The translations under genes and the position numbers were made by a program. DNA of 64,000 bases, taken from contig JABCZR010000015.1 of assembly GCA_013289585.1 (NCBI GenBank), positions 62,001-126,000 on the forward strand, written 5' to 3'. The notes beneath the pieces were generated by a model. That model ran no database searches. It saw only the letters and a list, made by a program, of their open reading frames with translations, and was not told the origin of the DNA. Within the stretch, counting starts at the first letter, position 1, and every line of letters starts with the position of its first letter. The stretch is from Acidobacteriota bacterium. Its GTDB lineage: Bacteria > Acidobacteriota > Terriglobia > Acidiferrales > UBA7541. Below, in pieces: positions 1-64,000 of the stretch.

Positions 1-2
1 AA

Positions 3-1253
3 CCGCTGGCCACCGACGCGATCTTTGTTCCCGGCAAAGTCATAAAGCTCCAAGGAAACTTCACCGGCGAGGGCGGGAATTCTTTCGCCGCCATGCGCCG
101 CTCTTACATCTTTCGTGATTTCACCGGCACTCTGCTAAATCCTTTCCACAACTACAGCGCCATCCGATATGCCGGCTTCTCTCGGCTGACCCCGCTCAAC
201 GCCTCGAAGCTCCGCGCGGCTCCGACGGACTATTCACCGGACGTCGTTGAAACCTATCTGCAGCTTCCTGCGCAGCTCGATCCACGCATCCCGGAACTCG
301 CCAAACAAATCACGCGCAACGCAAAAACCCCTTTCGATAAAGCCCTGATGATCGAAAGCTATCTTCGCGACCGGTTCACCTACACGCTGACGCTGACCGG
401 CCAGCCCGGCGATGACCCGCTAGCGCATTTTCTGTTCGAAACGCACGCCGGCCACTGCGAATATTTCGCTTCGGCGATGACCATCATGTTGCGCACCATC
501 GGCGTACCATCGCGCGAAGTCAACGGTTTCCTCCCCGGCGAATACAACGACCTCGGCGGCGATTACATCGTCCGCGCGAGTGACGCTCACAGCTGGGTGG
601 AAGTCTATTTCCCCGGAAATGAATGGCAGGTTTTCGATCCCACACCGGCGGCTCCTGAAAATTCGGCCAGTATCATCACGCGCCTCGGGCAGTACGCGGA
701 TTGGCTGGAAATCACCTGGAGCGAATGGGTGGTCGGCTACGACTTCGCCCACCAATTGGTCCTGGCGCAGAACGTGCAGCAAACCTCGCGAAATTGGAGC
801 GAAACGGCGCGCCACTGGTTCGCCCAAAAGCAGCGTGCCGCCAAGCGATGGATGAAGTCGTGGCAATATGAGCACGGCGCGGCGGGCTTCCTCCTTCCAT
901 TAACTCTTGTCGTGCTGCTGGTGGCGTTGCGCTTCAACCTGATCCCCGCGCTCCTCCGGCGCCTTCGCCTGTTTTTGCAATTGCGGTCCGCGCGCTCCGC
1001 GCGGAACAATCCTCAGCTTGCTTCGCGGCTGTACGCCGAACTGTTGCGGACGATGGCGCGCCGCGGGTTGATGCGTTTCGAATCACAAACGCCTTTCGAG
1101 TTCGCCGCGACGGTACATGCGCCAAATCTCGTTTCGCCTGTCCGCGAATTCACGCAAATTTATGCTCACGCTCGCTTCGGCGGCGCCCCCTGCGATACCA
1201 CCCGCCTCCGTCTATTGCTCGACCAGATTCGATTGGTCCTGCGGTCCCGCTGA
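3..1253 (+). CDS. Transglutaminase-like membrane protein (TgpA/DUF3488 family), 5' end outside the window
   Basis: The frame is open from base 3, so the N-terminal part (normally several membrane helices) lies before the window. The visible part has a transglutaminase core with the expected triad: Cys in GHCEYFA, His in DAHSWVEV and Asp in FDPTP. A hydrophobic segment follows (GFLLPLTLVVLLVALRF), then a cytoplasmic DUF4129-like tail rich in RLYAELLRTMARRG. TgpA-type proteins are inner-membrane proteins with the transglutaminase domain facing the periplasm; the physiological substrate is generally unknown. Such genes often sit next to MoxR ATPase and DUF58 genes, which would lie upstream here. 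The family call is confident; the substrate is not inferable. Confidence 0.88.
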   Translation, partial: PLATDAIFVPGKVIKLQGNFTGEGGNSFAAMRRSYIFRDFTGTLLNPFHNYSAIRYAGFSRLTPLNASKLRAAPTDYSPDVVETYLQLPAQLDPRIPELAKQITRNAKTPFDKALMIESYLRDRFTYTLTLTGQPGDDPLAHFLFETHAGHCEYFASAMTIMLRTIGVPSREVNGFLPGEYNDLGGDYIVRASDAHSWVEVYFPGNEWQVFDPTPAAPENSASIITRLGQYADWLEITWSEWVVGYDFAHQLVLAQNVQQTSRNWSETARHWFAQKQRAAKRWMKSWQYEHGAAGFLLPLTLVVLLVALRFNLIPALLRRLRLFLQLRSARSARNNPQLASRLYAELLRTMARRGLMRFESQTPFEFAATVHAPNLVSPVREFTQIYAHARFGGAPCDTTRLRLLLDQIRLVLRSR

Positions 1254-1284
1254 ATCCTCGATACCAGCTGGCTTCGTCCGCTCA

Positions 1285-1293
1285 TGTTACAAT
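1285..1293 (+). promoter_or_regulatory. Extended -10 promoter element for rimO
   Basis: TGTTACAAT fits the extended -10 pattern TGnTAnnnT and lies 34 bases before the rimO ATG. No good -35 box is visible, as expected for extended -10 promoters. The same nine bases stand at the same distance before ftsY (11394-11402). Confidence 0.4.
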
Positions 1294-1327
1294 TGAGAAT
1301 TGCGCAAAGGCTCAAATTCACTGCTTT

Positions 1328-2833
1328 ATGACTAAGGTCGGATTCGTCAGCCTGGGATGCCCGAAGAACCTCGTGGACAGCGAGGTGATGATGGGTATTC
1401 TTGCGCGCGAAGGCTATGAGCTCACGCCGCGTGCCGACGAAGCCGAGATTCTGGTCGTTAACACGTGCAGTTTTATCGAGGCGGCGCAGAAAGAATCGGT
1501 GGACGCCATCCTGGAGATGGCGGAGCACAAGAAATTCGGCTCGGCGAAAAAACTGATTGTCGCCGGCTGCCTGGTCGAGCGGTTTCGATCGCAGATCCTC
1601 GAACAGGTTCCCGAAGTGGACGCGGTCATCGGAACGGGCGAGGTCGAGCGCATTATGGAAGCGGTCGAAGGCGATTTGCGCGTTCTTCCCGCGCAGCCAC
1701 CGGCGTTTCTTTATCACGACCTGACGCCACGCATCATCACCACACCGAAGCACGCCGCCTACATCAAAATTGCGGAGGGCTGCGATCATCCCTGCACGTT
1801 TTGCATTATCCCGCAGCTTCGCGGAGTATTTCGCAGCCGGCGGTTCGAATCGGTGGTGCGAGAGGCAGAAAATCTTGCGAGATCCGGCGCGCGCGAAATA
1901 ACCCTGATCGGCCAGGACACGACTTCGTACGGCGAAGACCTGGGCTTGCGCGATGGACTGGCGCAACTTCTGGAAAAACTCGCGCAAGTGGATGATCTGC
2001 TTTGGGTGCGTTTTCTTTACGCGTATCCCAACCGTGTCACGCAGAAATTGCTGGACACCATCGGCGCGCATCCGCGGCTCGCGAAGTACATGGACATGCC
2101 ATTGCAGCACGCCAGCCGCAACGTTCTCGCGCGCATGAAGCGCGGTTCGAACGGGGATGCGTTTCTGAAATTGCTGGAGCGCATACGGATGACGATTCCC
2201 GGCGTTTCGCTTCGCACCTCTTTCATCGTAGGTTTCCCGGGCGAAACCGAAAGCGATTTCGAGGAACTTTGCGATTTCGTGAAAGCGGCGAATCTGGATT
2301 GGATGGGCGTGTTTGAATATTCCGACGTGGACAACGCCGGAAGTTACGCGCTGGACGAAAAAGTGGATGCGGAAACGATCCGCGACCGGCGCAACCGCCT
2401 GATGGCCATTCAGAAGAAGATCTCGCGGGAGAATTTGCGTGCGAAGTATCCGCGCGAAGGGCCGGGCGCGACTAAGGTGGAAGGAAAAGCGGCAGCGCGG
2501 CTGCCGCACTCCAAACATACGTTCACGGCGCTGGTCGAAGGCCCTTCGAAAGACAATCCGCTCGTCTGGGAAGCGCGGCTGGAGGGCATGGCGCCCGACA
2601 TCGATGGCAAACTGTACCTGACGGACATCGAATTGCCCAACGGAGAAGTCGCGGAGGCCGGCGACGTCGCCCGCGTGGAGATTACCAAGACGGATGCCTA
2701 CGACCTGATCGGCCGGGTCGTCAAAATTCTGCCCCGGCCTGCCGCGCGAGATGGCGCAGGCTCCGTGCCGATGCCGCCGGTCGAAAAACTCCATCGCATT
2801 GCCACCGGAGCACCCCTCCGCGTCCTCGCCTGA
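1328..2833 (+). CDS. rimO: Ribosomal protein S12 methylthiotransferase RimO
   Basis: Radical SAM enzyme that adds a methylthio group to a conserved aspartate of ribosomal protein S12. The start MTKVGFVSLGCPKNLVDSE is diagnostic of RimO. Cluster-binding cysteines are visible in the N-terminal UPF0004 domain (SLGCPK, VNTCSF, AGCLVER), and the radical SAM motif is CDHPCTFC near residue 155. A TRAM-like C-terminal domain follows. At 501 residues it is longer than the usual roughly 430-450. The extra length is an insertion around residues 375-405, rich in Lys/Gly/Ala, plus a proline-rich tail, so the C-terminus is atypical. It stands alone between the transglutaminase gene and yacG. Product assignment is very secure. 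Confidence 0.97.
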   Translation: MTKVGFVSLGCPKNLVDSEVMMGILAREGYELTPRADEAEILVVNTCSFIEAAQKESVDAILEMAEHKKFGSAKKLIVAGCLVERFRSQILEQVPEVDAVIGTGEVERIMEAVEGDLRVLPAQPPAFLYHDLTPRIITTPKHAAYIKIAEGCDHPCTFCIIPQLRGVFRSRRFESVVREAENLARSGAREITLIGQDTTSYGEDLGLRDGLAQLLEKLAQVDDLLWVRFLYAYPNRVTQKLLDTIGAHPRLAKYMDMPLQHASRNVLARMKRGSNGDAFLKLLERIRMTIPGVSLRTSFIVGFPGETESDFEELCDFVKAANLDWMGVFEYSDVDNAGSYALDEKVDAETIRDRRNRLMAIQKKISRENLRAKYPREGPGATKVEGKAAARLPHSKHTFTALVEGPSKDNPLVWEARLEGMAPDIDGKLYLTDIELPNGEVAEAGDVARVEITKTDAYDLIGRVVKILPRPAARDGAGSVPMPPVEKLHRIATGAPLRVLA

Positions 2834-2909
2834 GCTATACTCTTCTTCCGAATCGTGTTTTTAATCGGCTCATGCAGACTCGGCGTTCTCTGAGCACTCT
2901 GTGAAGAAT

Positions 2910-2962
2910 GTGTTTACGCAGAGATCGCAGAGAACACCAAGTTCGCAGAGAAGAAAAGAAAC
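2910..2962 (+). repeat. Degenerate CGCAGAGA-type microsatellite before yacG
   Basis: Three imperfect copies of CGCAGAGA(A/T) recur at about 10-18 base spacing, directly abutting the yacG start. The purine-rich copies probably also supply the ribosome binding region. Related degenerate short-period repeats occur at 8910, 21567, 30946, 31938 and 63145. Confidence 0.5.
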
Positions 2963-2967
2963 GCACC

Positions 2968-3198
2968 ATGAAACACAAATGTCCTATCTGCAAAACCGAA
3001 ACGGATTCCGCGATCCACACGGATTTTCCTTTCTGTAGCGAGCGATGCCGCGAACGGGACCTCGGTAATTGGGCCAGCGAGAAATATGTGGTTTCCGAAC
3101 CCATCTTCACGGAAGAGGACGTCCAGGAGGGCGAGCCCAACACCATCGTCCTGGATTTGAACAGCGATTCGGACCATTCGAATGACGCCGACCACTGA
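2968..3198 (+). CDS. yacG: YacG-type zinc-binding protein (DNA gyrase inhibitor family)
   Basis: A 76-residue protein with the four-cysteine zinc site of YacG: CPIC at residues 4-7 and a second pair in FCSERCRERDLGNWASEKY. The RCRxxDLGxW segment is the family signature. YacG of Escherichia coli binds GyrB and inhibits gyrase; that function is carried over by family only. The ATG at 2968 is chosen over longer in-frame starts because the family begins just before the first CxxC and the upstream region is a microsatellite. The acidic C-terminus overlaps pgpA by 17 bases, indicating co-transcription. Confidence 0.85.
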   Translation: MKHKCPICKTETDSAIHTDFPFCSERCRERDLGNWASEKYVVSEPIFTEEDVQEGEPNTIVLDLNSDSDHSNDADH

Positions 3199-3877
3199 TA
3201 CCGCATCCGCCCCCCAAACGCCGCGCGAGAAGCCGCGGCTGGCGCTGGCAATCGCCACGGTTCTGGGTGTGGGGTACCTTCCAAAAGCTCCAGGCACATT
3301 TGGCTCGCTCGTCGGAGTCGCGACCGCGTTTCTCTCGGCAGTTTTCTTTCTGCGGCCGGCGTCGCCTGGCGGCTTGCTCTCGCTTCATCCCAATTACGAC
3401 GCCGTGTTGAACGATCAGCATTTTCTGGTCCCGGGAAGTGACATTCACAACTCCGTTCTGGCCTTGCCGGTGTTCTGTGCCCTGGGGCTTTTTGTGCTGC
3501 TCGGCGCGATTGGAGTGTGGAGCTCCTATCGTGCGGCGATCTACTCCGGAATCAAAGATCCGCAATTCGTGGTTATCGATGAAGTTGCGGGCCAGCACCT
3601 CACTCTTCTGCTGCCCCTGATCCCCATCGCGCTGCCGCACCTCACCACGCACATGGATTTCTCGCTGTTCGCGATTTTCTTCGCGCTTAGCCTGGTGAAC
3701 TGGAAATACCTGCTGCTCGGTTTTATACTTTTTCGCGTGTTCGACATCTGGAAGCCCTGGCCGGTGCACCAGCTCGAACGGTTGCCACACGGCTGGGGGA
3801 TCATGGCGGACGACTGGATGGCGGGCTTCTACGCTGCAATTCTGCTGCGTGTCGCGCTACACTTTGGGCTGGTATGA
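3182..3877 (+). CDS. pgpA: Phosphatidylglycerophosphatase A
   Basis: Inner-membrane phosphatase that dephosphorylates phosphatidylglycerol phosphate to phosphatidylglycerol. Family features are GYLPKAPGTFGSLVG near the N-terminus, VVIDEVAGQ (the metal-binding DE.xGQ motif) in the middle, and FRVFDIWKPWPVHQLERLPHGWGIMADD near the end, with several hydrophobic segments. At 231 residues it is longer than E. coli PgpA because of an insertion between the first motif and the DEVAGQ helix. The gene overlaps yacG at its start, and its TGA overlaps the next ATG (ATGA). It belongs to the same run as plsY and gpsA, which serve earlier steps of phospholipid synthesis. Confidence 0.93.
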   Translation: MTPTTDTASAPQTPREKPRLALAIATVLGVGYLPKAPGTFGSLVGVATAFLSAVFFLRPASPGGLLSLHPNYDAVLNDQHFLVPGSDIHNSVLALPVFCALGLFVLLGAIGVWSSYRAAIYSGIKDPQFVVIDEVAGQHLTLLLPLIPIALPHLTTHMDFSLFAIFFALSLVNWKYLLLGFILFRVFDIWKPWPVHQLERLPHGWGIMADDWMAGFYAAILLRVALHFGLV

Positions 3878-4944
3878 AATTCGGCTTCGGCTCTCCGGCA
3901 GAAAAAAACGGCATTCCGCACATTGAGAGAGTCACGCCCCCCGCGGCAATTCCCGGCGGCGAGATGGCGATTCACGGCCGCGGGTTTGTCACACGCGGGC
4001 AAGCGCGCCCGGTAGTGCTGTTTGGCGAAGCGGAAGCGAGCCTGGCGCTCGCCAGCGAGAATCGCCTGATCGCGCGCGTTCCGGAAGGAGCAAACGGGGG
4101 CATCGTGCGCGTGGCCGCCGCCGGCCAGGAAAGCCAGCCGCATCCAGTGCACATCGGACTGCCGATCGCAGACAACCTTCATCCGGTCGCGAATCCCGTG
4201 GTCGATCACGACGGCAACATCTTCGTTACGTTCTCCGGACAGCGAGGCCAGCGCGTTCCTGTTTCCCTCTACAAAATCACGGCGAATTACAGCGTGAAGC
4301 CGTTTATCACTTCGCTGATGAATCCCAGCGGGCTGGCGCTGGATCGCGCGGGAAATCTTTTCGTTTCCTGCCGCAACGACGGCACCATTCATCGCGTTAC
4401 GCCCGATGGCCGCGCCGAACAATGGATGGAAGGAATGGGCGTGGCCACGGGGATCGCCTTCGACCGCGCGGGAAATCTTTACGTCGGCGACCGCAGCGGC
4501 ACCGTTTTCAAAATCAGCCCGGACCGCGAGACTTTTGTGTTTGCGACGCTCGAACCCTCCATCGCCGCGTATCATCTGGCGTTTCATCCGAGCGGCGATC
4601 TCTACGTCACCGGCCCGACAACTTCGAGTTTCGACCGCGTGCATCGCATCACGCAAGGCGGGGACGTCAGTGTTTTTTTCCGGGGGCTCGGACGCCCGCA
4701 GGGAATGGCCTTTGACCGCGACGGAAATCTTTACGTCGCTGCTTCCTACGGTGGCCGCCGCGGCATCGTGCGGATTACGCCTCAGGCCCACGCCGAAGTG
4801 GTGCTCAGCGGCTCCAGCTTGATCGGCCTCGCGATGCTGCCCTCGGGTCGGGCCATTTTGGCCATCTCGCCGCCGGGAATGCCCCCGACAGGCGCGCTCT
4901 TCACGCTGGATTGGGATGTTCGCGGCTTGCCGCTGCTTGGATGA
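3874..4944 (+). CDS. IPT/TIG plus NHL-repeat beta-propeller protein
   Basis: A 356-residue protein with an N-terminal IPT/TIG-like immunoglobulin fold (about residues 10-95, from PHIERVTPPAAIPGGEM to the G.VRVAAAG strand). This is followed by NHL/SMP-30-like propeller repeats built on the pattern G(L/I/M)AFDRxGNLYV, at about residues 150, 190, 230 and 275. No signal peptide is visible. Propellers of this type usually mediate binding; there is no obvious catalytic site. The start overlaps the pgpA stop by four bases, so it is translationally coupled inside the phospholipid/housekeeping run. Its role there is unknown. Confidence 0.8.
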   Translation: MKFGFGSPAEKNGIPHIERVTPPAAIPGGEMAIHGRGFVTRGQARPVVLFGEAEASLALASENRLIARVPEGANGGIVRVAAAGQESQPHPVHIGLPIADNLHPVANPVVDHDGNIFVTFSGQRGQRVPVSLYKITANYSVKPFITSLMNPSGLALDRAGNLFVSCRNDGTIHRVTPDGRAEQWMEGMGVATGIAFDRAGNLYVGDRSGTVFKISPDRETFVFATLEPSIAAYHLAFHPSGDLYVTGPTTSSFDRVHRITQGGDVSVFFRGLGRPQGMAFDRDGNLYVAASYGGRRGIVRITPQAHAEVVLSGSSLIGLAMLPSGRAILAISPPGMPPTGALFTLDWDVRGLPLLG

Positions 4945-4947
4945 GTC

Positions 4948-5379
4948 ATGAAAAAACAACCCATTGATATCTTTCGCGAAGCGCGTCACGCCATCGATCC
5001 CGTGTTAGCGCAGCACGGGTTTTCTTTCCAGGAGGGTACCTCCGGCCCAAGCAGCGGCGGTGAGTACGCCAGCGGGGCTTACGTAAACGGGAATCGAAAA
5101 CTGGAGCTTCATTACCGTTCCTCGCTTGGACTGGTGACCTACCACTTTGACAAAGCTTCCTTGGATCACACTGCCTATATGCGTGTCCTGCTTGGAGACA
5201 AAGGCGGAAATAAATATCCTGGCTTTTCGGACGATCCCGTGGCGGCGTTCGAGAGCCTGGCCTACGATCTGGAACACTTTGCGACGGCGTTCCTTGAAGG
5301 AAACTTCGAAGAATTTGCGCGTATCGTAAAAACGGCAGAAGAGTGGAATAAAATCTCCGGTTTCGCGAGACTTCCCTAA
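4948..5379 (+). CDS. Conserved-looking hypothetical protein, 143 aa
   Basis: I do not recognise this protein. It is soluble, of mixed composition and slightly acidic in its C-terminal half, with no signal peptide or membrane segment. The sequence begins MKKQPIDIFREARHAIDPVLAQ and contains a run of strands (KLELHYRSSLGLVTYHF) followed by a helical C-terminal half. Its reading frame sits three bases after the propeller gene and one base before cinA, and codon usage resembles its neighbours, so it is very likely a real gene of the same transcript. A role cannot be deduced. Confidence 0.75.
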   Translation: MKKQPIDIFREARHAIDPVLAQHGFSFQEGTSGPSSGGEYASGAYVNGNRKLELHYRSSLGLVTYHFDKASLDHTAYMRVLLGDKGGNKYPGFSDDPVAAFESLAYDLEHFATAFLEGNFEEFARIVKTAEEWNKISGFARLP

Positions 5380-5380
5380 A

Positions 5381-6655
5381 GTGAAAGCGGAAATCATCGC
5401 CGTCGGTTCGGAACTGCTGACTCCGGACCGCGTGGACACCAACTCGCTCTTTCTTACGGAAGAGTTGAACAAGCTGGGCATCGAGGTGGTGCGCAAATCG
5501 GTTGTGGGGGACAACCGCGACGATTTGAGCGCGACGTTTCATGAAGCGCTGGAGCACGTCGAACTGGTCATCGCGTCGGGCGGACTCGGGCCGACGGAAG
5601 ACGATTTGACGCGCGAGACCGTAGCCGACCTTCTCGGCCGCAAGCTGCAGCTCAACAAAGAAATCCTCCAATACATCGAGGGGCGCTTCCGGCAGTTGGG
5701 GCGCGAAATGCCCGCGGTGAATGTGCGCCAGGCGATGGTGCCGGAAGGCGCGGAAGTCCTGGAAAATCCGCGTGGCTCGGCACCGGGTCTGTGGATCGAA
5801 GACAGCGGCCACAAGATCGCGCTGCTTCCCGGGCCGCCTCGCGAATTGAAGCCGATGTTCTACGAGCAGGTTTTGCCGCGGCTGCAGCGCTTCGCATCCA
5901 GCGTTCGAATGTTTCACCGCGAGCTGCGCGTGGCGGGCATGGGCGAATCCGCGCTGGAGCAGCGCATCAAGCCGATTTACACACGCTACGCCGACGTGAA
6001 CACGACGATTCTTGCGGCTCCTGGCGAGATTCAGATTCATCTGCGCATCTGGACCGACGACGGGGCGCACGCGCAAAAAACGCTGGACGAAATCGTGCAG
6101 AGCTTCCAATTGGCGCTGACGGACCGCATTTTTTCTCTGGATGGTTCTCCGCTGGAAGAAGTTGTCGCGCGGATCTTGACGATGAACGGCGCCACCATTT
6201 CCGCCGCCGAAAGCTGTACCGGCGGCCTGCTGGCGCAGCGGCTCACCAGCATTGCCGGAAGCTCATCGTATTTTCTTGGCGGAGTGGTCTGCTACAGCAA
6301 CGAATTGAAGACCGCGTGGGCCGACGTGCCTACGGAGATTATCAAGACAAAAGGCGCGGTGAGCAGCGAAGTGGCCATCGCGCTGGCCGACGGTATTCGC
6401 CGCCGCGTGGGCAGCACGCTCGGCGTAGGCATCACGGGCATCGCCGGCCCGGGCGGCGGAAGCGAAGAAAAACCCGTGGGCACCGTACACGTGGCGGTTT
6501 CTCATGCCGGTGGCGTGAAGGAGCGCGGCGCGCGTTTCCCTGGCGACCGTGAAGCCGTCCGCTGGTACGCCGCGCAGCTCGCGCTGGACATGGTGCGCAT
6601 TCATTTTCTCTACAACGGCGGAGAGCCACCGTCGCGCGGTTCGAACAGGTCGTAA
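5381..6655 (+). CDS. cinA: CinA family nicotinamide-nucleotide amidohydrolase
   Basis: Full-length two-domain CinA of 424 residues. The N-terminal MoCF-biosynthesis-like domain carries ASGGLGPTEDDLTRE near residue 65. The C-terminal CinA/PncC domain carries AAESCTGGLLAQRL near residue 270 and GITGIAGPGGGSEEKPVGTV near residue 350. The C-terminal domain deamidates NMN to nicotinate mononucleotide in pyridine nucleotide salvage; the N-terminal domain hydrolyses ADP-ribose in characterised members. It starts with GTG one base after the upstream stop. Three bases separate it from thpR. Confidence 0.95.
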   Translation: MKAEIIAVGSELLTPDRVDTNSLFLTEELNKLGIEVVRKSVVGDNRDDLSATFHEALEHVELVIASGGLGPTEDDLTRETVADLLGRKLQLNKEILQYIEGRFRQLGREMPAVNVRQAMVPEGAEVLENPRGSAPGLWIEDSGHKIALLPGPPRELKPMFYEQVLPRLQRFASSVRMFHRELRVAGMGESALEQRIKPIYTRYADVNTTILAAPGEIQIHLRIWTDDGAHAQKTLDEIVQSFQLALTDRIFSLDGSPLEEVVARILTMNGATISAAESCTGGLLAQRLTSIAGSSSYFLGGVVCYSNELKTAWADVPTEIIKTKGAVSSEVAIALADGIRRRVGSTLGVGITGIAGPGGGSEEKPVGTVHVAVSHAGGVKERGARFPGDREAVRWYAAQLALDMVRIHFLYNGGEPPSRGSNRS

Positions 6656-6658
6656 AGC

Positions 6659-7222
6659 GTGCGGCTCTTCGTTGCGCTGCAGATTCCTTCCACCGTTCGA
6701 GAAAATCTCGTTGAATTTGTAAAGCCACTTCGCGCGCTCGGGCCACAGCCGCGCTGGGTGCGGCCGGAAAACCTGCACGTGACGCTGAAATTCATCGGCG
6801 AAGTGGTGCCGGAGAAATTTGCCGCCATTCGCACGGGGCTGGCCGCCGTGCGTGCCGACCGGGAGGTGACGATCGAATTCCGCGGCGTGGGCTTCTTTCC
6901 AAATGAAAAATCGCCTCGCGTTTTCTGGGCCGGCATGAATGCTTCGCCGAATCTCAAGATACTCGCGTCGGATATCGACAATGCCACGCAGAAACTGGGC
7001 ATCCCGCGCGAGCAACGGCCTTTTCTGCCACATTTGACGCTGGCGCGCTTCCAGCCGCCGCGGCTGCCGGAAAAACTTGGCGCCGCGATACAGGTAAATG
7101 CGGCGCGCGACTTCGGCTCGCTCCGCACCAGCCAATTTCATCTGATCGAAAGCAAGCTAAAACCCTCTGGCGCGGAGTACACTACGCTCGAAAGTTTTTC
7201 CTTCTCTGTGGCGGAGGCCTAG
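6659..7222 (+). CDS. thpR: RNA 2',3'-cyclic phosphodiesterase
   Basis: Member of the 2H phosphoesterase superfamily (2'-5' RNA ligase family), 187 residues. Both catalytic HxTx motifs are present: HVTLKF near residue 40 and HLTLARF near residue 124. Other landmarks are the start RLFVALQIP and the KSPRVFWAG strand. It starts with GTG directly after cinA and ends six bases before plsY. Characterised members hydrolyse 2',3'-cyclic phosphate ends of RNA; the biological role in bacteria is not settled. Confidence 0.92.
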   Translation: MRLFVALQIPSTVRENLVEFVKPLRALGPQPRWVRPENLHVTLKFIGEVVPEKFAAIRTGLAAVRADREVTIEFRGVGFFPNEKSPRVFWAGMNASPNLKILASDIDNATQKLGIPREQRPFLPHLTLARFQPPRLPEKLGAAIQVNAARDFGSLRTSQFHLIESKLKPSGAEYTTLESFSFSVAEA

Positions 7223-7228
7223 CGCCGG

Positions 7229-7867
7229 ATGTCCTCAATCCCGATGACGATCGTTCTGATTCCTGTCTCCGCGTATCTCTTGGGGTCGATTCCCTTTGGC
7301 TTGATTCTCGGGAAGATCTTCGGCAGCGGTGACGTGCGCGCAGAAGGCAGTGGCAACATCGGCGCAACCAACGTCGCGCGTGTGGCTGGCCCGCTGGCGG
7401 GAATTCTCACGCTTCTTCTTGATGGAGCGAAAGGCGCGGCGGCGGTGCTGCTCGCGGAACGCTATTCGAATGGCAGCGCCATGTGGATGATCATCGCGGG
7501 CCTCGCCGCGCTCATCGGCCATTGCTTTCCCATCTGGCTGAAATTCAAGGGCGGCAAAGGAGTGGCTACCGCCGCGGGTGTGTATCTCGCGCTGAGCCCG
7601 CTGGCGTTTCTCGCCGGGCTCATCCTTTTTATTCTGGTGGTCGGCTTCTGGCGCTACGTTTCGCTCGGCTCCATCTCAGCGGCGGCCGCGATGCCCATGC
7701 TGCTCTATTTTCTCTGGGCGCCGCACCATGCGCCGCCGCCGGTGATCACCTTTGGCGCGCTGGCCGTGGCCATGCTGATCGTTTACAAACATGACGCCAA
7801 TCTGCAGCGTCTCGTCAACGGCCAGGAACCGAAATTCTCCTTCAGCAAAAAGAAGGATGCGGAATGA
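7229..7867 (+). CDS. plsY: Glycerol-3-phosphate acyltransferase PlsY
   Basis: Integral membrane acyltransferase that transfers an acyl group from acyl-phosphate to glycerol 3-phosphate, the first step of phospholipid synthesis in most bacteria. The three PlsY motifs are visible: GSIPFGLILGK near the N-terminus, GSGNIGATNVAR near residue 42, and KFKGGKGVATAAGV near residue 105. There are about five hydrophobic segments, and the length of 212 is normal. Its stop overlaps the gpsA ATG by four bases, coupling acylation to production of its substrate. Confidence 0.96.
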   Translation: MSSIPMTIVLIPVSAYLLGSIPFGLILGKIFGSGDVRAEGSGNIGATNVARVAGPLAGILTLLLDGAKGAAAVLLAERYSNGSAMWMIIAGLAALIGHCFPIWLKFKGGKGVATAAGVYLALSPLAFLAGLILFILVVGFWRYVSLGSISAAAAMPMLLYFLWAPHHAPPPVITFGALAVAMLIVYKHDANLQRLVNGQEPKFSFSKKKDAE

Positions 7868-8877
7868 CGAAAATCGCCATCCTGGGCACAGGAAGTTGGG
7901 GCACGGCGCTGGCGATTGTTCTCTCGCGCAGCGAGCGGAAGCACGAGATTGCACTGTGGGCTCACGACGCGGCGCTGGCTGCCTCTCTGCAGAGCGGGCG
8001 TGAAAACAAGACGTATTTGCCGCAGCACGTTTTGCCCGGTAGCATTGTGGTCACAAATAACATCCAGGAAGTTCTCTCCCGCGCGACCATCCTGATCGGA
8101 GCGATGCCCTCGGCTCACGCGCGGAGCGTCTACACGCAAGCGCGGCCACACGTTTCACAGGAGATGAAGATCGTCAGCGCAACGAAGGGGCTGGAGCCAG
8201 CCACTCATCTGCGAATGAGCAAAGTCGTCGAGCAAATCCTCGGGCCAACCTCAGCGGCGATTTCTCAGCGCATCGCGGTGCTCTCCGGTCCATCCTTCGC
8301 GGTGGAAGCGGCGCGCGGCGAGCCGACCGCGGTGGTCTTGGCTTCGCAGAATGCCGCGCTGGCGGCCGATCTGCAGGCTGAGTTCGCCGCGCCTTCGCTC
8401 CGGCTGTACACCAATGACGATGTCCTCGGCGTGGAGCTGGCCGGCGCAATGAAGAACGTAATGGCCATCGCAGCCGGCGCGTGCCAGGGGTTGGGATTGG
8501 GTTCGAATGCTCTCGCGGCGCTGATTACGCGCGGCCTGGCCGAGATGAAGCGCCTGGCCGTGGCCCTGGGCGCGCGGCCGGAAACGCTCAGCGGGCTCGC
8601 TGGCCTGGGCGACCTCGTGCTCACCTGCACCGGATCTCTCAGCCGCAACCGGTACGTCGGAGTCGAGCTCGGCAAAGGCCGAAAGCTTCAGGAGATTCGC
8701 GCGAACATGCGCATGGTCGCCGAAGGCGTGGACACCGCGGCGCCCCTGCTGGCGTTAGCGCAAGAGAACCACCTTGAACTTCCCATCACCGAACAGGTGG
8801 ATGCCATTCTCCACGCAGGCAAATCCCCCAAAGAAGCCATCCGAGACATCATGGAGCGGCCCCTGAAGCGAGAATGA
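7864..8877 (+). CDS. gpsA: Glycerol-3-phosphate dehydrogenase [NAD(P)+]
   Basis: Reduces dihydroxyacetone phosphate to sn-glycerol 3-phosphate, feeding PlsY encoded just upstream. The Rossmann motif GTGSWGTALA starts at residue 7; LSGPSFAVEAARGEPTAVV lies near 140; the catalytic helix ELAGAMKNVMAIAAGACQGL lies near 187; and GLAGLGDLVLTCTGSLSRN lies near 240. The length of 337 is typical. It is the last gene of the run that began at yacG; a 190-base non-coding stretch follows. Confidence 0.96.
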   Translation: MTKIAILGTGSWGTALAIVLSRSERKHEIALWAHDAALAASLQSGRENKTYLPQHVLPGSIVVTNNIQEVLSRATILIGAMPSAHARSVYTQARPHVSQEMKIVSATKGLEPATHLRMSKVVEQILGPTSAAISQRIAVLSGPSFAVEAARGEPTAVVLASQNAALAADLQAEFAAPSLRLYTNDDVLGVELAGAMKNVMAIAAGACQGLGLGSNALAALITRGLAEMKRLAVALGARPETLSGLAGLGDLVLTCTGSLSRNRYVGVELGKGRKLQEIRANMRMVAEGVDTAAPLLALAQENHLELPITEQVDAILHAGKSPKEAIRDIMERPLKRE

Positions 8878-8909
8878 ACGCAATCCGCTGTCGCGCTCAT
8901 CCTGGTTTT

Positions 8910-8956
8910 CTGATCTCTGTTCTCTGATCTCTAATCCCTGATCTCCAATCCCTGAC
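8910..8956 (+). repeat. TCTGATCTCT-type degenerate microsatellite
   Basis: Four to five imperfect copies of (T/A)(C/T)CCTGATCTC(T/C) at a 13-14 base period occupy the gap between gpsA and the HD-GYP gene. The same word, on the opposite strand, occurs at 63145-63166. The rest of the 8878-9067 gap is pyrimidine-rich with no recognisable promoter. Confidence 0.55.
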
Positions 8957-9067
8957 TTCGGCCCACAACCTCCGCCGCTAGTACTAAAGTCCCAGTTGTA
9001 GTTGCGCGACTCCCTCCTCCGCCCAGCCCCTTCCACTCTCCGCCATCCCCTAGAATGGACATTGGGT

Positions 9068-10864
9068 ATGTCTTCCAACGGTCAATCCAAGTGGGACCAG
9101 GTGCGCAATGGCCGCGTGCGCATCTTGTGGCTCGTTCTGGGCGCGCTTTTGCTGGTCAGTGCGCTGCCCATCGGACTGTATCACCGCCAGGTGCTGATGC
9201 TCAGCCAGGACAAGCTGGTGGATACCGAGCGCGTCCAACAGACCGACCTGACGCGTTCCCTGGCGCAGGAAATCCAGCTATTCGAATCCAACCTGACGCA
9301 GCAGCTCATCAGCGAGCGGCAGATCCTGGTGCTGACAGGCCTCACCGATAACGTCGAGGATCCCGTCGCCGAGCCCAAAGTGACGCGGCTGCTGGAAAAC
9401 TTCGTCGAGAGCAACCGAAATACTTTCATTTATATGACGGCGGTGGGCAAGACCGGCAAGGGCACCAGCGCGTCGCAGGGAAATTTCCGCGCGGAGCAGG
9501 ATCCGTTCGTAGCCAAAGCGCTGCAGCGCGCGTTCGTCACGTGCATGCAGTCGCAGCAATCGCAGGTAGCCAAGTTTCGCAGTGATCCTCTGGCGCTGGC
9601 ACCGGAGAACCGGCCGGCCTTCGTCGTCGCGATTCCCCTGAAGGATGTGAACGAAAACTTTACCGGCATGCTGGCGGCGGTCGTTTCCCTTGATTCGATT
9701 CTTCATCGTTTACAGGAAGCCAGCGTGAGGGAACGCACCGTTTTCCTGGTGGACCATAGCGGCCATATCGTTGTGCATCCCGACACGAAAAATTTTGTGC
9801 CGGGGGCAGACGCCAGCAGCAATGCGCTCGTCGCGCAGGTGATGGCGCTGCCGCAGGAATTGCGCAACACGGAAACCATGCGCTTTTCCGAGAAAGGCAA
9901 GAAGCGCCCGGTCGAAATGATCGGAACGTACAGCACTTTCCCGGAAGTGAATTGGGCAGTCATCGCGGAGCGGCGTCTTGATCAGGCGCAAACGGACACC
10001 GGTGTTACCGAGCTCAATCGCCAGGCGCTGGCGTTCGTCACGGTCGTGATTCTGGCGGCCATTATTGTCGGGTACTTTTTTGCCGTGGGCATCAGCGGGC
10101 CGATTCGCGGCCTGGCGGCTTCCACGCGGGCCATCAGCCGCGGCGAATTTCATCAGCGTTCGGCGGTGCGTGGCGCGTCGGAAATCAGCGAGCTGGCCGA
10201 AAATTTTAACAAAATGGCTGGCGATATCGAAGAGTACATCGAGCGCCTGAAGGAAGCGGCAGAGGAAAACCGCGAGCTGTTTATCGGCTCCATTCGAATG
10301 CTCGCCGCGGCCATCGACGAAAAGGATCCCTACACGCGCGGTCACTCCGGCCGCGTGGCGAAATACTCCATGCTCATTGGGCAGGAACTTGGGCTCAGTT
10401 CGGAAGAGCTGGACAAGCTGCGCATTTCGGCGCTGCTGCATGACGTCGGAAAAATCGGCGTCGAAGACCGCGTGCTGAAAAAGCCCGGCTCGTTGACGCC
10501 GGAAGAGTTCGGACTGATGAAGCAGCACACCGTCAAAGGCGCGAACATCATGCGTCCGGTTTCGCAACTAAAGGAAATGCTGCCGGGCATCGAGCTGCAT
10601 CACGAACACATGGATGGGCGCGGCTATCCATACGGCTTGCAAGGCAATCAAATTCCGCTGATGGCGCGCATCATTGGCGTTGCCGATACGCTCGATGCCA
10701 TGACCACCAATCGTCCCTACCAGTCGGCGATGGAGCTGGAGTTTGCGATGGACCGCATCCGGGCGCTGACCGGCTCAAAATTCGATGCCGTGGTTGTGAC
10801 CGCGCTCGAATCCGCGGTCACCGCCGGAAAGCTCCGCCTCAGCGCCGTCGAAGTCCACGTCTAA
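9068..10864 (+). CDS. Membrane-bound HD-GYP c-di-GMP phosphodiesterase with extracytoplasmic sensor and HAMP
   Basis: A 598-residue receptor. Domain order: a cytoplasmic start, TM1 (about residues 18-38, WLVLGALLLVSALPIGL), a 280-residue dCache-like periplasmic region, TM2 (about 318-340, VVILAAIIVGYFFAVGI), HAMP (to about 400), then HD-GYP. The HD motif is LLHDVGKIG near residue 457, and the HHEHMDGRGYP motif lies near 510, so the phosphodiesterase looks active. It should degrade cyclic di-GMP in response to an unknown external ligand. ATG at 9068 is chosen because it directly precedes the cytoplasmic N-terminus; an in-frame start at 9002 would add low-complexity sequence. It appears monocistronic. 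Confidence 0.92.
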   Translation: MSSNGQSKWDQVRNGRVRILWLVLGALLLVSALPIGLYHRQVLMLSQDKLVDTERVQQTDLTRSLAQEIQLFESNLTQQLISERQILVLTGLTDNVEDPVAEPKVTRLLENFVESNRNTFIYMTAVGKTGKGTSASQGNFRAEQDPFVAKALQRAFVTCMQSQQSQVAKFRSDPLALAPENRPAFVVAIPLKDVNENFTGMLAAVVSLDSILHRLQEASVRERTVFLVDHSGHIVVHPDTKNFVPGADASSNALVAQVMALPQELRNTETMRFSEKGKKRPVEMIGTYSTFPEVNWAVIAERRLDQAQTDTGVTELNRQALAFVTVVILAAIIVGYFFAVGISGPIRGLAASTRAISRGEFHQRSAVRGASEISELAENFNKMAGDIEEYIERLKEAAEENRELFIGSIRMLAAAIDEKDPYTRGHSGRVAKYSMLIGQELGLSSEELDKLRISALLHDVGKIGVEDRVLKKPGSLTPEEFGLMKQHTVKGANIMRPVSQLKEMLPGIELHHEHMDGRGYPYGLQGNQIPLMARIIGVADTLDAMTTNRPYQSAMELEFAMDRIRALTGSKFDAVVVTALESAVTAGKLRLSAVEVHV

Positions 10865-10905
10865 ATTGGTAGCCATCCGGCAGAGTAAGACACGAAGGCT
10901 CGGAA

Positions 10906-11337
10906 ATGACATCCACAAAAGCCAAATTCAACCTATCTGCATTGAACAGAAAAAATGAGCTTCTTTGCAGGATAGACATGTGGGGATTTGTGGGTGTCAT
11001 GTTTGTTCTGCTTTTTCTGTTAATGCCATTGAGTGTAGTGGACGGCAAGGGGCCGAGCGCGGACCTGGTCGGCGCTCGCTATTCAACTCGAATGCCGGGT
11101 GCTCTAAAAGAAGACGCTCTTCAGGTTATGATAACGCGTGACGGCAATATCTACTTTCGCGAACACCGCATCGCCCTTGAAGATCTGCCCAATAAAATCC
11201 GGGAAGGAGTTCGGAACGGGGCGGAGAATAAGGTTTATATCGCGGTTGACGCCCGAGCCAAATACGGAGAGATACCAGCTGTTTTGGACAAGATACGCCT
11301 CGCCGGAATAGAAAAGGTTGCCTTCCTAACCAATTAG
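10906..11337 (+). CDS. ExbD/TolR-like biopolymer transport protein lacking the membrane aspartate
   Basis: A 143-residue protein with one N-terminal membrane helix (about residues 26-44) and an ExbD/TolR periplasmic domain (VMITRDGNIYFREHRIALEDLPNKI... VYIAVDARAKYGEIPAVLDKIRLAGI). In ExbD/TolR the helix normally reads (I/V)DVMLVLLIIFM with an essential proton-conducting Asp. Here the aligned stretch is VGVMFVLLFLLM, with Gly30 in place of Asp; the nearest acid is Asp24, outside the helix. No exbB/tolQ or tonB gene is adjacent. A structural paralogue with altered energy coupling is likely. Family call good, function uncertain. Confidence 0.82.
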   Translation: MTSTKAKFNLSALNRKNELLCRIDMWGFVGVMFVLLFLLMPLSVVDGKGPSADLVGARYSTRMPGALKEDALQVMITRDGNIYFREHRIALEDLPNKIREGVRNGAENKVYIAVDARAKYGEIPAVLDKIRLAGIEKVAFLTN

Positions 11338-11393
11338 AACCAGCCCAAAATTGGAGTTCCGGTAATTCGCTCAAAGCCCGTGTACGGAGCTTC

Positions 11394-11402
11394 TGTTACA
11401 AT
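11394..11402 (+). promoter_or_regulatory. Extended -10 promoter element for ftsY
   Basis: TGTTACAAT, identical to the element before rimO (1285-1293), lies 34 bases ahead of the chosen ftsY start. This also supports the start at 11437 rather than the upstream in-frame codon at 11380. Confidence 0.4.
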
Positions 11403-11436
11403 TTTGTGTTGCGCTGGAATCAAAGCGCGCGACCTG

Positions 11437-12408
11437 ATGATTTCACTTTTTGGTAAGAATGAGCCGGAGCCGACGCTACTTGAGCGGCTGAAGAAGTCCG
11501 TCAGCAAGACCAAGGCAGCGCTTTCCGAGACCGTTGACACCATTTTTCTCGGCGAGCGCAAGATCGATCCTTCGATCCTCAAGGATCTGGAGACCGCACT
11601 GCTCTCCGCCGACCTGGGCGTGAAGCCGACGCGCGAGATTCTGGATGCCGTGCGCGAAAAGATGGACCGCAACGCGCTCTCCGATGCCGCGCAGCTCAAG
11701 CGCGAAATCAAATCGCATATCATTCGAATCCTGAACGCGCCGGTCCGGCCGGATGTGGCGGCGGCTAGTGGCATCGCCACTTCGCAGAATGGCGGCGGCA
11801 CGCGCGTGATTTTCATCGTCGGTGTAAACGGCGCGGGCAAAACCACCAGCATCGGTAAACTCGCCAACCGCCTTCGCCAGGAAGGCCGCAGCGTGGTGCT
11901 CTGCGCCGCGGACACGTTTCGCGCGGCCGCGGTCGAGCAACTGGAGATCTGGGCGCAGCGCAACGGCATCGAGGTCATCAAACAGAAATCCGGCGCCGAT
12001 CCCGCCGCCGTGGTTTACGACGCCATGGCCGCGGCCAAGGCGCGCGCAGCAGACGTCGTCATCGTCGATACCGCCGGACGCCTGCACACCAAATCCAATC
12101 TCATGGCCGAACTCGAAAAAATGAAGCGCACTGCCGCCAAAGTGATTCCCGGCGCGCCGCACGATGTCTTGCTGGTTCTCGACGCCACCACCGGGCAAAA
12201 TGGCCTCGCGCAAGCACGCGAATTCACTTCCACCGTCGCCGTCACCGGCATCATCCTGACCAAGCTCGACGGCACCGCCAAGGGCGGCATCGTGGTCGCC
12301 ATCTCGCGCGAGCTGGGACTGCCGATCCGCTTCGTGGGCACTGGCGAACAGATCAACGATATGGTGCCCTTCGACGCTGAAACGTACGCGAATTCCCTTT
12401 TCGACTGA
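11437..12408 (+). CDS. ftsY: Signal recognition particle receptor FtsY
   Basis: SRP-family GTPase that docks ribosome-SRP complexes at the membrane for co-translational targeting. The N domain covers about residues 1-90. The G domain shows [18 protein letters not shown] near residue 128, [33 protein letters not shown] and [10 protein letters not shown]. At 323 residues it lacks the long acidic A domain of E. coli FtsY, as is usual in many phyla. The start [25 protein letters not shown] matches the family N-terminus. ribD follows after three bases. Confidence 0.96.
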
Positions 12409-12411
12409 ACC

Positions 12412-13527
12412 GTGGACGCACACGCCATCCGCTTCATGCAACACGCGCTGGCCCTGGCCCGCAAAGGCGCCGGCCTGGCCAGCCCCAACCCAATGGTGGG
12501 TTGCGTCATCGTGCGGGAAGGGCAGATTGTCGGCGAAGGCTTTCATCAATATGAGTGGCGCGATCACGCGGAAATTGTCGCGCTGAAATCCGCGGGTGAG
12601 AAGGCGCGCGGCGCAACGCTCTACGTCACGCTCGAGCCCTGCAACCACACCGGCCGCACGGGCCCATGCACCGAAGCGATCATTGCCGCGGGCGTGCAGC
12701 GCGTCGTCGCGGCAATGGAGGATCCCAATCCCGTCAACGCCGGCCGCGGCTTCGAGCGCCTGGGTGCGGCGGGGATCGAAGTGTTCACGGGGGTTGGAGA
12801 AGAAGAGGCTCGCCGCCTCAACGAGCCCTTCGTCTGCTGGATTCGAACGAAGAAGCCCTTCGTCACGCTGAAGTCTGCGTTGACCCTCGACGGCCAGCTT
12901 GCGCTTCCAAAGGAACGCTCCGGCAAGCGCAAACGCCGCGATTGGATCTCATCGGAGGAATCCCGCGCGGAAGTTCAACGCATGCGCCACGCTTCCGACG
13001 CCCTACTCACGGGCATCGGCACCATTCTCGCCGACGATCCGCTGCTGACCGATCGCAGTGGACTCCCACGCCGCAAGCGCCTGCTTCGCGTTATTCTCGA
13101 TTCGAAACTACGCCTTCCGCCAGGCTCCCGCATCGTCAAGACCTCGGACGACGATCTGCTGGTCTTTACAGCGGCGCCGCTCCATTCTGCCAAGGTGCGC
13201 AAATTGCAAAAGGCCGGCGTCGAAGTTGTACATGCAAAAGCAAGAAGCGGCCGTGTCGACTTGCTTGCCGTCCTCGCGGAACTCGGTTGCCGCGAAATCC
13301 TCAGCGTCCTCCTCGAAGCCGGCAGTAATCTCAACGGCGCCGCGCTCGCTGCAGGCGTTGTCCACAAACTGTTTCTCTTCTACGCCCCCAAAATCGCCGG
13401 CGAAAGCCGCGTCGCCTTCGCTCACGCGCCCAAGCTCATCCATCTGCCCATGCAAAATGTCCAGATCCATACCTTTGGGCCCGACTTTGCCCTCGAAGCC
13501 CGATTGGGCAGCAATTATCCGCGTTGA
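12412..13527 (+). CDS. ribD: Bifunctional riboflavin biosynthesis deaminase/reductase RibD
   Basis: Catalyses deamination of diaminohydroxyphosphoribosylaminopyrimidine and the following NADPH-dependent ribosyl reduction. The N-terminal deaminase (about 1-150) has the zinc motif HAEIVAL near residue 51 and [14 protein letters not shown] near residue 70. The reductase domain starts near 150 ([12 protein letters not shown]) and ends with the GGS/NG-type strand [20 protein letters not shown]. Length 371, GTG start. Other riboflavin genes in this window are ribE (16653) and ribBA (32418), so the pathway is scattered; ribH was not found here. Confidence 0.95.
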
Positions 13528-13614
13528 CTTTACAGTTGGCCCTCGCCATACTTTCTCGAGAACCCCTCGTTTCACTTTCCAGCGAGTCTAAACGGATTGT
13601 GCAGGCGGAGGCCC

Positions 13615-15225
13615 GTGAGAAGTTACACGATCCTGCTGGCGGGGTTTTTCCTGATGGGGTGGCCAGGACTGGCAGCCCAGGAACACCACCACGAACTTTC
13701 CGCCGAAGAAATCGGCTCGGTCCAATTCCCAACTTCCTGCTCGAAACCGGTGGAGTCCAGCTTCAACCAGGCCGTTGCCCTGCTGCACTCCTTTCAGTAC
13801 GACCAGGCGAGACAAGCATTTAACAAAGTCTCGGCCATGGATCCGCCCTGCGCCATGGCGCAATGGGGCGTGGCGATGTCTCACTACCACGGCTTGTGGG
13901 ACAACGGAGACACCGCCGCAGGCAGGCTCGCGCTAAAGCGGGCCCTGGAAATCGTCGCCACGAATGCTAAGACTACCGCCCGCGAAAAATCCTACCTGGA
14001 AGCCCTGGCCGCGTACTATGCGCAAGATGGAAAGGATGTTGCCGCACACTCGCAGGCATTCGAAAAGAAAATGGCCGATCTGCAGGCCGCGTATCCGGAG
14101 GACAGCGAGGCTGCGATTTTTCATGCTTTGGCGCTGTATATAACTGCTCCGAAGACGGACAAGACCTTCGCGAACCAGCGCCTGTGTGGCAAAATCCTCG
14201 AACCGATTTTCCAGAAGCAACCTCACCATCCCGGTGTCGCTCATTACATCATCCATTGTTACGACAACCCAGTGCTCGCAGAAAAGGGTGTGCCAGCCGC
14301 GCGCCTGTACGCGCAGATTGCGCCTGTGTCAGCACACGCCAATCACATGCCATCCCATATTTTCACCCGGGTTGGATCGTGGGCGGAATCCATTCACTCG
14401 AACGTGAAATCGGCGCGGCTGGCCGCCACTGCGGAAGTCGGCTCCGCGGACGGCGAGGCGCGCGACCAGCGGCTCCATGCCATGGATTACCTTGAATATG
14501 CTTATCTGCAAAGCGGACAGATCAAGCAGGCGCAAGCCGTGCTGGCTGAAATGAATGGGCTGCCGCCAGTTGCCGGGCTCTCACAAGTCGGGGACTATGC
14601 CCTCGCTGCGATTCCCGCCCGCGCAACCGTTGAACTTGCCAATTGGGATGAGGCCAGCGCTCTGAAACCGAGAGAAGGGGCGGTGCCCTGGGCTGAGGCA
14701 ATTACCTGGGCCGCCATCGGAGAAGGGAGCGCGCGGTCGGGAAATCTTAATCTTGCCGCTCGGGCGGAGCAGAAGCTCGAGGCGCTCCGCGACGTGGCTT
14801 TGAAGCAAGCAAACGCTTATTGGTCGGATCAGATTGAAGTGCAACGCCGCGAAGTGGCCGCTTGGATCGCGGAAGAATCTGGCAAGCAAGCCAAAGCTCT
14901 GGCCCGAATGCGTTCCGCGGTGGAACTGGAAGAGGGCATGGACAAGAATTCCGTGACTCCGGGAGCCGTCACGCCCGCCAGGGAAGTGCTCGCGGAATTG
15001 TTTTTGCTGGAAAAACAGCTGCAGGATGCACTGACTGCATACGAGGCTGTTCTCAATACGTCGCCCAACCGGTTCAACGCTCTCTACGGCGCCGCACGCG
15101 CCGCGGAAGCATTGGGGAACGATACTGCCGCCAGGTATTACCTCCAAAAGTTGTCAGAAATTTCGCCCGGCGAAGAACGCCCAAGATCTCCCGCGAGAAC
15201 CGTATCTTCTTCGTCCTCTTACTGA
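13615..15225 (+). CDS. Secreted TPR-repeat protein
   Basis: A 536-residue protein with a clear signal peptide (RSYTILLAGFFLMGWPGLAA, cleavage likely before QEHHHE) followed by TPR-like helix pairs throughout. Recognisable stretches are NQAVALLHSFQYDQARQAFNKV and, near the end, DALTAYEAVLNTSPNRFNALYGAARAAEALG. GTG at 13615 is preferred because GGCGGAGG lies just before it; an earlier TTG has no such site. The N-terminal Cys-containing TPR with GWGVAMSHYHGLW-like sequence recurs in acidobacterial secreted proteins. Presumably periplasmic; partner unknown. The tail after residue 520 is Ser/Arg rich. Confidence 0.82.
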   Translation: MRSYTILLAGFFLMGWPGLAAQEHHHELSAEEIGSVQFPTSCSKPVESSFNQAVALLHSFQYDQARQAFNKVSAMDPPCAMAQWGVAMSHYHGLWDNGDTAAGRLALKRALEIVATNAKTTAREKSYLEALAAYYAQDGKDVAAHSQAFEKKMADLQAAYPEDSEAAIFHALALYITAPKTDKTFANQRLCGKILEPIFQKQPHHPGVAHYIIHCYDNPVLAEKGVPAARLYAQIAPVSAHANHMPSHIFTRVGSWAESIHSNVKSARLAATAEVGSADGEARDQRLHAMDYLEYAYLQSGQIKQAQAVLAEMNGLPPVAGLSQVGDYALAAIPARATVELANWDEASALKPREGAVPWAEAITWAAIGEGSARSGNLNLAARAEQKLEALRDVALKQANAYWSDQIEVQRREVAAWIAEESGKQAKALARMRSAVELEEGMDKNSVTPGAVTPAREVLAELFLLEKQLQDALTAYEAVLNTSPNRFNALYGAARAAEALGNDTAARYYLQKLSEISPGEERPRSPARTVSSSSSY

Positions 15226-15285
15226 AGTCCATACGCTAGCGCGCGGAAAGCGCGGGCGCGCGAAGCATTCCTCTGGTAACGCGGG

Positions 15286-15291
15286 TATAAT
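15286..15291 (+). promoter_or_regulatory. Possible -10 element for the aminotransferase gene
   Basis: A perfect TATAAT lies 54 bases before the aminotransferase ATG in an otherwise GC-rich gap. No convincing -35 box sits 16-18 bases upstream, so this is only a candidate. Confidence 0.3.
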
Positions 15292-15345
15292 CAATTCGAA
15301 CTTCGCGCTAAACTCTGACCGGGCCTTTGGCCTGAAAGTTTTCAA

Positions 15346-16650
15346 ATGGCTGACACCATCCAGAAATACAAAGACTATGTGATGACCGGCTTCCTGAAGT
15401 CCGTTGCCCCGATCGTGATCGACCGCGCCAGTGGCGTGACCGTTACGGACGTCCACGGCCGCGAGTATCTCGACTGCTTCGCGGGAATCTCCGTGGTGAG
15501 CGCCGGCCATTGCAATCAGCAGGTGATCGCCGCAGCCAAGGCGCAGATGGACAAGCTGGTTCACTGTTCCTCCTACCTCTACCACGTTCAGCCGGTCGCC
15601 GACCTCGCCGAGAAAATCGCGCACATCGCGCCAGGAAAAAAGCTCACGAAGACTTTCTTCGGCAACGGCGGCGCGGAAGCCATCGAAGGGGCTTTGAAAC
15701 TCGCACGGCTCTACACCGGCAAACATGAATTCATCTCCCTGCAGACCAGCTTCCACGGCCGCAGTTGGGGCGCGCTGAGCGTCACCGGCAATTACGCGCG
15801 CAAAAAGAAGGGCGGCCCGTACGCCGCCGGAGTTTCCTTCGCGCCAGCGCCGTACGCGTATCACTCGCTCTGGCCCAGCGATCCCGAAGAGTGTGCGCGC
15901 CAATGCGCCCGCGCCATCGATGACATCGTGAAATTCGCCACTTCGAATGACGTCGCCGCATTCATCGCCGAACCCGTCCTGGGCGAAGGCGGCATCATTG
16001 TTCCGCCCTTTAGCTATTTCAAGGAAGTGAAAAAAGTTCTCGACCACTACGGCATTCTTTTCATCGCCGATGAAGTGCAGTCAGGCTTCGCGCGCACCGG
16101 AAAAATGTTCGCCATCGAACACTACGGCGTCGAGCCGGATATTCTTGTCACCGCCAAGGGCATCGCCGACGGTTTCCCGCTCAGCTCGTTTACCGCCAGC
16201 GCGGAAATCGCCGCCGCCTACAAACCCGGCGACCACCTCTCCACTTTCGGCGGCAATCCGGTCTCTTGCGCTGCCGCGCTCGCCAACATCGAATTTATGG
16301 AAAAAGAAAATCTGCCGGCTCGCGCCACGGAAACCGGTAATTACGCCATGGCAAAATTGCGTGAGCTACAGAAGAAAAACTCCCTGATCGGGGAAGTTCG
16401 CGGCCTGGGCTTGATGATCGGCGTCGAGCTCGTGAAAGACGCCGAGAAAACGCCCGCCACCGCAGAAGCTGAAGCCATTCGCGACGCTTGCCTCCGCAAA
16501 GGCATGTTGATCGGCGTAGGCGGAGTCAGCGGCAATGTCGTGCGTTTCCAGCCGCCCTTGATCATCACCCGCCAGCAGATTGATCAGGCGCTCGCCATTT
16601 TCACGGAAGCCTTGCAGGAAATCGCGCAACCGGCCAACGCCACCGCTTAA
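15346..16650 (+). CDS. Class III PLP-dependent aminotransferase (GabT/acetylornithine-type)
   Basis: Fold-type I, class III aminotransferase of 434 residues. Visible landmarks: GREYLDCFAGISVVSAGHCN near residue 28, FFGNGGAEAIEGALKLAR near 105 (phosphate-binding), SFHGRSWGALSVTGN near 140, the Asp of LFIADEVQSGFARTGK near 243, and the PLP lysine in TAKGIADGFPLSS near 270. Candidate activities are 4-aminobutyrate, beta-alanine-pyruvate or alanine-glyoxylate transamination; the sequence alone does not decide. It is followed after two bases by ribE, so they are probably co-transcribed, but a metabolic link is not evident. Confidence 0.88.
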   Translation: MADTIQKYKDYVMTGFLKSVAPIVIDRASGVTVTDVHGREYLDCFAGISVVSAGHCNQQVIAAAKAQMDKLVHCSSYLYHVQPVADLAEKIAHIAPGKKLTKTFFGNGGAEAIEGALKLARLYTGKHEFISLQTSFHGRSWGALSVTGNYARKKKGGPYAAGVSFAPAPYAYHSLWPSDPEECARQCARAIDDIVKFATSNDVAAFIAEPVLGEGGIIVPPFSYFKEVKKVLDHYGILFIADEVQSGFARTGKMFAIEHYGVEPDILVTAKGIADGFPLSSFTASAEIAAAYKPGDHLSTFGGNPVSCAAALANIEFMEKENLPARATETGNYAMAKLRELQKKNSLIGEVRGLGLMIGVELVKDAEKTPATAEAEAIRDACLRKGMLIGVGGVSGNVVRFQPPLIITRQQIDQALAIFTEALQEIAQPANATA

Positions 16651-16652
16651 AA

Positions 16653-17309
16653 ATGTTCACCGGAATCATCGAACATCTCGGCACGATCGAGGCCCTCGAC
16701 CTCAAGCCCGACGGTGGCCGCGTGAGCATTCACGCACCATCCGTCGCGCCATCGCTGGTCGTTTCGAACAGCATCGCCGTCAACGGCTGCTGCCTTACCA
16801 TCGTCGATCTCCACCATTCCCGCTTCTCCGCCGATCTCTCCGGGGAAACCATCCGCAAAACTTCCTTCGGCGCGGACAGTGCCAGCCTGAAGCACGGCGC
16901 ACGCGTCAATCTCGAACAGCCGCTCACCGCGGGCAAAGAATTCGGCGGACACTTCGTCCTCGGTCACGTGGACACCATCGGTCGCGTGGCGCATCTCACG
17001 CCGGAAGGAGAGAACTGGTGGTTCGGCGTGCAGGTTCCAGAAGAATTCGCGCGTTACGTCGTGGCCAAAGGCTCCATCACCATTGACGGCATCAGCCTGA
17101 CCGTCGCGCGCTGGCAAAATAACATCGCCGAAGTCGCCGTCATCCCCTACACCTACGAGCACACCAACATCCGCGATCGCAAGCCCGGCGACGCAGTAAA
17201 CCTCGAAGGCGATGTCCTGGGAAAATATGCGGAGCGCTATCTGGAAACGCGGCGTTCGACTTCACTTTCAAACTTAACGGTGGGTGACCTCATCGAGCAG
17301 GGCTTCTAG
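16653..17309 (+). CDS. ribE: Riboflavin synthase (alpha subunit)
   Basis: Dismutates two 6,7-dimethyl-8-ribityllumazine molecules to riboflavin. The protein begins MFTGIIEHLGTIEAL and contains two lumazine-binding repeats (about 1-95 and 96-195), with GHFVLGHVDTIG near residue 97 and GISLTVA in the second repeat. Length 218 is typical. It ends eight bases from the convergent permease stop, with no obvious terminator between them. Confidence 0.95.
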   Translation: MFTGIIEHLGTIEALDLKPDGGRVSIHAPSVAPSLVVSNSIAVNGCCLTIVDLHHSRFSADLSGETIRKTSFGADSASLKHGARVNLEQPLTAGKEFGGHFVLGHVDTIGRVAHLTPEGENWWFGVQVPEEFARYVVAKGSITIDGISLTVARWQNNIAEVAVIPYTYEHTNIRDRKPGDAVNLEGDVLGKYAERYLETRRSTSLSNLTVGDLIEQGF

Positions 17310-17317
17310 CATCAAGC

Positions 17318-18748
17318 TCAGGCACCGCGTTTTTCGCGCGCTCCCCGCCAGTACAAGACTAATCCTAGCAAGATCGCCGCCACCGTTCCGACGAATAGCT
17401 TCGCCTCAAACAGAACCTTGTTTGAAGAATCTCCCGGCGGCACCATCGAAACAGTCATACAGACCAGCACCACCAGGAATCCCAGCCCGCCGATCAGCCA
17501 CACACCCGTCATGCCTCCGGGAATCAGCACGGCGTGTTCATTCTCTTTCCGGTCTTTGCGTTTCGCGAGCTTGATCACCGCCGCGAACATGTATAGAAAC
17601 GGTATGAAATAGATCAGGATGGTGATGTCCACCAAAACCTGATACGCGCCTCGCATGGTCTCGCTGATTTGGCTGATGAGCAGCACCGCGCCGGACGCCA
17701 CCGCCTGCACGATGATCGAAACATACGGTGTTTTCCAGCGTGGATGAATTTTTCCAAATGCCGCCGGCAAGTAGCGGTCGATGCCCACAACGAACGGCAC
17801 GCGCGCAATGCCCGCCACCGTGCTTCCCACCCCGCCGGCATTTCCCACGGAAACCAGCATCGCAGCCATGACGCCAACGAACCCGATCCGCAACGCCGTC
17901 GAACCGTGGGTAATCGCCTGAAACACGCCGCTTTTTGGATCAACATCCGCGGCAGGAATCATCGAGAGCACCGCAAGTGTTCCAAGGATGTAGATCACCG
18001 CAATCATCGCGCCCGAAGTTAGCACCGCGCGCGGCAGCGTGCGCCGCGGATCGCGAATCTCCGCGCTCATCGCCGAGACCAATTCGAGCCCCGTAAACGC
18101 AAAAGCGATCTGCGACCAGAAATTTACCGTGTCCCAGCTCCAGTGCGGCATCATGTTCGCCCACGTGAACTGCGTTACAGAGCCGTGTTGCAACCATAGC
18201 GTCGCGCCGATGAGGACAAGAATCATCAAAGGAATGTAAGTAGAAACGCCCCCGGCATTTTGCAGCCACTTTCCAACGTTGAGTCCGATGATGTTCAAAA
18301 TCACGGCCACAAAGAGCAGCACGAAAGACCCAACCAGCAGAAAAGTCCTGTCTTGCGCCAGCGCCGCTCCGCCAGAGCCCGCAAGATACCCGCTCATCGC
18401 CGCGCTGGCCAGCAGTAGCCCGGGGAAATAAAAAATCGTATAGACCCAGTAGGTCCATCCGGCGACGAAACCATGAAAATCACCGAAAGCTTCCTTGGCC
18501 CACACGTAGAGCCCGCCCTCCTCGGGAAAGCGCGACGAGAGTTCGTTGATCACCATTGCGGACGGCACAAAGAAAAAAACCGCCGCCAGCACCCAGAGGC
18601 TAATTGACGGCGTCCCGTTGTGCGCCGCCGCCGCAATCCAGCGCGGCCCCAACACCGTGGCGATGTTGAAAAACAGGACGTCCCAGAAGCCCATTTCCTT
18701 GCGCAATTGCTTGATTGGATCGGATGAGCCGTTCGCGGCCTGGCTCAC
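17318..18748 (-). CDS. APC-family amino acid permease
   Basis: A 476-residue integral membrane transporter with about 12 hydrophobic segments, starting with the family's consensus helix-1 region (MGFWDVLFFNIATVLGPRWIAAAA) and SRFPEEGGLYVWAKEAFGDFHGFVAGWTYWVY around residues 70-105. The AFAFTGLELVSAMSAEIRDPRRTLPRA stretch near residue 215 is typical of amino acid/polyamine antiporters. Its ATG overlaps the upstream ABC ATPase stop by four bases. It is the last gene of the minus-strand operon that starts with the histidine kinase at 23587. Substrate unknown. Confidence 0.9.
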   Translation of the reverse strand: MSQAANGSSDPIKQLRKEMGFWDVLFFNIATVLGPRWIAAAAHNGTPSISLWVLAAVFFFVPSAMVINELSSRFPEEGGLYVWAKEAFGDFHGFVAGWTYWVYTIFYFPGLLLASAAMSGYLAGSGGAALAQDRTFLLVGSFVLLFVAVILNIIGLNVGKWLQNAGGVSTYIPLMILVLIGATLWLQHGSVTQFTWANMMPHWSWDTVNFWSQIAFAFTGLELVSAMSAEIRDPRRTLPRAVLTSGAMIAVIYILGTLAVLSMIPAADVDPKSGVFQAITHGSTALRIGFVGVMAAMLVSVGNAGGVGSTVAGIARVPFVVGIDRYLPAAFGKIHPRWKTPYVSIIVQAVASGAVLLISQISETMRGAYQVLVDITILIYFIPFLYMFAAVIKLAKRKDRKENEHAVLIPGGMTGVWLIGGLGFLVVLVCMTVSMVPPGDSSNKVLFEAKLFVGTVAAILLGLVLYWRGAREKRGA

Positions 18749-19536
18749 AGGGTCACGTCCAGCGCGGGAATCAATTCGTCCTGCATGCGGAAATTCTTGA
18801 GGAATGGATCATTCGAACTTTCGAAACCGGCCCACGGCCCAAAGAAGGTCACTTCTCCCTCCTGAAGAAATATGACCACGTCCGCCAGCTTTTTCGCCAG
18901 GTGCGTATCGTGAGTCACCACGATGGACGTTTTGTGAAATGCTTTCTTCAATCGCAGGATCAAATCGCCCGCATGTCCCGCCATGATCGGATCCACCATC
19001 GTCGTTGGTTCGTCGAACAGGATGGCCTCGGGATTCTGCGCCAGCGCCCGGCCGATGGCCACTGCGCGCTTCATTCCGGTGGAAAGCTCGCTCGGCAATT
19101 TATCCAGTACATGATCCACCTCGAGCATATTGGCGATTTTCGCGACGTAAGCCTCGAGGTCGTCGTATGTGAGGCCCGGCTGCCCGTCCAGCGGGAACGC
19201 GATGTTGTCTCTCACCGTCAGCGAATCGAAAAGCGCTCCCGACTGGAACACCATCGTCACTTTGCGCCGCACCTGTTCGAATTGCGCTTCGCTGAAATGC
19301 GTCACGTCAACGCCGTCGACCAGAATCTGCCCCGAATCCGCTTGCAGGAATCCCATGATGTGCTTCAGCGAAACCGATTTCCCCACGCCGCTGCGGCCCA
19401 TGATCACGCAGGTTTCTCCGCGCTTCACCGTGAAGCTCACGTCTTTCAGCACCGGGCGGTCGTCAAACGCCTTGCACACATTTCGAAACTCGAAAAAATT
19501 TGCAGTCTCGGCGCTATTTTTGGCGGCCTCGCTCAC
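18745..19536 (-). CDS. ABC transporter ATP-binding protein, Mla/phospholipid-type
   Basis: A 263-residue ATPase. Walker A is GRSGVGKSVSLKHIMG near residue 47, the Q-loop is VFQSGALFDSLTVRDNIAFPL, the signature is LSTGMKRAVAIGRAL and Walker B is AILFDEPTTMVDPI. The GALFDSLTVxDNIAFPL and MKRAVAIGRAL style matches MlaF/Ttg2A ATPases that drive retrograde phospholipid transport. GTG at 19536 is chosen because it overlaps the mobA stop (GTGA) and has GGAG upstream; a TTG 18 bases earlier is less likely. No mlaE or mlaD is adjacent, so the partner permease would be elsewhere. Confidence 0.87.
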   Translation of the reverse strand: MSEAAKNSAETANFFEFRNVCKAFDDRPVLKDVSFTVKRGETCVIMGRSGVGKSVSLKHIMGFLQADSGQILVDGVDVTHFSEAQFEQVRRKVTMVFQSGALFDSLTVRDNIAFPLDGQPGLTYDDLEAYVAKIANMLEVDHVLDKLPSELSTGMKRAVAIGRALAQNPEAILFDEPTTMVDPIMAGHAGDLILRLKKAFHKTSIVVTHDTHLAKKLADVVIFLQEGEVTFFGPWAGFESSNDPFLKNFRMQDELIPALDVTL

Positions 19537-20162
19537 TCGCGCTCCGTTTCCCAAACGCGGCGCATTTCTTCATAATCCGCCGCCGTATTCATGTTCCAGA
19601 ACAGCCGTCCTGCGCTATCAAACCGTTTCCAGACCGGCTCGTCAAGCACTTCCGAGCGCAGGAGTGCGACGCCGGCAGTCACTTTTCGAACGCCGCTTTC
19701 GAACGCCGCCCGTAATGTCTCCGCCGCATCGGTTCGCCAGCACGCGCACAAAGGCTCTGGCCCATGTGCCGAATGAGCAAGCACGACCTGGGCCTCGCTA
19801 TTCACTGCTCGCTCGGCAAGAAAGGCCATCCACTCGTTCGTCAAAAACGGCATGTCGCAACTCAGGATCACATTCCATTCGGTGTGCGCCGCGCTTTTCT
19901 GGGAATTTTCAAGCGCCGTGATAATTCCTCCCAGCGGCCCTTCGCCAGGCCACTGGTCAACAACCATTTCTCTTTCGAATTGAGCGTACTTCTCCGGCGC
20001 GCCTACAACTATTACGTTCCTGGCCACGTTCTGCAGCAACGCAATCATGCGCCCCAGCATTGGCAGTCCTCCAAGCTCCACCAGCGCCTTGTCCCGCCCG
20101 AATCGCGAGCTCCCGCCACCCGCCAGGACGTATCCGCAAATCTCCCTGCTCTCTGTGTCCAT
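19533..20162 (-). CDS. mobA: Molybdenum cofactor guanylyltransferase
   Basis: Transfers GMP from GTP to molybdopterin cofactor. The N-terminal nucleotide-binding motif LAGGGSSRFGRDKALVELGG starts at residue 13, GEGPLGGI lies near 72, and the metal-binding SCDMPFL motif lies near 99. Length 209. It starts two bases after the response-regulator stop and overlaps the ABC ATPase start by four, so it sits in the middle of the operon. No molybdoenzyme gene is nearby, so the reason for this placement is unclear. Confidence 0.93.
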   Translation of the reverse strand: MDTESREICGYVLAGGGSSRFGRDKALVELGGLPMLGRMIALLQNVARNVIVVGAPEKYAQFEREMVVDQWPGEGPLGGIITALENSQKSAAHTEWNVILSCDMPFLTNEWMAFLAERAVNSEAQVVLAHSAHGPEPLCACWRTDAAETLRAAFESGVRKVTAGVALLRSEVLDEPVWKRFDSAGRLFWNMNTAADYEEMRRVWETERE

Positions 20163-20164
20163 TC

Positions 20165-21565
20165 CTATTCGTCTTCCAGCGGCTCCCTGCCCGGCCGCCG
20201 AATCCCCAACTCCCGCAATTTCTCTTGCAAGCTCTGACGGTGCAGCCCGATCGTCACCGCCGTGCGCGAAACATTCCAGCGATGCTCCGCCAATTGCCGC
20301 GTTAAGTAAGCCACCTCGAACTTCCTCTTCGCTTCGCGGAAATCCCGTTCGCTAAGACCATTGTCCGGACCGCCGCCACTCGGTTTGTGCGGATTCGCCT
20401 CGCCGTGAACCACTTCCGCCGGCAAATCATCAACGCCAATCTCCTCGCCGCGGCAGAGCACCAGGCTTCGCTCCAGCGCGTTCTTCAATTCGCGCACATT
20501 TCCCGGCCAATCGAACTTCTCGATCACTGCCATCGCTTCACGCTTCAACCGCGCTCCCCGTCCCAGCCGCGCCGCATGCATCTGCAAAAAAGTCTCGGCC
20601 AGCAGCGGGATATCCTCCTTATGAGCGCGGAGCGGCGGCAACTCGATGGTCACCACGCGCAGCCTGTAAAATAAATCCTCGCGAAATTTTCCCGCGCGAA
20701 TTTCCGCACTCAGGTTCCGGTGCGTCGCGCTGATCACTCGCACATCCACCGCGATCGATTGCGTCCCGCCCAGCCGCTCAATCGTCCGGTTCTCCAGCAC
20801 ACGCAGCACTTTCGCTTGCGTCACCGGATTCATATCCCCAATTTCGTCCAGGAAAATCGTCCCGCCCGAAGCCAGTTCAAACTTCCCCTTCTTCTGCTGA
20901 GACGCGCCGGTGAACGCACCGCGCTCATAACCAAACAGCTCCGACTCGATCAGCGTTTCCGGCAGGGCCGCGCAATTCACCGCTACGTAAGCCTTTCCAG
21001 CTCGCGGCGACCGCGCATGTATTTCTTGCGCCAGCAAATCCTTCCCCGTGCCGCTCTCCCCGAGAATCAGCACGGTAGAATCCGTCGGCGCTACGCGGTC
21101 CGCCATTTCGAACGCGCGCCGCATTTCCGCCGAGCGCCCGATCATCTGCCCAAACTGCCCTTCGGTAGTGAGTCTGCGCCGCAGCGAATCGTTTTCTTTT
21201 TCGAGAGTGGCCAGCTTCAGCAGATTCGAAACGCGCTGCCGTAGTTCCTCCAATTCGAATCCCTTCACCAGATAATCCGCCGCGCCCAACTGCAAAGCCT
21301 CCACCGCCGTTTTCGCCGTATCCAACGCCGAAACCATCAACACGGGGATCTCGCTGCCCTGCTCACGCATCCAGCGCAAAAACGAAAGCCCATCCTGCCC
21401 GGGCAGAACCACGTCCAGCAACACCAGGTCCGGCTGCTCCCGCGGCATCGCTTCCCGCGCCGCCTCCGCCGAATCCGCCTCCGCAATCCGGTACTTCGCC
21501 TCCAGCGCTCGCCGCAGCCCGTATCTCGCCGCCGGCTCATCATCCACAATTAAAATAGTCTTCAT
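20165..21565 (-). CDS. NtrC-family sigma-54-dependent response regulator
   Basis: A 466-residue regulator in three parts. The receiver domain has phospho-acceptor Asp about residue 52 in LVLLDVVLPGQDG. The AAA+ activator has Walker A GESGTGKDLLAQEI near 175, and the GAFTGA loop that contacts sigma-54 lies near 215. A C-terminal Fis-type helix-turn-helix covers about 425-460 (RWNVSRTAVTIGLHRQSLQEKLRELGI). It should be phosphorylated by the histidine kinase encoded 40 bases upstream and activate sigma-54 promoters. Its targets are unknown; self-regulation of the five-gene operon is plausible. Confidence 0.94.
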   Translation of the reverse strand: MKTILIVDDEPAARYGLRRALEAKYRIAEADSAEAAREAMPREQPDLVLLDVVLPGQDGLSFLRWMREQGSEIPVLMVSALDTAKTAVEALQLGAADYLVKGFELEELRQRVSNLLKLATLEKENDSLRRRLTTEGQFGQMIGRSAEMRRAFEMADRVAPTDSTVLILGESGTGKDLLAQEIHARSPRAGKAYVAVNCAALPETLIESELFGYERGAFTGASQQKKGKFELASGGTIFLDEIGDMNPVTQAKVLRVLENRTIERLGGTQSIAVDVRVISATHRNLSAEIRAGKFREDLFYRLRVVTIELPPLRAHKEDIPLLAETFLQMHAARLGRGARLKREAMAVIEKFDWPGNVRELKNALERSLVLCRGEEIGVDDLPAEVVHGEANPHKPSGGGPDNGLSERDFREAKRKFEVAYLTRQLAEHRWNVSRTAVTIGLHRQSLQEKLRELGIRRPGREPLEDE

Positions 21566-21566
21566 G

Positions 21567-21620
21567 CTTCTCTTTTCTTTAATTCTCTTTACTTCATTAC
21601 GTCCTTACTTCCTTACTTCA
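21567..21620 (-). repeat. Degenerate (GAAGTAAGGA)n tract between kinase and regulator genes
   Basis: On the minus strand this is a run of GAAGTAAGGA-like words. It covers the end of the kinase gene (its last codons and stop fall inside the tract) and the purine-rich leader of the response regulator gene. It may therefore provide the ribosome binding region of the regulator and could alter spacing between the two genes by slippage. Confidence 0.45.
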
Positions 21621-23587
21621 TCCAACGGCAGCGTCACGTGAAATCGCGTCCCCCGCCCCTCCCCAATCGGACTTTCCCAATCTACTTTCCCTCCAAACTC
21701 CGCCACGCGCCGCGCCACGATCGCCAACCCCAATCCCGTTCCCTGTGATTTCGTCGTGAAAAACGGCCGCAGGATCTTCTCCCGCAGCGCCGCCGGAATC
21801 CCGGGCCCGTCATCCTCCACGGTGAGAACGCAAACGCCATCTTGCGGCGCCGCGCTCACGCTCACCTGTCCCCCGCGAGTCGCCGCCTCGAGCGCATTCA
21901 CCACCAGATTCGAAACGATATCGTTCAGCGCCTCCGCGCTCACTGCCACGCGCGCGTTTTCCTTCGAAACTCGAAGCCGCAGCTTCACTCCGCGCCGCTC
22001 CGCCTCATGCGACAACACACCCGCCACTTCCCCCACTACCACGCGGCCGTCGCAACTTCCCGCCACGCCGCCCCCACGCACCGCCGGCCGGCTGAATTGC
22101 AACAACTGGTTCAGCTTCCCGGACAGCCGACCAATTTCCTCCAGCACCATCTTCGTCTCCGCCCGCATGGAGTCCGGCAATTCCGGATTCTCCAGCTGCA
22201 CTTGCAAAATCGTCTTCATCGATCCCAACGGATTCTTCAAATTGTGCGAAATGCTTGCCGCCATCTGCCCCACCAGCGCCAGCCGCTCGCGCTCCGCCAA
22301 TTCCCTCTCCAGCTGCAGCTTCTCCTCAATCATCCGGCACAAATCCAGCGCCCCCGGCAACTGTTCGCACAAAAACTCCAGCGCCCCGCGCGTCTCTCCG
22401 GAGATGGCCGCGCCGTGCGGTTCGACCAGCAGCGAGCCGATGGTGTTGTTTCCCTGCAGGATCGAAAAGCCTTCTCGAAATTCCTTGCGCGCGGGAATTC
22501 GCTCCTCTTTTCCGCTCTCCGGGTGCCACAACATCAGCCCCACCTCGTCAAATTCAAACTGCTCCTTGAGGCGGCGCTCGATGAACTCCGCCAACTGCGG
22601 CATGTCGCCCTTCCGCGCTTCCTGCTGGATTTCTGATGCCAGGCGATGCGCCACTTCCATTTCTTTTTGTACCGTTGCCTGCAGCCGCCGCCCAAGAGCT
22701 CGCTGCAACGGCTCAATGAAAATCACCAGTACGAACAACAGAATGGCCGCGGTCGCTTCCGGAGGGAGTACAGGCTCGAGCCGAATGCTGAGACGGCGAA
22801 CAAGGCTGAGGTAAAGTAATGCGAGAAAAGTGGCCGAAATCGCGTACAAGAGATTATTTTGCCGCCCGATCTGCAAAAAGTTGTGCCGGTAGACAAGAAA
22901 GATGAGCACGCTGAACGGCAAGATCGGCAGCAGCGCAAAAGCGGTTGCAAATCCCTCCACTGTCCCCGCTTGCGGATGCAACGGCATCAAATGCAAGCCC
23001 GCGACCGCCAGGAACGACGCCGCGAAGAATACCAGTAGTGTCCAGTGAAAATAACGCTGCGCTTTGTCCGGGGACGCGCCCGCAAAGCGGCTTTCCCACA
23101 CTCCGCTCCACGCCAGAGAAATCGCCAGCACCATCGCAAAGCCTTGCCCCAACGCCCTGACAGGCTCCAGGAAATTAAAATGGTGGTCCTCGACGAGGGC
23201 CGGAACGCGCGTAAACCCGACATACAAAATGGCCGCATAAACGAGCAGCAGCACCGCCACTTTCCACCGTTTGTTCTTGAGCAGCCCCCGCGTCTCCGCA
23301 TATTCCATGTGCAGATGCAGCAGCAGCGCGGGCAGCATGCACAGACCGGCGGATATAATTGCAATTGCAAATCCATTGAGCGCGGGCGGAGGCACCGCAT
23401 AATAAATCTGCGAGTTCAGTGCGAGAAGCGATCCACCGTAAAAGAGGAACAGCGCGAGGCACAGAAAGAAGAAAACACGTTCAAAATTGCGCTGTCTGCG
23501 ATAGCCAAGAATCACCACCATCCAGAAAAGCTGCAGCAGCGTCCCTGCTGTGTAGCCAATCAGCCGGATGTAGAGCAGCGATCCCAT
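21605..23587 (-). CDS. Membrane sensor histidine kinase with GAF-like domain
   Basis: A 660-residue kinase. The first about 300 residues form eight or so hydrophobic segments (7TM-type sensor region). A GAF-like domain follows (about 325-410). The HisKA motif SISHNLKNPLGS has its His near residue 448. The ATPase domain shows NLVVNALEA (N box), VEDDGPGIP (G1) and TKSQGTGLGLAI (G2). GGAGG stands directly before the ATG. It is the first gene of the operon and the obvious partner of the sigma-54 regulator downstream. The multi-helix sensor and GAF layout resembles PrsK-type kinases, but no PEP-CTERM system is seen here. The signal is unknown. Confidence 0.9.
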   Translation of the reverse strand: MGSLLYIRLIGYTAGTLLQLFWMVVILGYRRQRNFERVFFFLCLALFLFYGGSLLALNSQIYYAVPPPALNGFAIAIISAGLCMLPALLLHLHMEYAETRGLLKNKRWKVAVLLLVYAAILYVGFTRVPALVEDHHFNFLEPVRALGQGFAMVLAISLAWSGVWESRFAGASPDKAQRYFHWTLLVFFAASFLAVAGLHLMPLHPQAGTVEGFATAFALLPILPFSVLIFLVYRHNFLQIGRQNNLLYAISATFLALLYLSLVRRLSIRLEPVLPPEATAAILLFVLVIFIEPLQRALGRRLQATVQKEMEVAHRLASEIQQEARKGDMPQLAEFIERRLKEQFEFDEVGLMLWHPESGKEERIPARKEFREGFSILQGNNTIGSLLVEPHGAAISGETRGALEFLCEQLPGALDLCRMIEEKLQLERELAERERLALVGQMAASISHNLKNPLGSMKTILQVQLENPELPDSMRAETKMVLEEIGRLSGKLNQLLQFSRPAVRGGGVAGSCDGRVVVGEVAGVLSHEAERRGVKLRLRVSKENARVAVSAEALNDIVSNLVVNALEAATRGGQVSVSAAPQDGVCVLTVEDDGPGIPAALREKILRPFFTTKSQGTGLGLAIVARRVAEFGGKVDWESPIGEGRGTRFHVTLPLDEVRK

Positions 23588-23737
23588 GGGCCTCCAGAGT
23601 GCCGGATTTTACCCTTGACTCCAGAGCAGGACAATCCCCAAGTGTCACATTTTTCTTGCACCATCTAAGCTATTATAAATAAACACTTTATTTTGAGCGA
23701 AAATCCACAGGAATCCTGCCCCAAGCCCGGCAATTCC

Positions 23738-23765
23738 TTGACATGCCAGCCTTTTCTGCTATATT
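23738..23765 (+). promoter_or_regulatory. Sigma-70 promoter of groES-groEL
   Basis: A perfect -35 TTGACA (23738-23743) and -10 TATATT (23760-23765) are separated by 16 bases. The CIRCE operator begins within the -10 box, so a bound HrcA repressor would block RNA polymerase. Confidence 0.85.
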
Positions 23766-23790
23766 AGCAGTCGGTGGCGAGGAGTGCTAA
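23764..23790 (+). promoter_or_regulatory. CIRCE operator (HrcA binding site)
   Basis: TTAGCAGTC, nine bases, GAGTGCTAA. This matches the CIRCE consensus TTAGCACTC-N9-GAGTGCTAA except for one base in the left arm. CIRCE is the known target of the heat-shock repressor HrcA; the position overlapping the groESL promoter is classical. Confidence 0.92.
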
Positions 23791-23850
23791 TTCCCCTTTT
23801 TCTCGCCACCACACTTTAAACCGCAAGTTCACCTACGGAGGTTTTTCAAG

Positions 23851-24165
23851 ATGGCAGTGAATCTGACCCCGCTCCACGACCGCGTCGTTGTGAAGCGCAT
23901 TGAAGAGAAGGAAAGCATCAAGGGCGGCATCATCATTCCGGACTCCGCCAAAGAAAAGCAGCAGGAAGGCGAAGTTATCGCCGTCGGCCCTGGCAAGCGC
24001 GAGAAGGGTGAGCTTCATCCCCTCGACGTCAAGGTTGGCGACCGCGTCCTGTTCGGCAAGTACGGCGGCACCGAAATCAAGATCGACGACGAAGAGCTCC
24101 TCATCCTCCGGGAAGAAGAGATCCTCGCCAAGCTCGGCGGCGCCGCAAAAGCAGCAAAGAGGTAG
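23851..24165 (+). CDS. groES: Co-chaperonin GroES
   Basis: A 104-residue 10-kDa chaperonin that caps the GroEL folding chamber. The start [17 protein letters not shown], the mobile loop [20 protein letters not shown] and the end motif ([32 protein letters not shown]) are canonical. A strong GGAGG lies before the ATG. The transcript starts at the CIRCE-controlled promoter and continues to groEL. The C-terminus carries an extra Ala/Lys tail. Confidence 0.98.
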
Positions 24166-24186
24166 TTTCGGTATTTAAGTGTAGGC

Positions 24187-24230
24187 GCCGGGCTTTAGCC
24201 CGGCCCGCAATGCCCCCGACCAAGTCGGGG
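24187..24230 (+). repeat. Paired palindromic (REP-like) hairpins between groES and groEL
   Basis: Two adjacent perfect stems: GCCGGGCT/AGCCCGGC with a 2-base loop (24187-24204) and CCCCGAC/GTCGGGG with a CAA loop (24214-24230). The second has the same stem style and CAA loop as the hairpin at 62966-62984. Neither is followed by a U-tract, so they are not typical terminators. They could affect the groES/groEL ratio through mRNA processing. Confidence 0.65.
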
Positions 24231-24256
24231 CGAAGTTCACCAAAGGTTCAGCTTAG

Positions 24257-25927
<1,671 letters not shown>

Positions 25928-25957
25928 TTTTTCCAGCTCGCCCACAACCTCAATCCT

Positions 25958-25997
25958 AAAAGGGCGTCCTCGGTGCGAACCAGGACGCCCTTTTTCT
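25958..25997 (+). terminator. Rho-independent terminator of groESL
   Basis: A 12-13 base stem (AAAAGGGCGTCCT with AGGACGCCCTTTTT) and an 11-base loop, followed by a T-rich run. It lies 30 bases after the groEL stop. Confidence 0.92.
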
Positions 25998-26035
25998 TTC
26001 CCGCTCTGATTTGTTTGCTTTAAATACCCCTGGGA

Positions 26036-27070
26036 TTAAGCCTTGCCCGTGGCCTGTATGATCACTTTGTCCGCGCCCGACCCCATGCGGTCCCGCACTT
26101 CCGCGGCAATCTCGAATGACCGCAACCGCGCCCTCTGATCGTAAATAATCCCCGTTACCATCAACTCATCCGGCTTCGTCACCTCGATGAATTCACTCAA
26201 CCCCCGTTCCACGGTCATCGATGAGCCCACAAACGAACACGCTAGCGACTGGCTCGCCATGGACTTCTCAGCGGGCGTCCAATACTTCTCGATGTCGTCG
26301 ATCGGTGCCGGAATTTGTCCCGGCATTCCTCGCCGTAGCAACGTGAAAGCTTGCTGGTGCGAAGTGAAGAGCCGCCGCGCTTCCGCGTCTGTATCGGCGG
26401 AGATGACGTTCGCGCCCACCATCGCGTAAGGCCGCTCCAGCTCTTTCGATGGTGTGAACCGCCTCCGGTAGAGCGCAAGCGCCTGCATCAAGTCCGCCGG
26501 CGCAAAATGCGACGCAAACGCAAACGGCAATCCCATCATCGCCGCCAGTTGCGCGCTGAATAAGCTCGATCCTAGCAGCCAGATCGGCACCCGCAGCCCG
26601 GCTCCCGGTACCGCGCGGATTTGCTGCCCCGGTTCAGCGGGCTCGAAATACGATTGCAATTCCTTCACATCGCTCGGAAATTCTTCGTCCGTGGACTTGC
26701 TGCCGCGCCGCAACGCCCGCGCGGTCGCCACATCCGTTCCCGGCGCGCGCCCCAGCCCGAGATCGATTCGCCCCGGATACAACGAAGCCAGCGTCCCAAA
26801 CTGCTCCGCGATCACCAGCGGCGCATGATTCGGCAGCATCACTCCGCCCGCTCCCACGCGAATCGTCTTCGTGCCGCCAGCCACGTGCCCGATTACCACA
26901 GCCGTCGCCGCGCTCGCGATCCCCGGCATGTTGTGGTGCTCCGCCAGCCAGAAACGCTTGTACTCCCATTGCTCCGCATGCTGCGCCAGCTCCAGCGAGT
27001 TGCGAAACGCATCCTCCGCCGTCGCCCCCGCCGCAATCGGCGCCAGATCAAGCACTGAAAATGGGACCAT
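26036..27070 (-). CDS. LLM-class flavin-dependent oxidoreductase
   Basis: Bacterial luciferase-like monooxygenase fold, 344 residues, similar to the MsnO8/YhbW group. Motifs: [23 protein letters not shown] near residue 40, [25 protein letters not shown] near 72, and [17 protein letters not shown] near 98. It would use reduced FMN supplied by a separate reductase; the substrate is unknown. It is divergent from the phosphate transport pair, with a 200-base shared upstream region. Confidence 0.92.
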
Positions 27071-27272
27071 GCAAATCTCCCGAGCCGGATACCTGCACCC
27101 TGAATACGGCGGACTTTCCGGCGCTCAGTTCTTAGATGAATTCCCGGTCCCACTCGGCACACCTGGCAGGCACGCATGCTCATGGCCCGCCACGCCCTCC
27201 CTTGCCTCCCCTCTCCCCCCTCTGATATCGTCCGTAGGCCTCAAGACATCGACTCTTCAGGGGAGAGTCACC

Positions 27273-27899
27273 ATGCCAGGACTATTGCAGCGGTTCTTGC
27301 CGCGCGAAGAGGGCTTTTTTGATCTCTTTGCCAAACAGGCGGCCAACATCCATGCGGGCGCCGATGCCCTGCACAAAATGCTCACGCATTACACCGGCGT
27401 GCCCGAGCAGGTCCAGATCGTCAAGGCCATCGAGCACGAAGGCGATGAGATCACCCACGCTCTCATCACCAAGCTCAATCAAACCTTCATCACCCCGTTC
27501 GACCGCGAAGACATTTACGAGCTCTCGAACCGCCTCGACGACGTCATCGATCTGATCGACGCCGCCGCCAGCCGTTTCGTCCTCTATCGCGTGGACTCCA
27601 TCCGCGTCGGCACCATCGATCTGGTAAAAGTACTTGTCTCCGCCACGGCCGAAGTCGAGGCCGCCATCCGTGCCCTCGAGACTCCCGACAAAGCCCTCAG
27701 GCACTGCATCGAGATCAACCGCTACGAAAACGAAAGTGATCGCCTCTGCCGCACGCTCATCGCCCAACTCTTCGACGAAGAAAAAGACTCCGTCCAGATC
27801 ATCAAATGGAAAGAGATCTTCGAAGTCATCGAAACCGCCGTAGACAAGTGCGAAGACGTCGCCAACGTCATCGAAGGCGTCATCGTCAAGAGCGCCTGA
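27273..27899 (+). CDS. DUF47 (PhoU-like) phosphate transport regulator
   Basis: A 208-residue helical protein of the DUF47/TIGR00153 family. The N-terminus FLPREEGFFDLFAKQAANIHAGADAL, the EHEGDEITHALITKLNQTFITPFDREDIYELSNRLDDVIDLIDAA stretch and the ExxxD metal-binding style helices are typical. GGGGAGAG precedes the ATG. Family members accompany Pit transporters and modulate them; Pit follows here after six bases, which supports that role. Confidence 0.92.
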   Translation: MPGLLQRFLPREEGFFDLFAKQAANIHAGADALHKMLTHYTGVPEQVQIVKAIEHEGDEITHALITKLNQTFITPFDREDIYELSNRLDDVIDLIDAAASRFVLYRVDSIRVGTIDLVKVLVSATAEVEAAIRALETPDKALRHCIEINRYENESDRLCRTLIAQLFDEEKDSVQIIKWKEIFEVIETAVDKCEDVANVIEGVIVKSA

Positions 27900-27905
27900 T
27901 CCGCA

Positions 27906-28901
27906 ATGACCGGCTTCTCCCTCCTGCTCCTCGTCATCACCCTCACGCTCACGTTCGAATTCTCGAACGGCTGGCACGACGCTGCCAATTCCATCGCCAC
28001 GGTCGTCTCCACGCGCGTCCTCACTCCCTTCCGCGCCGTCGTCTGGGCGGCCTTCTGGAACTTCATCGCCGCGTTCTTCTTCGGCACCGCTGTTGCCGGC
28101 ACCATCGGAAAAGGCATGGTACACATTGAAATGGTAAACCAGCAGGTACTCCTCGCTGGTCTGCTTGGCGCCATCACCTGGAATCTCATCACTCTCATTC
28201 TTGGCCTGCCCACCAGTTCGTCGCACGCTCTCATTGGCGGCTTCGGCGGCGCGGCCGTGGCCAAAGCCGGATTTCGTGCGCTCATCCTTGGCGGCTGGCT
28301 CAAGCCCGTCCTTTTTATTTTTCTCTCGCCGGTAATCGGCATGGTCCTCGGGATGACCGTCACCTTCGTAACCAGTTGGATCGTTCGCAAGCAGCGCCCG
28401 CAAAAAGTGGATAAGTGGTTTCGCCGCCTGCAGCTCTTGTCCGCCGCCGGCTACAGCTTCGGCCACGGCACCAACGACGCCCAGAAAGGCATGGGCATCA
28501 TCACCACAGCGTTGGTCGCCGGCGGACTTCTGAAATCCTTCGCCGTGCCGTTCTGGGTAATCATCTGCTGTCATCTGGCTATGGCCGGCGGCACCATGGC
28601 TGGCGGCTGGCGCATCATCAAGACCATGGGCCAGCGGATCACCAAGCTCACTCCCTTCGGTGGCTTCGCTGCCGAAACCGCCGGCGGCCTCACCCTCGTC
28701 GGCACAGCGATCTTTGGTATTCCCGTCAGTACCACGCACACCATCACAGGCGCTATCGTCGGCGTCGGAGCGACGCGTCGTCTATCCGCCGTCCGCTGGG
28801 GCGTCACCCGTCGCATCGTCTTCGCTTGGGTCCTCACCATCCCCGGCGCCGCCCTCTTCGGCGCTGTCCTCTACCACTTTCTTGGCTCCCTCATCCGCTA
28901 A
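27906..28901 (+). CDS. PiT-family inorganic phosphate transporter
   Basis: A 331-residue low-affinity phosphate (metal-phosphate):cation symporter. Both PiT signature repeats are visible: FSNGWHDAANSIATVVSTRVL near residue 18 and FGHGTNDAQKGMGIITTAL near residue 185, each in a membrane helix. About nine to ten hydrophobic segments. It is the second gene of the DUF47-pit operon. A double-hairpin repeat follows its stop. Confidence 0.95.
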   Translation: MTGFSLLLLVITLTLTFEFSNGWHDAANSIATVVSTRVLTPFRAVVWAAFWNFIAAFFFGTAVAGTIGKGMVHIEMVNQQVLLAGLLGAITWNLITLILGLPTSSSHALIGGFGGAAVAKAGFRALILGGWLKPVLFIFLSPVIGMVLGMTVTFVTSWIVRKQRPQKVDKWFRRLQLLSAAGYSFGHGTNDAQKGMGIITTALVAGGLLKSFAVPFWVIICCHLAMAGGTMAGGWRIIKTMGQRITKLTPFGGFAAETAGGLTLVGTAIFGIPVSTTHTITGAIVGVGATRRLSAVRWGVTRRIVFAWVLTIPGAALFGAVLYHFLGSLIR

Positions 28902-28916
28902 TTGACTTTTCCCCAA

Positions 28917-28961
28917 GCGCCGCAGGCGCGACATACGTTTGCCCAGCGCGCAAGCGTTGGG
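28917..28961 (+). repeat. Double-hairpin palindromic repeat after pit
   Basis: Two stems: GCGCC/GGCGC (28917-28929) and CCCAGCGC/GCGTTGGG (28942-28961), the latter containing one G-T pair. From memory, this GCGCC..GGCGC plus CCCAGCGC layout resembles a repeat common between acidobacterial genes. It lies between convergent genes and may stabilise 3' ends. Confidence 0.55.
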
Positions 28962-28979
28962 TGACCTATCGAGATGCCT

Positions 28980-29336
28980 TCATTGCCCCTTGGGTTCGCT
29001 GGTTGGCGCTTCAAAGCCGCCGCAACGATAGCGCCAACTCTGGCGGAACTTCTCGCGCTCCTCGGGCGTCATCCGCTCCCAGCGCTCGTCCATGCGCTCT
29101 CTGATTCGCCGCCGCATACCGGAGCGCTGAGAGCCACGGCCACTAACGCCTCCGAACAGAATCCGGCAGAGCGCCAGCAGTCCGAAAGCTTGCCAGAAGG
29201 TAATTTGCCGCCATCCGAACAGCGTCGGCAGCAGCCAGTTCCAAAGATGCATCACCAGTTCGCCGCCAATCCAGATGAAAAGCGCGATCCCCAGTGGGGC
29301 CAGAAAGATAATCGCGATCCATTTCTTTTTTCTCAT
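28980..29336 (-). CDS. Small membrane protein co-encoded with an ECF sigma factor
   Basis: I do not recognise a named family. From the chosen start it is 118 residues: basic start RKKKWIAI, one long hydrophobic region (about residues 5-25), a second (about 35-62), then a charged C-terminal tail with RWERMTPEEREKFRQSW. The tail resembles that of small acidobacterial DUF3106-like proteins. The start at 29336 has GAGG eight bases upstream. An alternative ATG at 29363 overlaps the sigma-factor stop (ATGA). Being directly downstream of the sigma factor, it could be a membrane regulator, but it lacks a visible zinc-finger anti-sigma motif. Confidence 0.7.
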   Translation of the reverse strand: MRKKKWIAIIFLAPLGIALFIWIGGELVMHLWNWLLPTLFGWRQITFWQAFGLLALCRILFGGVSGRGSQRSGMRRRIRERMDERWERMTPEEREKFRQSWRYRCGGFEAPTSEPKGQ

Positions 29337-29359
29337 GTTGTGTTCCTCATTTCCGCTTT

Positions 29360-29935
29360 TCATTTCTTCGCGAATTCGTCGTGAATCCTTTGCAATCGTT
29401 CGCGCAGATGCAGCACCGCATAGCGCTTCCGCGAGAGCAGCGTATTCACGCCCACGCCGTTCTCGGCGGCCATCTCCCTGAAGCTGCGTCCTTCCAGCTC
29501 GTGCGCAACAAACACCTCGCGCTGCTCCTCAGGCAGCTCGTCCAGGGCAAGTTCCAGTTCATCCAAAAGCACGTTGCGGAAGTACAGCGCTTCCGGACCG
29601 GCATCGGGCGATGGCAACAGATCTTCGAGCACCTCGCCGCCTTCGCCCTCGGCCGCCGCGTCGCTCAAGCTCTCCGGCTTCTTCTTGCGGAAAAGGTCCG
29701 TAATGCGGTTGCGCGCGACGCGAAAAAGCCAGCCGGTCACGTGCTCGATCGGCATCAGCAGGCGATTGGCTTCTACCAGTTCGTAGAACACCTCCTGCAC
29801 GATGTCCTCGGCGTCGGCGGGATCGGGCACACGTCGGCGGATGAAATTGCGCAACCGGGATCGTTCTTGCGCGACAATCTCGGAGATTTGACGGTCTTGC
29901 TCGGTCATCCCCGTGATCCTCGGCGCCTCATCCAT
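29360..29935 (-). CDS. ECF-type RNA polymerase sigma factor
   Basis: Sigma-70 family member of about 191 residues. Region 2 is RRVPDPADAEDIVQEVFYELVEAN... GWLFRVARNRITDLFRKKK. An acidic linker follows (LSDAAAEGEGGEVLEDLLPSP). Region 4 is LDELPEEQREVFVAHELEGRSFREMAAENGVGVNTLLSRKRYAVLHLRERL. The ATG at 29935 is one of several candidates; 29908 (MTEQDRQ) has a GAGG nearby. Upstream in-frame sequence is unlikely to be coding. No classical anti-sigma gene is adjacent; only the small membrane protein overlaps. Confidence 0.88.
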   Translation of the reverse strand: MDEAPRITGMTEQDRQISEIVAQERSRLRNFIRRRVPDPADAEDIVQEVFYELVEANRLLMPIEHVTGWLFRVARNRITDLFRKKKPESLSDAAAEGEGGEVLEDLLPSPDAGPEALYFRNVLLDELELALDELPEEQREVFVAHELEGRSFREMAAENGVGVNTLLSRKRYAVLHLRERLQRIHDEFAKK

Positions 29936-30351
29936 CCATTTCTGTAGACGAATGGCGGCCGCATATATTGTAATGATTTGAGCTGCTTCACCCGCCGTTG
30001 CGCCACAAGCTGACGCTCGTGACTGCAAACGCCGGGTGCCCCAAGTGCCGGGCCTGCACCTGGGGGTTTTGACTCTTCCTCGAATCTCTTCCTACGCCCC
30101 CAATTCACATCCATCATCCCCAAAGTCTTTATCCCCTATGCTTCGCTCAATTTGAGCCGAAAGACCGCGGCGGAGAAGCGGTCTCAAATCTGACAGGTAC
30201 GGAAACTGCGTTTACACGTTATAAGTCTTCTTCCGGAGCCAGCCTGGGCGGCAAGCCAGTATCGCGACCAGCAGAGAATCTGCACCCTCCGTGTTCACAA
30301 CCGAACAGACGCGAATCCTCGCCGCGTCTAGCATCCTGTTGAGGTGCTCAC
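29936..30351. other. Non-coding stretch upstream of the ECF sigma gene
   Basis: About 415 bases without a convincing gene on either strand. It probably holds the promoter of the sigma-factor gene (leftward) and of the orphan reading frame starting at 30352 (rightward). I see no clear -35/-10 pair and no stable hairpin apart from a short CCGC...GCGG stem near 30166-30181. Confidence 0.5.
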
Positions 30352-30873
30352 ATGCAACCTCAACCGCAGAAAAAAGTGGCCCGAGTATATAGAATCGAAG
30401 GGTCAATCGTTCTGTATCGCTCGGCATCGAGAAGTCTGTTCAAAGCAGAAAGGTCTCTGTTCCGTGCGGAGCCGTGGTGGAGTTTGGTCCTCAGGGCCCC
30501 GCTCTTTCTACGGACCCTGCTTCGCCTTGTTTTTGTCTGTCACCATTGGCACAAGGGTCCTCCGATAACACTGCGCCAGCCAATCCTATCCAACCTACCC
30601 GGACGCCGATCTGTCTATGGCCGGGTAACCTCCATCACTTGCTTGGATTGCGGTCAAAAATTCGCTTACAACCACAAGACCAGGCGACTGGTAGATTTCT
30701 GGGGCGTTCATGACGCGGAAGCACTGGCAGGAGTTCGTCGGACAGTGGGTGGATTCTTTTCGCCCCTTCAAGGACTTGCTGCAAGGGTCGTCAGGCTGAA
30801 TATGAGGATACCGATGAATGAGCTTGGCAGTTCCGTGCACCCCCTCGGAATTTTGACGAAGGGCCAATCCTAA
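30352..30873 (+). CDS. Hypothetical protein with a CxxC element, possibly a remnant
   Basis: A 173-residue frame that I cannot assign. It has a basic N-terminal half with a hydrophobic patch (WSLVLRAPLFLRTLLRLVFVC) and then ITCLDCGQKFAYNHKTRRLVDFW, a zinc-ribbon-like half site. The C-terminal part is an amphipathic helix (AEALAGVRRTVGGFF). The CxxCGxxFxYxxxxxR pattern looks like real protein sequence rather than chance. Composition is less GC-biased than its neighbours and no ribosome site is strong, so it may be a recently acquired or decaying gene. Confidence 0.45.
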   Translation: MQPQPQKKVARVYRIEGSIVLYRSASRSLFKAERSLFRAEPWWSLVLRAPLFLRTLLRLVFVCHHWHKGPPITLRQPILSNLPGRRSVYGRVTSITCLDCGQKFAYNHKTRRLVDFWGVHDAEALAGVRRTVGGFFSPLQGLAARVVRLNMRIPMNELGSSVHPLGILTKGQS

Positions 30874-30945
30874 TTACTACGTTTGATGGCGGCTGGTGGC
30901 CCATCCTCGCGGGTTTTGCAAGGGTGCGGTCTTTGCTCTTGTCGC

Positions 30946-30988
30946 TTTTCTAATTTCTATTTTCTAGTTTCTAACTTCTATTTTCCTG
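30946..30988 (+). repeat. TTTCTAACTTCTA-type degenerate microsatellite
   Basis: Five imperfect copies of TTTCTA(A/G/T) at 7-9 base spacing, next to the stop codon of the DUF2306 gene. AT-rich compared with its surroundings. Confidence 0.5.
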
Positions 30989-31683
30989 TATGCATTTGTG
31001 AAGCGCACTCGCACCACCCAGAAAACCAGCAAAATCAGCGGAAGCACGGTGAGAACTAAATACAAGCTTATGCTGAAAAGAGCCGCCGGTAGATATTTTC
31101 CGACGCCCACCGTCGAAAGCAATCTCAGTGGACGGTTTGAGGGCCCCATGAAAAAAGACCCTGCCGCAATGAACAGCCCAAAGCACATGCGCCAGAGATG
31201 CCGAGCGATGCGCTTCGCTCCAGTAACACCGCCGCGCAACAGCATGCGAACGTCCCCCGCGGCTGCCAGCAGCATCACCGAACCCATGAAAAAGGTCATT
31301 CCGACAGGAACTCCGTCTTGTGAGCTCGCTCCGCTGCGCACCACTCTAATGCCAATCATCCAGGTGAGGATACCAAGCGCCAGCGGAATCAGCAGCACCA
31401 CCCAATCAAAACGGCTCGTTTCCCCGTCTCTGCGCCTGGCCGTCAGCCATGCCGTTCCGATCAAATAGACAGTCAAAATCCCGCCGCCGATGTTATTGGG
31501 TTGATGCCTCGTGATTGCAAGGTACACCGCGAAGGCGCCCATGGTGAGCATCGAGGCCACAAAGATCTTTCCCGCCCGCACATGCCGGGGGGAACCTTTA
31601 CGGAAAATCATTGCCGCGGTCCCGGACACCAACCCCAGGCTCCCCGCGCAAATATGGACAATCAGTATGGGCGAATAGGACAT
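30964..31683 (-). CDS. DUF2306-type membrane protein
   Basis: A 239-residue membrane protein with about seven hydrophobic segments. The start SYSPILIVHICAGSLGLVSGTAAMIFRKGSPRHVRAGKIFV is typical of the DUF2306/YozB-like group: a first helix with HI.AG, followed by H and a GK.FV helix. The ATG at 31683 is preferred because the earlier in-frame ATG would add a non-hydrophobic 25-residue extension, and AAGG precedes 31683. The function of this family is not established. The last codons run into a microsatellite. Confidence 0.78.
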   Translation of the reverse strand: MSYSPILIVHICAGSLGLVSGTAAMIFRKGSPRHVRAGKIFVASMLTMGAFAVYLAITRHQPNNIGGGILTVYLIGTAWLTARRRDGETSRFDWVVLLIPLALGILTWMIGIRVVRSGASSQDGVPVGMTFFMGSVMLLAAAGDVRMLLRGGVTGAKRIARHLWRMCFGLFIAAGSFFMGPSNRPLRLLSTVGVGKYLPAALFSISLYLVLTVLPLILLVFWVVRVRFTNAYRKIEVRN

Positions 31684-31830
31684 GAGCCTTTCTTGGAGAT
31701 ATAACGCGGGCAGGTGCCCCGGTGTTTCACCCCACCGCCAAAGCAACCCCTCAGTCAACCCTACCCCTCTGTTTTCTTGCCCTTACGCGGCCATTCGAAG
31801 CCATTGGTCGCCGATGAAACATTCTATCTA

Positions 31831-32170
31831 AAGTAATACTTGACATTATAAATAATCTAATCTATAATCAGTCGTGATACTCAGCCACCGCCCCGTTTGT
31901 TCCGCCCTGCCTTCCCCTCTCGGAACCTCTGTGTCGTCAACCTTCCGACCTGCGAGCCTTCCAGACTGCAACCATATCTGCCCTCCAAGTCCTTTAGCGG
32001 CAACACTTTTGGACCTCCCCGCAAGTGTTGCAAACAAAAGACTTACGATATTCTTAACTCCTTTAGATGCAACACTTACAAAAAACGAGGGGGGGCCAGA
32101 ACTGCCCATATGCCTTCAGCCGCCTAGGATCCCAGCCTTCAAACCTGCAACCTTCCAACCCCCAAGCAGC
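31831..32170 (+). repeat. Repeat-rich intergenic element A with promoter, related to the block at 63.3-63.6 kb
   Basis: This lies in the 735-base non-coding gap 31684-32417. Order on the + strand: a promoter (31840-31868), CTTCC.ACCTGC.A-type microsatellites (31938-31973 and 32133-32164), and two imperfect copies of TCCTTTAGnnGCAACACTT (31990-32008, 32059-32077). An AAGTGTTGC inverted half-site (32023-32031) completes a 9-base inverted repeat with the first copy. CTTACAAAAA and a seven-G tract follow (32076-32095). Element B at the right end has the same parts in the same order on the minus strand. No protein-coding frame is credible. Confidence 0.5.
31840..31868 (+). promoter_or_regulatory. 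Perfect-consensus sigma-70 promoter in a non-coding region
   Basis: TTGACA (31840-31845), a 17-base spacer and TATAAT (31863-31868) match the sigma-70 consensus exactly. The next gene, ribBA, starts 550 bases downstream. The promoter would therefore make a long untranslated leader or a separate small RNA. Confidence 0.75.
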
Positions 32171-32417
32171 TTTCTATCCTCCCGACGTTCCGACGGCGCA
32201 ACTCTCACTCTCTTGTCGCTCTTTGCACCAAGAGCGTTTCACATCTCTTTTGCAATCAGCCGCTTCCACACTCTTTCTCAAAAATACCGGGTGGATGGGG
32301 GGTACCATAAGAAAACTCCTGAAGGATTGATTGAACTCCATCGCCGCCGATCCGCCGCTGCGACTTTAATCGCTTTAGTTTCATCAAATTCGGTAGACTA
32401 TCGCCAGGAGTCGCTCC

Positions 32418-33599
32418 GTGTCTGACGCCAAACCACCGTTCGCCACCGTCGAGGAAGCCGTTGAAGAGATTCGGCAGGGCCGCATGGTCGTCCTTGTCGA
32501 CGACGAGGATCGCGAAAACGAAGGCGATCTCACCATGGCCGCCGAGAAGATCACCCCCGACGCCATCAACTTCATGGCCAGGCACGGCCGCGGCTTGATC
32601 TGCCTCACCCTCACCGAGCAGCGTTGCGACGAGCTGCACCTCCCGCTTATGTCCCCCATCAACACTTCCGTCCACGGCACCGCCTTCTGTGAAGCCATTG
32701 ACGCCCGCCTCGGCGTCACCACTGGCATTAGCGCCTCCGACCGCGCCATCACCATCCTTACCGCCATCGATCCCAAGACCAAGCCGCAGGACCTCGCCCG
32801 TCCCGGCCACATGTTCCCGCTTCGCGCGCGTAATGGCGGCGTCCTTGTTCGCGCCGGCCAGACCGAAGCCAGCGTCGACCTCTCGCGCATCGCCGGTCTC
32901 GATGCCTCTGGCGTCATCTGCGAAATCATGAACGAAGACGGCACTATGTCCCGCGTGCCGCAGCTCCTCGAATTCTGCCGCCAGCACAACATCAAGATGC
33001 TGACCGTGGCCGACCTCATTCGCTATCGCATGCAGCACGAACGCTACGTCCGCCGCGTCGCCGAAGCCATCCTGCCCACGCGCTTTGGCGATTTCCGCAT
33101 GATCGCCTACGCCAGCGATGTGGATCATGATCAGCACATCGCGCTGGTCCGCGGCGAACTGGAAGGCGCGGAGCCCGCGCTCGTCCGCGTCCATTCGCAC
33201 TGCCTTACCGGAGATGTTTTCGGTTCCACCGCATGCGATTGCAGCGAACTCGTTTCGCGTTCGCTCGCCGCCATTGCCAAGGAAAATCGCGGCGTCTTCC
33301 TCTATCTCCATCACACGGGACGCGGCTTCAGCGTCGAAACCGCCGCGGAGCCCGGCGCGCTTCCGCAAATTCATTTTCATCAACGCGGCCAGCTCGACCG
33401 CGAGCCCGCCCGCCAGCGCATGGTTCAACACGAAAGCGGCATCGGCGCGCAAATCCTCATCGACCTCGGCCTCAAGGACATCCGCGTCCTCACCAACCAC
33501 CCCAAAAAAGTCGTAGCCCTCGAGGGCTACGGCATCCGCATCGCCGACCAAGTCCCCCTCCGCATCGAGCAACCCAAACCAACACACCAAACGCTATGA
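32418..33599 (+). CDS. ribBA: RibBA-type protein: DHBP synthase with degenerate GTP cyclohydrolase II domain
   Basis: A 393-residue two-domain protein. The N-terminal half (about 1-205) is 3,4-dihydroxy-2-butanone 4-phosphate synthase with [11 protein letters not shown] near residue 32, [11 protein letters not shown] near 55 and [16 protein letters not shown] near 128; it looks active. The C-terminal half matches GTP cyclohydrolase II and keeps the zinc cysteines (HCLTGD, ACDC). However, the substrate loop RQEGRxIGL reads HHTGRGFSV, and the catalytic (A)D.RD(Y/F) segment reads VQHES. That half is therefore probably not a normal cyclohydrolase. GTG start with CAGGAG upstream. No FMN riboswitch is recognisable in the leader. 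Confidence 0.9.
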
Positions 33600-33627
33600 A
33601 TCTGCACACTCCGTCCACGCCCATTTG

Positions 33628-33654
33628 TCATTCCGAGCGTAGCGAGGAATCGAC
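33628..33654. repeat. REP-like palindrome between ribBA and the ComEA-like gene
   Basis: GTC-ATTCC-GAGCGTAGCGA-GGAAT-C-GAC is an imperfect palindrome of 27 bases followed by five T. Similar ATTCCGAGCG(T/A)AGCGAGGAAT words are common dispersed repeats in several phyla. Between two convergent genes it could act as a transcription terminator for ribBA. Confidence 0.6.
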
Positions 33655-33669
33655 TTTTTCTTTTGGCGT

Positions 33670-34038
33670 CTACAGCGGCGGGTCTGCGGCAGGGGGCGGC
33701 TTCGTTGCAGGTGGCGCCGCTGGTGGAACCGGTTTTGCCCCAACCCTCCCGACAGTCAAATACTTGCGCATTTTGTCGAGGCGCTTCTCCCCGAATCCCC
33801 GAATCGCCAGCAAATCGTCCACGCTCTTGAACGCGCCATACGACTTGCGCATCTGCACAATCTTGCCGGCCGTCACTGGCCCGATCCCCGGCACCAGTTG
33901 CAACTCTTCCGAATTCGCCGTATTGATGTTGATCGGTTGCGCCGGCGGTTTTTTCTTGGCTGAGGATGCTGCTGCAAACAAGAAAAACATTGAGCAAAGA
34001 GAAACGATGGCCCTCAGGACGTGAGGCTGCAGCGTCAT
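33670..34038 (-). CDS. ComEA-like helix-hairpin-helix DNA-binding protein
   Basis: A 122-residue exported protein. It has a signal-peptide-like N-terminus (HVLRAIVSLCSMFFLFAAASSA), a proline linker, then a ComEA-type double helix-hairpin-helix: ININTANSEELQLVPGIGPVTAGKIVQMRKSYGAFKSVDDLLAIRGFGEKRLDKMRKYL (motif from residue 38 to 95). The tail is Pro/Ala rich. ComEA binds incoming DNA in natural transformation, but stand-alone homologues are widespread, so competence is only a suggestion. A near-leaderless promoter precedes it. Confidence 0.9.
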   Translation of the reverse strand: MTLQPHVLRAIVSLCSMFFLFAAASSAKKKPPAQPININTANSEELQLVPGIGPVTAGKIVQMRKSYGAFKSVDDLLAIRGFGEKRLDKMRKYLTVGRVGAKPVPPAAPPATKPPPAADPPL

Positions 34039-34047
34039 GGCTGGTGT

Positions 34048-34076
34048 ATTATCCTACTCTGACGTACTTAAATCAA
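34048..34076 (-). promoter_or_regulatory. Sigma-70 promoter of the ComEA-like gene
   Basis: On the minus strand: TTGATT (34071-34076), a 17-base spacer and GATAAT (34048-34053). The ATG begins nine bases after the -10 box, so the 5' untranslated region would be only about two or three bases. Confidence 0.55.
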
Positions 34077-34100
34077 TAACACGAATATTTACTTCTGAAG

Positions 34101-34436
34101 TCATCTTGATCGATGGAGGTAATCATAAACCCACAAGCAAACGAGTGGAAGGACGCAAAGCCAAAGCACTACGGCCACAATCCGCGTCCAAAGGACTCCG
34201 TCAGGCCTTCCGTGAATGGCCTTAATGGCTCGGTTCTTATTCCACAAGTGGACAAAAAAGAGGACGTCGTTCAGAGCAAACCCGGTAAGCAGGCAAAACG
34301 CGGCGAGGCTTCGCAAGATATGGTGCTGTGTTGTTGCGCGATCAAGAACTATCAGACCGCCCAAGCCGATGGCGTAGCGAGAGCTCGGTGGATACACGGC
34401 CCATGCTACCACCTTCGACGCAACCACGATGCCCAA
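34101..34436 (-). CDS. Hypothetical small membrane protein
   Basis: A 111-residue frame with three hydrophobic segments (GIVVASKVVAWAVYP, SLAAFCLLTGFALNDVLFFVHLW, IVAVVLWLCVLPLVCLWVYDYL). It starts (TTG, or GTG three codons later) eight bases after the stop of the inactive M16 gene, so it may be the last gene of that operon. I do not recognise the family. The overlapping + strand frame is hydrophilic and looks like an antisense shadow. Moderate confidence that it is real. Confidence 0.5.
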   Translation of the reverse strand: MGIVVASKVVAWAVYPPSSRYAIGLGGLIVLDRATTQHHILRSLAAFCLLTGFALNDVLFFVHLWNKNRAIKAIHGRPDGVLWTRIVAVVLWLCVLPLVCLWVYDYLHRSR

Positions 34437-34444
34437 GGTTCTTG

Positions 34445-35818
34445 CTACGTCAATACGCTTCCTTGCGCGTCGTAGATTTCGAGGTCGCCGAAAAGCGCAG
34501 CCTGCGATTCAATTTGCGCGCGGTCGCCGACCACAACGATTTGCATGTTTGCCGAATCCAGATACTTTCGCGCCGTTGTAAGTAAATCTTCCGGCGTGAG
34601 TGCACGAACTTTCTGGCGATACGTTTCGAGATAATCGTCCGGCAATTCGTTGAGCGCCACGGTGGAGAATTGCGAGAGCAAGCCATCCTGCGTCGCAAGG
34701 CCCATGGAAAAAACGCCGCTCAAATAATTTTGCGCGTCGGCAAGTTCCGCTGTCGGCACCGCCACGGCTCGCAGCTTGTCCATCTCGTAAAAGATTTCGG
34801 TGAGCGAAGCCGCCACAACGTCGTTGCGCACCGCCGCTGAAACCGAAAAATATCCGTGCTGCCGCAACGCATGCACGCCGCTCCGCGGACTGTACGTGTA
34901 GCCCTTGTCCTCGCGAATATTCATGACCAGCCGCGAGTTGAACGCTCCGCCATACAAACTATTCGTTAGCCCCAGCTTCACCCAGTCCGGATGCTTTCGC
35001 GTAATGGCGTGGCACCCTGCAACGATTTGCGTCTGCACTGCACCCGGCACGTGCACCAGATAAACGCGCCGGCCGCGCGGATTCGCTGGCGCTGGAAGCG
35101 TTGTCGATTCCGGTTTTTTTCCGGCCCATGCGCCAAACACTTTTTCGACGCCCTTCATCATCTCTTTCGAATCGAAATCGCCTACGACCAAGAGCAATCC
35201 ATTTTCCGGCGTGTAGGAATCGCGATACACCTTTTGCAAATCTTCGCGCTTGTAAGCGGCCACTTGTTCTTCGCTCGGAGAAACCAGCGCATAGGGATGC
35301 GCGCCGAACAAAACTTTTCGCAATCGTTCGTTTGCCAGGAATCCCGGCTGCGTGCGCTCCAATTTTACTTCCTCGAGTTTCTGGCGACGCTCGCGCTCGA
35401 ACTCAGGTTCGGGAAACGAAGCTTCGCGCGCCAGTTCGTTCACCATTCCCAGGAGCGGCTCCGCGAATTCCGAGAGCCCCGCGAACGAAATCGCGCTGGT
35501 GTCGGCACCCGCATGGGAAGCAAGGTCGGCGCCGATGCGGCGCAGATCTTCTTCGATCTGGCGGCTCGCGCGTTTCGCAGTTCCCGTTCGAACGACGGTG
35601 GCGGTCATTTCCGCGAGGCCCGGCGCGCGATCGGCAACCGCCGCGTTGCCCGAGCGGAAAAAGAGTTCGCCATGAAATTTAGGGATCGAATGCGCCTCGG
35701 CGAGAATCACTTCGAGGCCATTCGAAAGCCGCGCCTTGGTGCGCTTTGGCCATGTCACGGCGCGCTCCGCGGAAAGTCCCGGGACGCCTCTCGCTACTTC
35801 CACCGTGCGCGTCGCCAT
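34445..35818 (-). CDS. M16-family peptidase-like protein without the zinc motif
   Basis: A 457-residue M16B homologue. Where active members have HxxEH, this one reads GLAEMTATVVRTGT, so the zinc site is missing. It keeps the substrate-clamping region GGAFNSRLVMNIREDKGYTYSPRSG near residue 285. ATG at 35818 overlaps the upstream gene stop (TGATG) and has GGAGG seven bases before it. It is the non-catalytic partner of the active subunit encoded just upstream, like the two chains of mitochondrial processing peptidase. No signal peptide is visible. Confidence 0.9.
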   Translation of the reverse strand: MATRTVEVARGVPGLSAERAVTWPKRTKARLSNGLEVILAEAHSIPKFHGELFFRSGNAAVADRAPGLAEMTATVVRTGTAKRASRQIEEDLRRIGADLASHAGADTSAISFAGLSEFAEPLLGMVNELAREASFPEPEFERERRQKLEEVKLERTQPGFLANERLRKVLFGAHPYALVSPSEEQVAAYKREDLQKVYRDSYTPENGLLLVVGDFDSKEMMKGVEKVFGAWAGKKPESTTLPAPANPRGRRVYLVHVPGAVQTQIVAGCHAITRKHPDWVKLGLTNSLYGGAFNSRLVMNIREDKGYTYSPRSGVHALRQHGYFSVSAAVRNDVVAASLTEIFYEMDKLRAVAVPTAELADAQNYLSGVFSMGLATQDGLLSQFSTVALNELPDDYLETYRQKVRALTPEDLLTTARKYLDSANMQIVVVGDRAQIESQAALFGDLEIYDAQGSVLT

Positions 35819-37131
35819 CACGCAGCCTCCTTTTTGCTGGCCTTCACCGGAGTGCGGAAGACAATCGCGCGCTTTTCTTTTCGCAAATATTTTTGCGCCG
35901 CCGCCTGAATCTGTTCCCGTGTTACGGCAAGAAATCCATCGAGAATGGTGTTGACCAATTGCGGCTCGTTATCGAAAAGCGTGAAGCACGCCAGCAGATG
36001 CATCAACCCATACTTCGGCATGGCGCCGCCGCGGCCGCCTTCGAGTGTCGCGTAATAATCCGAGCGCCACTTCACTTTCAGTTGCTCCAATTCATCCGCG
36101 CTGATGCCGCGCTCCTGCACCTCGTGAATCACCGCATCGAACGCCGCCAGCGTGGCCTCGCTCGAATACTCCGGCTTGTGCATGATACGCGTGGTCAATT
36201 GACTCGGACCGTTGTAGCCGAAAATGTCGTCGATGCCGCCGTCGGCCTCCACGGCGATTTGTTTTTCGAGCACCAGCTCGCGATGCATCCGCCCCGCTCT
36301 GCCACCGTGCAGCGCTTGATCCAGCAGGGCCGTGGCGCACCAGTCAGCCGTCCGACGCGCCGGGAGCACGTAGCCGATGGCCATCGCCGGCAGCGTCCCG
36401 AATTTTTCCCCCACGTTGCCGCGGCGCTCTTCGGATTGCTCTGGCTCGCTGGGATCCGCGAACGGCGGGGCCCCTCCCGCCGGAATATCCGCGAAATATT
36501 TTTTCGCGAGGGTAATTCCCTCCTCCGCTTTCACATCTCCGAGCACCAGCAACACGGCGTTATTCGGGACGTAGTAGGTCTTGAAAAACGCCTGCACGTC
36601 TTTCAGATCCGCGGCGTCGAGATCCGCAAAATCGCCATAGAAATTGTGCGCGTTGGCCCAGTTGCGGAACGCCACGGGAGGCATATCCAGCCAGGGAAAA
36701 CCGCCGTATGGCTGGTTCATCACGTTGACGCGAACTTCTTCCTTCACGACGTCGCGCTGATTTTTCAGATTCTCGTCGTCCACTTTCAGAGCGCGCATGC
36801 GGTCGGCCTCCAGCCACAGCACGCGCTCGAGCGCATTCGACGGCACGGCTTCGTAATAATTGGTTACGTCGTAGGAAGTCGAACCGTTCAGCGTGCCGCC
36901 GCTCGAGTTGATCAGCTTGATGTGCTGCATCTTCGGCGCATTAGCCGAGCCTTGAAACATCATGTGCTCGAACAGGTGAGCGAATCCGCTGCGCCCTTGC
37001 GGCTCCAGCCGGAATCCGATTTTGTAGTACACGCCCACGGTCACCACCGGCGCAGTGGTGTCCGGCGCGATCACTACTTTCAATCCGTTCGAAAGAGTTG
37101 TGCTTTCGATTCCCACTTGCAGTGGTTTCAC
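35818..37131 (-). CDS. M16-family zinc metallopeptidase, catalytic subunit
   Basis: A 437-residue M16B peptidase. The inverted zinc motif HLFEH starts near residue 52 (SGFAHLFEHMMFQG), with the distal Glu in NQRDVVKEEVRVN about 75 residues later. The R/Y substrate clamp present in the partner protein is not obvious here (GGRAGRMHRELVLEKQIAVEADGG), so the two chains look complementary. The start overlaps the DUF2520 gene stop by four bases. Presumably an intracellular or periplasmic oligopeptidase; substrate unknown. Confidence 0.93.
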   Translation of the reverse strand: MKPLQVGIESTTLSNGLKVVIAPDTTAPVVTVGVYYKIGFRLEPQGRSGFAHLFEHMMFQGSANAPKMQHIKLINSSGGTLNGSTSYDVTNYYEAVPSNALERVLWLEADRMRALKVDDENLKNQRDVVKEEVRVNVMNQPYGGFPWLDMPPVAFRNWANAHNFYGDFADLDAADLKDVQAFFKTYYVPNNAVLLVLGDVKAEEGITLAKKYFADIPAGGAPPFADPSEPEQSEERRGNVGEKFGTLPAMAIGYVLPARRTADWCATALLDQALHGGRAGRMHRELVLEKQIAVEADGGIDDIFGYNGPSQLTTRIMHKPEYSSEATLAAFDAVIHEVQERGISADELEQLKVKWRSDYYATLEGGRGGAMPKYGLMHLLACFTLFDNEPQLVNTILDGFLAVTREQIQAAAQKYLRKEKRAIVFRTPVKASKKEAA

Positions 37132-38018
37132 GCGTTGCCCCCTATAACCCTCGATTTCTTCGCTGCGGTGATTTTTTTCAATTCGGCCAGCATCGCGCCG
37201 GCATCCTGCGAAAGCAGCCGCGCAGCCAAGCGAATCAGCACTTCATGCGCTTGGGCAAATTCTTCCGGGAAATCCTGCAAAGCATCCAGATGCGCTTTTA
37301 TAACCCTGAAATCTCCGCGAGAGAGAGGCCCGGTCCACGCCGCCCGCGGCCCGAGATGTTCCATATTTTCCAACACCTGCCGTGTCAATGTCAGTAGCGC
37401 TCGGGTGGCCTGGCTGCGTTTCATGCCGAGGGAAATCAGCAATTGTGCCGCGGCTTCTTCCACAGCCAGGACATTGGCCGCCGCCATCGTCGCGGCGGCG
37501 TGATACAAAACTTTTTTGCCGTTCGGAATTTTCACGGGCGATCCACCGAGCGAACGCGCGATTTGACGTGCCATGCTAACCGCCTGCGCGTCGCCTTCCA
37601 CTGCAAACATTCTGCCCTCCAGCGAGGGCACGGCCACGCCGCTGAACGATTGCAACGGATGGATGGATCCGACCGCCGCGCCGCAGGCTTTCACAGGATC
37701 CAAAACGAGGGCGTCCAGCGCGCCGCTGGTATGCAGCACAACTTTTGCGCGAAGTTCCTCGGCGCCAATGCGCGCCAGGTCCTGCGCCACAGCGGCAATC
37801 TCATCGTCGGGTGTGGCGATCAGGATCACGCGCGAGACGAGTATCAGCCGCGTCATGCCGGCGTGCGGTTTTCCCGCGCCGATGAAGCGGACGGCGCGCC
37901 GCGCGCTGGCCTCGTTCCGCGTGACAACCGCGCCAATCTTCCATCCCAGGTCGCGCAAGCAGCGCCCCAGTGCGCTCCCAACACGTCCCGCCCCGATGAT
38001 AGCCAAGCTATTTTCCAT
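37128..38018 (-). CDS. DUF2520 Rossmann-like oxidoreductase
   Basis: A 296-residue protein with an N-terminal NAD(P)-binding motif (AIIGAGRVGSALGRCLRDLGW, residues 6-26), VILIATPDDEIAAVAQDLA near residue 68, VLHTSGALDALVL near 93, SIHPLQSF near 118 and an all-helical DUF2520 C-terminal domain. The fold resembles pyrroline-5-carboxylate reductase and ketopantoate reductase, but the substrate is unknown. First gene of the operon with the two M16 subunits. Confidence 0.88.
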   Translation of the reverse strand: MENSLAIIGAGRVGSALGRCLRDLGWKIGAVVTRNEASARRAVRFIGAGKPHAGMTRLILVSRVILIATPDDEIAAVAQDLARIGAEELRAKVVLHTSGALDALVLDPVKACGAAVGSIHPLQSFSGVAVPSLEGRMFAVEGDAQAVSMARQIARSLGGSPVKIPNGKKVLYHAAATMAAANVLAVEEAAAQLLISLGMKRSQATRALLTLTRQVLENMEHLGPRAAWTGPLSRGDFRVIKAHLDALQDFPEEFAQAHEVLIRLAARLLSQDAGAMLAELKKITAAKKSRVIGGNA

Positions 38019-38061
38019 CTCGTGTTAGCATAACCTGAGGTCAGCGCCAGCACCAATTTCC

Positions 38062-39216
38062 ATGCATCTTTTCGGACTCCTCGTCTTTGGTTTCATCGCA
38101 TTTTTCTGGCTTACCCACGGCCTCCGCGTTGCTTACGGCGCTTTCCGGCTTCCCTGGCTGAGGGATTTCGCGCCGGCCGCCGATGCGGAGTGTCCGCGCA
38201 TTTCGCTTCTTTTTGCGGCGCGCGACGAGGAAGAAAAGCTTCCCGGCGCGCTCGCAACGCTGATGGAAATTGACTATCCGAACCTCGAAGTCATCGCGGT
38301 GGATGACCGTTCGAACGACGCGACGGGGCAGATACTCGACGAATTTGCTGCCGCGCATCCGCGGCTGCGTGTCGTGCATGTTACGGACCTGCCGCAGGGC
38401 TGGCTGGGCAAACCTCACGCGTTGCAAAAGGCGTTCGAATCATCCACCGGCGATTGGCTGCTCTTCACCGATGCGGATGTGCGCTTCAAGCCCGATTCCA
38501 TTCGCCGCGCGATTGCGCTGGTGAAACAGCGCAACCTGGACCACCTCTCGCTTTTTGGCGACGTGGAAATGATCGGTTTCTGGGAAAAAGTGCTCATCAC
38601 ATTTTTCGCTTTTCTCTTCCACATTGCCAGCGATCCTTACCGCGTCAGCAATCCACATTCTCGTTTTTACGTGGGAGTGGGCGCTTTTCAGCTGGTCAGG
38701 CGCTCGGCCTATGAAGCCAGCGGAACGCACCGCCGGCTGGCGATGGAAGTGATCGATGACATGAAACTGGGAAAAATCATCAAGCAATCGGGCTTTCGTT
38801 CAGGAGTGGGAATCGCGCAGGATAGCGTGGCCGTTCGCTGGCACGCGGGGGTCGGCAATCTTGTCCGCGGGGTGACCAAGAACTTTTTCGCCGGCGCCGG
38901 GTACAACCTTGGGGTTGTCGCGCTGGGAATCACCGGCCTGCTGCTTCTCAATGTGGCGCCCTTTTTTGGCGTCTTGCTCGGCCACGGCTGGATTCGAATC
39001 TTCGCGGCCGCGGCGCTCGCGCTGATTCTCTGCTTCCACACCGGCGTCGCGGTGACCATGCGCGTCTCGCCACTCTATTCGCTCACCCACACACTCGGCG
39101 CCATCCTGTTGAGTTACATGCTGCTGCGCTCGACGTTCGTCACGTTGAAGCAAGGCGGCATCGTCTGGCGCGGCACATTTTATCCACTCGAAGAATTGAA
39201 GCGGGGCAGCGTCTAG
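38062..39216 (+). CDS. Membrane glycosyltransferase, family 2 (HpnB/CrtQ-like)
   Basis: A 384-residue GT2 enzyme with an N-terminal membrane anchor ([22 protein letters not shown]), then the GT-A domain: [32 protein letters not shown] near residue 78, the metal-binding DAD in [11 protein letters not shown] near 137 and ED-like VIDDMKLG near 232. Three to four C-terminal membrane helices follow. The layout resembles HpnB of hopanoid clusters and carotenoid glycosyltransferases, but no such genes surround it. Its last four bases overlap the convergent uvrB stop. Confidence 0.88.
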
Positions 39217-41261
39217 CTCGCAGAGTCAGAAGCTGCAGTGGCAGATGCGGTGGAAAACAGCCCGGATAAATCCTTCTGCTTCAGCGAACGGATGCGATCG
39301 CGCAGTTGAGCTGCCTTCTCGAATTCAAACTTTTTGGCGGCTTCGCGCATTTGGGTCTCGAGCTGCTGTAAGACTTCCGCGAGCTGCACTTCGCTCTTGA
39401 TATTGGCCGCGGCGGCATCCAGCCCGGCGTCATCGATCGGCACGGTCACGTAATCCGCTTCGACAATTCTCGCCAGGTCCATATCCACGGACTTGATGAT
39501 GGACATCGGCGTAATGTTATTTTCCGTGTTGTAGGCCACCTGTTTCGCACGCCGGCGGTTGGTTTCGTCGATGGCCTGATTCATGGAATCGGTCCGGCGA
39601 TCCGCATATAAGATTGCCCGGCCCTCGACATTGCGCGCGCAGCGGCCGATGGTTTGAATCAACGACGTGGTACTGCGCAAGAATCCTTCTTTATCCGCGT
39701 CCAGAACGGCGACCAGCGATACTTCCGGCAAATCCAATCCTTCGCGCAGCAAGTTGATGCCGATCAGCACGTCGAATTCCCCACGGCGCAAATCACGCAG
39801 AATTTTGATGCGGTCGAGCGTTTCCACTTCCGAATGCAGGTAACGGCATTTCACGCCAATCTCCGAAAAATATTCGGACAGATCCTCGGCCATTCGTTTG
39901 GTCAGCGTGGTCACCAGCACGCGCTCGTTTTTCTCCGCACGCACGCGAATTTCTTCCAGCAGATCGTCTACTTGCCCCTTCACCGGGCGGATCTCGACCT
40001 GAGGATCGACCAATCCCGTGGGACGAATTACCTGCTCGACGACTTCGCCGCCCGCGCGCGTCAGCTCGTACGGCCCCGGCGTGGCGGAGACGTACACTAC
40101 CTGATTCATGCGGTGTTCAAATTCTTCAAAGGTAAGCGGCCGGTTGTCCAGCGCCGAGGGCATTCGAAAGCCGTAATCCACCAGCGTTTGCTTGCGCGCG
40201 CGGTCGCCGTTGAACATGCCGCGCACTTGCCCGACGGTCTGGTGCGATTCGTCGATGAACATCAAGAAATCCTGCGGCACGTAGTCCAGCAGCGTCGGGG
40301 GCGCTTCGCCTGGCAGCCGTCCGCTTAAGTGGCGCGAATAATTCTCGACGCCGTGGCAATAGCCGATGGTACGCATCATTTCGATGTCAAACATCGTGCG
40401 TTGCACGACGCGCTGGGCTTCGACGAATTTTCCCTGCTTCTCCAGCTCCTTCTTCCACCACCACAGCTCTTCCTGGATCGTTACGATGGCGCGGTCGCGT
40501 TGTTCCTGCGGCATCACATAGTGCGTTTTTGGAAAGATCGTTACCTGAGGCAAATCTTCCTGGCCTGATTTCACTTCGCCGGTCAGGGGATCGATCTGTC
40601 GGATGGAATCGATCTGCTCGCCCCACATCTCCAGGCGGAAGCCTTCGTCCTGATACGGTGGGTAGATCTCGATCATGTCGCCGCGCACGCGAAATGTACC
40701 GCGGCGCAAATCTTCCGATCGCTCATATTGAACGTCCACCAAGCGGCGCAGAAGCGCCTCACGCGAAGTCTGCTGCCCTTTCACCAGGGTGATCAGCATT
40801 CCGTAATAGGCTTCGGGCGAGCCGATGCCGTAAATGCAGGAAACGGACGCGACGATCACGACGTCGCGCCGTTCGAAAAGCGATCGCGTCGCACTCATGC
40901 GCAGCTTGTCCAGCTCGTCGTTAATGGTCGCTTCTTTGTCGATGTAAATATCCGCGGAGGGAACGTAAGCTTCCGGCTGGTAGAAATCGTAGTAGCTGAC
41001 GAAATATTCGACGGCATTCTCCGGGAAAAACCCCTTGAACTCATGGTACAGCTGCGCCGCCAGCGTCTTATTGTGCGCCAGCACCAGCGCGGGACGGTTG
41101 GCCTGCTCGATCAACTTCGCCATGGTGAAGGTTTTGCCCGAGCCCGTCACGCCCAGCAGGACCTGATGGTTCGCGCCCGCTTCCAGGCCGCGATAGAGCT
41201 GTTCAATCGCCGCCGGCTGATCGCCCCGCGGCTGGTAGTTGCTATGGAGCTTGAATTTCAT
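39213..41261 (-). CDS. uvrB: Excinuclease ABC subunit UvrB
   Basis: DNA-damage verification helicase of nucleotide excision repair, 682 residues. Walker A is [14 protein letters not shown] near residue 38, the beta-hairpin is [12 protein letters not shown] near 93, DESH lies in [12 protein letters not shown] near 337, helicase motif VI is QTIGRCARN, and the C-terminal UvrC-binding UVR motif is [24 protein letters not shown]. Full length. AGGAG precedes the ATG, adjacent to a leader hairpin. Confidence 0.98.
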
Positions 41262-41275
41262 GGGACCGGTCTCCT

Positions 41276-41311
41276 GCAGCCCTGACAGGGGCTGCCGAAA
41301 CCCCCATTATA
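41276..41311 (-). promoter_or_regulatory. uvrB -10 box and leader hairpin
   Basis: On the minus strand TATAAT (41306-41311) is followed by a GCAGCCC/GGGCTGC stem (arms 41289-41295 and 41276-41282, 6-base loop). This ends beside the AGGAG ribosome site of uvrB. No good -35 box is visible. The stem could influence translation or be a repressor site. Confidence 0.4.
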
Positions 41312-41472
41312 CTCCGGCATGCAAGCTTTGGCGTTTGGCTCTCGAATCAAGGAGCAGGCCGTTTCCGCCGAAGGCACTGACGGAACGCCGACAGAACAGC
41401 AGCGCGCTGTGATGTGGACTCAGCAAGGAAGGGTAAACGGGAGAAGTATTGCGGCGAAGATTCGCCTCGGTC

Positions 41473-42507
41473 CTATTTCTTTTTGCCTTTTTTGTCCTTC
41501 TTGTGCTTTTTCTTTTTTTTATCGTCGCTCCCAAGGGCCAATCTTTCAGCCCCCTTCATCTTATGCTCCTTGAGCTCATTGAGAAGGCCTTCGTCCGTCA
41601 AATCGAGCGGGTGCGAGTGTTTCCAGTCGTGTTTTGCAATCTTCGAGAGGCGTTTGACGACGTGTTTGTCGTCCACCGCGATGGCCAGTTCCCTGCGAGT
41701 ATCAAAGCTTCCGGGCGCCAGGTTGATGGAGCCCACGATGGCGCGGGCATGGTCGGCCAGGAGCATCTTGGCGTGGAGTTTAAGGTGTTTCAATTTGTGA
41801 ATCTTGATGCCGACATCCTCCATGATGCGCATCCCGCCGACAGCTTCCACCAATTTTTCCTTTTTCAGTTTGTGCGGAGGACGGGCCATGATGTGAACTT
41901 TCACACCACGGTTTGCCGCGCGGACCAGGCGTTCAATAATAACGGCATCCTGATAGCGCTCGTTCTGCAGAAAGATGGATTCCTTGGCGCCGTCGATAAA
42001 TTCGGCAATGCGCTCGCGACCGTTGCCGCAGCACCAGATGAGATGCGAATTCTCGGTCCCTCGAAAGGGCTTTCGATTCCAGTCGGCCTCGAAGCATTCG
42101 ATGATTTCGGCAACTTCGTGGGCATGAGAAGTGACGATGGCGTAATCGCGAGTTTCAGTAAGGTTCTTCGTTTCCCAGTTCAGAGATTTCACAAATGCGG
42201 TCTCGTCATCCACTACCATGGACTTTTCGTGGGTGACGTCGTACTCGGGGTTGCTGTCGATGACTTTGACACCCGCAGCCACCAGCTTTTTGTGAGACTC
42301 CTTGTTTTCCGATTCACCGCTGCGGCGGGCAGGGTTCAGCATGATGCGCACCTGCACGCCGCGATGCTGGGCGGCGATCACGGCCTTCAGAAGAGAGGGA
42401 TCCGAGAAAAGGAACATTTTGACGCGCAGCGACTTTGTCGCGCCGTTGATGGCGTCCAGAATCGGCTTGGACGAATCGTCAGGCATAACGATGAGGGAAC
42501 GAGACAC
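41473..42507 (-). CDS. Phospholipase D-family protein with a lysine-rich tail
   Basis: A 344-residue protein with two PLD domains: HEKSMVVDDETAFVKSLN near residue 93 and HAKMLLADHARAIVGSINL near 246. Both have HxK followed by Asp and the downstream Ser/Asn. The last 17 residues are almost all Lys with Asp/His/Gly (KKKKKHKKDKKGKKK), suggesting nucleic acid or membrane phosphate binding. No signal peptide, so a cytoplasmic nuclease or cardiolipin-synthase-like role are both possible. The family call is firm, the substrate open. Confidence 0.88.
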   Translation of the reverse strand: MSRSLIVMPDDSSKPILDAINGATKSLRVKMFLFSDPSLLKAVIAAQHRGVQVRIMLNPARRSGESENKESHKKLVAAGVKVIDSNPEYDVTHEKSMVVDDETAFVKSLNWETKNLTETRDYAIVTSHAHEVAEIIECFEADWNRKPFRGTENSHLIWCCGNGRERIAEFIDGAKESIFLQNERYQDAVIIERLVRAANRGVKVHIMARPPHKLKKEKLVEAVGGMRIMEDVGIKIHKLKHLKLHAKMLLADHARAIVGSINLAPGSFDTRRELAIAVDDKHVVKRLSKIAKHDWKHSHPLDLTDEGLLNELKEHKMKGAERLALGSDDKKKKKHKKDKKGKKK

Positions 42508-42757
42508 TGGGCCTCCTTGAGATGGCGAGAGATCACTCCAGCCGCGGTTCGGTGATTAGCACATTGAAAAACTAGTGCTCATTCAGAGGGCGTTCCACTG
42601 TCAAAAGTAACAGTGAGCGGGCTTCGCCGGATCGAGCTAAAACCGCAATTTACGGGCCTTTTCATCGCATCGAGGACGGGCCGTTCTCGTTCGCGGCGGC
42701 AGGGCCGTGGTAGATTATGCGACGGCTGCCAGATTCTCGCAATTTGAGGAAACCTCT

Positions 42758-43474
42758 ATGTCTAAAGCCAGACCAACCACCGGAGCCGACGGACGTCCGC
42801 TCCCCATCCTGCCGCCGGAGCGTGACGCGCGCGTTTGGGCGCGGCTGGTGCGCGTGATGTTTTACACCCCGGGTTTCATGGGCCTGCTGCTCATCAAAGC
42901 AGGCGAGCCGACAAGCTTTGGCATCACAGTAGAGCTGCTGATGTTGTCCAGCGCGTCGGCCATCGTCGGCGGACTCTTTATCGCCTCGGAATCAACTGAC
43001 AAGGGCGCCGATCAGTCGTCCAAGGTTGGCGTGTGGAGCGGGGCGCTGGTGCTCGAGTTACTCTGCGTGGTGTCTTTCTTGTGCGCGATACCATCGCTGT
43101 TCCATGAATTGGCGCACAGCAGGCTTGTGCACGACGTGGCCCCCGGCACCGCCGCGGTCGCGCTGGGTGCCTCCGAACTTCTGCCGGCGGTAGCGATCCT
43201 GCCGTTCCTGCTCTACCAGTTGGCCGGGTTTGGCACCGTACATTTTGTCGTGCCGAAGGCGGTGAACTGGGTCATTAACTTGCTCATTCTCTGCCTGATC
43301 ATCGCCAGCTATATCGCCTACCGCGAAGGCGACTATGGGATGGAAAAGGGGTTCGCTGGGACGCTGGTTCTCATCATGGCGATTACCGTGTTCTATGGAG
43401 TGCTCAAATTGAGGCAGATGCAGGCGGCCTTCGACGCGAATTGCCCGCCGAAGGAGCCGAAAGAGGCGAAGTAG
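42758..43474 (+). CDS. Hypothetical membrane protein
   Basis: A 238-residue protein I do not recognise. A hydrophilic N-terminus (about 25 residues) precedes five or six hydrophobic segments, with the central loop LFHELAHSRLVHDVAPG, and a charged tail ending PPKEPKEAK. GAGGAAA lies eight bases before ATG 42758. It is flanked by divergent PLD and convergent genes, so it is monocistronic. In the upstream gap a small inverted repeat CACTGT-N8-ACAGTG (42596-42615) could be an operator. Confidence 0.72.
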   Translation: MSKARPTTGADGRPLPILPPERDARVWARLVRVMFYTPGFMGLLLIKAGEPTSFGITVELLMLSSASAIVGGLFIASESTDKGADQSSKVGVWSGALVLELLCVVSFLCAIPSLFHELAHSRLVHDVAPGTAAVALGASELLPAVAILPFLLYQLAGFGTVHFVVPKAVNWVINLLILCLIIASYIAYREGDYGMEKGFAGTLVLIMAITVFYGVLKLRQMQAAFDANCPPKEPKEAK

Positions 43475-43567
43475 CCGCGTCAGGCGCGATCTGATCCCGG
43501 GCGGAGTATTTTAACTATCGTTGCAGTGAGATTGCTCGGAGCTTTGGCGCTGACTCCAGCCGCCGCA

Positions 43568-44545
43568 TCAGGGGCGAATAACCGGGGCCGCGAATACCAG
43601 GAGCACTTCCGAGTGGCTGTTGGCGTCGACGTTGTAACGCACGCGGTTTGAGCCATCGGACTTTGCCACGGTGACATCCATCAGCTGGCTGGCGTTTTCG
43701 GTGGCGCGGACCACCAAGCCGGTGGTCAATGAAATATAGGTGATGATTTCGTTGGAACCTCGCGCCGTGCCCGTGGTCTTCAAATCATGGATCTTGAAAT
43801 CGTCTGGCGTCGCATCCTTCGGGGAGGACTTCTGCTTTAGCGATGCCGTCGTCAACAGCACCGCGCAGGTATCGGAAACGCCGGTCCCAGATGAGACTTC
43901 GCCCATGAGCGAAAGCTGGCTGGCCCGGCACGGCTCGTTTTGTACGTATTGCGATTCCCGCTCCCAGACCAGGGACGCAATCGGCGCGCTCGCCGGTTCC
44001 GGCTGTTCGGACTTCCATTTCTCGCCAAGTTTCGCGCCGTTGACCGGAAGCGTCCACGCCAGCGCGAAGCGCGCCACCCATTCACGCCAGGCTTGCTGCT
44101 GCTCGGGAGAGAGCGAATCCAAGCCGCTTACTTTTTCCACCGAACCGTTTGAAGAAATTGTAAATTCCACGGTTTTAGGGTCAGAAACATCGCGCGGAAT
44201 CCGGCCATCGGGTTCCTGGCCGTCCGGCTTTTTTAACTGTGCGCTGGAATCCAGATTGCGAAAAAATGCTCGCGCATGAATGGCAGCTTTGCCACCGGCC
44301 ACTTGCGAGTCCAGGACATCAATCTGAAGCACGCCATGCGCATCCAACTGCGAACTACTCGGCGCCATCGGCGTGGCGACATTGCTCTCTGTCTTTACGT
44401 TTCTATCGCTGTGGTAGCGGATCATGTAAGTGAATGTCTGCCCAGCCTGCAGCCTCGGCAGAAGGCTGACACGATTGTCGCCCGAGCCCGCAGCGGCAAC
44501 CGCCAGGAGAAGTATTCCCGCAATGAGTTGAATCGTGTTTTTCAT
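43568..44545 (-). CDS. Hypothetical secreted protein
   Basis: A 325-residue protein with a signal peptide (MKNTIQLIAGILLLAVAAAGSG) and a mostly beta-stranded body. It reads TFTYMIRYHSDRNVKTESN early, VEFTISSNGSVEKVSGLDSLSPEQQQAWREWVARFALAWTLP in the middle, and ITYISLTTGLVVRATENASQLMDVTVAK near the end. It resembles the DUF6263-like secreted proteins in style, but I cannot name a family with confidence. The ATG at 44545 is chosen because the signal peptide begins there. Probably periplasmic or envelope-associated. Confidence 0.75.
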   Translation of the reverse strand: MKNTIQLIAGILLLAVAAAGSGDNRVSLLPRLQAGQTFTYMIRYHSDRNVKTESNVATPMAPSSSQLDAHGVLQIDVLDSQVAGGKAAIHARAFFRNLDSSAQLKKPDGQEPDGRIPRDVSDPKTVEFTISSNGSVEKVSGLDSLSPEQQQAWREWVARFALAWTLPVNGAKLGEKWKSEQPEPASAPIASLVWERESQYVQNEPCRASQLSLMGEVSSGTGVSDTCAVLLTTASLKQKSSPKDATPDDFKIHDLKTTGTARGSNEIITYISLTTGLVVRATENASQLMDVTVAKSDGSNRVRYNVDANSHSEVLLVFAAPVIRP

Positions 44546-44604
44546 AACCGATTCGATGCTTTCACCGCCGCGCATTCGAACGAACCGATTCGAACGTTCG
44601 AATC

Positions 44605-47232
44605 TCAATCCGCGGGCTGCCGAGCTCCTGCCTTTTCCACCGAAATCTTAGGCCCATCCAATGGCCCGGAAATCTTTAGCACGTGTCCTATCGAGATGTC
44701 CATGGTCTTGCGGCCCTTGCTCTTGCGCGCGCTCGCCGTTTCCACGGCCAGGTCCGCGTCCTGCCCAAAGCTAAGTGTTCCATTGACCAGCGTCCACTCC
44801 TTGCCGCCGTCCAGCTTGAGCTCTTCCAGGAAAATGCTGCGATCCTTCAGGCGGAAAGAGCCTTCTCCGCTCGCCCACAGCGAGTTTCCAGTGTGCACAG
44901 CGCCATCGGCGATGCTGGCGTTCACATCCCAGCCACGAAATTCCACCTTGCTCAACTGAAAATCGCCGCGCCCTGCGAGTTTTGCTAACAATTCGTCGCG
45001 GCCCACGCCTTCGGTCTTCAGTTGCAAAGTTCCCGCCGCTACACCGGTCACGCGTTCCGCCACGCGTCCAGTTCCCGGAAGCTGCGCCAGATTTACACGT
45101 TCGAATTGCGCCGCGACGTCATAAGTGGGCCGCGGCAAGAACCTGGCATCTATTCTGGCACGTACCGAGCCCCCAGCCCATTCCGCGTTCGCGTCGCTGA
45201 CCTCCAAATGCAAATCGTGCAGCGAACCTTTCGCGCGCACCTGCTCGAGCTGCAGTTTCTCGATGGTCAATTGCCCAACCTCAAGCTCGCCTTCGGCGTT
45301 AACGCGCCGTACAAGTTCGCTCGCAGGTGTGCTCGGCGCCGAACCACCTAGCAGCGATGGCAGCAGACGCTGCAACCAGCCGGGCCGCGCTCTTGGGCCT
45401 ACCCAGCGATCCAACTCCGCGGCATCCAACTGATCCGTGGCCAAACGGAATTTCCAGCGTGGCCCGTCTTCGCCGTCCGTTGCGGGAGTTTCCTCAATGT
45501 TTCCCGACCATGATCCCCCGAACGCTTCCACTTTCATGAGTTGCGCGATACGCCGGCCTTCGACCCAATCCAGGGCGCCCTCGGATATTTTGAGGGGCTG
45601 GTTCAATCCCGCGACAGTCAAGCTTGCGTTAGTAAACCCGATTCTTCCATTCCAGTTGCCGCTGAACGGCTTTTTCCATTGCCACTTCGTCTGCGCCGTG
45701 GCCTGCCCGCTTAATTCCCAGCCGTGATTTAGCTGGTGTCCAAAAGCGGCAGCCAACTGCAGAAAATTTTCTGTTTTAGGAAGATTGCCTTCCAGGCTGA
45801 AGCTGCCTCCTTGTGTGTTCAAGTCATGCTCGAGAGTTAGGTCCGCGGCGTTGTTCATGGCCAGGGCAACGCGGCGTTTTTTTGGGGCCATAACTTCGCG
45901 GAGGTCGCCGCCGAGCGCAACTCGAACCGGCCCAACCACCAGCATGGAGCGATCTCGGCCACCGCGAACTGCACCGATGCGTATTGGCTCGGCAAAACCC
46001 GGCACTTTCACGACGCCGCCGGCACTGGAGAGCGCTGCCGATTCCACTGCGAGCGGCCACCCGCGCAGAATCATCCCGCCGGTAAAATACTGTTCCGCCG
46101 TGATGCCCTCTGCCACGTCCGGGTGAAATGCCCGGTACCACGCCAGCAAATCGGAAGCCTGCACACCCATGGAATCGAGGCGGAATTCCGTGGAAGACTC
46201 GTCTGCCCCCGCGCGTTCGAATCGTCCGCGCAAATTCGAACGGGGCCCTTCCACGGCGATCTGCTCGGCAACCAGGTTCCCGGAACCGATGTTCCAACGG
46301 CCATTCACCTTCGCGTTGACGCGCGGATTGTCCGCACGCTCGGTCAAGTCCCAGCGATGGATTTCCGAAGCGCGGCCCTGCACCAAAAACGTCCAATCTC
46401 CCGGCTGATCTTCCGCGGCGTTGCCGCTTTTAGCCGTCGCCTCCAGAGCGAATAGCCCACGCACACCATAATCCTGCCCGCGAAAAAGACGGAAGATGTC
46501 CGCAAGCGAAGCCTGACTCCATTGCAAACTGATCTCCGCGGGCTGCAGGCGCGCCGAAGTTCCCGCCAGGTCGCCGCGCACCTTGATGGTGCCCGCCGAT
46601 TGGAGCGACACACCGCTGCGCCAGGGCTGCGCCTCGAGTTGCAGAGACCAGCGGCCCGGAGACATCTGCTCAATGCTTCCCGCAACATTCGTGAAGGCGA
46701 ACGGCAGCTTGTTCTCCTGCTCCTTGAAATTGACGCGTCCATCCTCAATCTCAATTTTCTGGAGACGATTTACTGGCGCGACGGGCGAGGGCGGCCCAAA
46801 CGCGCGGGCACTCTGCCCGGCAGCCGGTTTTGCTGGCGGCAGCCAGCGCTCGAGGTTCCATCGTCCCTCCACATTGCGCACCAGGATCAAGCTGGGTCTG
46901 CTCACGGAAATGGTTCCAAATTCAAAGCGACCGCGCAGCAGGTCCATCCATCGCAATCCGGCGCTCAAATGTTCGGCGCGCAGAAAATATTCGTAGCCGA
47001 AGGCCGGGTCCTCCCCCACCGTCACGCCATCGGCTTCGAGTTGCGGCCTCGGTAGAATATGCACGTTGAAGGACTCCACTTCCACCGGCCTTCCAAAAGC
47101 CTTTTCCAATTGGGCCACCAGATAGCCATGCACGCTGTGGGTCCGCGAGAGCAGCGACACGCCGGCCTGCAAGGCGATGAGCAAGAGCAGGACCGCCAGA
47201 GTCGTCTTCCACCACTTTCGCGGTATTTTCAT
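44605..47232 (-). CDS. AsmA-family envelope protein
   Basis: An 875-residue protein with one N-terminal membrane helix (TTLAVLLLLIALQAGVSLL) and a long periplasmic beta-rich region. The N-terminal AsmA domain is evident from PVEVESFNVHILPRPQLEADGVTVGEDPAFGYE..LRAEHLSAGLRWMDLLRGRFEFGTISVSRPSL. The C-terminal AsmA-like repeat (LQLKTEGVGRDELLAKLAGRGDFQLSKVEFRGWDVNA) carries the family's glycine-rich pattern. AsmA-like proteins are bridge-like lipid transfer proteins implicated in moving phospholipids to the outer membrane. This implies a diderm envelope. Confidence 0.9.
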   Translation of the reverse strand: MKIPRKWWKTTLAVLLLLIALQAGVSLLSRTHSVHGYLVAQLEKAFGRPVEVESFNVHILPRPQLEADGVTVGEDPAFGYEYFLRAEHLSAGLRWMDLLRGRFEFGTISVSRPSLILVRNVEGRWNLERWLPPAKPAAGQSARAFGPPSPVAPVNRLQKIEIEDGRVNFKEQENKLPFAFTNVAGSIEQMSPGRWSLQLEAQPWRSGVSLQSAGTIKVRGDLAGTSARLQPAEISLQWSQASLADIFRLFRGQDYGVRGLFALEATAKSGNAAEDQPGDWTFLVQGRASEIHRWDLTERADNPRVNAKVNGRWNIGSGNLVAEQIAVEGPRSNLRGRFERAGADESSTEFRLDSMGVQASDLLAWYRAFHPDVAEGITAEQYFTGGMILRGWPLAVESAALSSAGGVVKVPGFAEPIRIGAVRGGRDRSMLVVGPVRVALGGDLREVMAPKKRRVALAMNNAADLTLEHDLNTQGGSFSLEGNLPKTENFLQLAAAFGHQLNHGWELSGQATAQTKWQWKKPFSGNWNGRIGFTNASLTVAGLNQPLKISEGALDWVEGRRIAQLMKVEAFGGSWSGNIEETPATDGEDGPRWKFRLATDQLDAAELDRWVGPRARPGWLQRLLPSLLGGSAPSTPASELVRRVNAEGELEVGQLTIEKLQLEQVRAKGSLHDLHLEVSDANAEWAGGSVRARIDARFLPRPTYDVAAQFERVNLAQLPGTGRVAERVTGVAAGTLQLKTEGVGRDELLAKLAGRGDFQLSKVEFRGWDVNASIADGAVHTGNSLWASGEGSFRLKDRSIFLEELKLDGGKEWTLVNGTLSFGQDADLAVETASARKSKGRKTMDISIGHVLKISGPLDGPKISVEKAGARQPAD

Positions 47233-47345
47233 TTCGCTCGGAAGTTTCGCAGAGTCATGCGCAAAAGGGTAGGGGCGACGCTGTGCCCGCCTGGAAGTGG
47301 GGGCTTAGCTTCATCCTGTTTGCAATCCTTGTTGAAGAAATGTTT

Positions 47346-48146
47346 TTAATGCACCGTGTGGAGCATGCGGCTCCATCGCGTGCGAGAAGGCAGATGCGCG
47401 ATCGTTTGGAAAACCCCAGTTAAGCGCGTCCAGAATGTACTATCGCCGCTATAGTCGCTACTGGTGGCATCCACCGACCAATAGATCAAAAAGGGCCGCC
47501 CCATGATAGCGTCGCGGTCCACGAATCCCCAGTAGCGGCTGTCCTGGCTACGATCGCGATTGTCGCCCATGGCGAAATATTTTCCAGGAGGAACGATAAT
47601 CTCATCGCCTTGCACGTACTTCTGAATCTCCGGCTTCCATTCGAGGATGGCATTGGGTGAAATCACCAGGCCTTTCATCGGCGGGAAGGAATAATTGAAA
47701 GGATCATATGGCGCGCCCGGGTCATGCACGGCGTAGGGTTCATTCAAGACTTTTCCGTTGATGTAAACGTTGCCGTCAACCACTTTCAGACGATCCCCCG
47801 GCAAGCCAATCACGCGTTTCACGAAGTGCTGATGATCCGCGAAAGGATACTTGAAGACGATGATGTCGCCGCGCTGCAGTGGACGATAGGGCAAAAGTTT
47901 CTCGTACCAGGCTCCGGTCCCGCCAAAAACAAACTTGTTCACCAGCAGGTGGTCGCCGATCAGGAGAGTGCTTTCCATCGAGGCCGATGGAATTTTGAAA
48001 GCCTGGACGATAAAGCTGGTTCCGAAGAGCGCCAGGAGCACGGTGACCAGAAGCGACTCCAGATATTCGGAAATGGTCGTCTGATCTCCGGGATGCTCCT
48101 GCTTATTTTCCACCACTTGCTCTTCGACGATGGTCTCTTCGGGCAT
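47346..48146 (-). CDS. lepB: Signal peptidase I
   Basis: A 266-residue membrane-anchored serine/lysine protease that removes signal peptides from exported proteins. After an acidic N-terminus comes a helix (LLVTVLLALFGTSFIVQAF). The nucleophile is Ser in KIPSASMESTLLIGDHLLVNKF near residue 55, and the general-base Lys lies in GDIIVFKYPFADHQHFVKRVIGLPGDRL near 115. The MGDNRDRSQDSRYWGFV box lies near 195. The gene begins six bases after rnc. Confidence 0.95.
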   Translation of the reverse strand: MPEETIVEEQVVENKQEHPGDQTTISEYLESLLVTVLLALFGTSFIVQAFKIPSASMESTLLIGDHLLVNKFVFGGTGAWYEKLLPYRPLQRGDIIVFKYPFADHQHFVKRVIGLPGDRLKVVDGNVYINGKVLNEPYAVHDPGAPYDPFNYSFPPMKGLVISPNAILEWKPEIQKYVQGDEIIVPPGKYFAMGDNRDRSQDSRYWGFVDRDAIMGRPFLIYWSVDATSSDYSGDSTFWTRLTGVFQTIAHLPSRTRWSRMLHTVH

Positions 48147-48152
48147 TCCGCC

Positions 48153-48902
48153 TCAGCCTTTCGTTTCCGTGTGCTCGAGCTGTTCCATGGCGCTTCGCGC
48201 GGCCCGCTGTTCCGCTTCTTTTTTTGTGCTGCCTTCCCCCGTGGCCATGCATTCTCCGTCCACCCACACCTCGATCGAGAAAACTTTCTGGTGGTCTGGA
48301 CCGCTTTCGGCGGCAAGGCGATACTCCGCCGGGGCGCGCCCGCGTCCCTGCAAAAATTCCTGCAAGGCGGATTTACGATCCGACTCCGAGATGCGCTCAC
48401 CGCGCTCTTCCAAAGCCTGCTCGAATAGCAGCCGCCGTAACACCTCCCGCGCCGGGCCCAGCCCCGCATCTAGGTAAATCCCCGCCACCACGGCTTCGAA
48501 GGCGTCCGCCAGGAGCGTCTGCTTATCCCGTCCGCCGGTCTTCTCTTCGCCGCGTCCCAGCCGCAGATGCTCCCCGAGCCGCAGCCGCCGCGCCGCGGCT
48601 TCCAGAGAGCCGGCATTTACGATGCGCGCCCGGCTCTTCGAAAGCTGCCCTTCGCTCCATTCCGGAAAAGTGGAGAGAAGGTATTCGCTGGCGAGCAATT
48701 GCAGCACGGCGTCGCCCAAAAATTCCAGTCGCTCATTGTCTTTGGGGAGAATGGCGCTGCCCGCATCTTCGATGCCTGATGCTTTCAGCTCCGGCACCGC
48801 GGAGCTGTGCGTTAGCGCGCGATCGAGAAGCGCCCGGCTCGTAAACTTGTACCCCAGCCGCTCCTCCAGCGCATCGTCGCCACTCGGGAAATTCTCTTGC
48901 AT
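48153..48902 (-). CDS. rnc: Ribonuclease III
   Basis: Double-strand-specific RNase for rRNA and mRNA processing, 249 residues from the chosen start. The signature NERLEFLGDAVLQLLASEYL lies near residue 55, LADAFEAVVAGIYLDAG near 125, and a C-terminal double-strand RNA-binding domain covers about 165-245 (KSALQEFLQGRGRAPAEYRL... GEGSTKKEAEQRAARSAMEQL). The ATG at 48902 is preferred because an upstream in-frame start would overlap the preceding TPR gene and add non-homologous sequence. Part of a TPR-rnc-lepB run. Confidence 0.95.
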   Translation of the reverse strand: MQENFPSGDDALEERLGYKFTSRALLDRALTHSSAVPELKASGIEDAGSAILPKDNERLEFLGDAVLQLLASEYLLSTFPEWSEGQLSKSRARIVNAGSLEAAARRLRLGEHLRLGRGEEKTGGRDKQTLLADAFEAVVAGIYLDAGLGPAREVLRRLLFEQALEERGERISESDRKSALQEFLQGRGRAPAEYRLAAESGPDHQKVFSIEVWVDGECMATGEGSTKKEAEQRAARSAMEQLEHTETKG

Positions 48903-48928
48903 ATTTTCGACGCGCCGGGGGTTCGGGG

Positions 48929-49804
48929 TTACTTCGGCGTGCTCAACTGTGTGGAGCTCAGTTTCTTGGCATCCTCTGCCTGGGTCTTGCAGGTCGCCTG
49001 CATCGCGCCCGGAATGGCGGCGCACTTGTTGAACGCGGCTATCGCATCATCGAAATGCGATGCGCTCTTGTTCGCCAATCCCAGCAGGTAATAGTTCACC
49101 GGGTCCGGAGTCGGATCGATCTTCACCGAGGTTTCGAGCTCCGGGATGGCCTCCGCGTTCTTTCCCCTGCGAATGAAAACCAATCCAAGCGCCCCGTGGG
49201 CCATCGCCAACGTCTGGTTCTTGGCCTTTTCGAATTGTTCGTCGGTCATTTCCGGCGGTTTCGGAAGCGTGGGAGTAATCTCAATCGCCTGCTTCGAATA
49301 CTGCTCGGACTTGGCCAGCACTTTGTCCGCATCGGGAGGATTTCCGTGCAAGCTTCGCGGCAGGGTCTGCCCCAGGAGTGCCAGCGTGGAGACGTCATTC
49401 GGCGAAAGTGCGATTTCCATCTCTCCGTACTGCTCCATCTTTTGCACCTGCCCGAGCTGCAGGAATTCGAACGTCAACGCCGAATAGACAGGAGATTTGT
49501 AGCGGCTTTGGGGATACTTCTGAAGAAACGCCTCGCCCAGCTCGATCTTCTTGTTCGTGTCTGACATCGGAGCGTCGTGAAACGCCTTGTAGGCTGCTTC
49601 TTCCTCCGCGCTGACTGGAGCCGGAGCGTCCAGCGTCAACGGAGCTACGTCCGGGGTCTTTGATTTGTCACCCGCCGGCGGAGGCGTCTGGCCCTGGGTT
49701 CCCTGGCCGCTCCCCATGCCCTGCGCGGCAGCGATTCCGTTCGCGGCCAAAAGCAATCCCGCGATTGTTACGGCTTCCAAAAAAAACTTCCTACCTCTGA
49801 TCAT
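48929..49804 (-). CDS. Secreted TPR-containing protein
   Basis: A 291-residue protein with a signal peptide (KFFLEAVTIAGLLLAANGIAAAQ), a Gly/Gln/Pro-rich linker, and TPR-like helix pairs (KIELGEAFLQKYPQSRYKSPVYSALTFEFLQLG; LAMAHGALGLVFIRRGKNAEAIPELETSVKIDPTPDPVNYYLLGLANKSASHFDDAIAAFNKCAAI). ATG 49804 has a strong GGAGG seven bases before it. Function unknown; proteins of this design act as periplasmic scaffolds. It precedes rnc by 26 bases. Confidence 0.82.
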   Translation of the reverse strand: MIRGRKFFLEAVTIAGLLLAANGIAAAQGMGSGQGTQGQTPPPAGDKSKTPDVAPLTLDAPAPVSAEEEAAYKAFHDAPMSDTNKKIELGEAFLQKYPQSRYKSPVYSALTFEFLQLGQVQKMEQYGEMEIALSPNDVSTLALLGQTLPRSLHGNPPDADKVLAKSEQYSKQAIEITPTLPKPPEMTDEQFEKAKNQTLAMAHGALGLVFIRRGKNAEAIPELETSVKIDPTPDPVNYYLLGLANKSASHFDDAIAAFNKCAAIPGAMQATCKTQAEDAKKLSSTQLSTPK

Positions 49805-49936
49805 GCTTTTCTCCTCCGTAATCTCTGCTTCATTCCAGCTATGCACTCGCTATCTGTGTTTCTACCCCTGTCGCACGGCACACGTACACCGCCGCGATCG
49901 CGAATCTTTTCTTCCTGCTCTAGTCGAGCTATCCGC

Positions 49937-51604
49937 TTACGGCCGCGCGGTCGGCTTTTCTCCTGCAAACGCTGCGAGCCCTTTTTGCGCCGCTTCTTTT
50001 GCCTGATCCGGCCCGCCTTCCACTGCCAGTGCGGATTGATACTCCGCCTTCTCCATCTCAGGATTGCCCTCAAAATCATAAATCCGCGCCAGATAAATGT
50101 GCGACCACGCCAGCACCATAGGGTCCTGGGTGGCAGCATGTTCTCCTGTGGTAAGCCGTCCAAACACCTGCTTGGCCCTGGCAGCATTGTGGTCCATATA
50201 CGCCACCAAGCCAATTCCGTACCAGGCCCTCGGCTGATCCGGGTAGCGCGCGAGCACCTTTTCAAACGAACTCTCAGCGGCTCGCAGATTCTTCTCGGCG
50301 ATCCTCCGCTCCCCTTCCGTCAGAGCGGCGATTACTTCCGCATCGTTCGGAACAGTGGTTGGCGCCGGCTTAGTAGTCCGAGCCACCGCTTCACCTGATG
50401 CTTTGTCCGCGGACTGCTCCGTTTCCGCTGGCGCAAAGGTGAGCGCTGCGTCGCGCTTCGCTTCTGCCACTGAATCGATGGATCTCACCAGATCCGGGAA
50501 ATAGAGCTTCATGGAGGGTTCGGAACTCTCGTACTTCGCCAACGCGACGAAAATGGGCCGAACCAGCACTAACCCATCTTCGTCATCCCGGGTCAGCGCC
50601 GCTTCTTTCTCTCCCGGCGACATCCGCTTGAGCTTCAATTCCACCGCCCGCACCGTGCATTCCGCGAAGTAGGATGTGAAATCTTCCTTCAACGCCGGGT
50701 CCAACCTCGGCGCCTGCGCCGCCTTTTCATACAGCGGCCGCTTCACCGCCAGCACGTGCGGATAGAGCAACGGCAGCCCGTCGAGCAAAAAGTGCAGGTA
50801 CGCGTGGCGCACCACATCCACTGGAATATCTTCTCCGCCGCTCAGTACCAGCGCGTAGTGATCGCCGAAATTTCGCACGTTGGTGATGCGCCCGACCAAC
50901 GGCTCAACCACGATCGTAAATGTCTGTGGATTCGTGGTATCCAGGATTTGCCGCAGATAGGCCGACGTCACGAACACCACTTGCGAAACCGGATCATGCA
51001 GCCGCTCAATCTCGCTCTCATAAACTGGCTGCACCTGTTTCCAAAGTTGTCCGATCTTCTGTTCCTGGTAGTAGTTTGAAAGGATTTCGCTGAAGCCCTC
51101 GAGCGCCAGTACTTCCGGCGGGATTTCGTCTCGCCGCAAACCGATCTGAAACTTCGGCGCCGGCCCGGAAACCAGCCCAAACCACAAATACCGGGAGAGC
51201 GTCGCTCCGGGGTCGCGCAGTTCGTGCTGCCTGTAAAACTCCCGCACGGCATCCACTGCCGGCCCTTGCTGTTGCCGCAGGCGCTCGCGCATCTGGGCAC
51301 GGAATGCCGTCCAGTGATCGGCGCTTACGTTGGATTCGAATCCCGAAGCCAGCAGCGCGCACATGGTCGTGAACATGGCCTCGCTGCCGTCTACAATCAC
51401 GGGACTTCGGTCTGCCGCGCGCAGACCCCTTCTCGGAGCCAGCGGTGCTTGTGCCTGCGGCGCTGTTTGCGTTTGGACCTTGGATGGCGCTTGTGTGGTT
51501 GCGGGAGCAGCAGCAGGAGCCGGCGCCTGCGCCATGCCGCAAAGCGGCAAAACCGTCGCCCCGCACCACCCAAGCACCACGATTTGTTTTCTTAGTTTTC
51601 TCAT
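49937..51604 (-). CDS. Secreted protein with C-terminal TPR repeats
   Basis: A 555-residue protein with a signal peptide (RKQIVVLGWCGATVLPLCGMA), then a Pro/Gln/Ala linker. A large alpha-helical domain of unrecognised family (about 70-400) includes YHALVLSGGEDIPVDVVRHAYLHFLLDGLPLLYP. Terminal TPR repeats are AEVIAALTEGERRIAEKNLRAAESSFEKVLARYPDQPRAWYGIGLVAYMDHNAARAKQVFGRL and beyond. ATG at 51604 is chosen at the signal peptide. The HAYLHF-containing central part recalls DUF4932-like domains but lacks a clear metal motif. Confidence 0.78.
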   Translation of the reverse strand: MRKLRKQIVVLGWCGATVLPLCGMAQAPAPAAAPATTQAPSKVQTQTAPQAQAPLAPRRGLRAADRSPVIVDGSEAMFTTMCALLASGFESNVSADHWTAFRAQMRERLRQQQGPAVDAVREFYRQHELRDPGATLSRYLWFGLVSGPAPKFQIGLRRDEIPPEVLALEGFSEILSNYYQEQKIGQLWKQVQPVYESEIERLHDPVSQVVFVTSAYLRQILDTTNPQTFTIVVEPLVGRITNVRNFGDHYALVLSGGEDIPVDVVRHAYLHFLLDGLPLLYPHVLAVKRPLYEKAAQAPRLDPALKEDFTSYFAECTVRAVELKLKRMSPGEKEAALTRDDEDGLVLVRPIFVALAKYESSEPSMKLYFPDLVRSIDSVAEAKRDAALTFAPAETEQSADKASGEAVARTTKPAPTTVPNDAEVIAALTEGERRIAEKNLRAAESSFEKVLARYPDQPRAWYGIGLVAYMDHNAARAKQVFGRLTTGEHAATQDPMVLAWSHIYLARIYDFEGNPEMEKAEYQSALAVEGGPDQAKEAAQKGLAAFAGEKPTARP

Positions 51605-51921
51605 GCCCTCTTGCCGCAAGTCTTTCTTGGATGAGCAGCCGCTTCTGCCCTGTTGGCAACGAGACTCTGCGCAGCTAGCCTCTCGGAGAGCGTCCCTAGC
51701 GTTCTCCCCATGCCACGCCATCTTGTCAATCTACAAGCCCTTAACGCACTCCGTCAAGGAAGCCCGCGTGTACTCGACGAAAAATTCCACAGCCCCGCCA
51801 ACCTGCCCGGCTCTGCGTTGCTCCTCCAGCCGCTGCAATGGTTCGCACTCCACTTGCAACTTCGCGGGACAACTGTTTAGAGTGGAGATGCGCTTCGGCC
51901 CCCCTTGGGATGGCTTGTTCC
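51605..51921. other. Divergent intergenic region
   Basis: About 317 bases between the divergent TPR and LssY_C genes. A TTGACA box on the minus strand (51724-51729) is present but has no matching -10. I see no small gene that looks real and no repeat of the types found elsewhere. Confidence 0.4.
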
Positions 51922-53127
51922 ATGCCTCGACCTCTCTTGAAAATGATGCCCTCCGCTCTTGGATTCTGCCTCCTGGCAACGTCATGCCCGAATAGCCTCC
52001 GCGCCCAACTCGTTCGCGAAGGCTCCCCTGCTCCCACGCAACAAGAGAAGACGCCATCGACCCAAGCCCCTTCCGGCAAGCAGCGCATCTCTCAGGAAGT
52101 TCAGATCACCGGCGAAGAGACCTGGCTCGACACGGGCATCGACATTCAGCCCGGAGAACACGTCGTCTTCACCGCCACTGGCACTCTCCGTTATGCCGAC
52201 GCCAAGAGTGACAATGGCCCCGATGGCATACCCCGTGGCTTCAAGGATTTGATCCGCATTCTTCCCTTCAACGACGCCGGCCGCGGCGCACTTATCGGCC
52301 GCATCGGCGACAAGGACACCGCCCAGCCTTTTCTCATTGGCGCGCACCGCGATGTGGTTGCTCCGGTCTCAGGCCGACTCTCGGTCGGCATCAACCAGAC
52401 CAGCAGCGACACCGGCGACGGCACCTATGCCGTCCGCATTGAGATCTACGCTCCTTCGGACGGGACCGTTCGGGAGGTTGCCAGGCAGGTCAGCTCGATT
52501 CCCGGAGTCGACAATTCCCTCTTCACCAAAATCCCTCGCCGCATTGGCGACAAAGACGGCAATCCCGGCGACATGGTCAACTTTCTCATCATCGGTTCCG
52601 AGGCCGCCATGCAACGCGTGTTCACCACTGCCGGTTGGGTGAAGGTCGACGCCGATGTTACAGACACCGTTCTTCACGGCATCATCGAAAGCATCTCGAA
52701 AGAATCCTATTTGACGATGCCTATGAGCCCGTTATATCTGTTCGGCCGGCATCAGGATTACGGCTGGGCTCACGCCGAGCCCATCAGCGTGATTGCCTCG
52801 CGCAATCACCTGCGCGTCTGGAAAGCGCCGTTTCAGGTCAACGGCCAAACGCTGTGGGTCGGCGCGGCGACGCACGACATCGGATTCGAACGCGACCAGC
52901 GCAATAACGGCGTCACTCACAAAATCGATCCCGACATCGACCTCGAGAAGAACTACGTAGAAAAAACGCTCAGTTCGACCGGGCTCGTCGCCGAAGTCTC
53001 ACACTTTCTCCCCGAAAATCCGCTCAAGGAAGCCAAGACCGCTACCGGCGGCACGTTTCATTCGAACGGCCAGGTGCTCATCCTCAAGCTCAGTGATTCC
53101 GGCGCAGCCCTCGCCGCAACTAATTGA
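51922..53127 (+). CDS. LssY C-terminal domain secreted protein
   Basis: A 401-residue exported protein. A hydrophobic N-terminal signal (PSALGFCLLATSC...SLRAQ) is followed by a beta domain of lectin/PA-IL-like style (TWLDTGIDIQPGEHVVFTATGTLRYADAKSDNGPDG, residues 75-175). A C-terminal LssY_C-type domain follows (about 205-395: GDMVNFLIIGSEAAMQRVFTTAGWVKVD... YLFGRHQDYGWAHAE... WVGAATHDIGFE... KIDPDIDLEKNYV). LssY_C is found in DedA-fused and secreted proteins of unknown function. The start is one of several ATGs; 51922 gives the best signal peptide. Confidence 0.82.
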   Translation: MPRPLLKMMPSALGFCLLATSCPNSLRAQLVREGSPAPTQQEKTPSTQAPSGKQRISQEVQITGEETWLDTGIDIQPGEHVVFTATGTLRYADAKSDNGPDGIPRGFKDLIRILPFNDAGRGALIGRIGDKDTAQPFLIGAHRDVVAPVSGRLSVGINQTSSDTGDGTYAVRIEIYAPSDGTVREVARQVSSIPGVDNSLFTKIPRRIGDKDGNPGDMVNFLIIGSEAAMQRVFTTAGWVKVDADVTDTVLHGIIESISKESYLTMPMSPLYLFGRHQDYGWAHAEPISVIASRNHLRVWKAPFQVNGQTLWVGAATHDIGFERDQRNNGVTHKIDPDIDLEKNYVEKTLSSTGLVAEVSHFLPENPLKEAKTATGGTFHSNGQVLILKLSDSGAALAATN

Positions 53128-53211
53128 ACCGCCACGCCCACAATTTTTGGAGTATGATTCCGCCCCAGCGAGGTTGCGCGCGTCTGGCAGCTTCTCCCCA
53201 GGAGGTGGCTT

Positions 53212-53811
53212 ATGGTCATCACCAAACCAGCTAACGAAGAAGCCCGCGTCATGGCCCTGGAGAAGTACGCCATCCTCGATACCGACCCCGAACAAGCCTT
53301 CGACGATCTCACGCTCCTGGCTTCATTTGTATGCAAGACGCCGATCGCCCTGATCTCTCTGGTTGACGAGGACCGTCAGTGGTTCAAGTCTCGCGTAGGA
53401 ATAAAAGCTTCCGAAACCTCACGTGATATCGCCTTTTGCTCCACGGCGATCCTGCAAACCGATGTTTTCGTCGTTCCCGATGCCCTCGAGGACGAACGCT
53501 TTCGCGACAACCCTCTTGTCGTCTCCGACCCGAACATCCGCTTCTACGCCGGGGCTCCTTTGATCAACGAGGATGGCTATGCGCTTGGCACTCTCTGTGT
53601 TGTGGATCGCTCGCCCCGCGATTTGGCGCCCGATCAAAAGGACGCGCTGAAAGCCTTGAGCCGCCTGGTTCTCGGCCAGCTCGAGTTCCGCCGCAACTTG
53701 CTCTTGTTAAAAGAAGCCCTCACCGACCGCACCAAAGAAGAACACGAGCGCCAGCGCGAACTCGTACACGTCCAGGAAACTCTGATGCGTGTGATGGGGA
53801 TTCGCCGCTGA
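53212..53811 (+). CDS. GAF domain protein
   Basis: A 199-residue single GAF domain protein. It starts ANEEARVMALEKYAILDTDPEQAFDDLTLLASFVCKTPIALISLVDEDRQWFKSRVGI, followed by AFCSTAILQTDVFVVPDALEDERFRDNPLV and IRFYAGAPLINEDGYALGTLCVVDR, the standard form of GAF domains preceding GGDEF or kinase modules. Here it ends with a coiled-coil-like helix (KEEHERQRELVHVQETLMRV) and no output domain. A strong AGGAGG precedes the ATG. It probably works in trans with another signalling protein. Confidence 0.88.
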   Translation: MVITKPANEEARVMALEKYAILDTDPEQAFDDLTLLASFVCKTPIALISLVDEDRQWFKSRVGIKASETSRDIAFCSTAILQTDVFVVPDALEDERFRDNPLVVSDPNIRFYAGAPLINEDGYALGTLCVVDRSPRDLAPDQKDALKALSRLVLGQLEFRRNLLLLKEALTDRTKEEHERQRELVHVQETLMRVMGIRR

Positions 53812-53942
53812 AGGCTTGTCGAGAGCTGTTCCCTTATCCGTTTCTCGCTGACTTCCGCCTCGTTGACTTGGTACGCCTCGCGTCCTAAGATGCGGCTGTT
53901 TCGATTTGTTCCCGTGCATCGCGGCTTTCGGCTGGAGGGCCC

Positions 53943-54263
53943 GTGAGCGATTGGAAGTTTGCCCAGAAGGATGTTTGTGAAGAGTTGGCACAGCTTCATT
54001 ATTTCTCCTTCAAGAAGTCCCAAGCGGGCGGTGAAGTCTCGTTCCTCGTCACCGTGAGTGAGTATGCGGCGTCTCCGAAAGGTCAATTTGCGCGCTTTTT
54101 TGCGCAAGCGGACAAGTACGTCAACCAAAAAACAGCTCCGATTCTCCCGACGGGTTGGGGAAACTCGGCTCTCGATGCGCTCACCGCTTGCGTTCGAATG
54201 ATCCGTGAATTCCCTTATGAAGGCGATGAGGCTGCGGCAGCCAAGGGTGCTCCCGGCGGCTGA
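53943..54263 (+). CDS. Conserved-looking hypothetical protein, 106 aa
   Basis: A small soluble protein starting with GTG (SDWKFAQKDVCEELAQLHYFSFKKS), mixed alpha/beta, with an Ala/Gly tail. The segment YVNQKTAPILPTGWGNSALDALTACVRMIREFPYEG is well structured and unlikely by chance. I do not recognise a family. It lies between GAF and STAS genes, all on the + strand but with 70-130 base gaps, so co-transcription is only possible. Confidence 0.65.
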   Translation: MSDWKFAQKDVCEELAQLHYFSFKKSQAGGEVSFLVTVSEYAASPKGQFARFFAQADKYVNQKTAPILPTGWGNSALDALTACVRMIREFPYEGDEAAAAKGAPGG

Positions 54264-54341
54264 CACCTGTCCCGCTGCTTGCAGGATGGCGCTTGAAATC
54301 TTCAGGCTCTCTAGAATCTTGCAGACGTTCGAAAGGTGCTT

Positions 54342-54707
54342 GTGCAAATCGCAAAAAAAGAAATGAAGCCCGGCGTCGTCGTCCTGGAGTTGAGCGGACC
54401 GCTCCAGATGGGCGTCGAGTGTAAACAGTTGGAACTCGCCATGGATCAGCTGATCAGCGACAAGCAGACGCGTGTGGTGATTGATCTTTCGAACGTCACC
54501 AAGCTCGATAGCGGCGGCCTGGGAAAGCTCGTTAACTGTTTTTCTCGCCTGAAAACGGCAGGCGGCGCCATGCGATTGAGCGGAGTCACAGGCATGATGG
54601 AGGGAGTCCTCAAACTAACTCACGCCGATCGCTTCCTGAAAACCTACCCCACAGCCATCGAAGCCGCCGAAAGCTTTTCCGATTCCGCGCAATCTTCCGC
54701 GAGCTAG
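54342..54707 (+). CDS. STAS-domain anti-sigma factor antagonist
   Basis: A 121-residue single STAS domain of the SpoIIAA/RsbV type. Landmarks: VVVLELSGPLQMGVECKQLELAMDQLI, then VVIDLSNVTKLDSGGLGKLVNCF with the conserved Asp-Ser (the phosphorylatable Ser near residue 58), and GVTGMMEGVLKLTHADRFLKTYPTAIEA at the end. GTG 54342 is preferred over GTG 54336 because AAAGG then lies at correct spacing. No cognate anti-sigma kinase is adjacent. Confidence 0.85.
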   Translation: MQIAKKEMKPGVVVLELSGPLQMGVECKQLELAMDQLISDKQTRVVIDLSNVTKLDSGGLGKLVNCFSRLKTAGGAMRLSGVTGMMEGVLKLTHADRFLKTYPTAIEAAESFSDSAQSSAS

Positions 54708-54774
54708 TGCTGATTCCAGACACCGGAGGCCCTGAGGATTACCCCTGATCTTCGCAAGACTTCGGACAGCTACA

Positions 54775-54809
54775 TTGACGGCCACTGTTGATTAGTGTAT
54801 ATACATTAA
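54775..54809 (+). promoter_or_regulatory. Leaderless brnTA promoter with overlapping palindromic operator
   Basis: -35 TTGACG (54775-54780), 17-base spacer, -10 TATATA (54798-54803). TTAGTGTATATACATTAA (54792-54809) is an 18-base palindrome with two mismatching positions that covers the -10 box. Transcription should start at about 54810-54811, exactly the GTG of brnT, and there is no Shine-Dalgarno sequence. BrnA antitoxins autoregulate their operons, so this is the likely operator. Confidence 0.72.
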
Positions 54810-54810
54810 T

Positions 54811-55092
54811 GTGTTCTCTTGGGACGCCCGCAAGGCAAATGCCAACCTGAGAAAGCACGGCGTTTCCTTCGAGGAGGCGGCCACCGTCTTCGGCGATCCC
54901 GAGGGACTTGACTGGGAAGATTTTGAGCATTCGGTTTCAGAACCACGGTCGTCGAGGATAGGCTTCTCCTTCTCAGGCCGGGTTCTTTTTGTGGTTTACA
55001 CCATTCGAAGGCTGAAAAATGAAAAAGAAACAATCCGCATCATCAGCGCCCGCCAGGCGACGCGCAGGGAACGCCAGGCATATGCCGGATAG
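54811..55092 (+). CDS. brnT: BrnT-type ribonuclease toxin
   Basis: A 93-residue toxin of the type II BrnT/BrnA system (RelE-like fold). Family features: FSWDARKANANLRKHGVSFEEAATVFGDP at the N-terminus and RIISARQATRRERQAYA at the C-terminus, which contains the conserved basic and aromatic active-site residues. The GTG start lies at the predicted transcription start. The antitoxin gene overlaps its end by 74 bases. Confidence 0.9.
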   Translation: MFSWDARKANANLRKHGVSFEEAATVFGDPEGLDWEDFEHSVSEPRSSRIGFSFSGRVLFVVYTIRRLKNEKETIRIISARQATRRERQAYAG

Positions 55093-55315
55093 CAAGTTGG
55101 ACCTTTCCGATATTCCCGAAGCCACGGACGAGCAACTCGGCCGTGCCCGCCGCGTGGGCCGGCCCGTCACCGGCAACGCCAAACAGTTGATTGCCATCCG
55201 TATCGCCCCGCGGCTTCTTGCGCAGCTTCGCCGTCTCGCTGCCAAGCAGGCGAAGCCTTACCAAACGCTCATTCACGAACTCCTGGAGCGCGCTGCCAAA
55301 AGGAAAGTTGCCTGA
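55019..55315 (+). CDS. brnA: BrnA-type antitoxin
   Basis: A 98-residue antitoxin. The N-terminal half contains LDLSDIPEATDEQLGRARRVGRP, the C-terminal half a ribbon-helix-helix (IAIRIAPRLLAQLRRLAAKQAKPYQTLIHELLERA), expected to bind the palindrome before brnT. ATG at 55019 has GAAGG seven bases upstream and gives a long overlap with brnT; ATG at 55082 is an alternative that would leave a ten-base overlap. Confidence 0.87.
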   Translation: MKKKQSASSAPARRRAGNARHMPDSKLDLSDIPEATDEQLGRARRVGRPVTGNAKQLIAIRIAPRLLAQLRRLAAKQAKPYQTLIHELLERAAKRKVA

Positions 55316-55422
55316 GGTCGAGGCTCAAGGATAGCCGGAATCTAAGCAATTGCGATCTTGAAGGACAATTGGCCTACGCATTTCGCGCTTTTTGCTTGGC
55401 TTTGTCCCACCGTGAGGAACTC

Positions 55423-55650
55423 ATGAAATACCGAAAGAAAATCGATAGTGCGCTGATTTGTACCGTTAACGACGAAACCCAAGCTGCGCTGCAGGCTCCT
55501 GAAGCCTCCCAGGACCTTCCTGGCGTCGCGGCGCTGGCCGATGTAACTGAGGGAATCCGGCAAGGGCTCGAGGATGTGAAAAATGGTCGCGTCTTCCCTG
55601 CGCGTGAATCCCTGGAAACACTCCGGCGCAAGCGCGCAATACCTTTATAA
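55423..55650 (+). CDS. Orphan antitoxin-like protein
   Basis: A 75-residue protein ending TEGIRQGLEDVKNGRVFPARESLETLRRK, which matches the C-terminal toxin-wrapping region of RelB/ParD-type antitoxins (the GLEDVKxGRxxPAxE pattern). GAGGAA precedes ATG 55423. No toxin gene lies downstream (45 bases to the convergent DUF5996 stop) or immediately upstream. It is either an orphan antitoxin or the remnant of a module that lost its toxin. Confidence 0.65.
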   Translation: MKYRKKIDSALICTVNDETQAALQAPEASQDLPGVAALADVTEGIRQGLEDVKNGRVFPARESLETLRRKRAIPL

Positions 55651-55694
55651 GTCGAACAGCCCGCTTTTAGAGGGTCCTGTATGCCACTGTCGAG

Positions 55695-56639
55695 TCAGGC
55701 ACTTCTCTCAAGAGCGGCACGATCCCAGCCCGAAAGACTGGCGCCTGCTTCATAAGTGCTCTGCGCGAACTGCAAAATCTCGTCGCGCGGAGAGGCCGTA
55801 TGGCGCACATCATCGTACAGCAGCAAATATTCGTGCAGCTTCTTCTGGTAAAACGCGCCTTTTGGCCGGGCCGGTTGTACGTCATAGCCGGGTGGTCCCG
55901 GAGCCATGTACGCATAGAAAGCCGGGCCCGCAACGTCTCCGCCCCCCGGCCACCATCCCAGGCTGCTGCATTCGCAAGAGTAGGCTTCAGACGTGATTAC
56001 GCCTTTTCGCGCCGGGGAGCTGCGGCCGCTAAATCGCGTGCAGCAGAGATCGAAGCTGCCCCAAAAGAAATGAACGGGACTCGCCTTGCCAATGAAGCGT
56101 GCACGAAACTCCTGGAACACCAGATCCGTTGACAGCAGAACTCGCCAGAAGCGGTTCGCATATTCGGGCTCGTAAGAGGCGTGCGTTTCATCGTGATCGA
56201 GAGCGATCGGGTTGGGAACTTCCTGCGGCTTGGTGTTGATCGCGACGTCGATGCCGGATTCGTGCAGCGCCGAAAACAATTCTCGATAAAACGCCGCGAC
56301 CGATTTTGCATACAGCGGGAGAGCCCGCGCGCCACCGTCCGACGTTCGAATCTCCAGCCGGTGCTGGATGAAGTCGAACTCGATTTCGAATGCCCGTCCA
56401 TGGTAGGGAATCGGAGAAGTTGTCAGTCCTCGCGCGCTCACATAGAGCGCGGCATTCCACCAATGATTCTGCAGCGGTGCAAGGGTCAGGCGGATTTTCC
56501 CGACGATCTGCGTCCACATGTGCAGCGTCTGGTAGGTCTTTTCCCATTCGCCCAGAGGCAGTGCGGGCCAGTCTTGCTCTGCCTTCTTCATAGAAGAAGC
56601 TTGGTTGAGGAGACTTGTGCGTTTGTCAGGCGTAGCCAT
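55695..56639 (-). CDS. DUF5996 family protein
   Basis: A 314-residue protein with the hallmarks of DUF5996: WPALPLGEWEKTYQTLHMWTQIVGKIRLTLAPLQNHWWNAALYVSARGLTTSPIPY at the N-terminus, FEIEFDFIQHRLEIRTSDG, and VHFFWGSFDLCCTRFSGR further on, then AYSCECSSLGWWPGGG and a FYAYMAPGPPGY strand. The family is widespread and of unknown function. No signal peptide. Single-gene unit between the orphan antitoxin (convergent) and the NlpC/P60-like gene. Confidence 0.9.
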   Translation of the reverse strand: MATPDKRTSLLNQASSMKKAEQDWPALPLGEWEKTYQTLHMWTQIVGKIRLTLAPLQNHWWNAALYVSARGLTTSPIPYHGRAFEIEFDFIQHRLEIRTSDGGARALPLYAKSVAAFYRELFSALHESGIDVAINTKPQEVPNPIALDHDETHASYEPEYANRFWRVLLSTDLVFQEFRARFIGKASPVHFFWGSFDLCCTRFSGRSSPARKGVITSEAYSCECSSLGWWPGGGDVAGPAFYAYMAPGPPGYDVQPARPKGAFYQKKLHEYLLLYDDVRHTASPRDEILQFAQSTYEAGASLSGWDRAALERSA

Positions 56640-56758
56640 AATTGCCGATTATGCGCTTGCAACAACCGGTTGTCAGCCGGCGTCTTCAGGCGATCAGACG
56701 ATCTGGCCTGAGCTTTTCCCATGCGAACCGTTTGCTGCCTGTAAGTCCCGCGACGCGC

Positions 56759-57946
56759 CTATTTATTTCCCAGCAGCCCGCTGATTAATCTGGCAAGCTC
56801 CAGCTCCTGGCCGAGAACGGCCTCACGATGTTCGGAAGGGCCTTCCGCTTCGGTCACCCACGCCAGTTGTGCCGCTAGATTCCTCACCGCCACATCCTGC
56901 GGCACGTAGGTTCGATCCGTTGGCGCAGTCGCCTCCCAACCCGAAGCGCTGCGGTGCAGTTCCCATCGGACGTGTTCGCGCCGCCGCGTGTAATCCGTTT
57001 CCCCGCCAACGATGGTGGCTCGTGCATCGACCTGCAATTGAGCCCACCCATGGTCGCGTCTGATTTCCAGGCGCTCCACCTGGAATCGCTCAAAAATGAC
57101 CACGGGCACCGTCAGTTTTGAAGGGGCATCCGACCGCAACACCTCTCCAGAGGCATTGCTCAGTTCAGAGATGCCCTGGGCGACTTCAGCCCTTGTCGGC
57201 TGCTTATTCCCTTGCACGATGACGATGCTTCTCGCTGCATCCGTCATTGCGCTCGAAGCAGTTGGGGTGGCCGGAGCTGGCAGCTCGTAACCGACTCTCT
57301 TTGCCGCCTCGGGCGGACGATGCGAGCCGGCTTCACTTCTGGCAGAGCGCTCTTCGGCCACTGCTTCAGTGCCTTCCTGCTTCGCAGAATTGCGATCTTG
57401 CGTGGCTTGCGGAGCTTTGGCTGCGGTCACGACTCCACTGGCTTCTTTCTTGTAACGATAGATGCGGGGTCTCCCGCGCGACCTCCAATACGGCCCATCG
57501 TAGTTCTGGACCTCCAGGCCCGTGCTCACCAGGCTGTAAAAACTGTGCTCCGAGGGTTCGAGGACAATCCCGACGTGTCCGGGCCAGGCGATCAAATCTC
57601 CCGGCTGCGCGTGTTTCACGCGCTCAAAATTCGCGTTCCCTGCATACAGTTCGAAAGAGCTCGCGTATGGATAGTCGAATCCCGCGTCGAGGTAGATCTG
57701 ATGCACTAAATGAGAGCAATCCTGCACCGCGTTTGGTGGCTCATTTTGGTTCAACGCGGCATTAACAATAGCCCTTCCTTCGGTCGCTCTTAACAATCGC
57801 AAATGCCCTGCGGATTGGCTCGTGTCTCCCCCCGATTGCGCATGCACAAACTCAACATGCGCAAAGCCCAACCAAAGAAGGCACAGCCCAAGCGAAACTC
57901 CTCGCGTCCATTTCCAACCAGTGATGTCTTCCATATCCTGATTCAC
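56759..57946 (-). CDS. Exported NlpC/P60-like protein
   Basis: A 395-residue protein with a signal peptide (RGVSLGLCLLWLGFAHVEFVHA) and an NlpC/P60-like core (about 50-165). The catalytic Cys is in AVQDCSHLVHQIYLDAGFDYPYASS near residue 76, and His is in AQPGDLIAWPGHVGIVLEPSEHSFYSL near 124. The rest is a Ser/Ala/Glu linker and a C-terminal domain of unknown type (VVIFERFQVERLEIRRDHGWAQLQVDARATIVGGE). A role in peptidoglycan cleavage is likely by family. GTG 57946 is used; ATG 57934 is also possible. Confidence 0.8.
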   Translation of the reverse strand: MNQDMEDITGWKWTRGVSLGLCLLWLGFAHVEFVHAQSGGDTSQSAGHLRLLRATEGRAIVNAALNQNEPPNAVQDCSHLVHQIYLDAGFDYPYASSFELYAGNANFERVKHAQPGDLIAWPGHVGIVLEPSEHSFYSLVSTGLEVQNYDGPYWRSRGRPRIYRYKKEASGVVTAAKAPQATQDRNSAKQEGTEAVAEERSARSEAGSHRPPEAAKRVGYELPAPATPTASSAMTDAARSIVIVQGNKQPTRAEVAQGISELSNASGEVLRSDAPSKLTVPVVIFERFQVERLEIRRDHGWAQLQVDARATIVGGETDYTRRREHVRWELHRSASGWEATAPTDRTYVPQDVAVRNLAAQLAWVTEAEGPSEHREAVLGQELELARLISGLLGNK

Positions 57947-58134
57947 CCGGCAGCGTCTCGCGATTGCACCAAGAAACCGCCAGTCTCAGGATTCCCGGAG
58001 AGGCCGCCATTAGCAATGGAACTTGCTTTGAACGTACTTGTCCCAATGGCCAGTTAGGGAATGCGAGTAAAGCTGAAAGATTTTTCGTGCTGGATTCCAG
58101 CATAGACATGCTGGGCAGGGCGTACTTTCCAATC

Positions 58135-59127
58135 CTATGAGCTGGCCACGGCCCGGCGAAGCACTTCGCGTGAAATATTCGCTCCGCTTACCACCAGCAC
58201 AACGTGCTCGCCGCAATTGGTGCCGGAGTTCAGCAGCGCAGCAGTGCTCGCGGCTCCGGCGGGCTCTGCCAGGATGTGCTCCTCCAGCAGTAAAATCTCG
58301 ATGGCTCGCAGCATTTGGTCTTCACTCACGAGGACCAATTCATCAACGAGGTATTTCACGTCGCGCACGTTCGCCGCTTCGGGCGTTCGCGTTGCAAGCC
58401 CGTCGGCAATGGTGTCGCAGGTTTCCGTGCCCACGACTTTGCCTTCCTTCCAGGATAAGTAATACGAAGGCGCGCGCTCCGCCTGCACGCCAACGATCTT
58501 CACTTGCGGCGAAATCTGCTTCGCCGCCGCGGCGATCCCCCGAATCAGAGCGGTGTCGCCCATGGGCACTACGATCGCGCTGGCTTGCGGAAGCTGTTCC
58601 AGGATTTCACAACTGATCGTCGCGGGGCCGGCGGGAAGGTCCAGATCGGCCGCATCGTTTAAGAAATACACGCCTGGCTGCCTGGCGTGCTCCGCCGCCA
58701 GCGCGAATGCAGAAGCCGGGTCACTGTCCCTACTCTCCACAATCGCGGCGCCAAGAGCTGCAATCCGGGCGCGCTTCACCGGATTGCAATTCGCAGGCAA
58801 GAAAATCTTTGCCTCTATACCAAACTGCTTCGCCGCCAGGGCCACCGCGGCTCCATGATTCCCCGTGCTGCAAGCCACTACTTCCTGAATCGGCCCTCGG
58901 CTCATTCTTTGCGCCAGCCCCCAAAACGCCCCGCGCACCTTGAACGAACCCGTCGGCAGCTCCGTCTCCACCTTCAAATAAACATTCTTTCCCACCATGC
59001 GTCCGAGGAATGGTGCCGCCACCAGCCGTGTCGGCGGGAAATATTTTGCCAGGAATTTTCGCGCCTCGCGAATCGTGGAAATGCCCGGAACAATTTGTGG
59101 ATTGGCCGCGCCCGCCGCGGAATTCAT
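58135..59127 (-). CDS. Threonine/serine dehydratase-like PLP enzyme
   Basis: A 330-residue fold-type II PLP enzyme. The PLP lysine is in [15 protein letters not shown] near residue 62, the phosphate-binding loop [13 protein letters not shown] lies near 88, and the C-terminal serine/glycine turn is [10 protein letters not shown] near 318. The family includes threonine ammonia-lyase (catabolic type, without the ACT domain), serine dehydratase and serine racemase; choice among these is not possible by eye. Its ATG overlaps the aroF stop by four bases, so it is translated from the aroF transcript and would come under the same attenuation. Confidence 0.87.
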
Positions 59128-60173
59128 CCCGCCACCGCGGATACGGCTGTTTCTCTCTTCCTGGTTTCATTCCACAGATGAATGTAGGGCTCCAGATCCT
59201 TCATCATTTTCTGGAATTGCGGAAGATCGAGAGATTGTGCACCGTCGCTGATCGCTTTTTCCGGGGCCGGATGCACTTCCACGATCAAGCCGTCGGCGCC
59301 GATGGCTACGCCGGCGCGGGAGAGTGCCGGCACCAGGCTGCGCTTCCCTGTCGCGTGGCTCGGATCGAGAATCACCGGGAGGTGCGTTAATTCGTTCAGC
59401 GCGGGGATCGCCGCGATGTCGCAGGTGTTTCGCGTAACCGTTTCGAACGTGCGGATTCCGCGTTCGCACAGAATCACGTCGGAATTTCCGTGCGCCGTAA
59501 TATATTCCGCGGACATCAATAATTCTTTCACCGTGCTGCTCAAGCCGCGTTTCAGCAGCACCGGCCGGCCGCATTTTCCCAGGGCTTTCAGCAGCATGAA
59601 GTTCTGCATGTTTCGCGCGCCCACTTGCATCACATCCGCATATTTTGCCACCAAATCCACATCGCGGTCGCTCATCACTTCGGTGATGATGGCTAAACCC
59701 GTCGCTTGCTTCGCTTTCTGCAGCAGCTTCAACCCTTCTTCTTCCATGCCCTGAAAATCGTAGGGTGAAGTCCGTGGCTTGAACGCTCCGCCGCGCAGCA
59801 TCTTCGCGCCCGCTTTCGCAACGCCTTCCGCCGCCTGCATAATCTGCTTTTCCGATTCCACCGAGCACGGCCCGGCCATCACGATGAATTCGTCGCCGCC
59901 AATTTCCGTGCCATTTATCTTGATTCGCGTTTTGCCTGCGCGGAATTCCTTGCTCACGAATTTGTACGGCGCGGAAATCCGCACCACCTTTTCCACCTGC
60001 GGCATGGCCTCGACGGATTCGAAGCACGCGGTCACGTCGCCGACGCCCACCACGCCGATCACCACGCGCTCTTCTCCCTCGATGGAGTGCACCTTGTAGC
60101 CGAAGTGCGCAACCTGTTCGCGGACTTCATCAATCTCTTCGCGCGTCGCGTGCAGCTTCATGGAAATAATCAT
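59124..60173 (-). CDS. aroF: 3-Deoxy-7-phosphoheptulonate (DAHP) synthase, type I-beta
   Basis: First enzyme of the shikimate pathway: condenses phosphoenolpyruvate and erythrose 4-phosphate. A 349-residue protein with an N-terminal ferredoxin-like regulatory domain (about 1-80, [20 protein letters not shown]) and a TIM-barrel containing [11 protein letters not shown] near residue 108, [18 protein letters not shown] near 128 and the metal-binding segment [12 protein letters not shown] near 272. The N-terminal domain of the Thermotoga enzyme mediates Tyr/Phe inhibition, so feedback control is expected. GAGAGGG lies eight bases before the ATG. An aromatic leader peptide and terminator precede it. 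Confidence 0.95.
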
Positions 60174-60243
60174 TGTGAAACCCTCTCAAGTTCTGTTTTT
60201 CTTTTCTTCGAAACTTTCTGCCAAAAAAATAATGGCGTAAAAC

Positions 60244-60270
60244 AAAAAAACCCACTCGCTGCGAGTGGGT
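60244..60270 (-). terminator. Attenuator terminator upstream of aroF
   Basis: On the minus strand ACCCACTCG/CGAGTGGGT (9-base stem, 3-base loop) is followed by seven T. It lies 45 bases after the leader peptide stop and 70 bases before the aroF ATG, inside the aroF leader. The 5' arm (CCACTCGC, 60261-60268) can also pair with GCGAGCGG (60305-60312), which would form an antiterminator with one mismatch. Confidence 0.85.
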
Positions 60271-60315
60271 CGAATCTTTTTTGCCGATTCAGATTACAGA
60301 AGCGCCGCTCGCCAC

Positions 60316-60372
60316 CTAGATGGGTGGACCGCTAAATCGAAACCAATACGAATAGGCGCGAACACGAATCAT
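60316..60372 (-). CDS. Aromatic-amino-acid leader peptide of aroF (18 aa)
   Basis: An 18-codon open frame, MIRVRAYSYWFRFSGPPI, with five aromatic residues in seven (Tyr, Tyr, Trp, Phe, Phe at codons 7-13) followed by TAG. Directly at the stop is a CCACC/GGTGG hairpin. The layout matches known leader peptides in which ribosomes stall for lack of the amino acids made by the downstream pathway. There is no ribosome binding site; the ATG lies at the predicted transcription start, so it would be translated as a leaderless message. The assignment is inferred from sequence only. Confidence 0.72.
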   Translation of the reverse strand: MIRVRAYSYWFRFSGPPI

Positions 60373-60379
60373 GGGTCAG

Positions 60380-60408
60380 AGTATATTTCCTCTCTTTCCA
60401 GGAAACAA
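60380..60408 (-). promoter_or_regulatory. Promoter of the aroF leader transcript
   Basis: On the minus strand TTGTTT (60403-60408), a 17-base spacer and TATACT (60380-60385). The leader peptide ATG starts eight bases after the -10 box, i.e. at or next to +1. It sits between the CAP gene stop (60457) and the leader, so aroF has its own promoter. Confidence 0.6.
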
Positions 60409-60456
60409 CAATTTCTTTCGCTGCCCAGGCCAACCGCGCATTTCCACGCTTTCGCG

Positions 60457-61218
60457 TCAAAAAATCAGGATTGCGATGCGATAGTGCGCAAAACCCGGGG
60501 CGCTGCTGGTGCGGCAAGCGCCCACCTCGGTTTTTTGCGGCGAGAGGGCGCGCAATCTTTTCTCTACCTGATCCGGAAGTTTGTTCAAGTCCGCCGCTTC
60601 AAAGCGAAGGGCTTCCACCGAGCGCGTGACCGGGACCGAAATTCCTTTTTCCATCGCGCAGGTTCTGCGCGCCTCGTCGCTGGCTACGACACCGCGTACC
60701 CCTTGCGCGGCGAGCAGCGCGATCATTTGTTTTTCTTGTTCCGCGATGCTCAGGATGTCGACGCGGGTGGAAAAATCCTGGACGGCGAACAGGCCGCCCG
60801 TGCTTCGCGCTGTGGCGATGCCCACCGCTGTGAGATTGGGGTTGAGGATATTTCCGCGGTGGCCGGGAGAATGCATCCATCCGACGTGAATGGTTTCGGG
60901 GGATGCGCCGACGGCGATATTTTCGGCGATGCTGCCGAATCGCGCGCCGGCTTGGGTGAGGCGTTCCTGGAGATCCGGTTCACCCTGGAGCTGATGTTCG
61001 AGAATATTGTAGAAGGCCATGCGATTGGCGTGCAGGCGGGCGGCTTTGGCAAGAGCTTCATCCCATTGCAACGGAGGCAGGGATTGGGCGGCGCGTTCGC
61101 GGTTGAGGGCGTCGAACAAAACCTGTTCGCTGGCGGAAAGTCTTTCGGCGGCGGCAGAAGCTGCAGCAAAAAGAAAAGTGAGAAGCGCGGCGAGGAGGAG
61201 AGAGTTTAGATTCTTCAT
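60457..61218 (-). CDS. Secreted CAP (SCP/PR1) domain protein
   Basis: A 253-residue protein with a signal peptide (KNLNSLLLAALLTFLFAAASAAAE) and a bacterial CAP domain (about 30-155): LFDALNRERAAQSLPPLQWDEALAKAARLHANRMAFYNILEHQLQGEPDLQERL, SIAENIAVG, then HVGWMHSPGHRGNILNPNLTAVGIA. The cavity residues His (HAN.M, HQ) and Glu (AEN) are present. A C-terminal extension of about 85 residues follows. ATG 61218 is chosen; a longer frame from 61299 would translate a tandem palindromic repeat. Function of bacterial CAP proteins is mostly unknown. Confidence 0.9.
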   Translation of the reverse strand: MKNLNSLLLAALLTFLFAAASAAAERLSASEQVLFDALNRERAAQSLPPLQWDEALAKAARLHANRMAFYNILEHQLQGEPDLQERLTQAGARFGSIAENIAVGASPETIHVGWMHSPGHRGNILNPNLTAVGIATARSTGGLFAVQDFSTRVDILSIAEQEKQMIALLAAQGVRGVVASDEARRTCAMEKGISVPVTRSVEALRFEAADLNKLPDQVEKRLRALSPQKTEVGACRTSSAPGFAHYRIAILIF

Positions 61219-61227
61219 TGCCGCGGC

Positions 61228-61267
61228 GAAATTGAAATTTCTTTCTCGCGGGAAAGAATTGAAATTC
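61228..61267. repeat. Tandem palindromic repeat before the CAP gene
   Basis: Two imperfect copies about 28 bases apart, each centred on a palindrome (GAAATTGAAATTTC at 61228-61241 and GAATTGAAATTC at 61256-61267). A TTTCTCGCGGGAAA hairpin lies between them. A third related palindrome (GAAATTTTC) follows at 61281-61289. Much more AT-rich than the surroundings. Confidence 0.5.
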
Positions 61268-61309
61268 TTCTCGGCCGGGAGAAATTTTCGATTTCTCATA
61301 CGACGAGAA

Positions 61310-62032
61310 TTATCCGCGGACGTGGATGGCGCTGAAGCTGAGAATGACGTGGCCGCCAGAGGTAGGCCGGCCGAAACTCAGCATAGGGCTGAAGCGGGAG
61401 AAGAGCAGCATCTGATCGAGCTGGCGGCGCAGCTCCAGGCTGCTCGATCCGGAAATAATTTCGTAGTCGGTCATTTGACCCTGAGCGTCAACGGTGACGT
61501 CGAGGAGAAGATCGCGCGGCAAGGAGAGCTCGATGTCGTGCTGTTCGGGCGCCCAGGATTGCGGATAGTCCGAGAGCGTGAGGAGCTCGGCGGGACGCAT
61601 GAGATTGAGGTCCACATCGTTCTGCACGGCGCGCACGGTGGTGCCGGGGACGATCATCTGCAAGACCAGCACGAAGACGAGGATGGCGGAGAAAAAGCCG
61701 CCGGTAGCCGGAACGGTGAGCGGGCGAAAAACGTTGTCGAGCAAAATTTCCGCGCGGTCCTTCACGCGGCGCATGCGAGTGGACCAATCGTGCGAAGGAT
61801 GAGCCTGGGCAGCGGCGACTTTGATGCGCACGGCAAGATCGGCGGGAGGAGCGTTTTTCGGAACGCGCGACAAAAGCACGGAGAGCTTGCGGAACTTCTG
61901 AAGCTCCGCGCGGCAGACGTGGCATGCTTCGAGATGGTCGCGAACTTCACCGCGTTCTTCGACGCGCGCGGCGCCGGTCACGGCATCATCGAGATAACCC
62001 GCCAGTTTAGTTTGTACTGTATGGCACTTCAT
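61310..62032 (-). CDS. Membrane-anchored zinc-finger anti-sigma factor
   Basis: A 240-residue protein with an N-terminal zf-HC2 domain (VRDHLEACHVCRAELQKF, His-x3-Cys-x2-Cys, residues 31-48, with Cys3 earlier) that binds the cognate ECF sigma factor. A single membrane helix follows (about residues 108-130, GGFFSAILVFVLVLQMIVPG), then a periplasmic TonB-C-like domain (LDVTVDAQGQMTDYEIISGSSSLELRRQLDQMLLFSRFSPML). The start overlaps the sigma-factor stop by four bases. Confidence 0.88.
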   Translation of the reverse strand: MKCHTVQTKLAGYLDDAVTGAARVEERGEVRDHLEACHVCRAELQKFRKLSVLLSRVPKNAPPADLAVRIKVAAAQAHPSHDWSTRMRRVKDRAEILLDNVFRPLTVPATGGFFSAILVFVLVLQMIVPGTTVRAVQNDVDLNLMRPAELLTLSDYPQSWAPEQHDIELSLPRDLLLDVTVDAQGQMTDYEIISGSSSLELRRQLDQMLLFSRFSPMLSFGRPTSGGHVILSFSAIHVRG

Positions 62033-62895
62033 GGGAGACCCTCGCCCGTGGAACTTGCCCGCGGGGAAATACTTTGTTGCGAAGAAATGTCGACCGCCTG
62101 GCGGTCATTATCAAAACTAACACGCCGCGCCGCGGTGAAAGCATCGGAAAAAGGCGACGGCTGCGGCTCGGCGACTGCTCCATGCGAAGAAGTCGGTGCG
62201 TGAGCGCCGTGCAAATTTGTATCCGCGAGAAGCGGCTCAAGGATTTCGCGCAGAGCGCGGCGCCCGCGGAGAATGCGGGATTTCACGGTACCGATGCCGC
62301 ACTCGAGGACTTCGGCCACTTCGTCGTAGCTGAGTCCTTCGAGGTCGCGCAAAATCACGGCGCTGCGAAAGACATCGGGAATCTGCTGCAAGGCACCGTG
62401 GACAGCGACTTGAATTTCCAGGGCGGCGAGCTGCTCAAAAGGCGTGGCGCCAAGATCTTCGATTTCAATGTGCGCCTTGCCTTCTTCGGGCTCGGCGTCG
62501 ATGGAAACATTTTTCTGCAGATGGCGCTTGAACCAGCGCTTGTGGTTCAGCGCTTCGCGAATGGCGATGCGGTAGAGCCAGGTTTTCAAAGAGCTGCCCT
62601 GACGGAACTTGCGAATGCCACGGAAGGCTTTCAAGAAAACTTCCTGCGTGCCATCGGCGGCGTCGGAAGTATCGCCCAGCATGCCGAGGATAAGATTATA
62701 GACCGGCGCATGATAGTGCGTGACCAGCCAGTCGAAGGCCGTCTCTGAGCCGGCTTGCAGCTCATGGACGAGTTCGGCTTCATCGCGGCCCCAAGAAAGG
62801 GCACTGGCCCAATCGGACACTGCCGGCCTTTCCGACCCGATGCAACTCACCCTGCTGCTTTGGCGGGTCGATCGAGCCACCCTGCTGCGGTTCAT
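62029..62895 (-). CDS. ECF-type RNA polymerase sigma factor (RpoE-like)
   Basis: A 288-residue sigma factor. Region 2 covers about 50-115 (ETAFDWLVTHYHAPVYNLILGMLGDTSDAADGTQEVFLKAFRGIRKFRQGSSLKTWLYRIAIREALNHKRW). Region 4 covers about 160-220 (ALQQIPDVFRSAVILRDLEGLSYDEVAEVLECGIGTVKSRILRGRRALREIL). A non-conserved 70-residue C-terminal tail follows, longer than usual. It is co-encoded with the anti-sigma factor. A perfect inverted repeat lies just before its ATG and no ribosome site is visible. Confidence 0.92.
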   Translation of the reverse strand: MNRSRVARSTRQSSRVSCIGSERPAVSDWASALSWGRDEAELVHELQAGSETAFDWLVTHYHAPVYNLILGMLGDTSDAADGTQEVFLKAFRGIRKFRQGSSLKTWLYRIAIREALNHKRWFKRHLQKNVSIDAEPEEGKAHIEIEDLGATPFEQLAALEIQVAVHGALQQIPDVFRSAVILRDLEGLSYDEVAEVLECGIGTVKSRILRGRRALREILEPLLADTNLHGAHAPTSSHGAVAEPQPSPFSDAFTAARRVSFDNDRQAVDISSQQSISPRASSTGEGLP

Positions 62896-62901
62896 TTTAG
62901 C

Positions 62902-62927
62902 TCAGGGTTTGTAAGTACAAACCCTGA
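62902..62927 (-). promoter_or_regulatory. Perfect 11-base inverted repeat at the sigma-factor start
   Basis: TCAGGGTTTGT/ACAAACCCTGA with a 4-base loop ends six bases before the ATG of the ECF sigma gene. It leaves no room for a Shine-Dalgarno sequence between hairpin and start. It may be an operator or a translation-controlling RNA hairpin. Confidence 0.6.
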
Positions 62928-62965
62928 AACTCGCTCTTAGAACGATGAACCAGGCACGACTTGCG

Positions 62966-62984
62966 ACCCCGGCCAAGCCGGGGT
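62966..62984. repeat. REP-like hairpin (CAA loop)
   Basis: ACCCCGGC/GCCGGGGT with a CAA loop, the same style as CCCCGAC-CAA-GTCGGGG at 24214-24230. It lies in the non-coding block 62928-63753. Confidence 0.55.
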
Positions 62985-63144
62985 ATGACCGGGGACGTCG
63001 TCGAAATGTTCCCGATGTCCGCTCAGTATCCTTAGACACCGGGGGGAGCGGAGTTGTTTCCCGGGGTGGTGAAGAAATCTCGTGCCGTTGGCCATTGTTG
63101 CACCAAGGGAGGTTGGGTGCAATGGAACGGATGGTGGTGGAGAG

Positions 63145-63615
63145 TGATCAGAGATCAGAGATCAAAGACGCCTGGGGGGTCGGGATGAGCGAGACCGGTG
63201 ACTTGGCGCTGACCTAAGCAAGTCGTTGATTTCAATGGAGATGGCAGCTGAGCTAGTGTGGTTCTTGAAGAATGAGGATGCGCACCGGGGTTGTGGGATG
63301 CGCGTCGGGACAGGGATGGGAAGCACGCCGCCCCCCTACCATTTTTGTAAGGATGCGGTTCGATGGGAGTTACGGGGTGGGGGCTGCTAAGGATGTGTGG
63401 GGAAAGGAGTTAGAGCCAGACTCGTTGGCAGGGTGCAAGGCTTGAAGGTTGGCGGAGCATCGAGAAAAGACAGAGGCTACGCGCGGAAGCGCGCCGAGCA
63501 GGCGGAGATTTGATTTGGAATACACGAGGAAGATTAGCACGGAAGTACACTGGCTGTCAATTACTTTCTTGTTAGCATTCGAATGAAACTGTAAGGCATT
63601 GAAAAGACAGAGGCT
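63145..63615 (-). repeat. Repeat-rich intergenic element B with promoter-like boxes, related to 31.8-32.2 kb
   Basis: On the minus strand the order is: TTGACA (63555-63560), 18-base spacer, TAATCT with a TGC extension (63531-63536); a CAACCTTCAAGCCTTGCA-type microsatellite (63430-63452); two imperfect AACTCC...CATCCTTA units (63387-63413 and 63341-63372); then CTTACAAAAA and six G (63331-63350); and a TTTGATCTCTGATCTCTGAT tract (63145-63166). A 15-base perfect direct repeat, GAAAAGACAGAGGCT, flanks the promoter part (63464-63478 and 63601-63615). Most of 62928-63753 has no credible gene. Confidence 0.5.
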
Positions 63616-63753
63616 TGGAAATTTGAAAATGGAATTGCGGCGGAGATCTGGAACAACTATACCCGGGCAACCACGGCCTTGCAGATGGGAAAGCTATCCA
63701 TTGGGGTGGCCGTGCCTAGCAGAGCGAGGTGACTCACCGGCTAGCCAAGGTAA

Positions 63754-64000
63754 TCAGGATCGGCGCAATTTCTTGCGGTCCTGCTGGGCGAGGCGCGCCT
63801 TCACCAATTTTTTTACGAGAGCGGGAGAAAGCGGCTTGTCTACCGGGAAGCGGATGGTCCCTTTAGAGGTTCGGAAGCTCTTGAGTTCGTTTTTGAATTT
63901 CTCGATTACTGCCGCCGTAGGGAACAAACTGCAATGCTTCGGAAACGCGGCAAACCACACCAGCGGCCCTTTGCATTTGAACGCAGGTATCCCATAGCTG
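63754..64000 (-). CDS. DUF1801/YdhG-like protein, 5' end outside the window
   Basis: The frame is open to the window edge. The visible 81 residues read YGIPAFKCKGPLVWFAAFPKHCSLFPTAAVIEKFKNELKSF, then TSKGTIRFPVDKPLSPALVKKLVKARL. This is the standard second half of DUF1801 (iron-chaperone-like/YdhG) proteins, which share a fold with the Bacillus Fra protein. The N-terminal part is missing. The C-terminal KARLAQQDRKKL is typical. Stop at 63754. Confidence 0.85.
   Translation of the reverse strand, partial: SYGIPAFKCKGPLVWFAAFPKHCSLFPTAAVIEKFKNELKSFRTSKGTIRFPVDKPLSPALVKKLVKARLAQQDRKKLRRS

Follow-up and report, generated by a model that had tools for sequence, protein, structure and literature searches.

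What controls aroF, the gene of the DAHP synthase at the entry to the shikimate pathway, in this member of the Acidobacteriota? The gene lies on contig C15 of a 4.73 Mb genome assembled in 32 contigs, within what we call the window, the whole stretch of 64,000 nucleotides that was analysed. Based on our computational observations, we propose that aroF, of the type I-beta kind, is very probably governed by a ribosome-mediated transcription attenuator whose leader peptide would be translated by leaderless initiation. The promoter, leader reading frame, aromatic codons 7-13, terminator and antiterminator segment that the earlier note had described were confirmed to the base when the minus strand was read again, and the locus is arranged as follows.

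60403..60408, minus strand: -35 hexamer TTGTTT, from sequence reading, with a 17-nt spacer to the -10
60380..60385, minus strand: -10 hexamer TATACT, from sequence reading; 7 nt separate the hexamer from the ATG
60372..60373, minus strand: predicted transcription start, from the -10 spacing, at the leader ATG or one base before it
60316..60372, minus strand: leader peptide ORF MIRVRAYSYWFRFSGPPI, 18 codons, ATG at 60372-60370 and TAG at 60318-60316
60334..60354, minus strand: control codons 7-13, Tyr-Ser-Tyr-Trp-Phe-Arg-Phe, from the sequence; TTTCGATTT forms codons 11-13
60353..60366, minus strand: segment 1 (codons 3-7), from the fold of the window RNA; predicted anti-antiterminator that pairs with segment 2 when there is no ribosome
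60327-60323, minus strand: CCACC, from the sequence, an arm alternative to segment 1
60316-60312, minus strand: GGTGG, from the sequence, which with CCACC brackets the leader stop
60305..60316, minus strand: segment 2, antiterminator 5' arm GGTGGCGAGCGG, overlapping the leader stop and extending just beyond it
60312-60305, minus strand: GCGAGCGG, within segment 2, from the sequence
60261..60271, minus strand: segment 3, terminator 5' arm GACCCACTCGC, from the terminator scan, common to terminator and antiterminator
60244..60271, minus strand: intrinsic terminator hairpin and T run, from the terminator scan and covariation
60181..60187, minus strand: Shine-Dalgarno-like purine-rich GAGAGGG before aroF, from the sequence
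59124..60173, minus strand: aroF, DAHP synthase with a ferredoxin-like regulatory domain, from profile matches, 70 nt beyond the terminator

The terminator hairpin is ACCCACTCG-CAG-CGAGTGGGT (60270-60250), and its T run ends at 60244. No Shine-Dalgarno sequence for the leader ORF was found within the predicted transcript. The promoter is missing from the promoter scan because its -35 agrees with the consensus at 3 of 6 positions and the threshold of the scan is 4; the -10 agrees at 5 of 6. The AroF protein matches NF006421 at 490 bits and comprises the domains DAHP_synth_1 and DAHP_snth_FXD; with its ferredoxin-like domain, we take it to belong to the type I-beta class of DAHP synthases. A gene resembling PALP-fold threonine/serine dehydratases (58135-59127, minus strand) overlaps the end of aroF by 4 bases, and the two probably share one transcript. 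Elsewhere in the window an Acido-Lenti-1 RNA (RF01687; 28916-28961, minus strand) scores 44.2 bits, which exceeds its gathering cut-off.

How would such an element operate? Transcription would begin at or beside the ATG of the 18-codon leader, which would therefore have to be translated without a Shine-Dalgarno sequence, that is, by leaderless initiation. If any of the aromatic aminoacyl-tRNAs became scarce, the ribosome would stall within codons 7-13 and leave segment 2 (60316-60305) free to pair with the terminator 5' arm, and the antiterminator so formed would allow RNA polymerase to continue into aroF. When all three aromatic amino acids are ample, the ribosome would reach the stop and cover segment 2, so that the terminator would form before aroF. 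Without a ribosome, segment 2 could be held by the 5' part of the leader, and termination would then be favoured too. Most likely, then, aroF would be switched on only under shortage of Phe, Tyr or Trp. What we infer from the sequence is the position of the 5' end, that the leader is translated and that aroF responds to amino acids.

The first line of evidence is the recurrence of the leader before related genes. The conservation set consisted of the best 80 of 250 aroF relatives plus the window (81 loci), from which L015 and L068, with less than 50 nt upstream, were dropped to leave 79. The best 26 AroF relatives are 84-96% identical; their genomes derive mainly from metagenomes and bear the labels Acidobacteria (many gp2), Terriglobia or Candidatus Acidoferrales. 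A short aromatic-rich leader ORF, in which codons for products of the pathway are clustered as in attenuators, stands upstream of 69 of the 79 genes; in the other 10, which have enough upstream DNA, no such leader was found. The tests of spacing, codon bias and substitution were made on 66 leaders, the spurious ORFs of L057 and L073 having been removed; L059, whose terminator had escaped the caller, L010 and L052 were restored by eye to give 69. Under a strict filter, which demanded an ORF with an ATG start, four or more F/W/Y within 8 codons and TAnnnT at a distance of 5-10 nt upstream, 59 of the 79 regions passed; 30 dinucleotide shuffles gave 0.2 on average and never more than 1, and the reverse complements gave none. 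The aromatic leader before aroF relatives is not due to chance. Phe, Tyr and Trp are all encoded in 64 of the 66 leaders, and in 67 of 73 distinct peptides from a set that was picked by an RNA model and not by its ORF. Substitution rates at the three codon positions (0.20/0.14/0.22; 188 synonymous against 245 non-synonymous single changes) provide little independent coding signal for the leaders. The alignment of relatives that the earlier note had proposed thus recovers aromatic codons, terminator, antiterminator complementarity and -10-to-ATG spacing in most of them. The element is also present in a relative that is in culture, Acidobacteriaceae bacterium KBS 96 (L066). Five of the relatives devoid of a leader (L054, L067, L072, L073 and L079) have in common an inverted motif, TACACCA...GGTGGT, roughly 100 nt ahead of aroF, a possible operator or other leader element.

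The promoter spacing that had been claimed for the window is repeated across these loci. In 62 of the 66 leaders the start codon is preceded by a TAnnnT -10 box at a distance of 4-12 nt, in most cases 6-9 nt, and 49 of these 62 have a TTG -35 at a spacer of 16-19 nt, where a shifted control yields about 5. Shine-Dalgarno-like 4-mers precede only 4 of the 66 leaders but 58 of the 66 aroF starts at the same loci. The -10 box is thus close enough for transcription to start at the start codon and a Shine-Dalgarno sequence is missing, which is the pattern of leaderless genes. The leaderless genes of three Acidobacteria genomes have been estimated, reportedly by Zheng et al. Their share across three such genomes is put at 13.3%, with TANNNT near the start as the criterion for a leaderless gene (PMC3160421). 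For the aroF leader, the spacing between promoter and ATG is what suggests leaderless initiation.

The codons of the leaders bear a signature of their own. Phe is encoded by TTT in 77% of cases against 28% in aroF, Tyr by TAT in 54% against 26%, and Arg by CGA in 38% against 7%. Among 77 elements chosen by the RNA model, an Arg flanked by two aromatic codons is CGA in 42 of 64 cases, against 7.1% in aroF; these elements partly overlap the first set of relatives and several come from the same species. The bias suggests that selection has favoured either slow codons or the RNA sequence itself in the leaders. We consider rather unlikely, though worth stating, a more far-reaching reading, in which a leaderless sensor with three inputs would let the charging of tRNA-Phe, tRNA-Tyr and tRNA-Trp jointly set entry into the shikimate pathway, timed by a conserved slow-codon core (TTT CGA TTT and similar), with several origins or transfers possible within the Acidobacteriota. 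As its initiation would be leaderless, this switch would also report the capacity of the cell for leaderless initiation. If this were true, aromatic synthesis would be tied to the state of translation, and the solution may have arisen or moved repeatedly (aroF in Terriglobia, aroF in f19, trpE in f13).

The RNA of these leaders offers two mutually exclusive pairings, both of which are results of the computation. The terminator 5' arm, with a CCCACTC core, has two partners: the 3' arm GAGTGGG, or an upstream copy GAGTGG that often extends to CGTTGG opposite CCAAC and that sits at, just past or inside the end of the leader. The complementarity between the downstream segment and the terminator 5' arm that had been claimed for the window recurs in most relatives. 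The duplex of segments 2 and 3 is more stable than same-segment shuffles (p<=0.05) in 56 of 65 leaders, L033 being left out (mean z -2.86); that of the window itself is borderline (p=0.075). Covariation was examined in alignments of 22 (A1) and 30 leaders (A2), chosen by group, and in A3, where 99 of 100 chosen sources were matched and which was fitted to the terminator and not to the antiterminator. In the 99 aligned elements the terminator, which lies between leader and gene as in an attenuator, is paired in 99.1% of cells, and two-sided changes affect 6 pairs and 61 cells, a result reached in 0 of 500 shuffles, with at most 2 pairs and 16 cells in the slid control. The covariation of the terminator is strong and, like the anatomy, conservation and gene context of the leader, is shown directly.

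For the antiterminator, which excludes the terminator and lies in the region of the leader stop, the covariation is moderate and partly ambiguous. It is paired in 89.9% of cells of the 99 elements, against 24-48% when slid by 1-3 columns, and its 26 two-sided cells compare with a shuffle mean of 13.4 and were reached in 0 of 500 shuffles; the shuffle test is inflated by the kinship of the sequences. The number of two-sided pairs, 6, was reached in 18 of 500 shuffles. Since the antiterminator slid by one column gives 5 pairs and 24 cells, pair and cell counts cannot separate it from the control; it is set apart by its covariation score of 0.131, as no slid version exceeds 0.080. In the smaller alignments the signal is slight, with 1 pair in A2 and 0 in A1. 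There are loci at which all three segments have changed in concert, to GAGCGG/CCCGCTC/GAGCGGG in L200 and to GGGTGG/CCCACCC/GGGTGGG in L144 and L243. The leader stop precedes segment 2 in the group of the window and follows it in the MNA...WRGAFL and RGASA groups; in either arrangement a ribosome that finishes the leader ORF should cover segment 2 or have just cleared it.

A partition-function model of 63 leaders (L027, L033 and L041 left out) gave results in keeping with the stall-and-stop logic that the earlier note had set out. In the nascent state, that is, RNA up to but excluding the terminator 3' arm, the antiterminator exceeds a probability of 0.5 in 62 of 63 leaders if the ribosome is stalled at the most favourable aromatic codon, but in only 6 if it is at the stop; with no ribosome the number is 39. 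In full-length RNA it does so in 30 of 63 in the best stalled state and in none with the ribosome at the stop. The terminator of that RNA passes 0.5 in all 63 leaders when the ribosome is at the stop, and in 58 when no ribosome is present. The antiterminator of the window is among the weaker ones, with a nascent probability of 0.45-0.70, and in full-length RNA it is never dominant, the stalled state included. Antitermination would therefore have to win kinetically. The hairpin of CCACC and GGTGG that had been claimed for the window is less distinct than proposed: both arms bracket the stop, but without a ribosome the predicted fold prefers pairing of codons 3-7 with segment 2 and is not confined to that hairpin. 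Protection of segment 2 in the absence of a ribosome is likewise uneven across the set, given the 39 of 63 leaders with a nascent antiterminator and the 58 of 63 in which the full-length terminator dominates.

Could these features be explained otherwise? The element might be an attenuator that is not leaderless, with an upstream transcription start and a ribosome bound at GAGAGGAAA (60394-60386) or another site. That purine stretch is indeed present in the window, and a few leaders would fit such a scheme, as the -10 box is too distant for a leaderless start in L003 (14 nt) and L014 (27 nt) and 4 of 66 carry the Shine-Dalgarno-like 4-mer. However, GAGAGGAAA falls inside the promoter spacer and is over-distant from the ATG for a normal Shine-Dalgarno sequence, and the close spacing is kept by 62 of the 66 leaders, by 68 of the 77 model-chosen elements (one had no room for the box) and by the separate element of f19, so that we attach little probability to an upstream start. 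Alternatively, sensing might reside in the peptide, which would bind a free aromatic amino acid and arrest the ribosome in the manner of TnaC; its core is strongly patterned as aromatic-Arg-aromatic, beyond mere aromatic content. Yet the position and order of the aromatic residues vary widely and Arg is absent from some leaders. Where Arg is conserved, its preference for CGA (42 of 64 against 7% in aroF) points to selection at the level of codon or RNA rather than of the residue. Moreover, arrest by an ample amino acid would free segment 2 and turn aroF on, which is the wrong sign, and control by peptide arrest is accordingly very improbable.

A third possibility is that the terminator acts constitutively, or answers to some other factor such as a protein or small molecule, and that the ORF is incidental. 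In its favour, aroF dispenses with the leader in some relatives. Against this stand the enrichment in aromatic codons, the placement of the stop at or around segment 2 and the specificity for one gene, repeated in about 130 elements, and no Rfam riboswitch or leader attains its cut-off at the site. Termination of that kind, with a leader of no function, is hardly credible, and we retain ribosome-mediated attenuation of aroF as the reading of the locus.

How widely is the element distributed? Covariance model R1 was run on 399 genomes of the class under stricter filters, by which weak matches were possibly lost, and matched 172 of them at E<=0.01. At E<=1e-6 there are 130 matches in 128 genomes by hand count: 29 of the window's family, 72 of f3, 24 of f92, 3 of f97 and none of f2. 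In 127 of the 130, aroF follows shortly downstream, as found by tblastn in 126 and by eye in L153, where its start lies at the contig end; the matches of L194 and L253 lie at contig ends. The 77 model-chosen elements comprise 73 of the 130 and 4 weaker matches. In 74 of them the start of an ORF coincides with the model start or lies no more than 12 nt away; at least 4 aromatic residues are encoded in 72, and a -10 box is present in 68, one having no room for the test. L256 appears degenerate, and in L259 the aromatic residues are spread out. A second model, R2, gave 37 matches in 35 of 95 genomes of the order, of which five (E 8e-5 to 5e-3) are probably due to chance. Among the 89 genomes of the window's family, a close aroF (74-100%) is present in 33 and the element precedes it in 30; no element was found before the close aroF of G398, G412 and G563. 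Weaker matches ahead of aroF occur in f97 (L188, E 2.1e-4) and f3 (L196, E 1.7e-6). In the genome of the window, no leader element precedes the aroF paralogs on contigs C13 and C3, and no comparable design was recognised upstream of trpE, ilvB, leuA and pheA; ilvB begins where an ilvD-like ORF ends.

Several loci met in these searches deserve mention in their own right. In L227 (G485, contig C496), the one remaining match of the 130, a leader and terminator are followed by what looks like the start of aroF, cut short after about 21 codons, and the same genome holds a further copy (L195) ahead of an aroF matching at 75%. In L248 (G418) and L262 (G745), the same type of leader and a terminator precede an aroF only 49-50% identical to that of the window, so that an exchange of the element or of the gene is possible. 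Weak R1 and R2 matches without aroF (L180-185, 191 and 197 in f2; L192 and L193 in f1) were set aside, as most of them resemble ordinary terminators. One of these loci (L180:490-626; G195, f2) has an ORF MTTISNTFSFRCCCCCNVTGVRG with five consecutive Cys codons, a terminator and a gene for an AhpC/TSA-type peroxiredoxin; no TAnnnT box lies close to its ATG, and this leader-like ORF is possibly a cysteine-sensing attenuator.

When R1 was run on 396 genomes of the phylum, four weak matches outside the class turned out to be separate attenuator-like leaders. In f19 (G030, G043, G068; L279, L280, L282) a Trp-rich leader MMRNQLADIRVTSCANWFWWPWHFTDAAWVSHRPL precedes an aroF 55% identical to that of the window; its promoter elements are TTGACA and TACAAT, the latter 7 nt from the ATG, and a terminator is present. 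The G043 peptide is a close variant. In f13 (G010, L343) a leader MDVQPAGANNYFWCWYRQGGWSAF and terminator stand before trpE, with TTGACA-17-TATTCT 8 nt before the ATG. These two rule out that the element is confined to Terriglobia and, together with the aroF leaders of that class, place leaderless-looking aromatic leaders in three or more lineages of the phylum, which may have inherited them, acquired them by transfer or evolved them independently. A simple filter that required a -10 box was also applied to 97 upstream regions of other aroF homologs (38 of 40 plus 59; L302 has nearly no upstream DNA). It disclosed the leaders of L087 and L088, both from f3 genomes, and ORFs of doubtful standing in L103 and L104, and no leader in the remaining regions. 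The f19 genomes with the element lie outside this sample, and absence elsewhere is therefore only as good as filter and sample. In L104 (G351, f51) the isolated Tyr-rich ORF, MQKESGRKQIQRNTHPYYPLYYYYYYF, is 225 nt away from the 55% identical aroF that follows and has a -10 box 8 nt ahead of it; it lies in AT-rich DNA and may be a product of chance. Upstream of trpE in f30 (L345, L347, L348, L350, L353, L354, L355, L361) there are Trp-rich leader ORFs, for example MIERFQGYYWYWRWASYYARLRPLPAP and MKGTFSDPVSLWCWRRRPKSAWVVWSPVP, with a similar terminator (AGCCGTGAACGACTCGAGGCGTTCACGGCTTTTT and variants); they form a second attenuator-like family in Acidobacteriota, without a close -10 box.

How does the aroF leader relate to known systems? 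The logic of control codons, antiterminator and intrinsic terminator is that of the enterobacterial pheL-pheA and trpL-trp operons, whose leaders, unlike that of aroF, have ribosome binding sites. At the gathering threshold Rfam finds nothing at the leader site, and a permissive search of the window gave sub-threshold matches only, including Phe_leader RF01859 (22.8 bits, cut-off 55) and Trp_leader RF00513 (16.5 bits, cut-off 41). The aroR-aroF transcript of Corynebacterium glutamicum is reportedly leaderless, as Neshat et al. are said to have found in 2014. A leader peptide with aromatic codons (Phe-Tyr-Phe) precedes the DAHP synthase gene there, as here, and stalling is reported to raise transcription under Phe limitation (PMC11802643, PMC4046766, PMC3890552, PMC7356990) and Tyr availability to be without effect (PMC11802643). 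That leader, from the Actinobacteria, has F-Y-F only, whereas most of the leaders described here encode Phe, Tyr and Trp together, and the gene that follows them is for a type I-beta enzyme; the two were compared by motif alone. In ilvL-ilvBNC of C. glutamicum, going by the title of Morbach et al. and by PMC11857589, the start codon is one nucleotide from +1 and there is no ribosome binding site, mutation of the ilvL start codon lowers expression by 80% and a three-hairpin scheme is given; this system, from a different phylum, concerns branched-chain amino acids, the leader described here aromatic ones. The novelty that the earlier note implied for a DAHP synthase target and a leader peptide without a ribosome binding site does not hold, as aroR-aroF and ilvL are precedents.

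In the predictive literature, a table for Shewanella gives aroF an 'attenuator sensing tyr-tRNA', citing E. coli work (PMC2659441), and Naville and Gautheret have nearly no predicted Acidobacteria attenuator with an associated function (PMC2965389). In the available portions of the open-access literature, outside which most subscription papers lie, and which included PMC4833913, PMC2965389 and PMC3160421, no aroF leader or attenuator of Acidobacteria is described. The kind of attenuator is already known; what looks new is the phylum, the family, the joint input of Phe, Tyr and Trp, the type I-beta enzyme, the CGA/TTT signature and the wide, gene-specific conservation.

What are the implications for the Acidobacteriota? 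Leaderless initiation would recur as a design for leader peptides outside the Actinobacteria, which is consistent with the 13.3% estimate of PMC3160421. Additionally, about 130 natural variants are at hand for dissecting control codons, placement of the stop and antiterminator strength. For a phylum that is abundant in soil and hard to culture, a specific switch that answers to amino acids and is open to experiment would thereby be known at the first step of the aromatic pathway.
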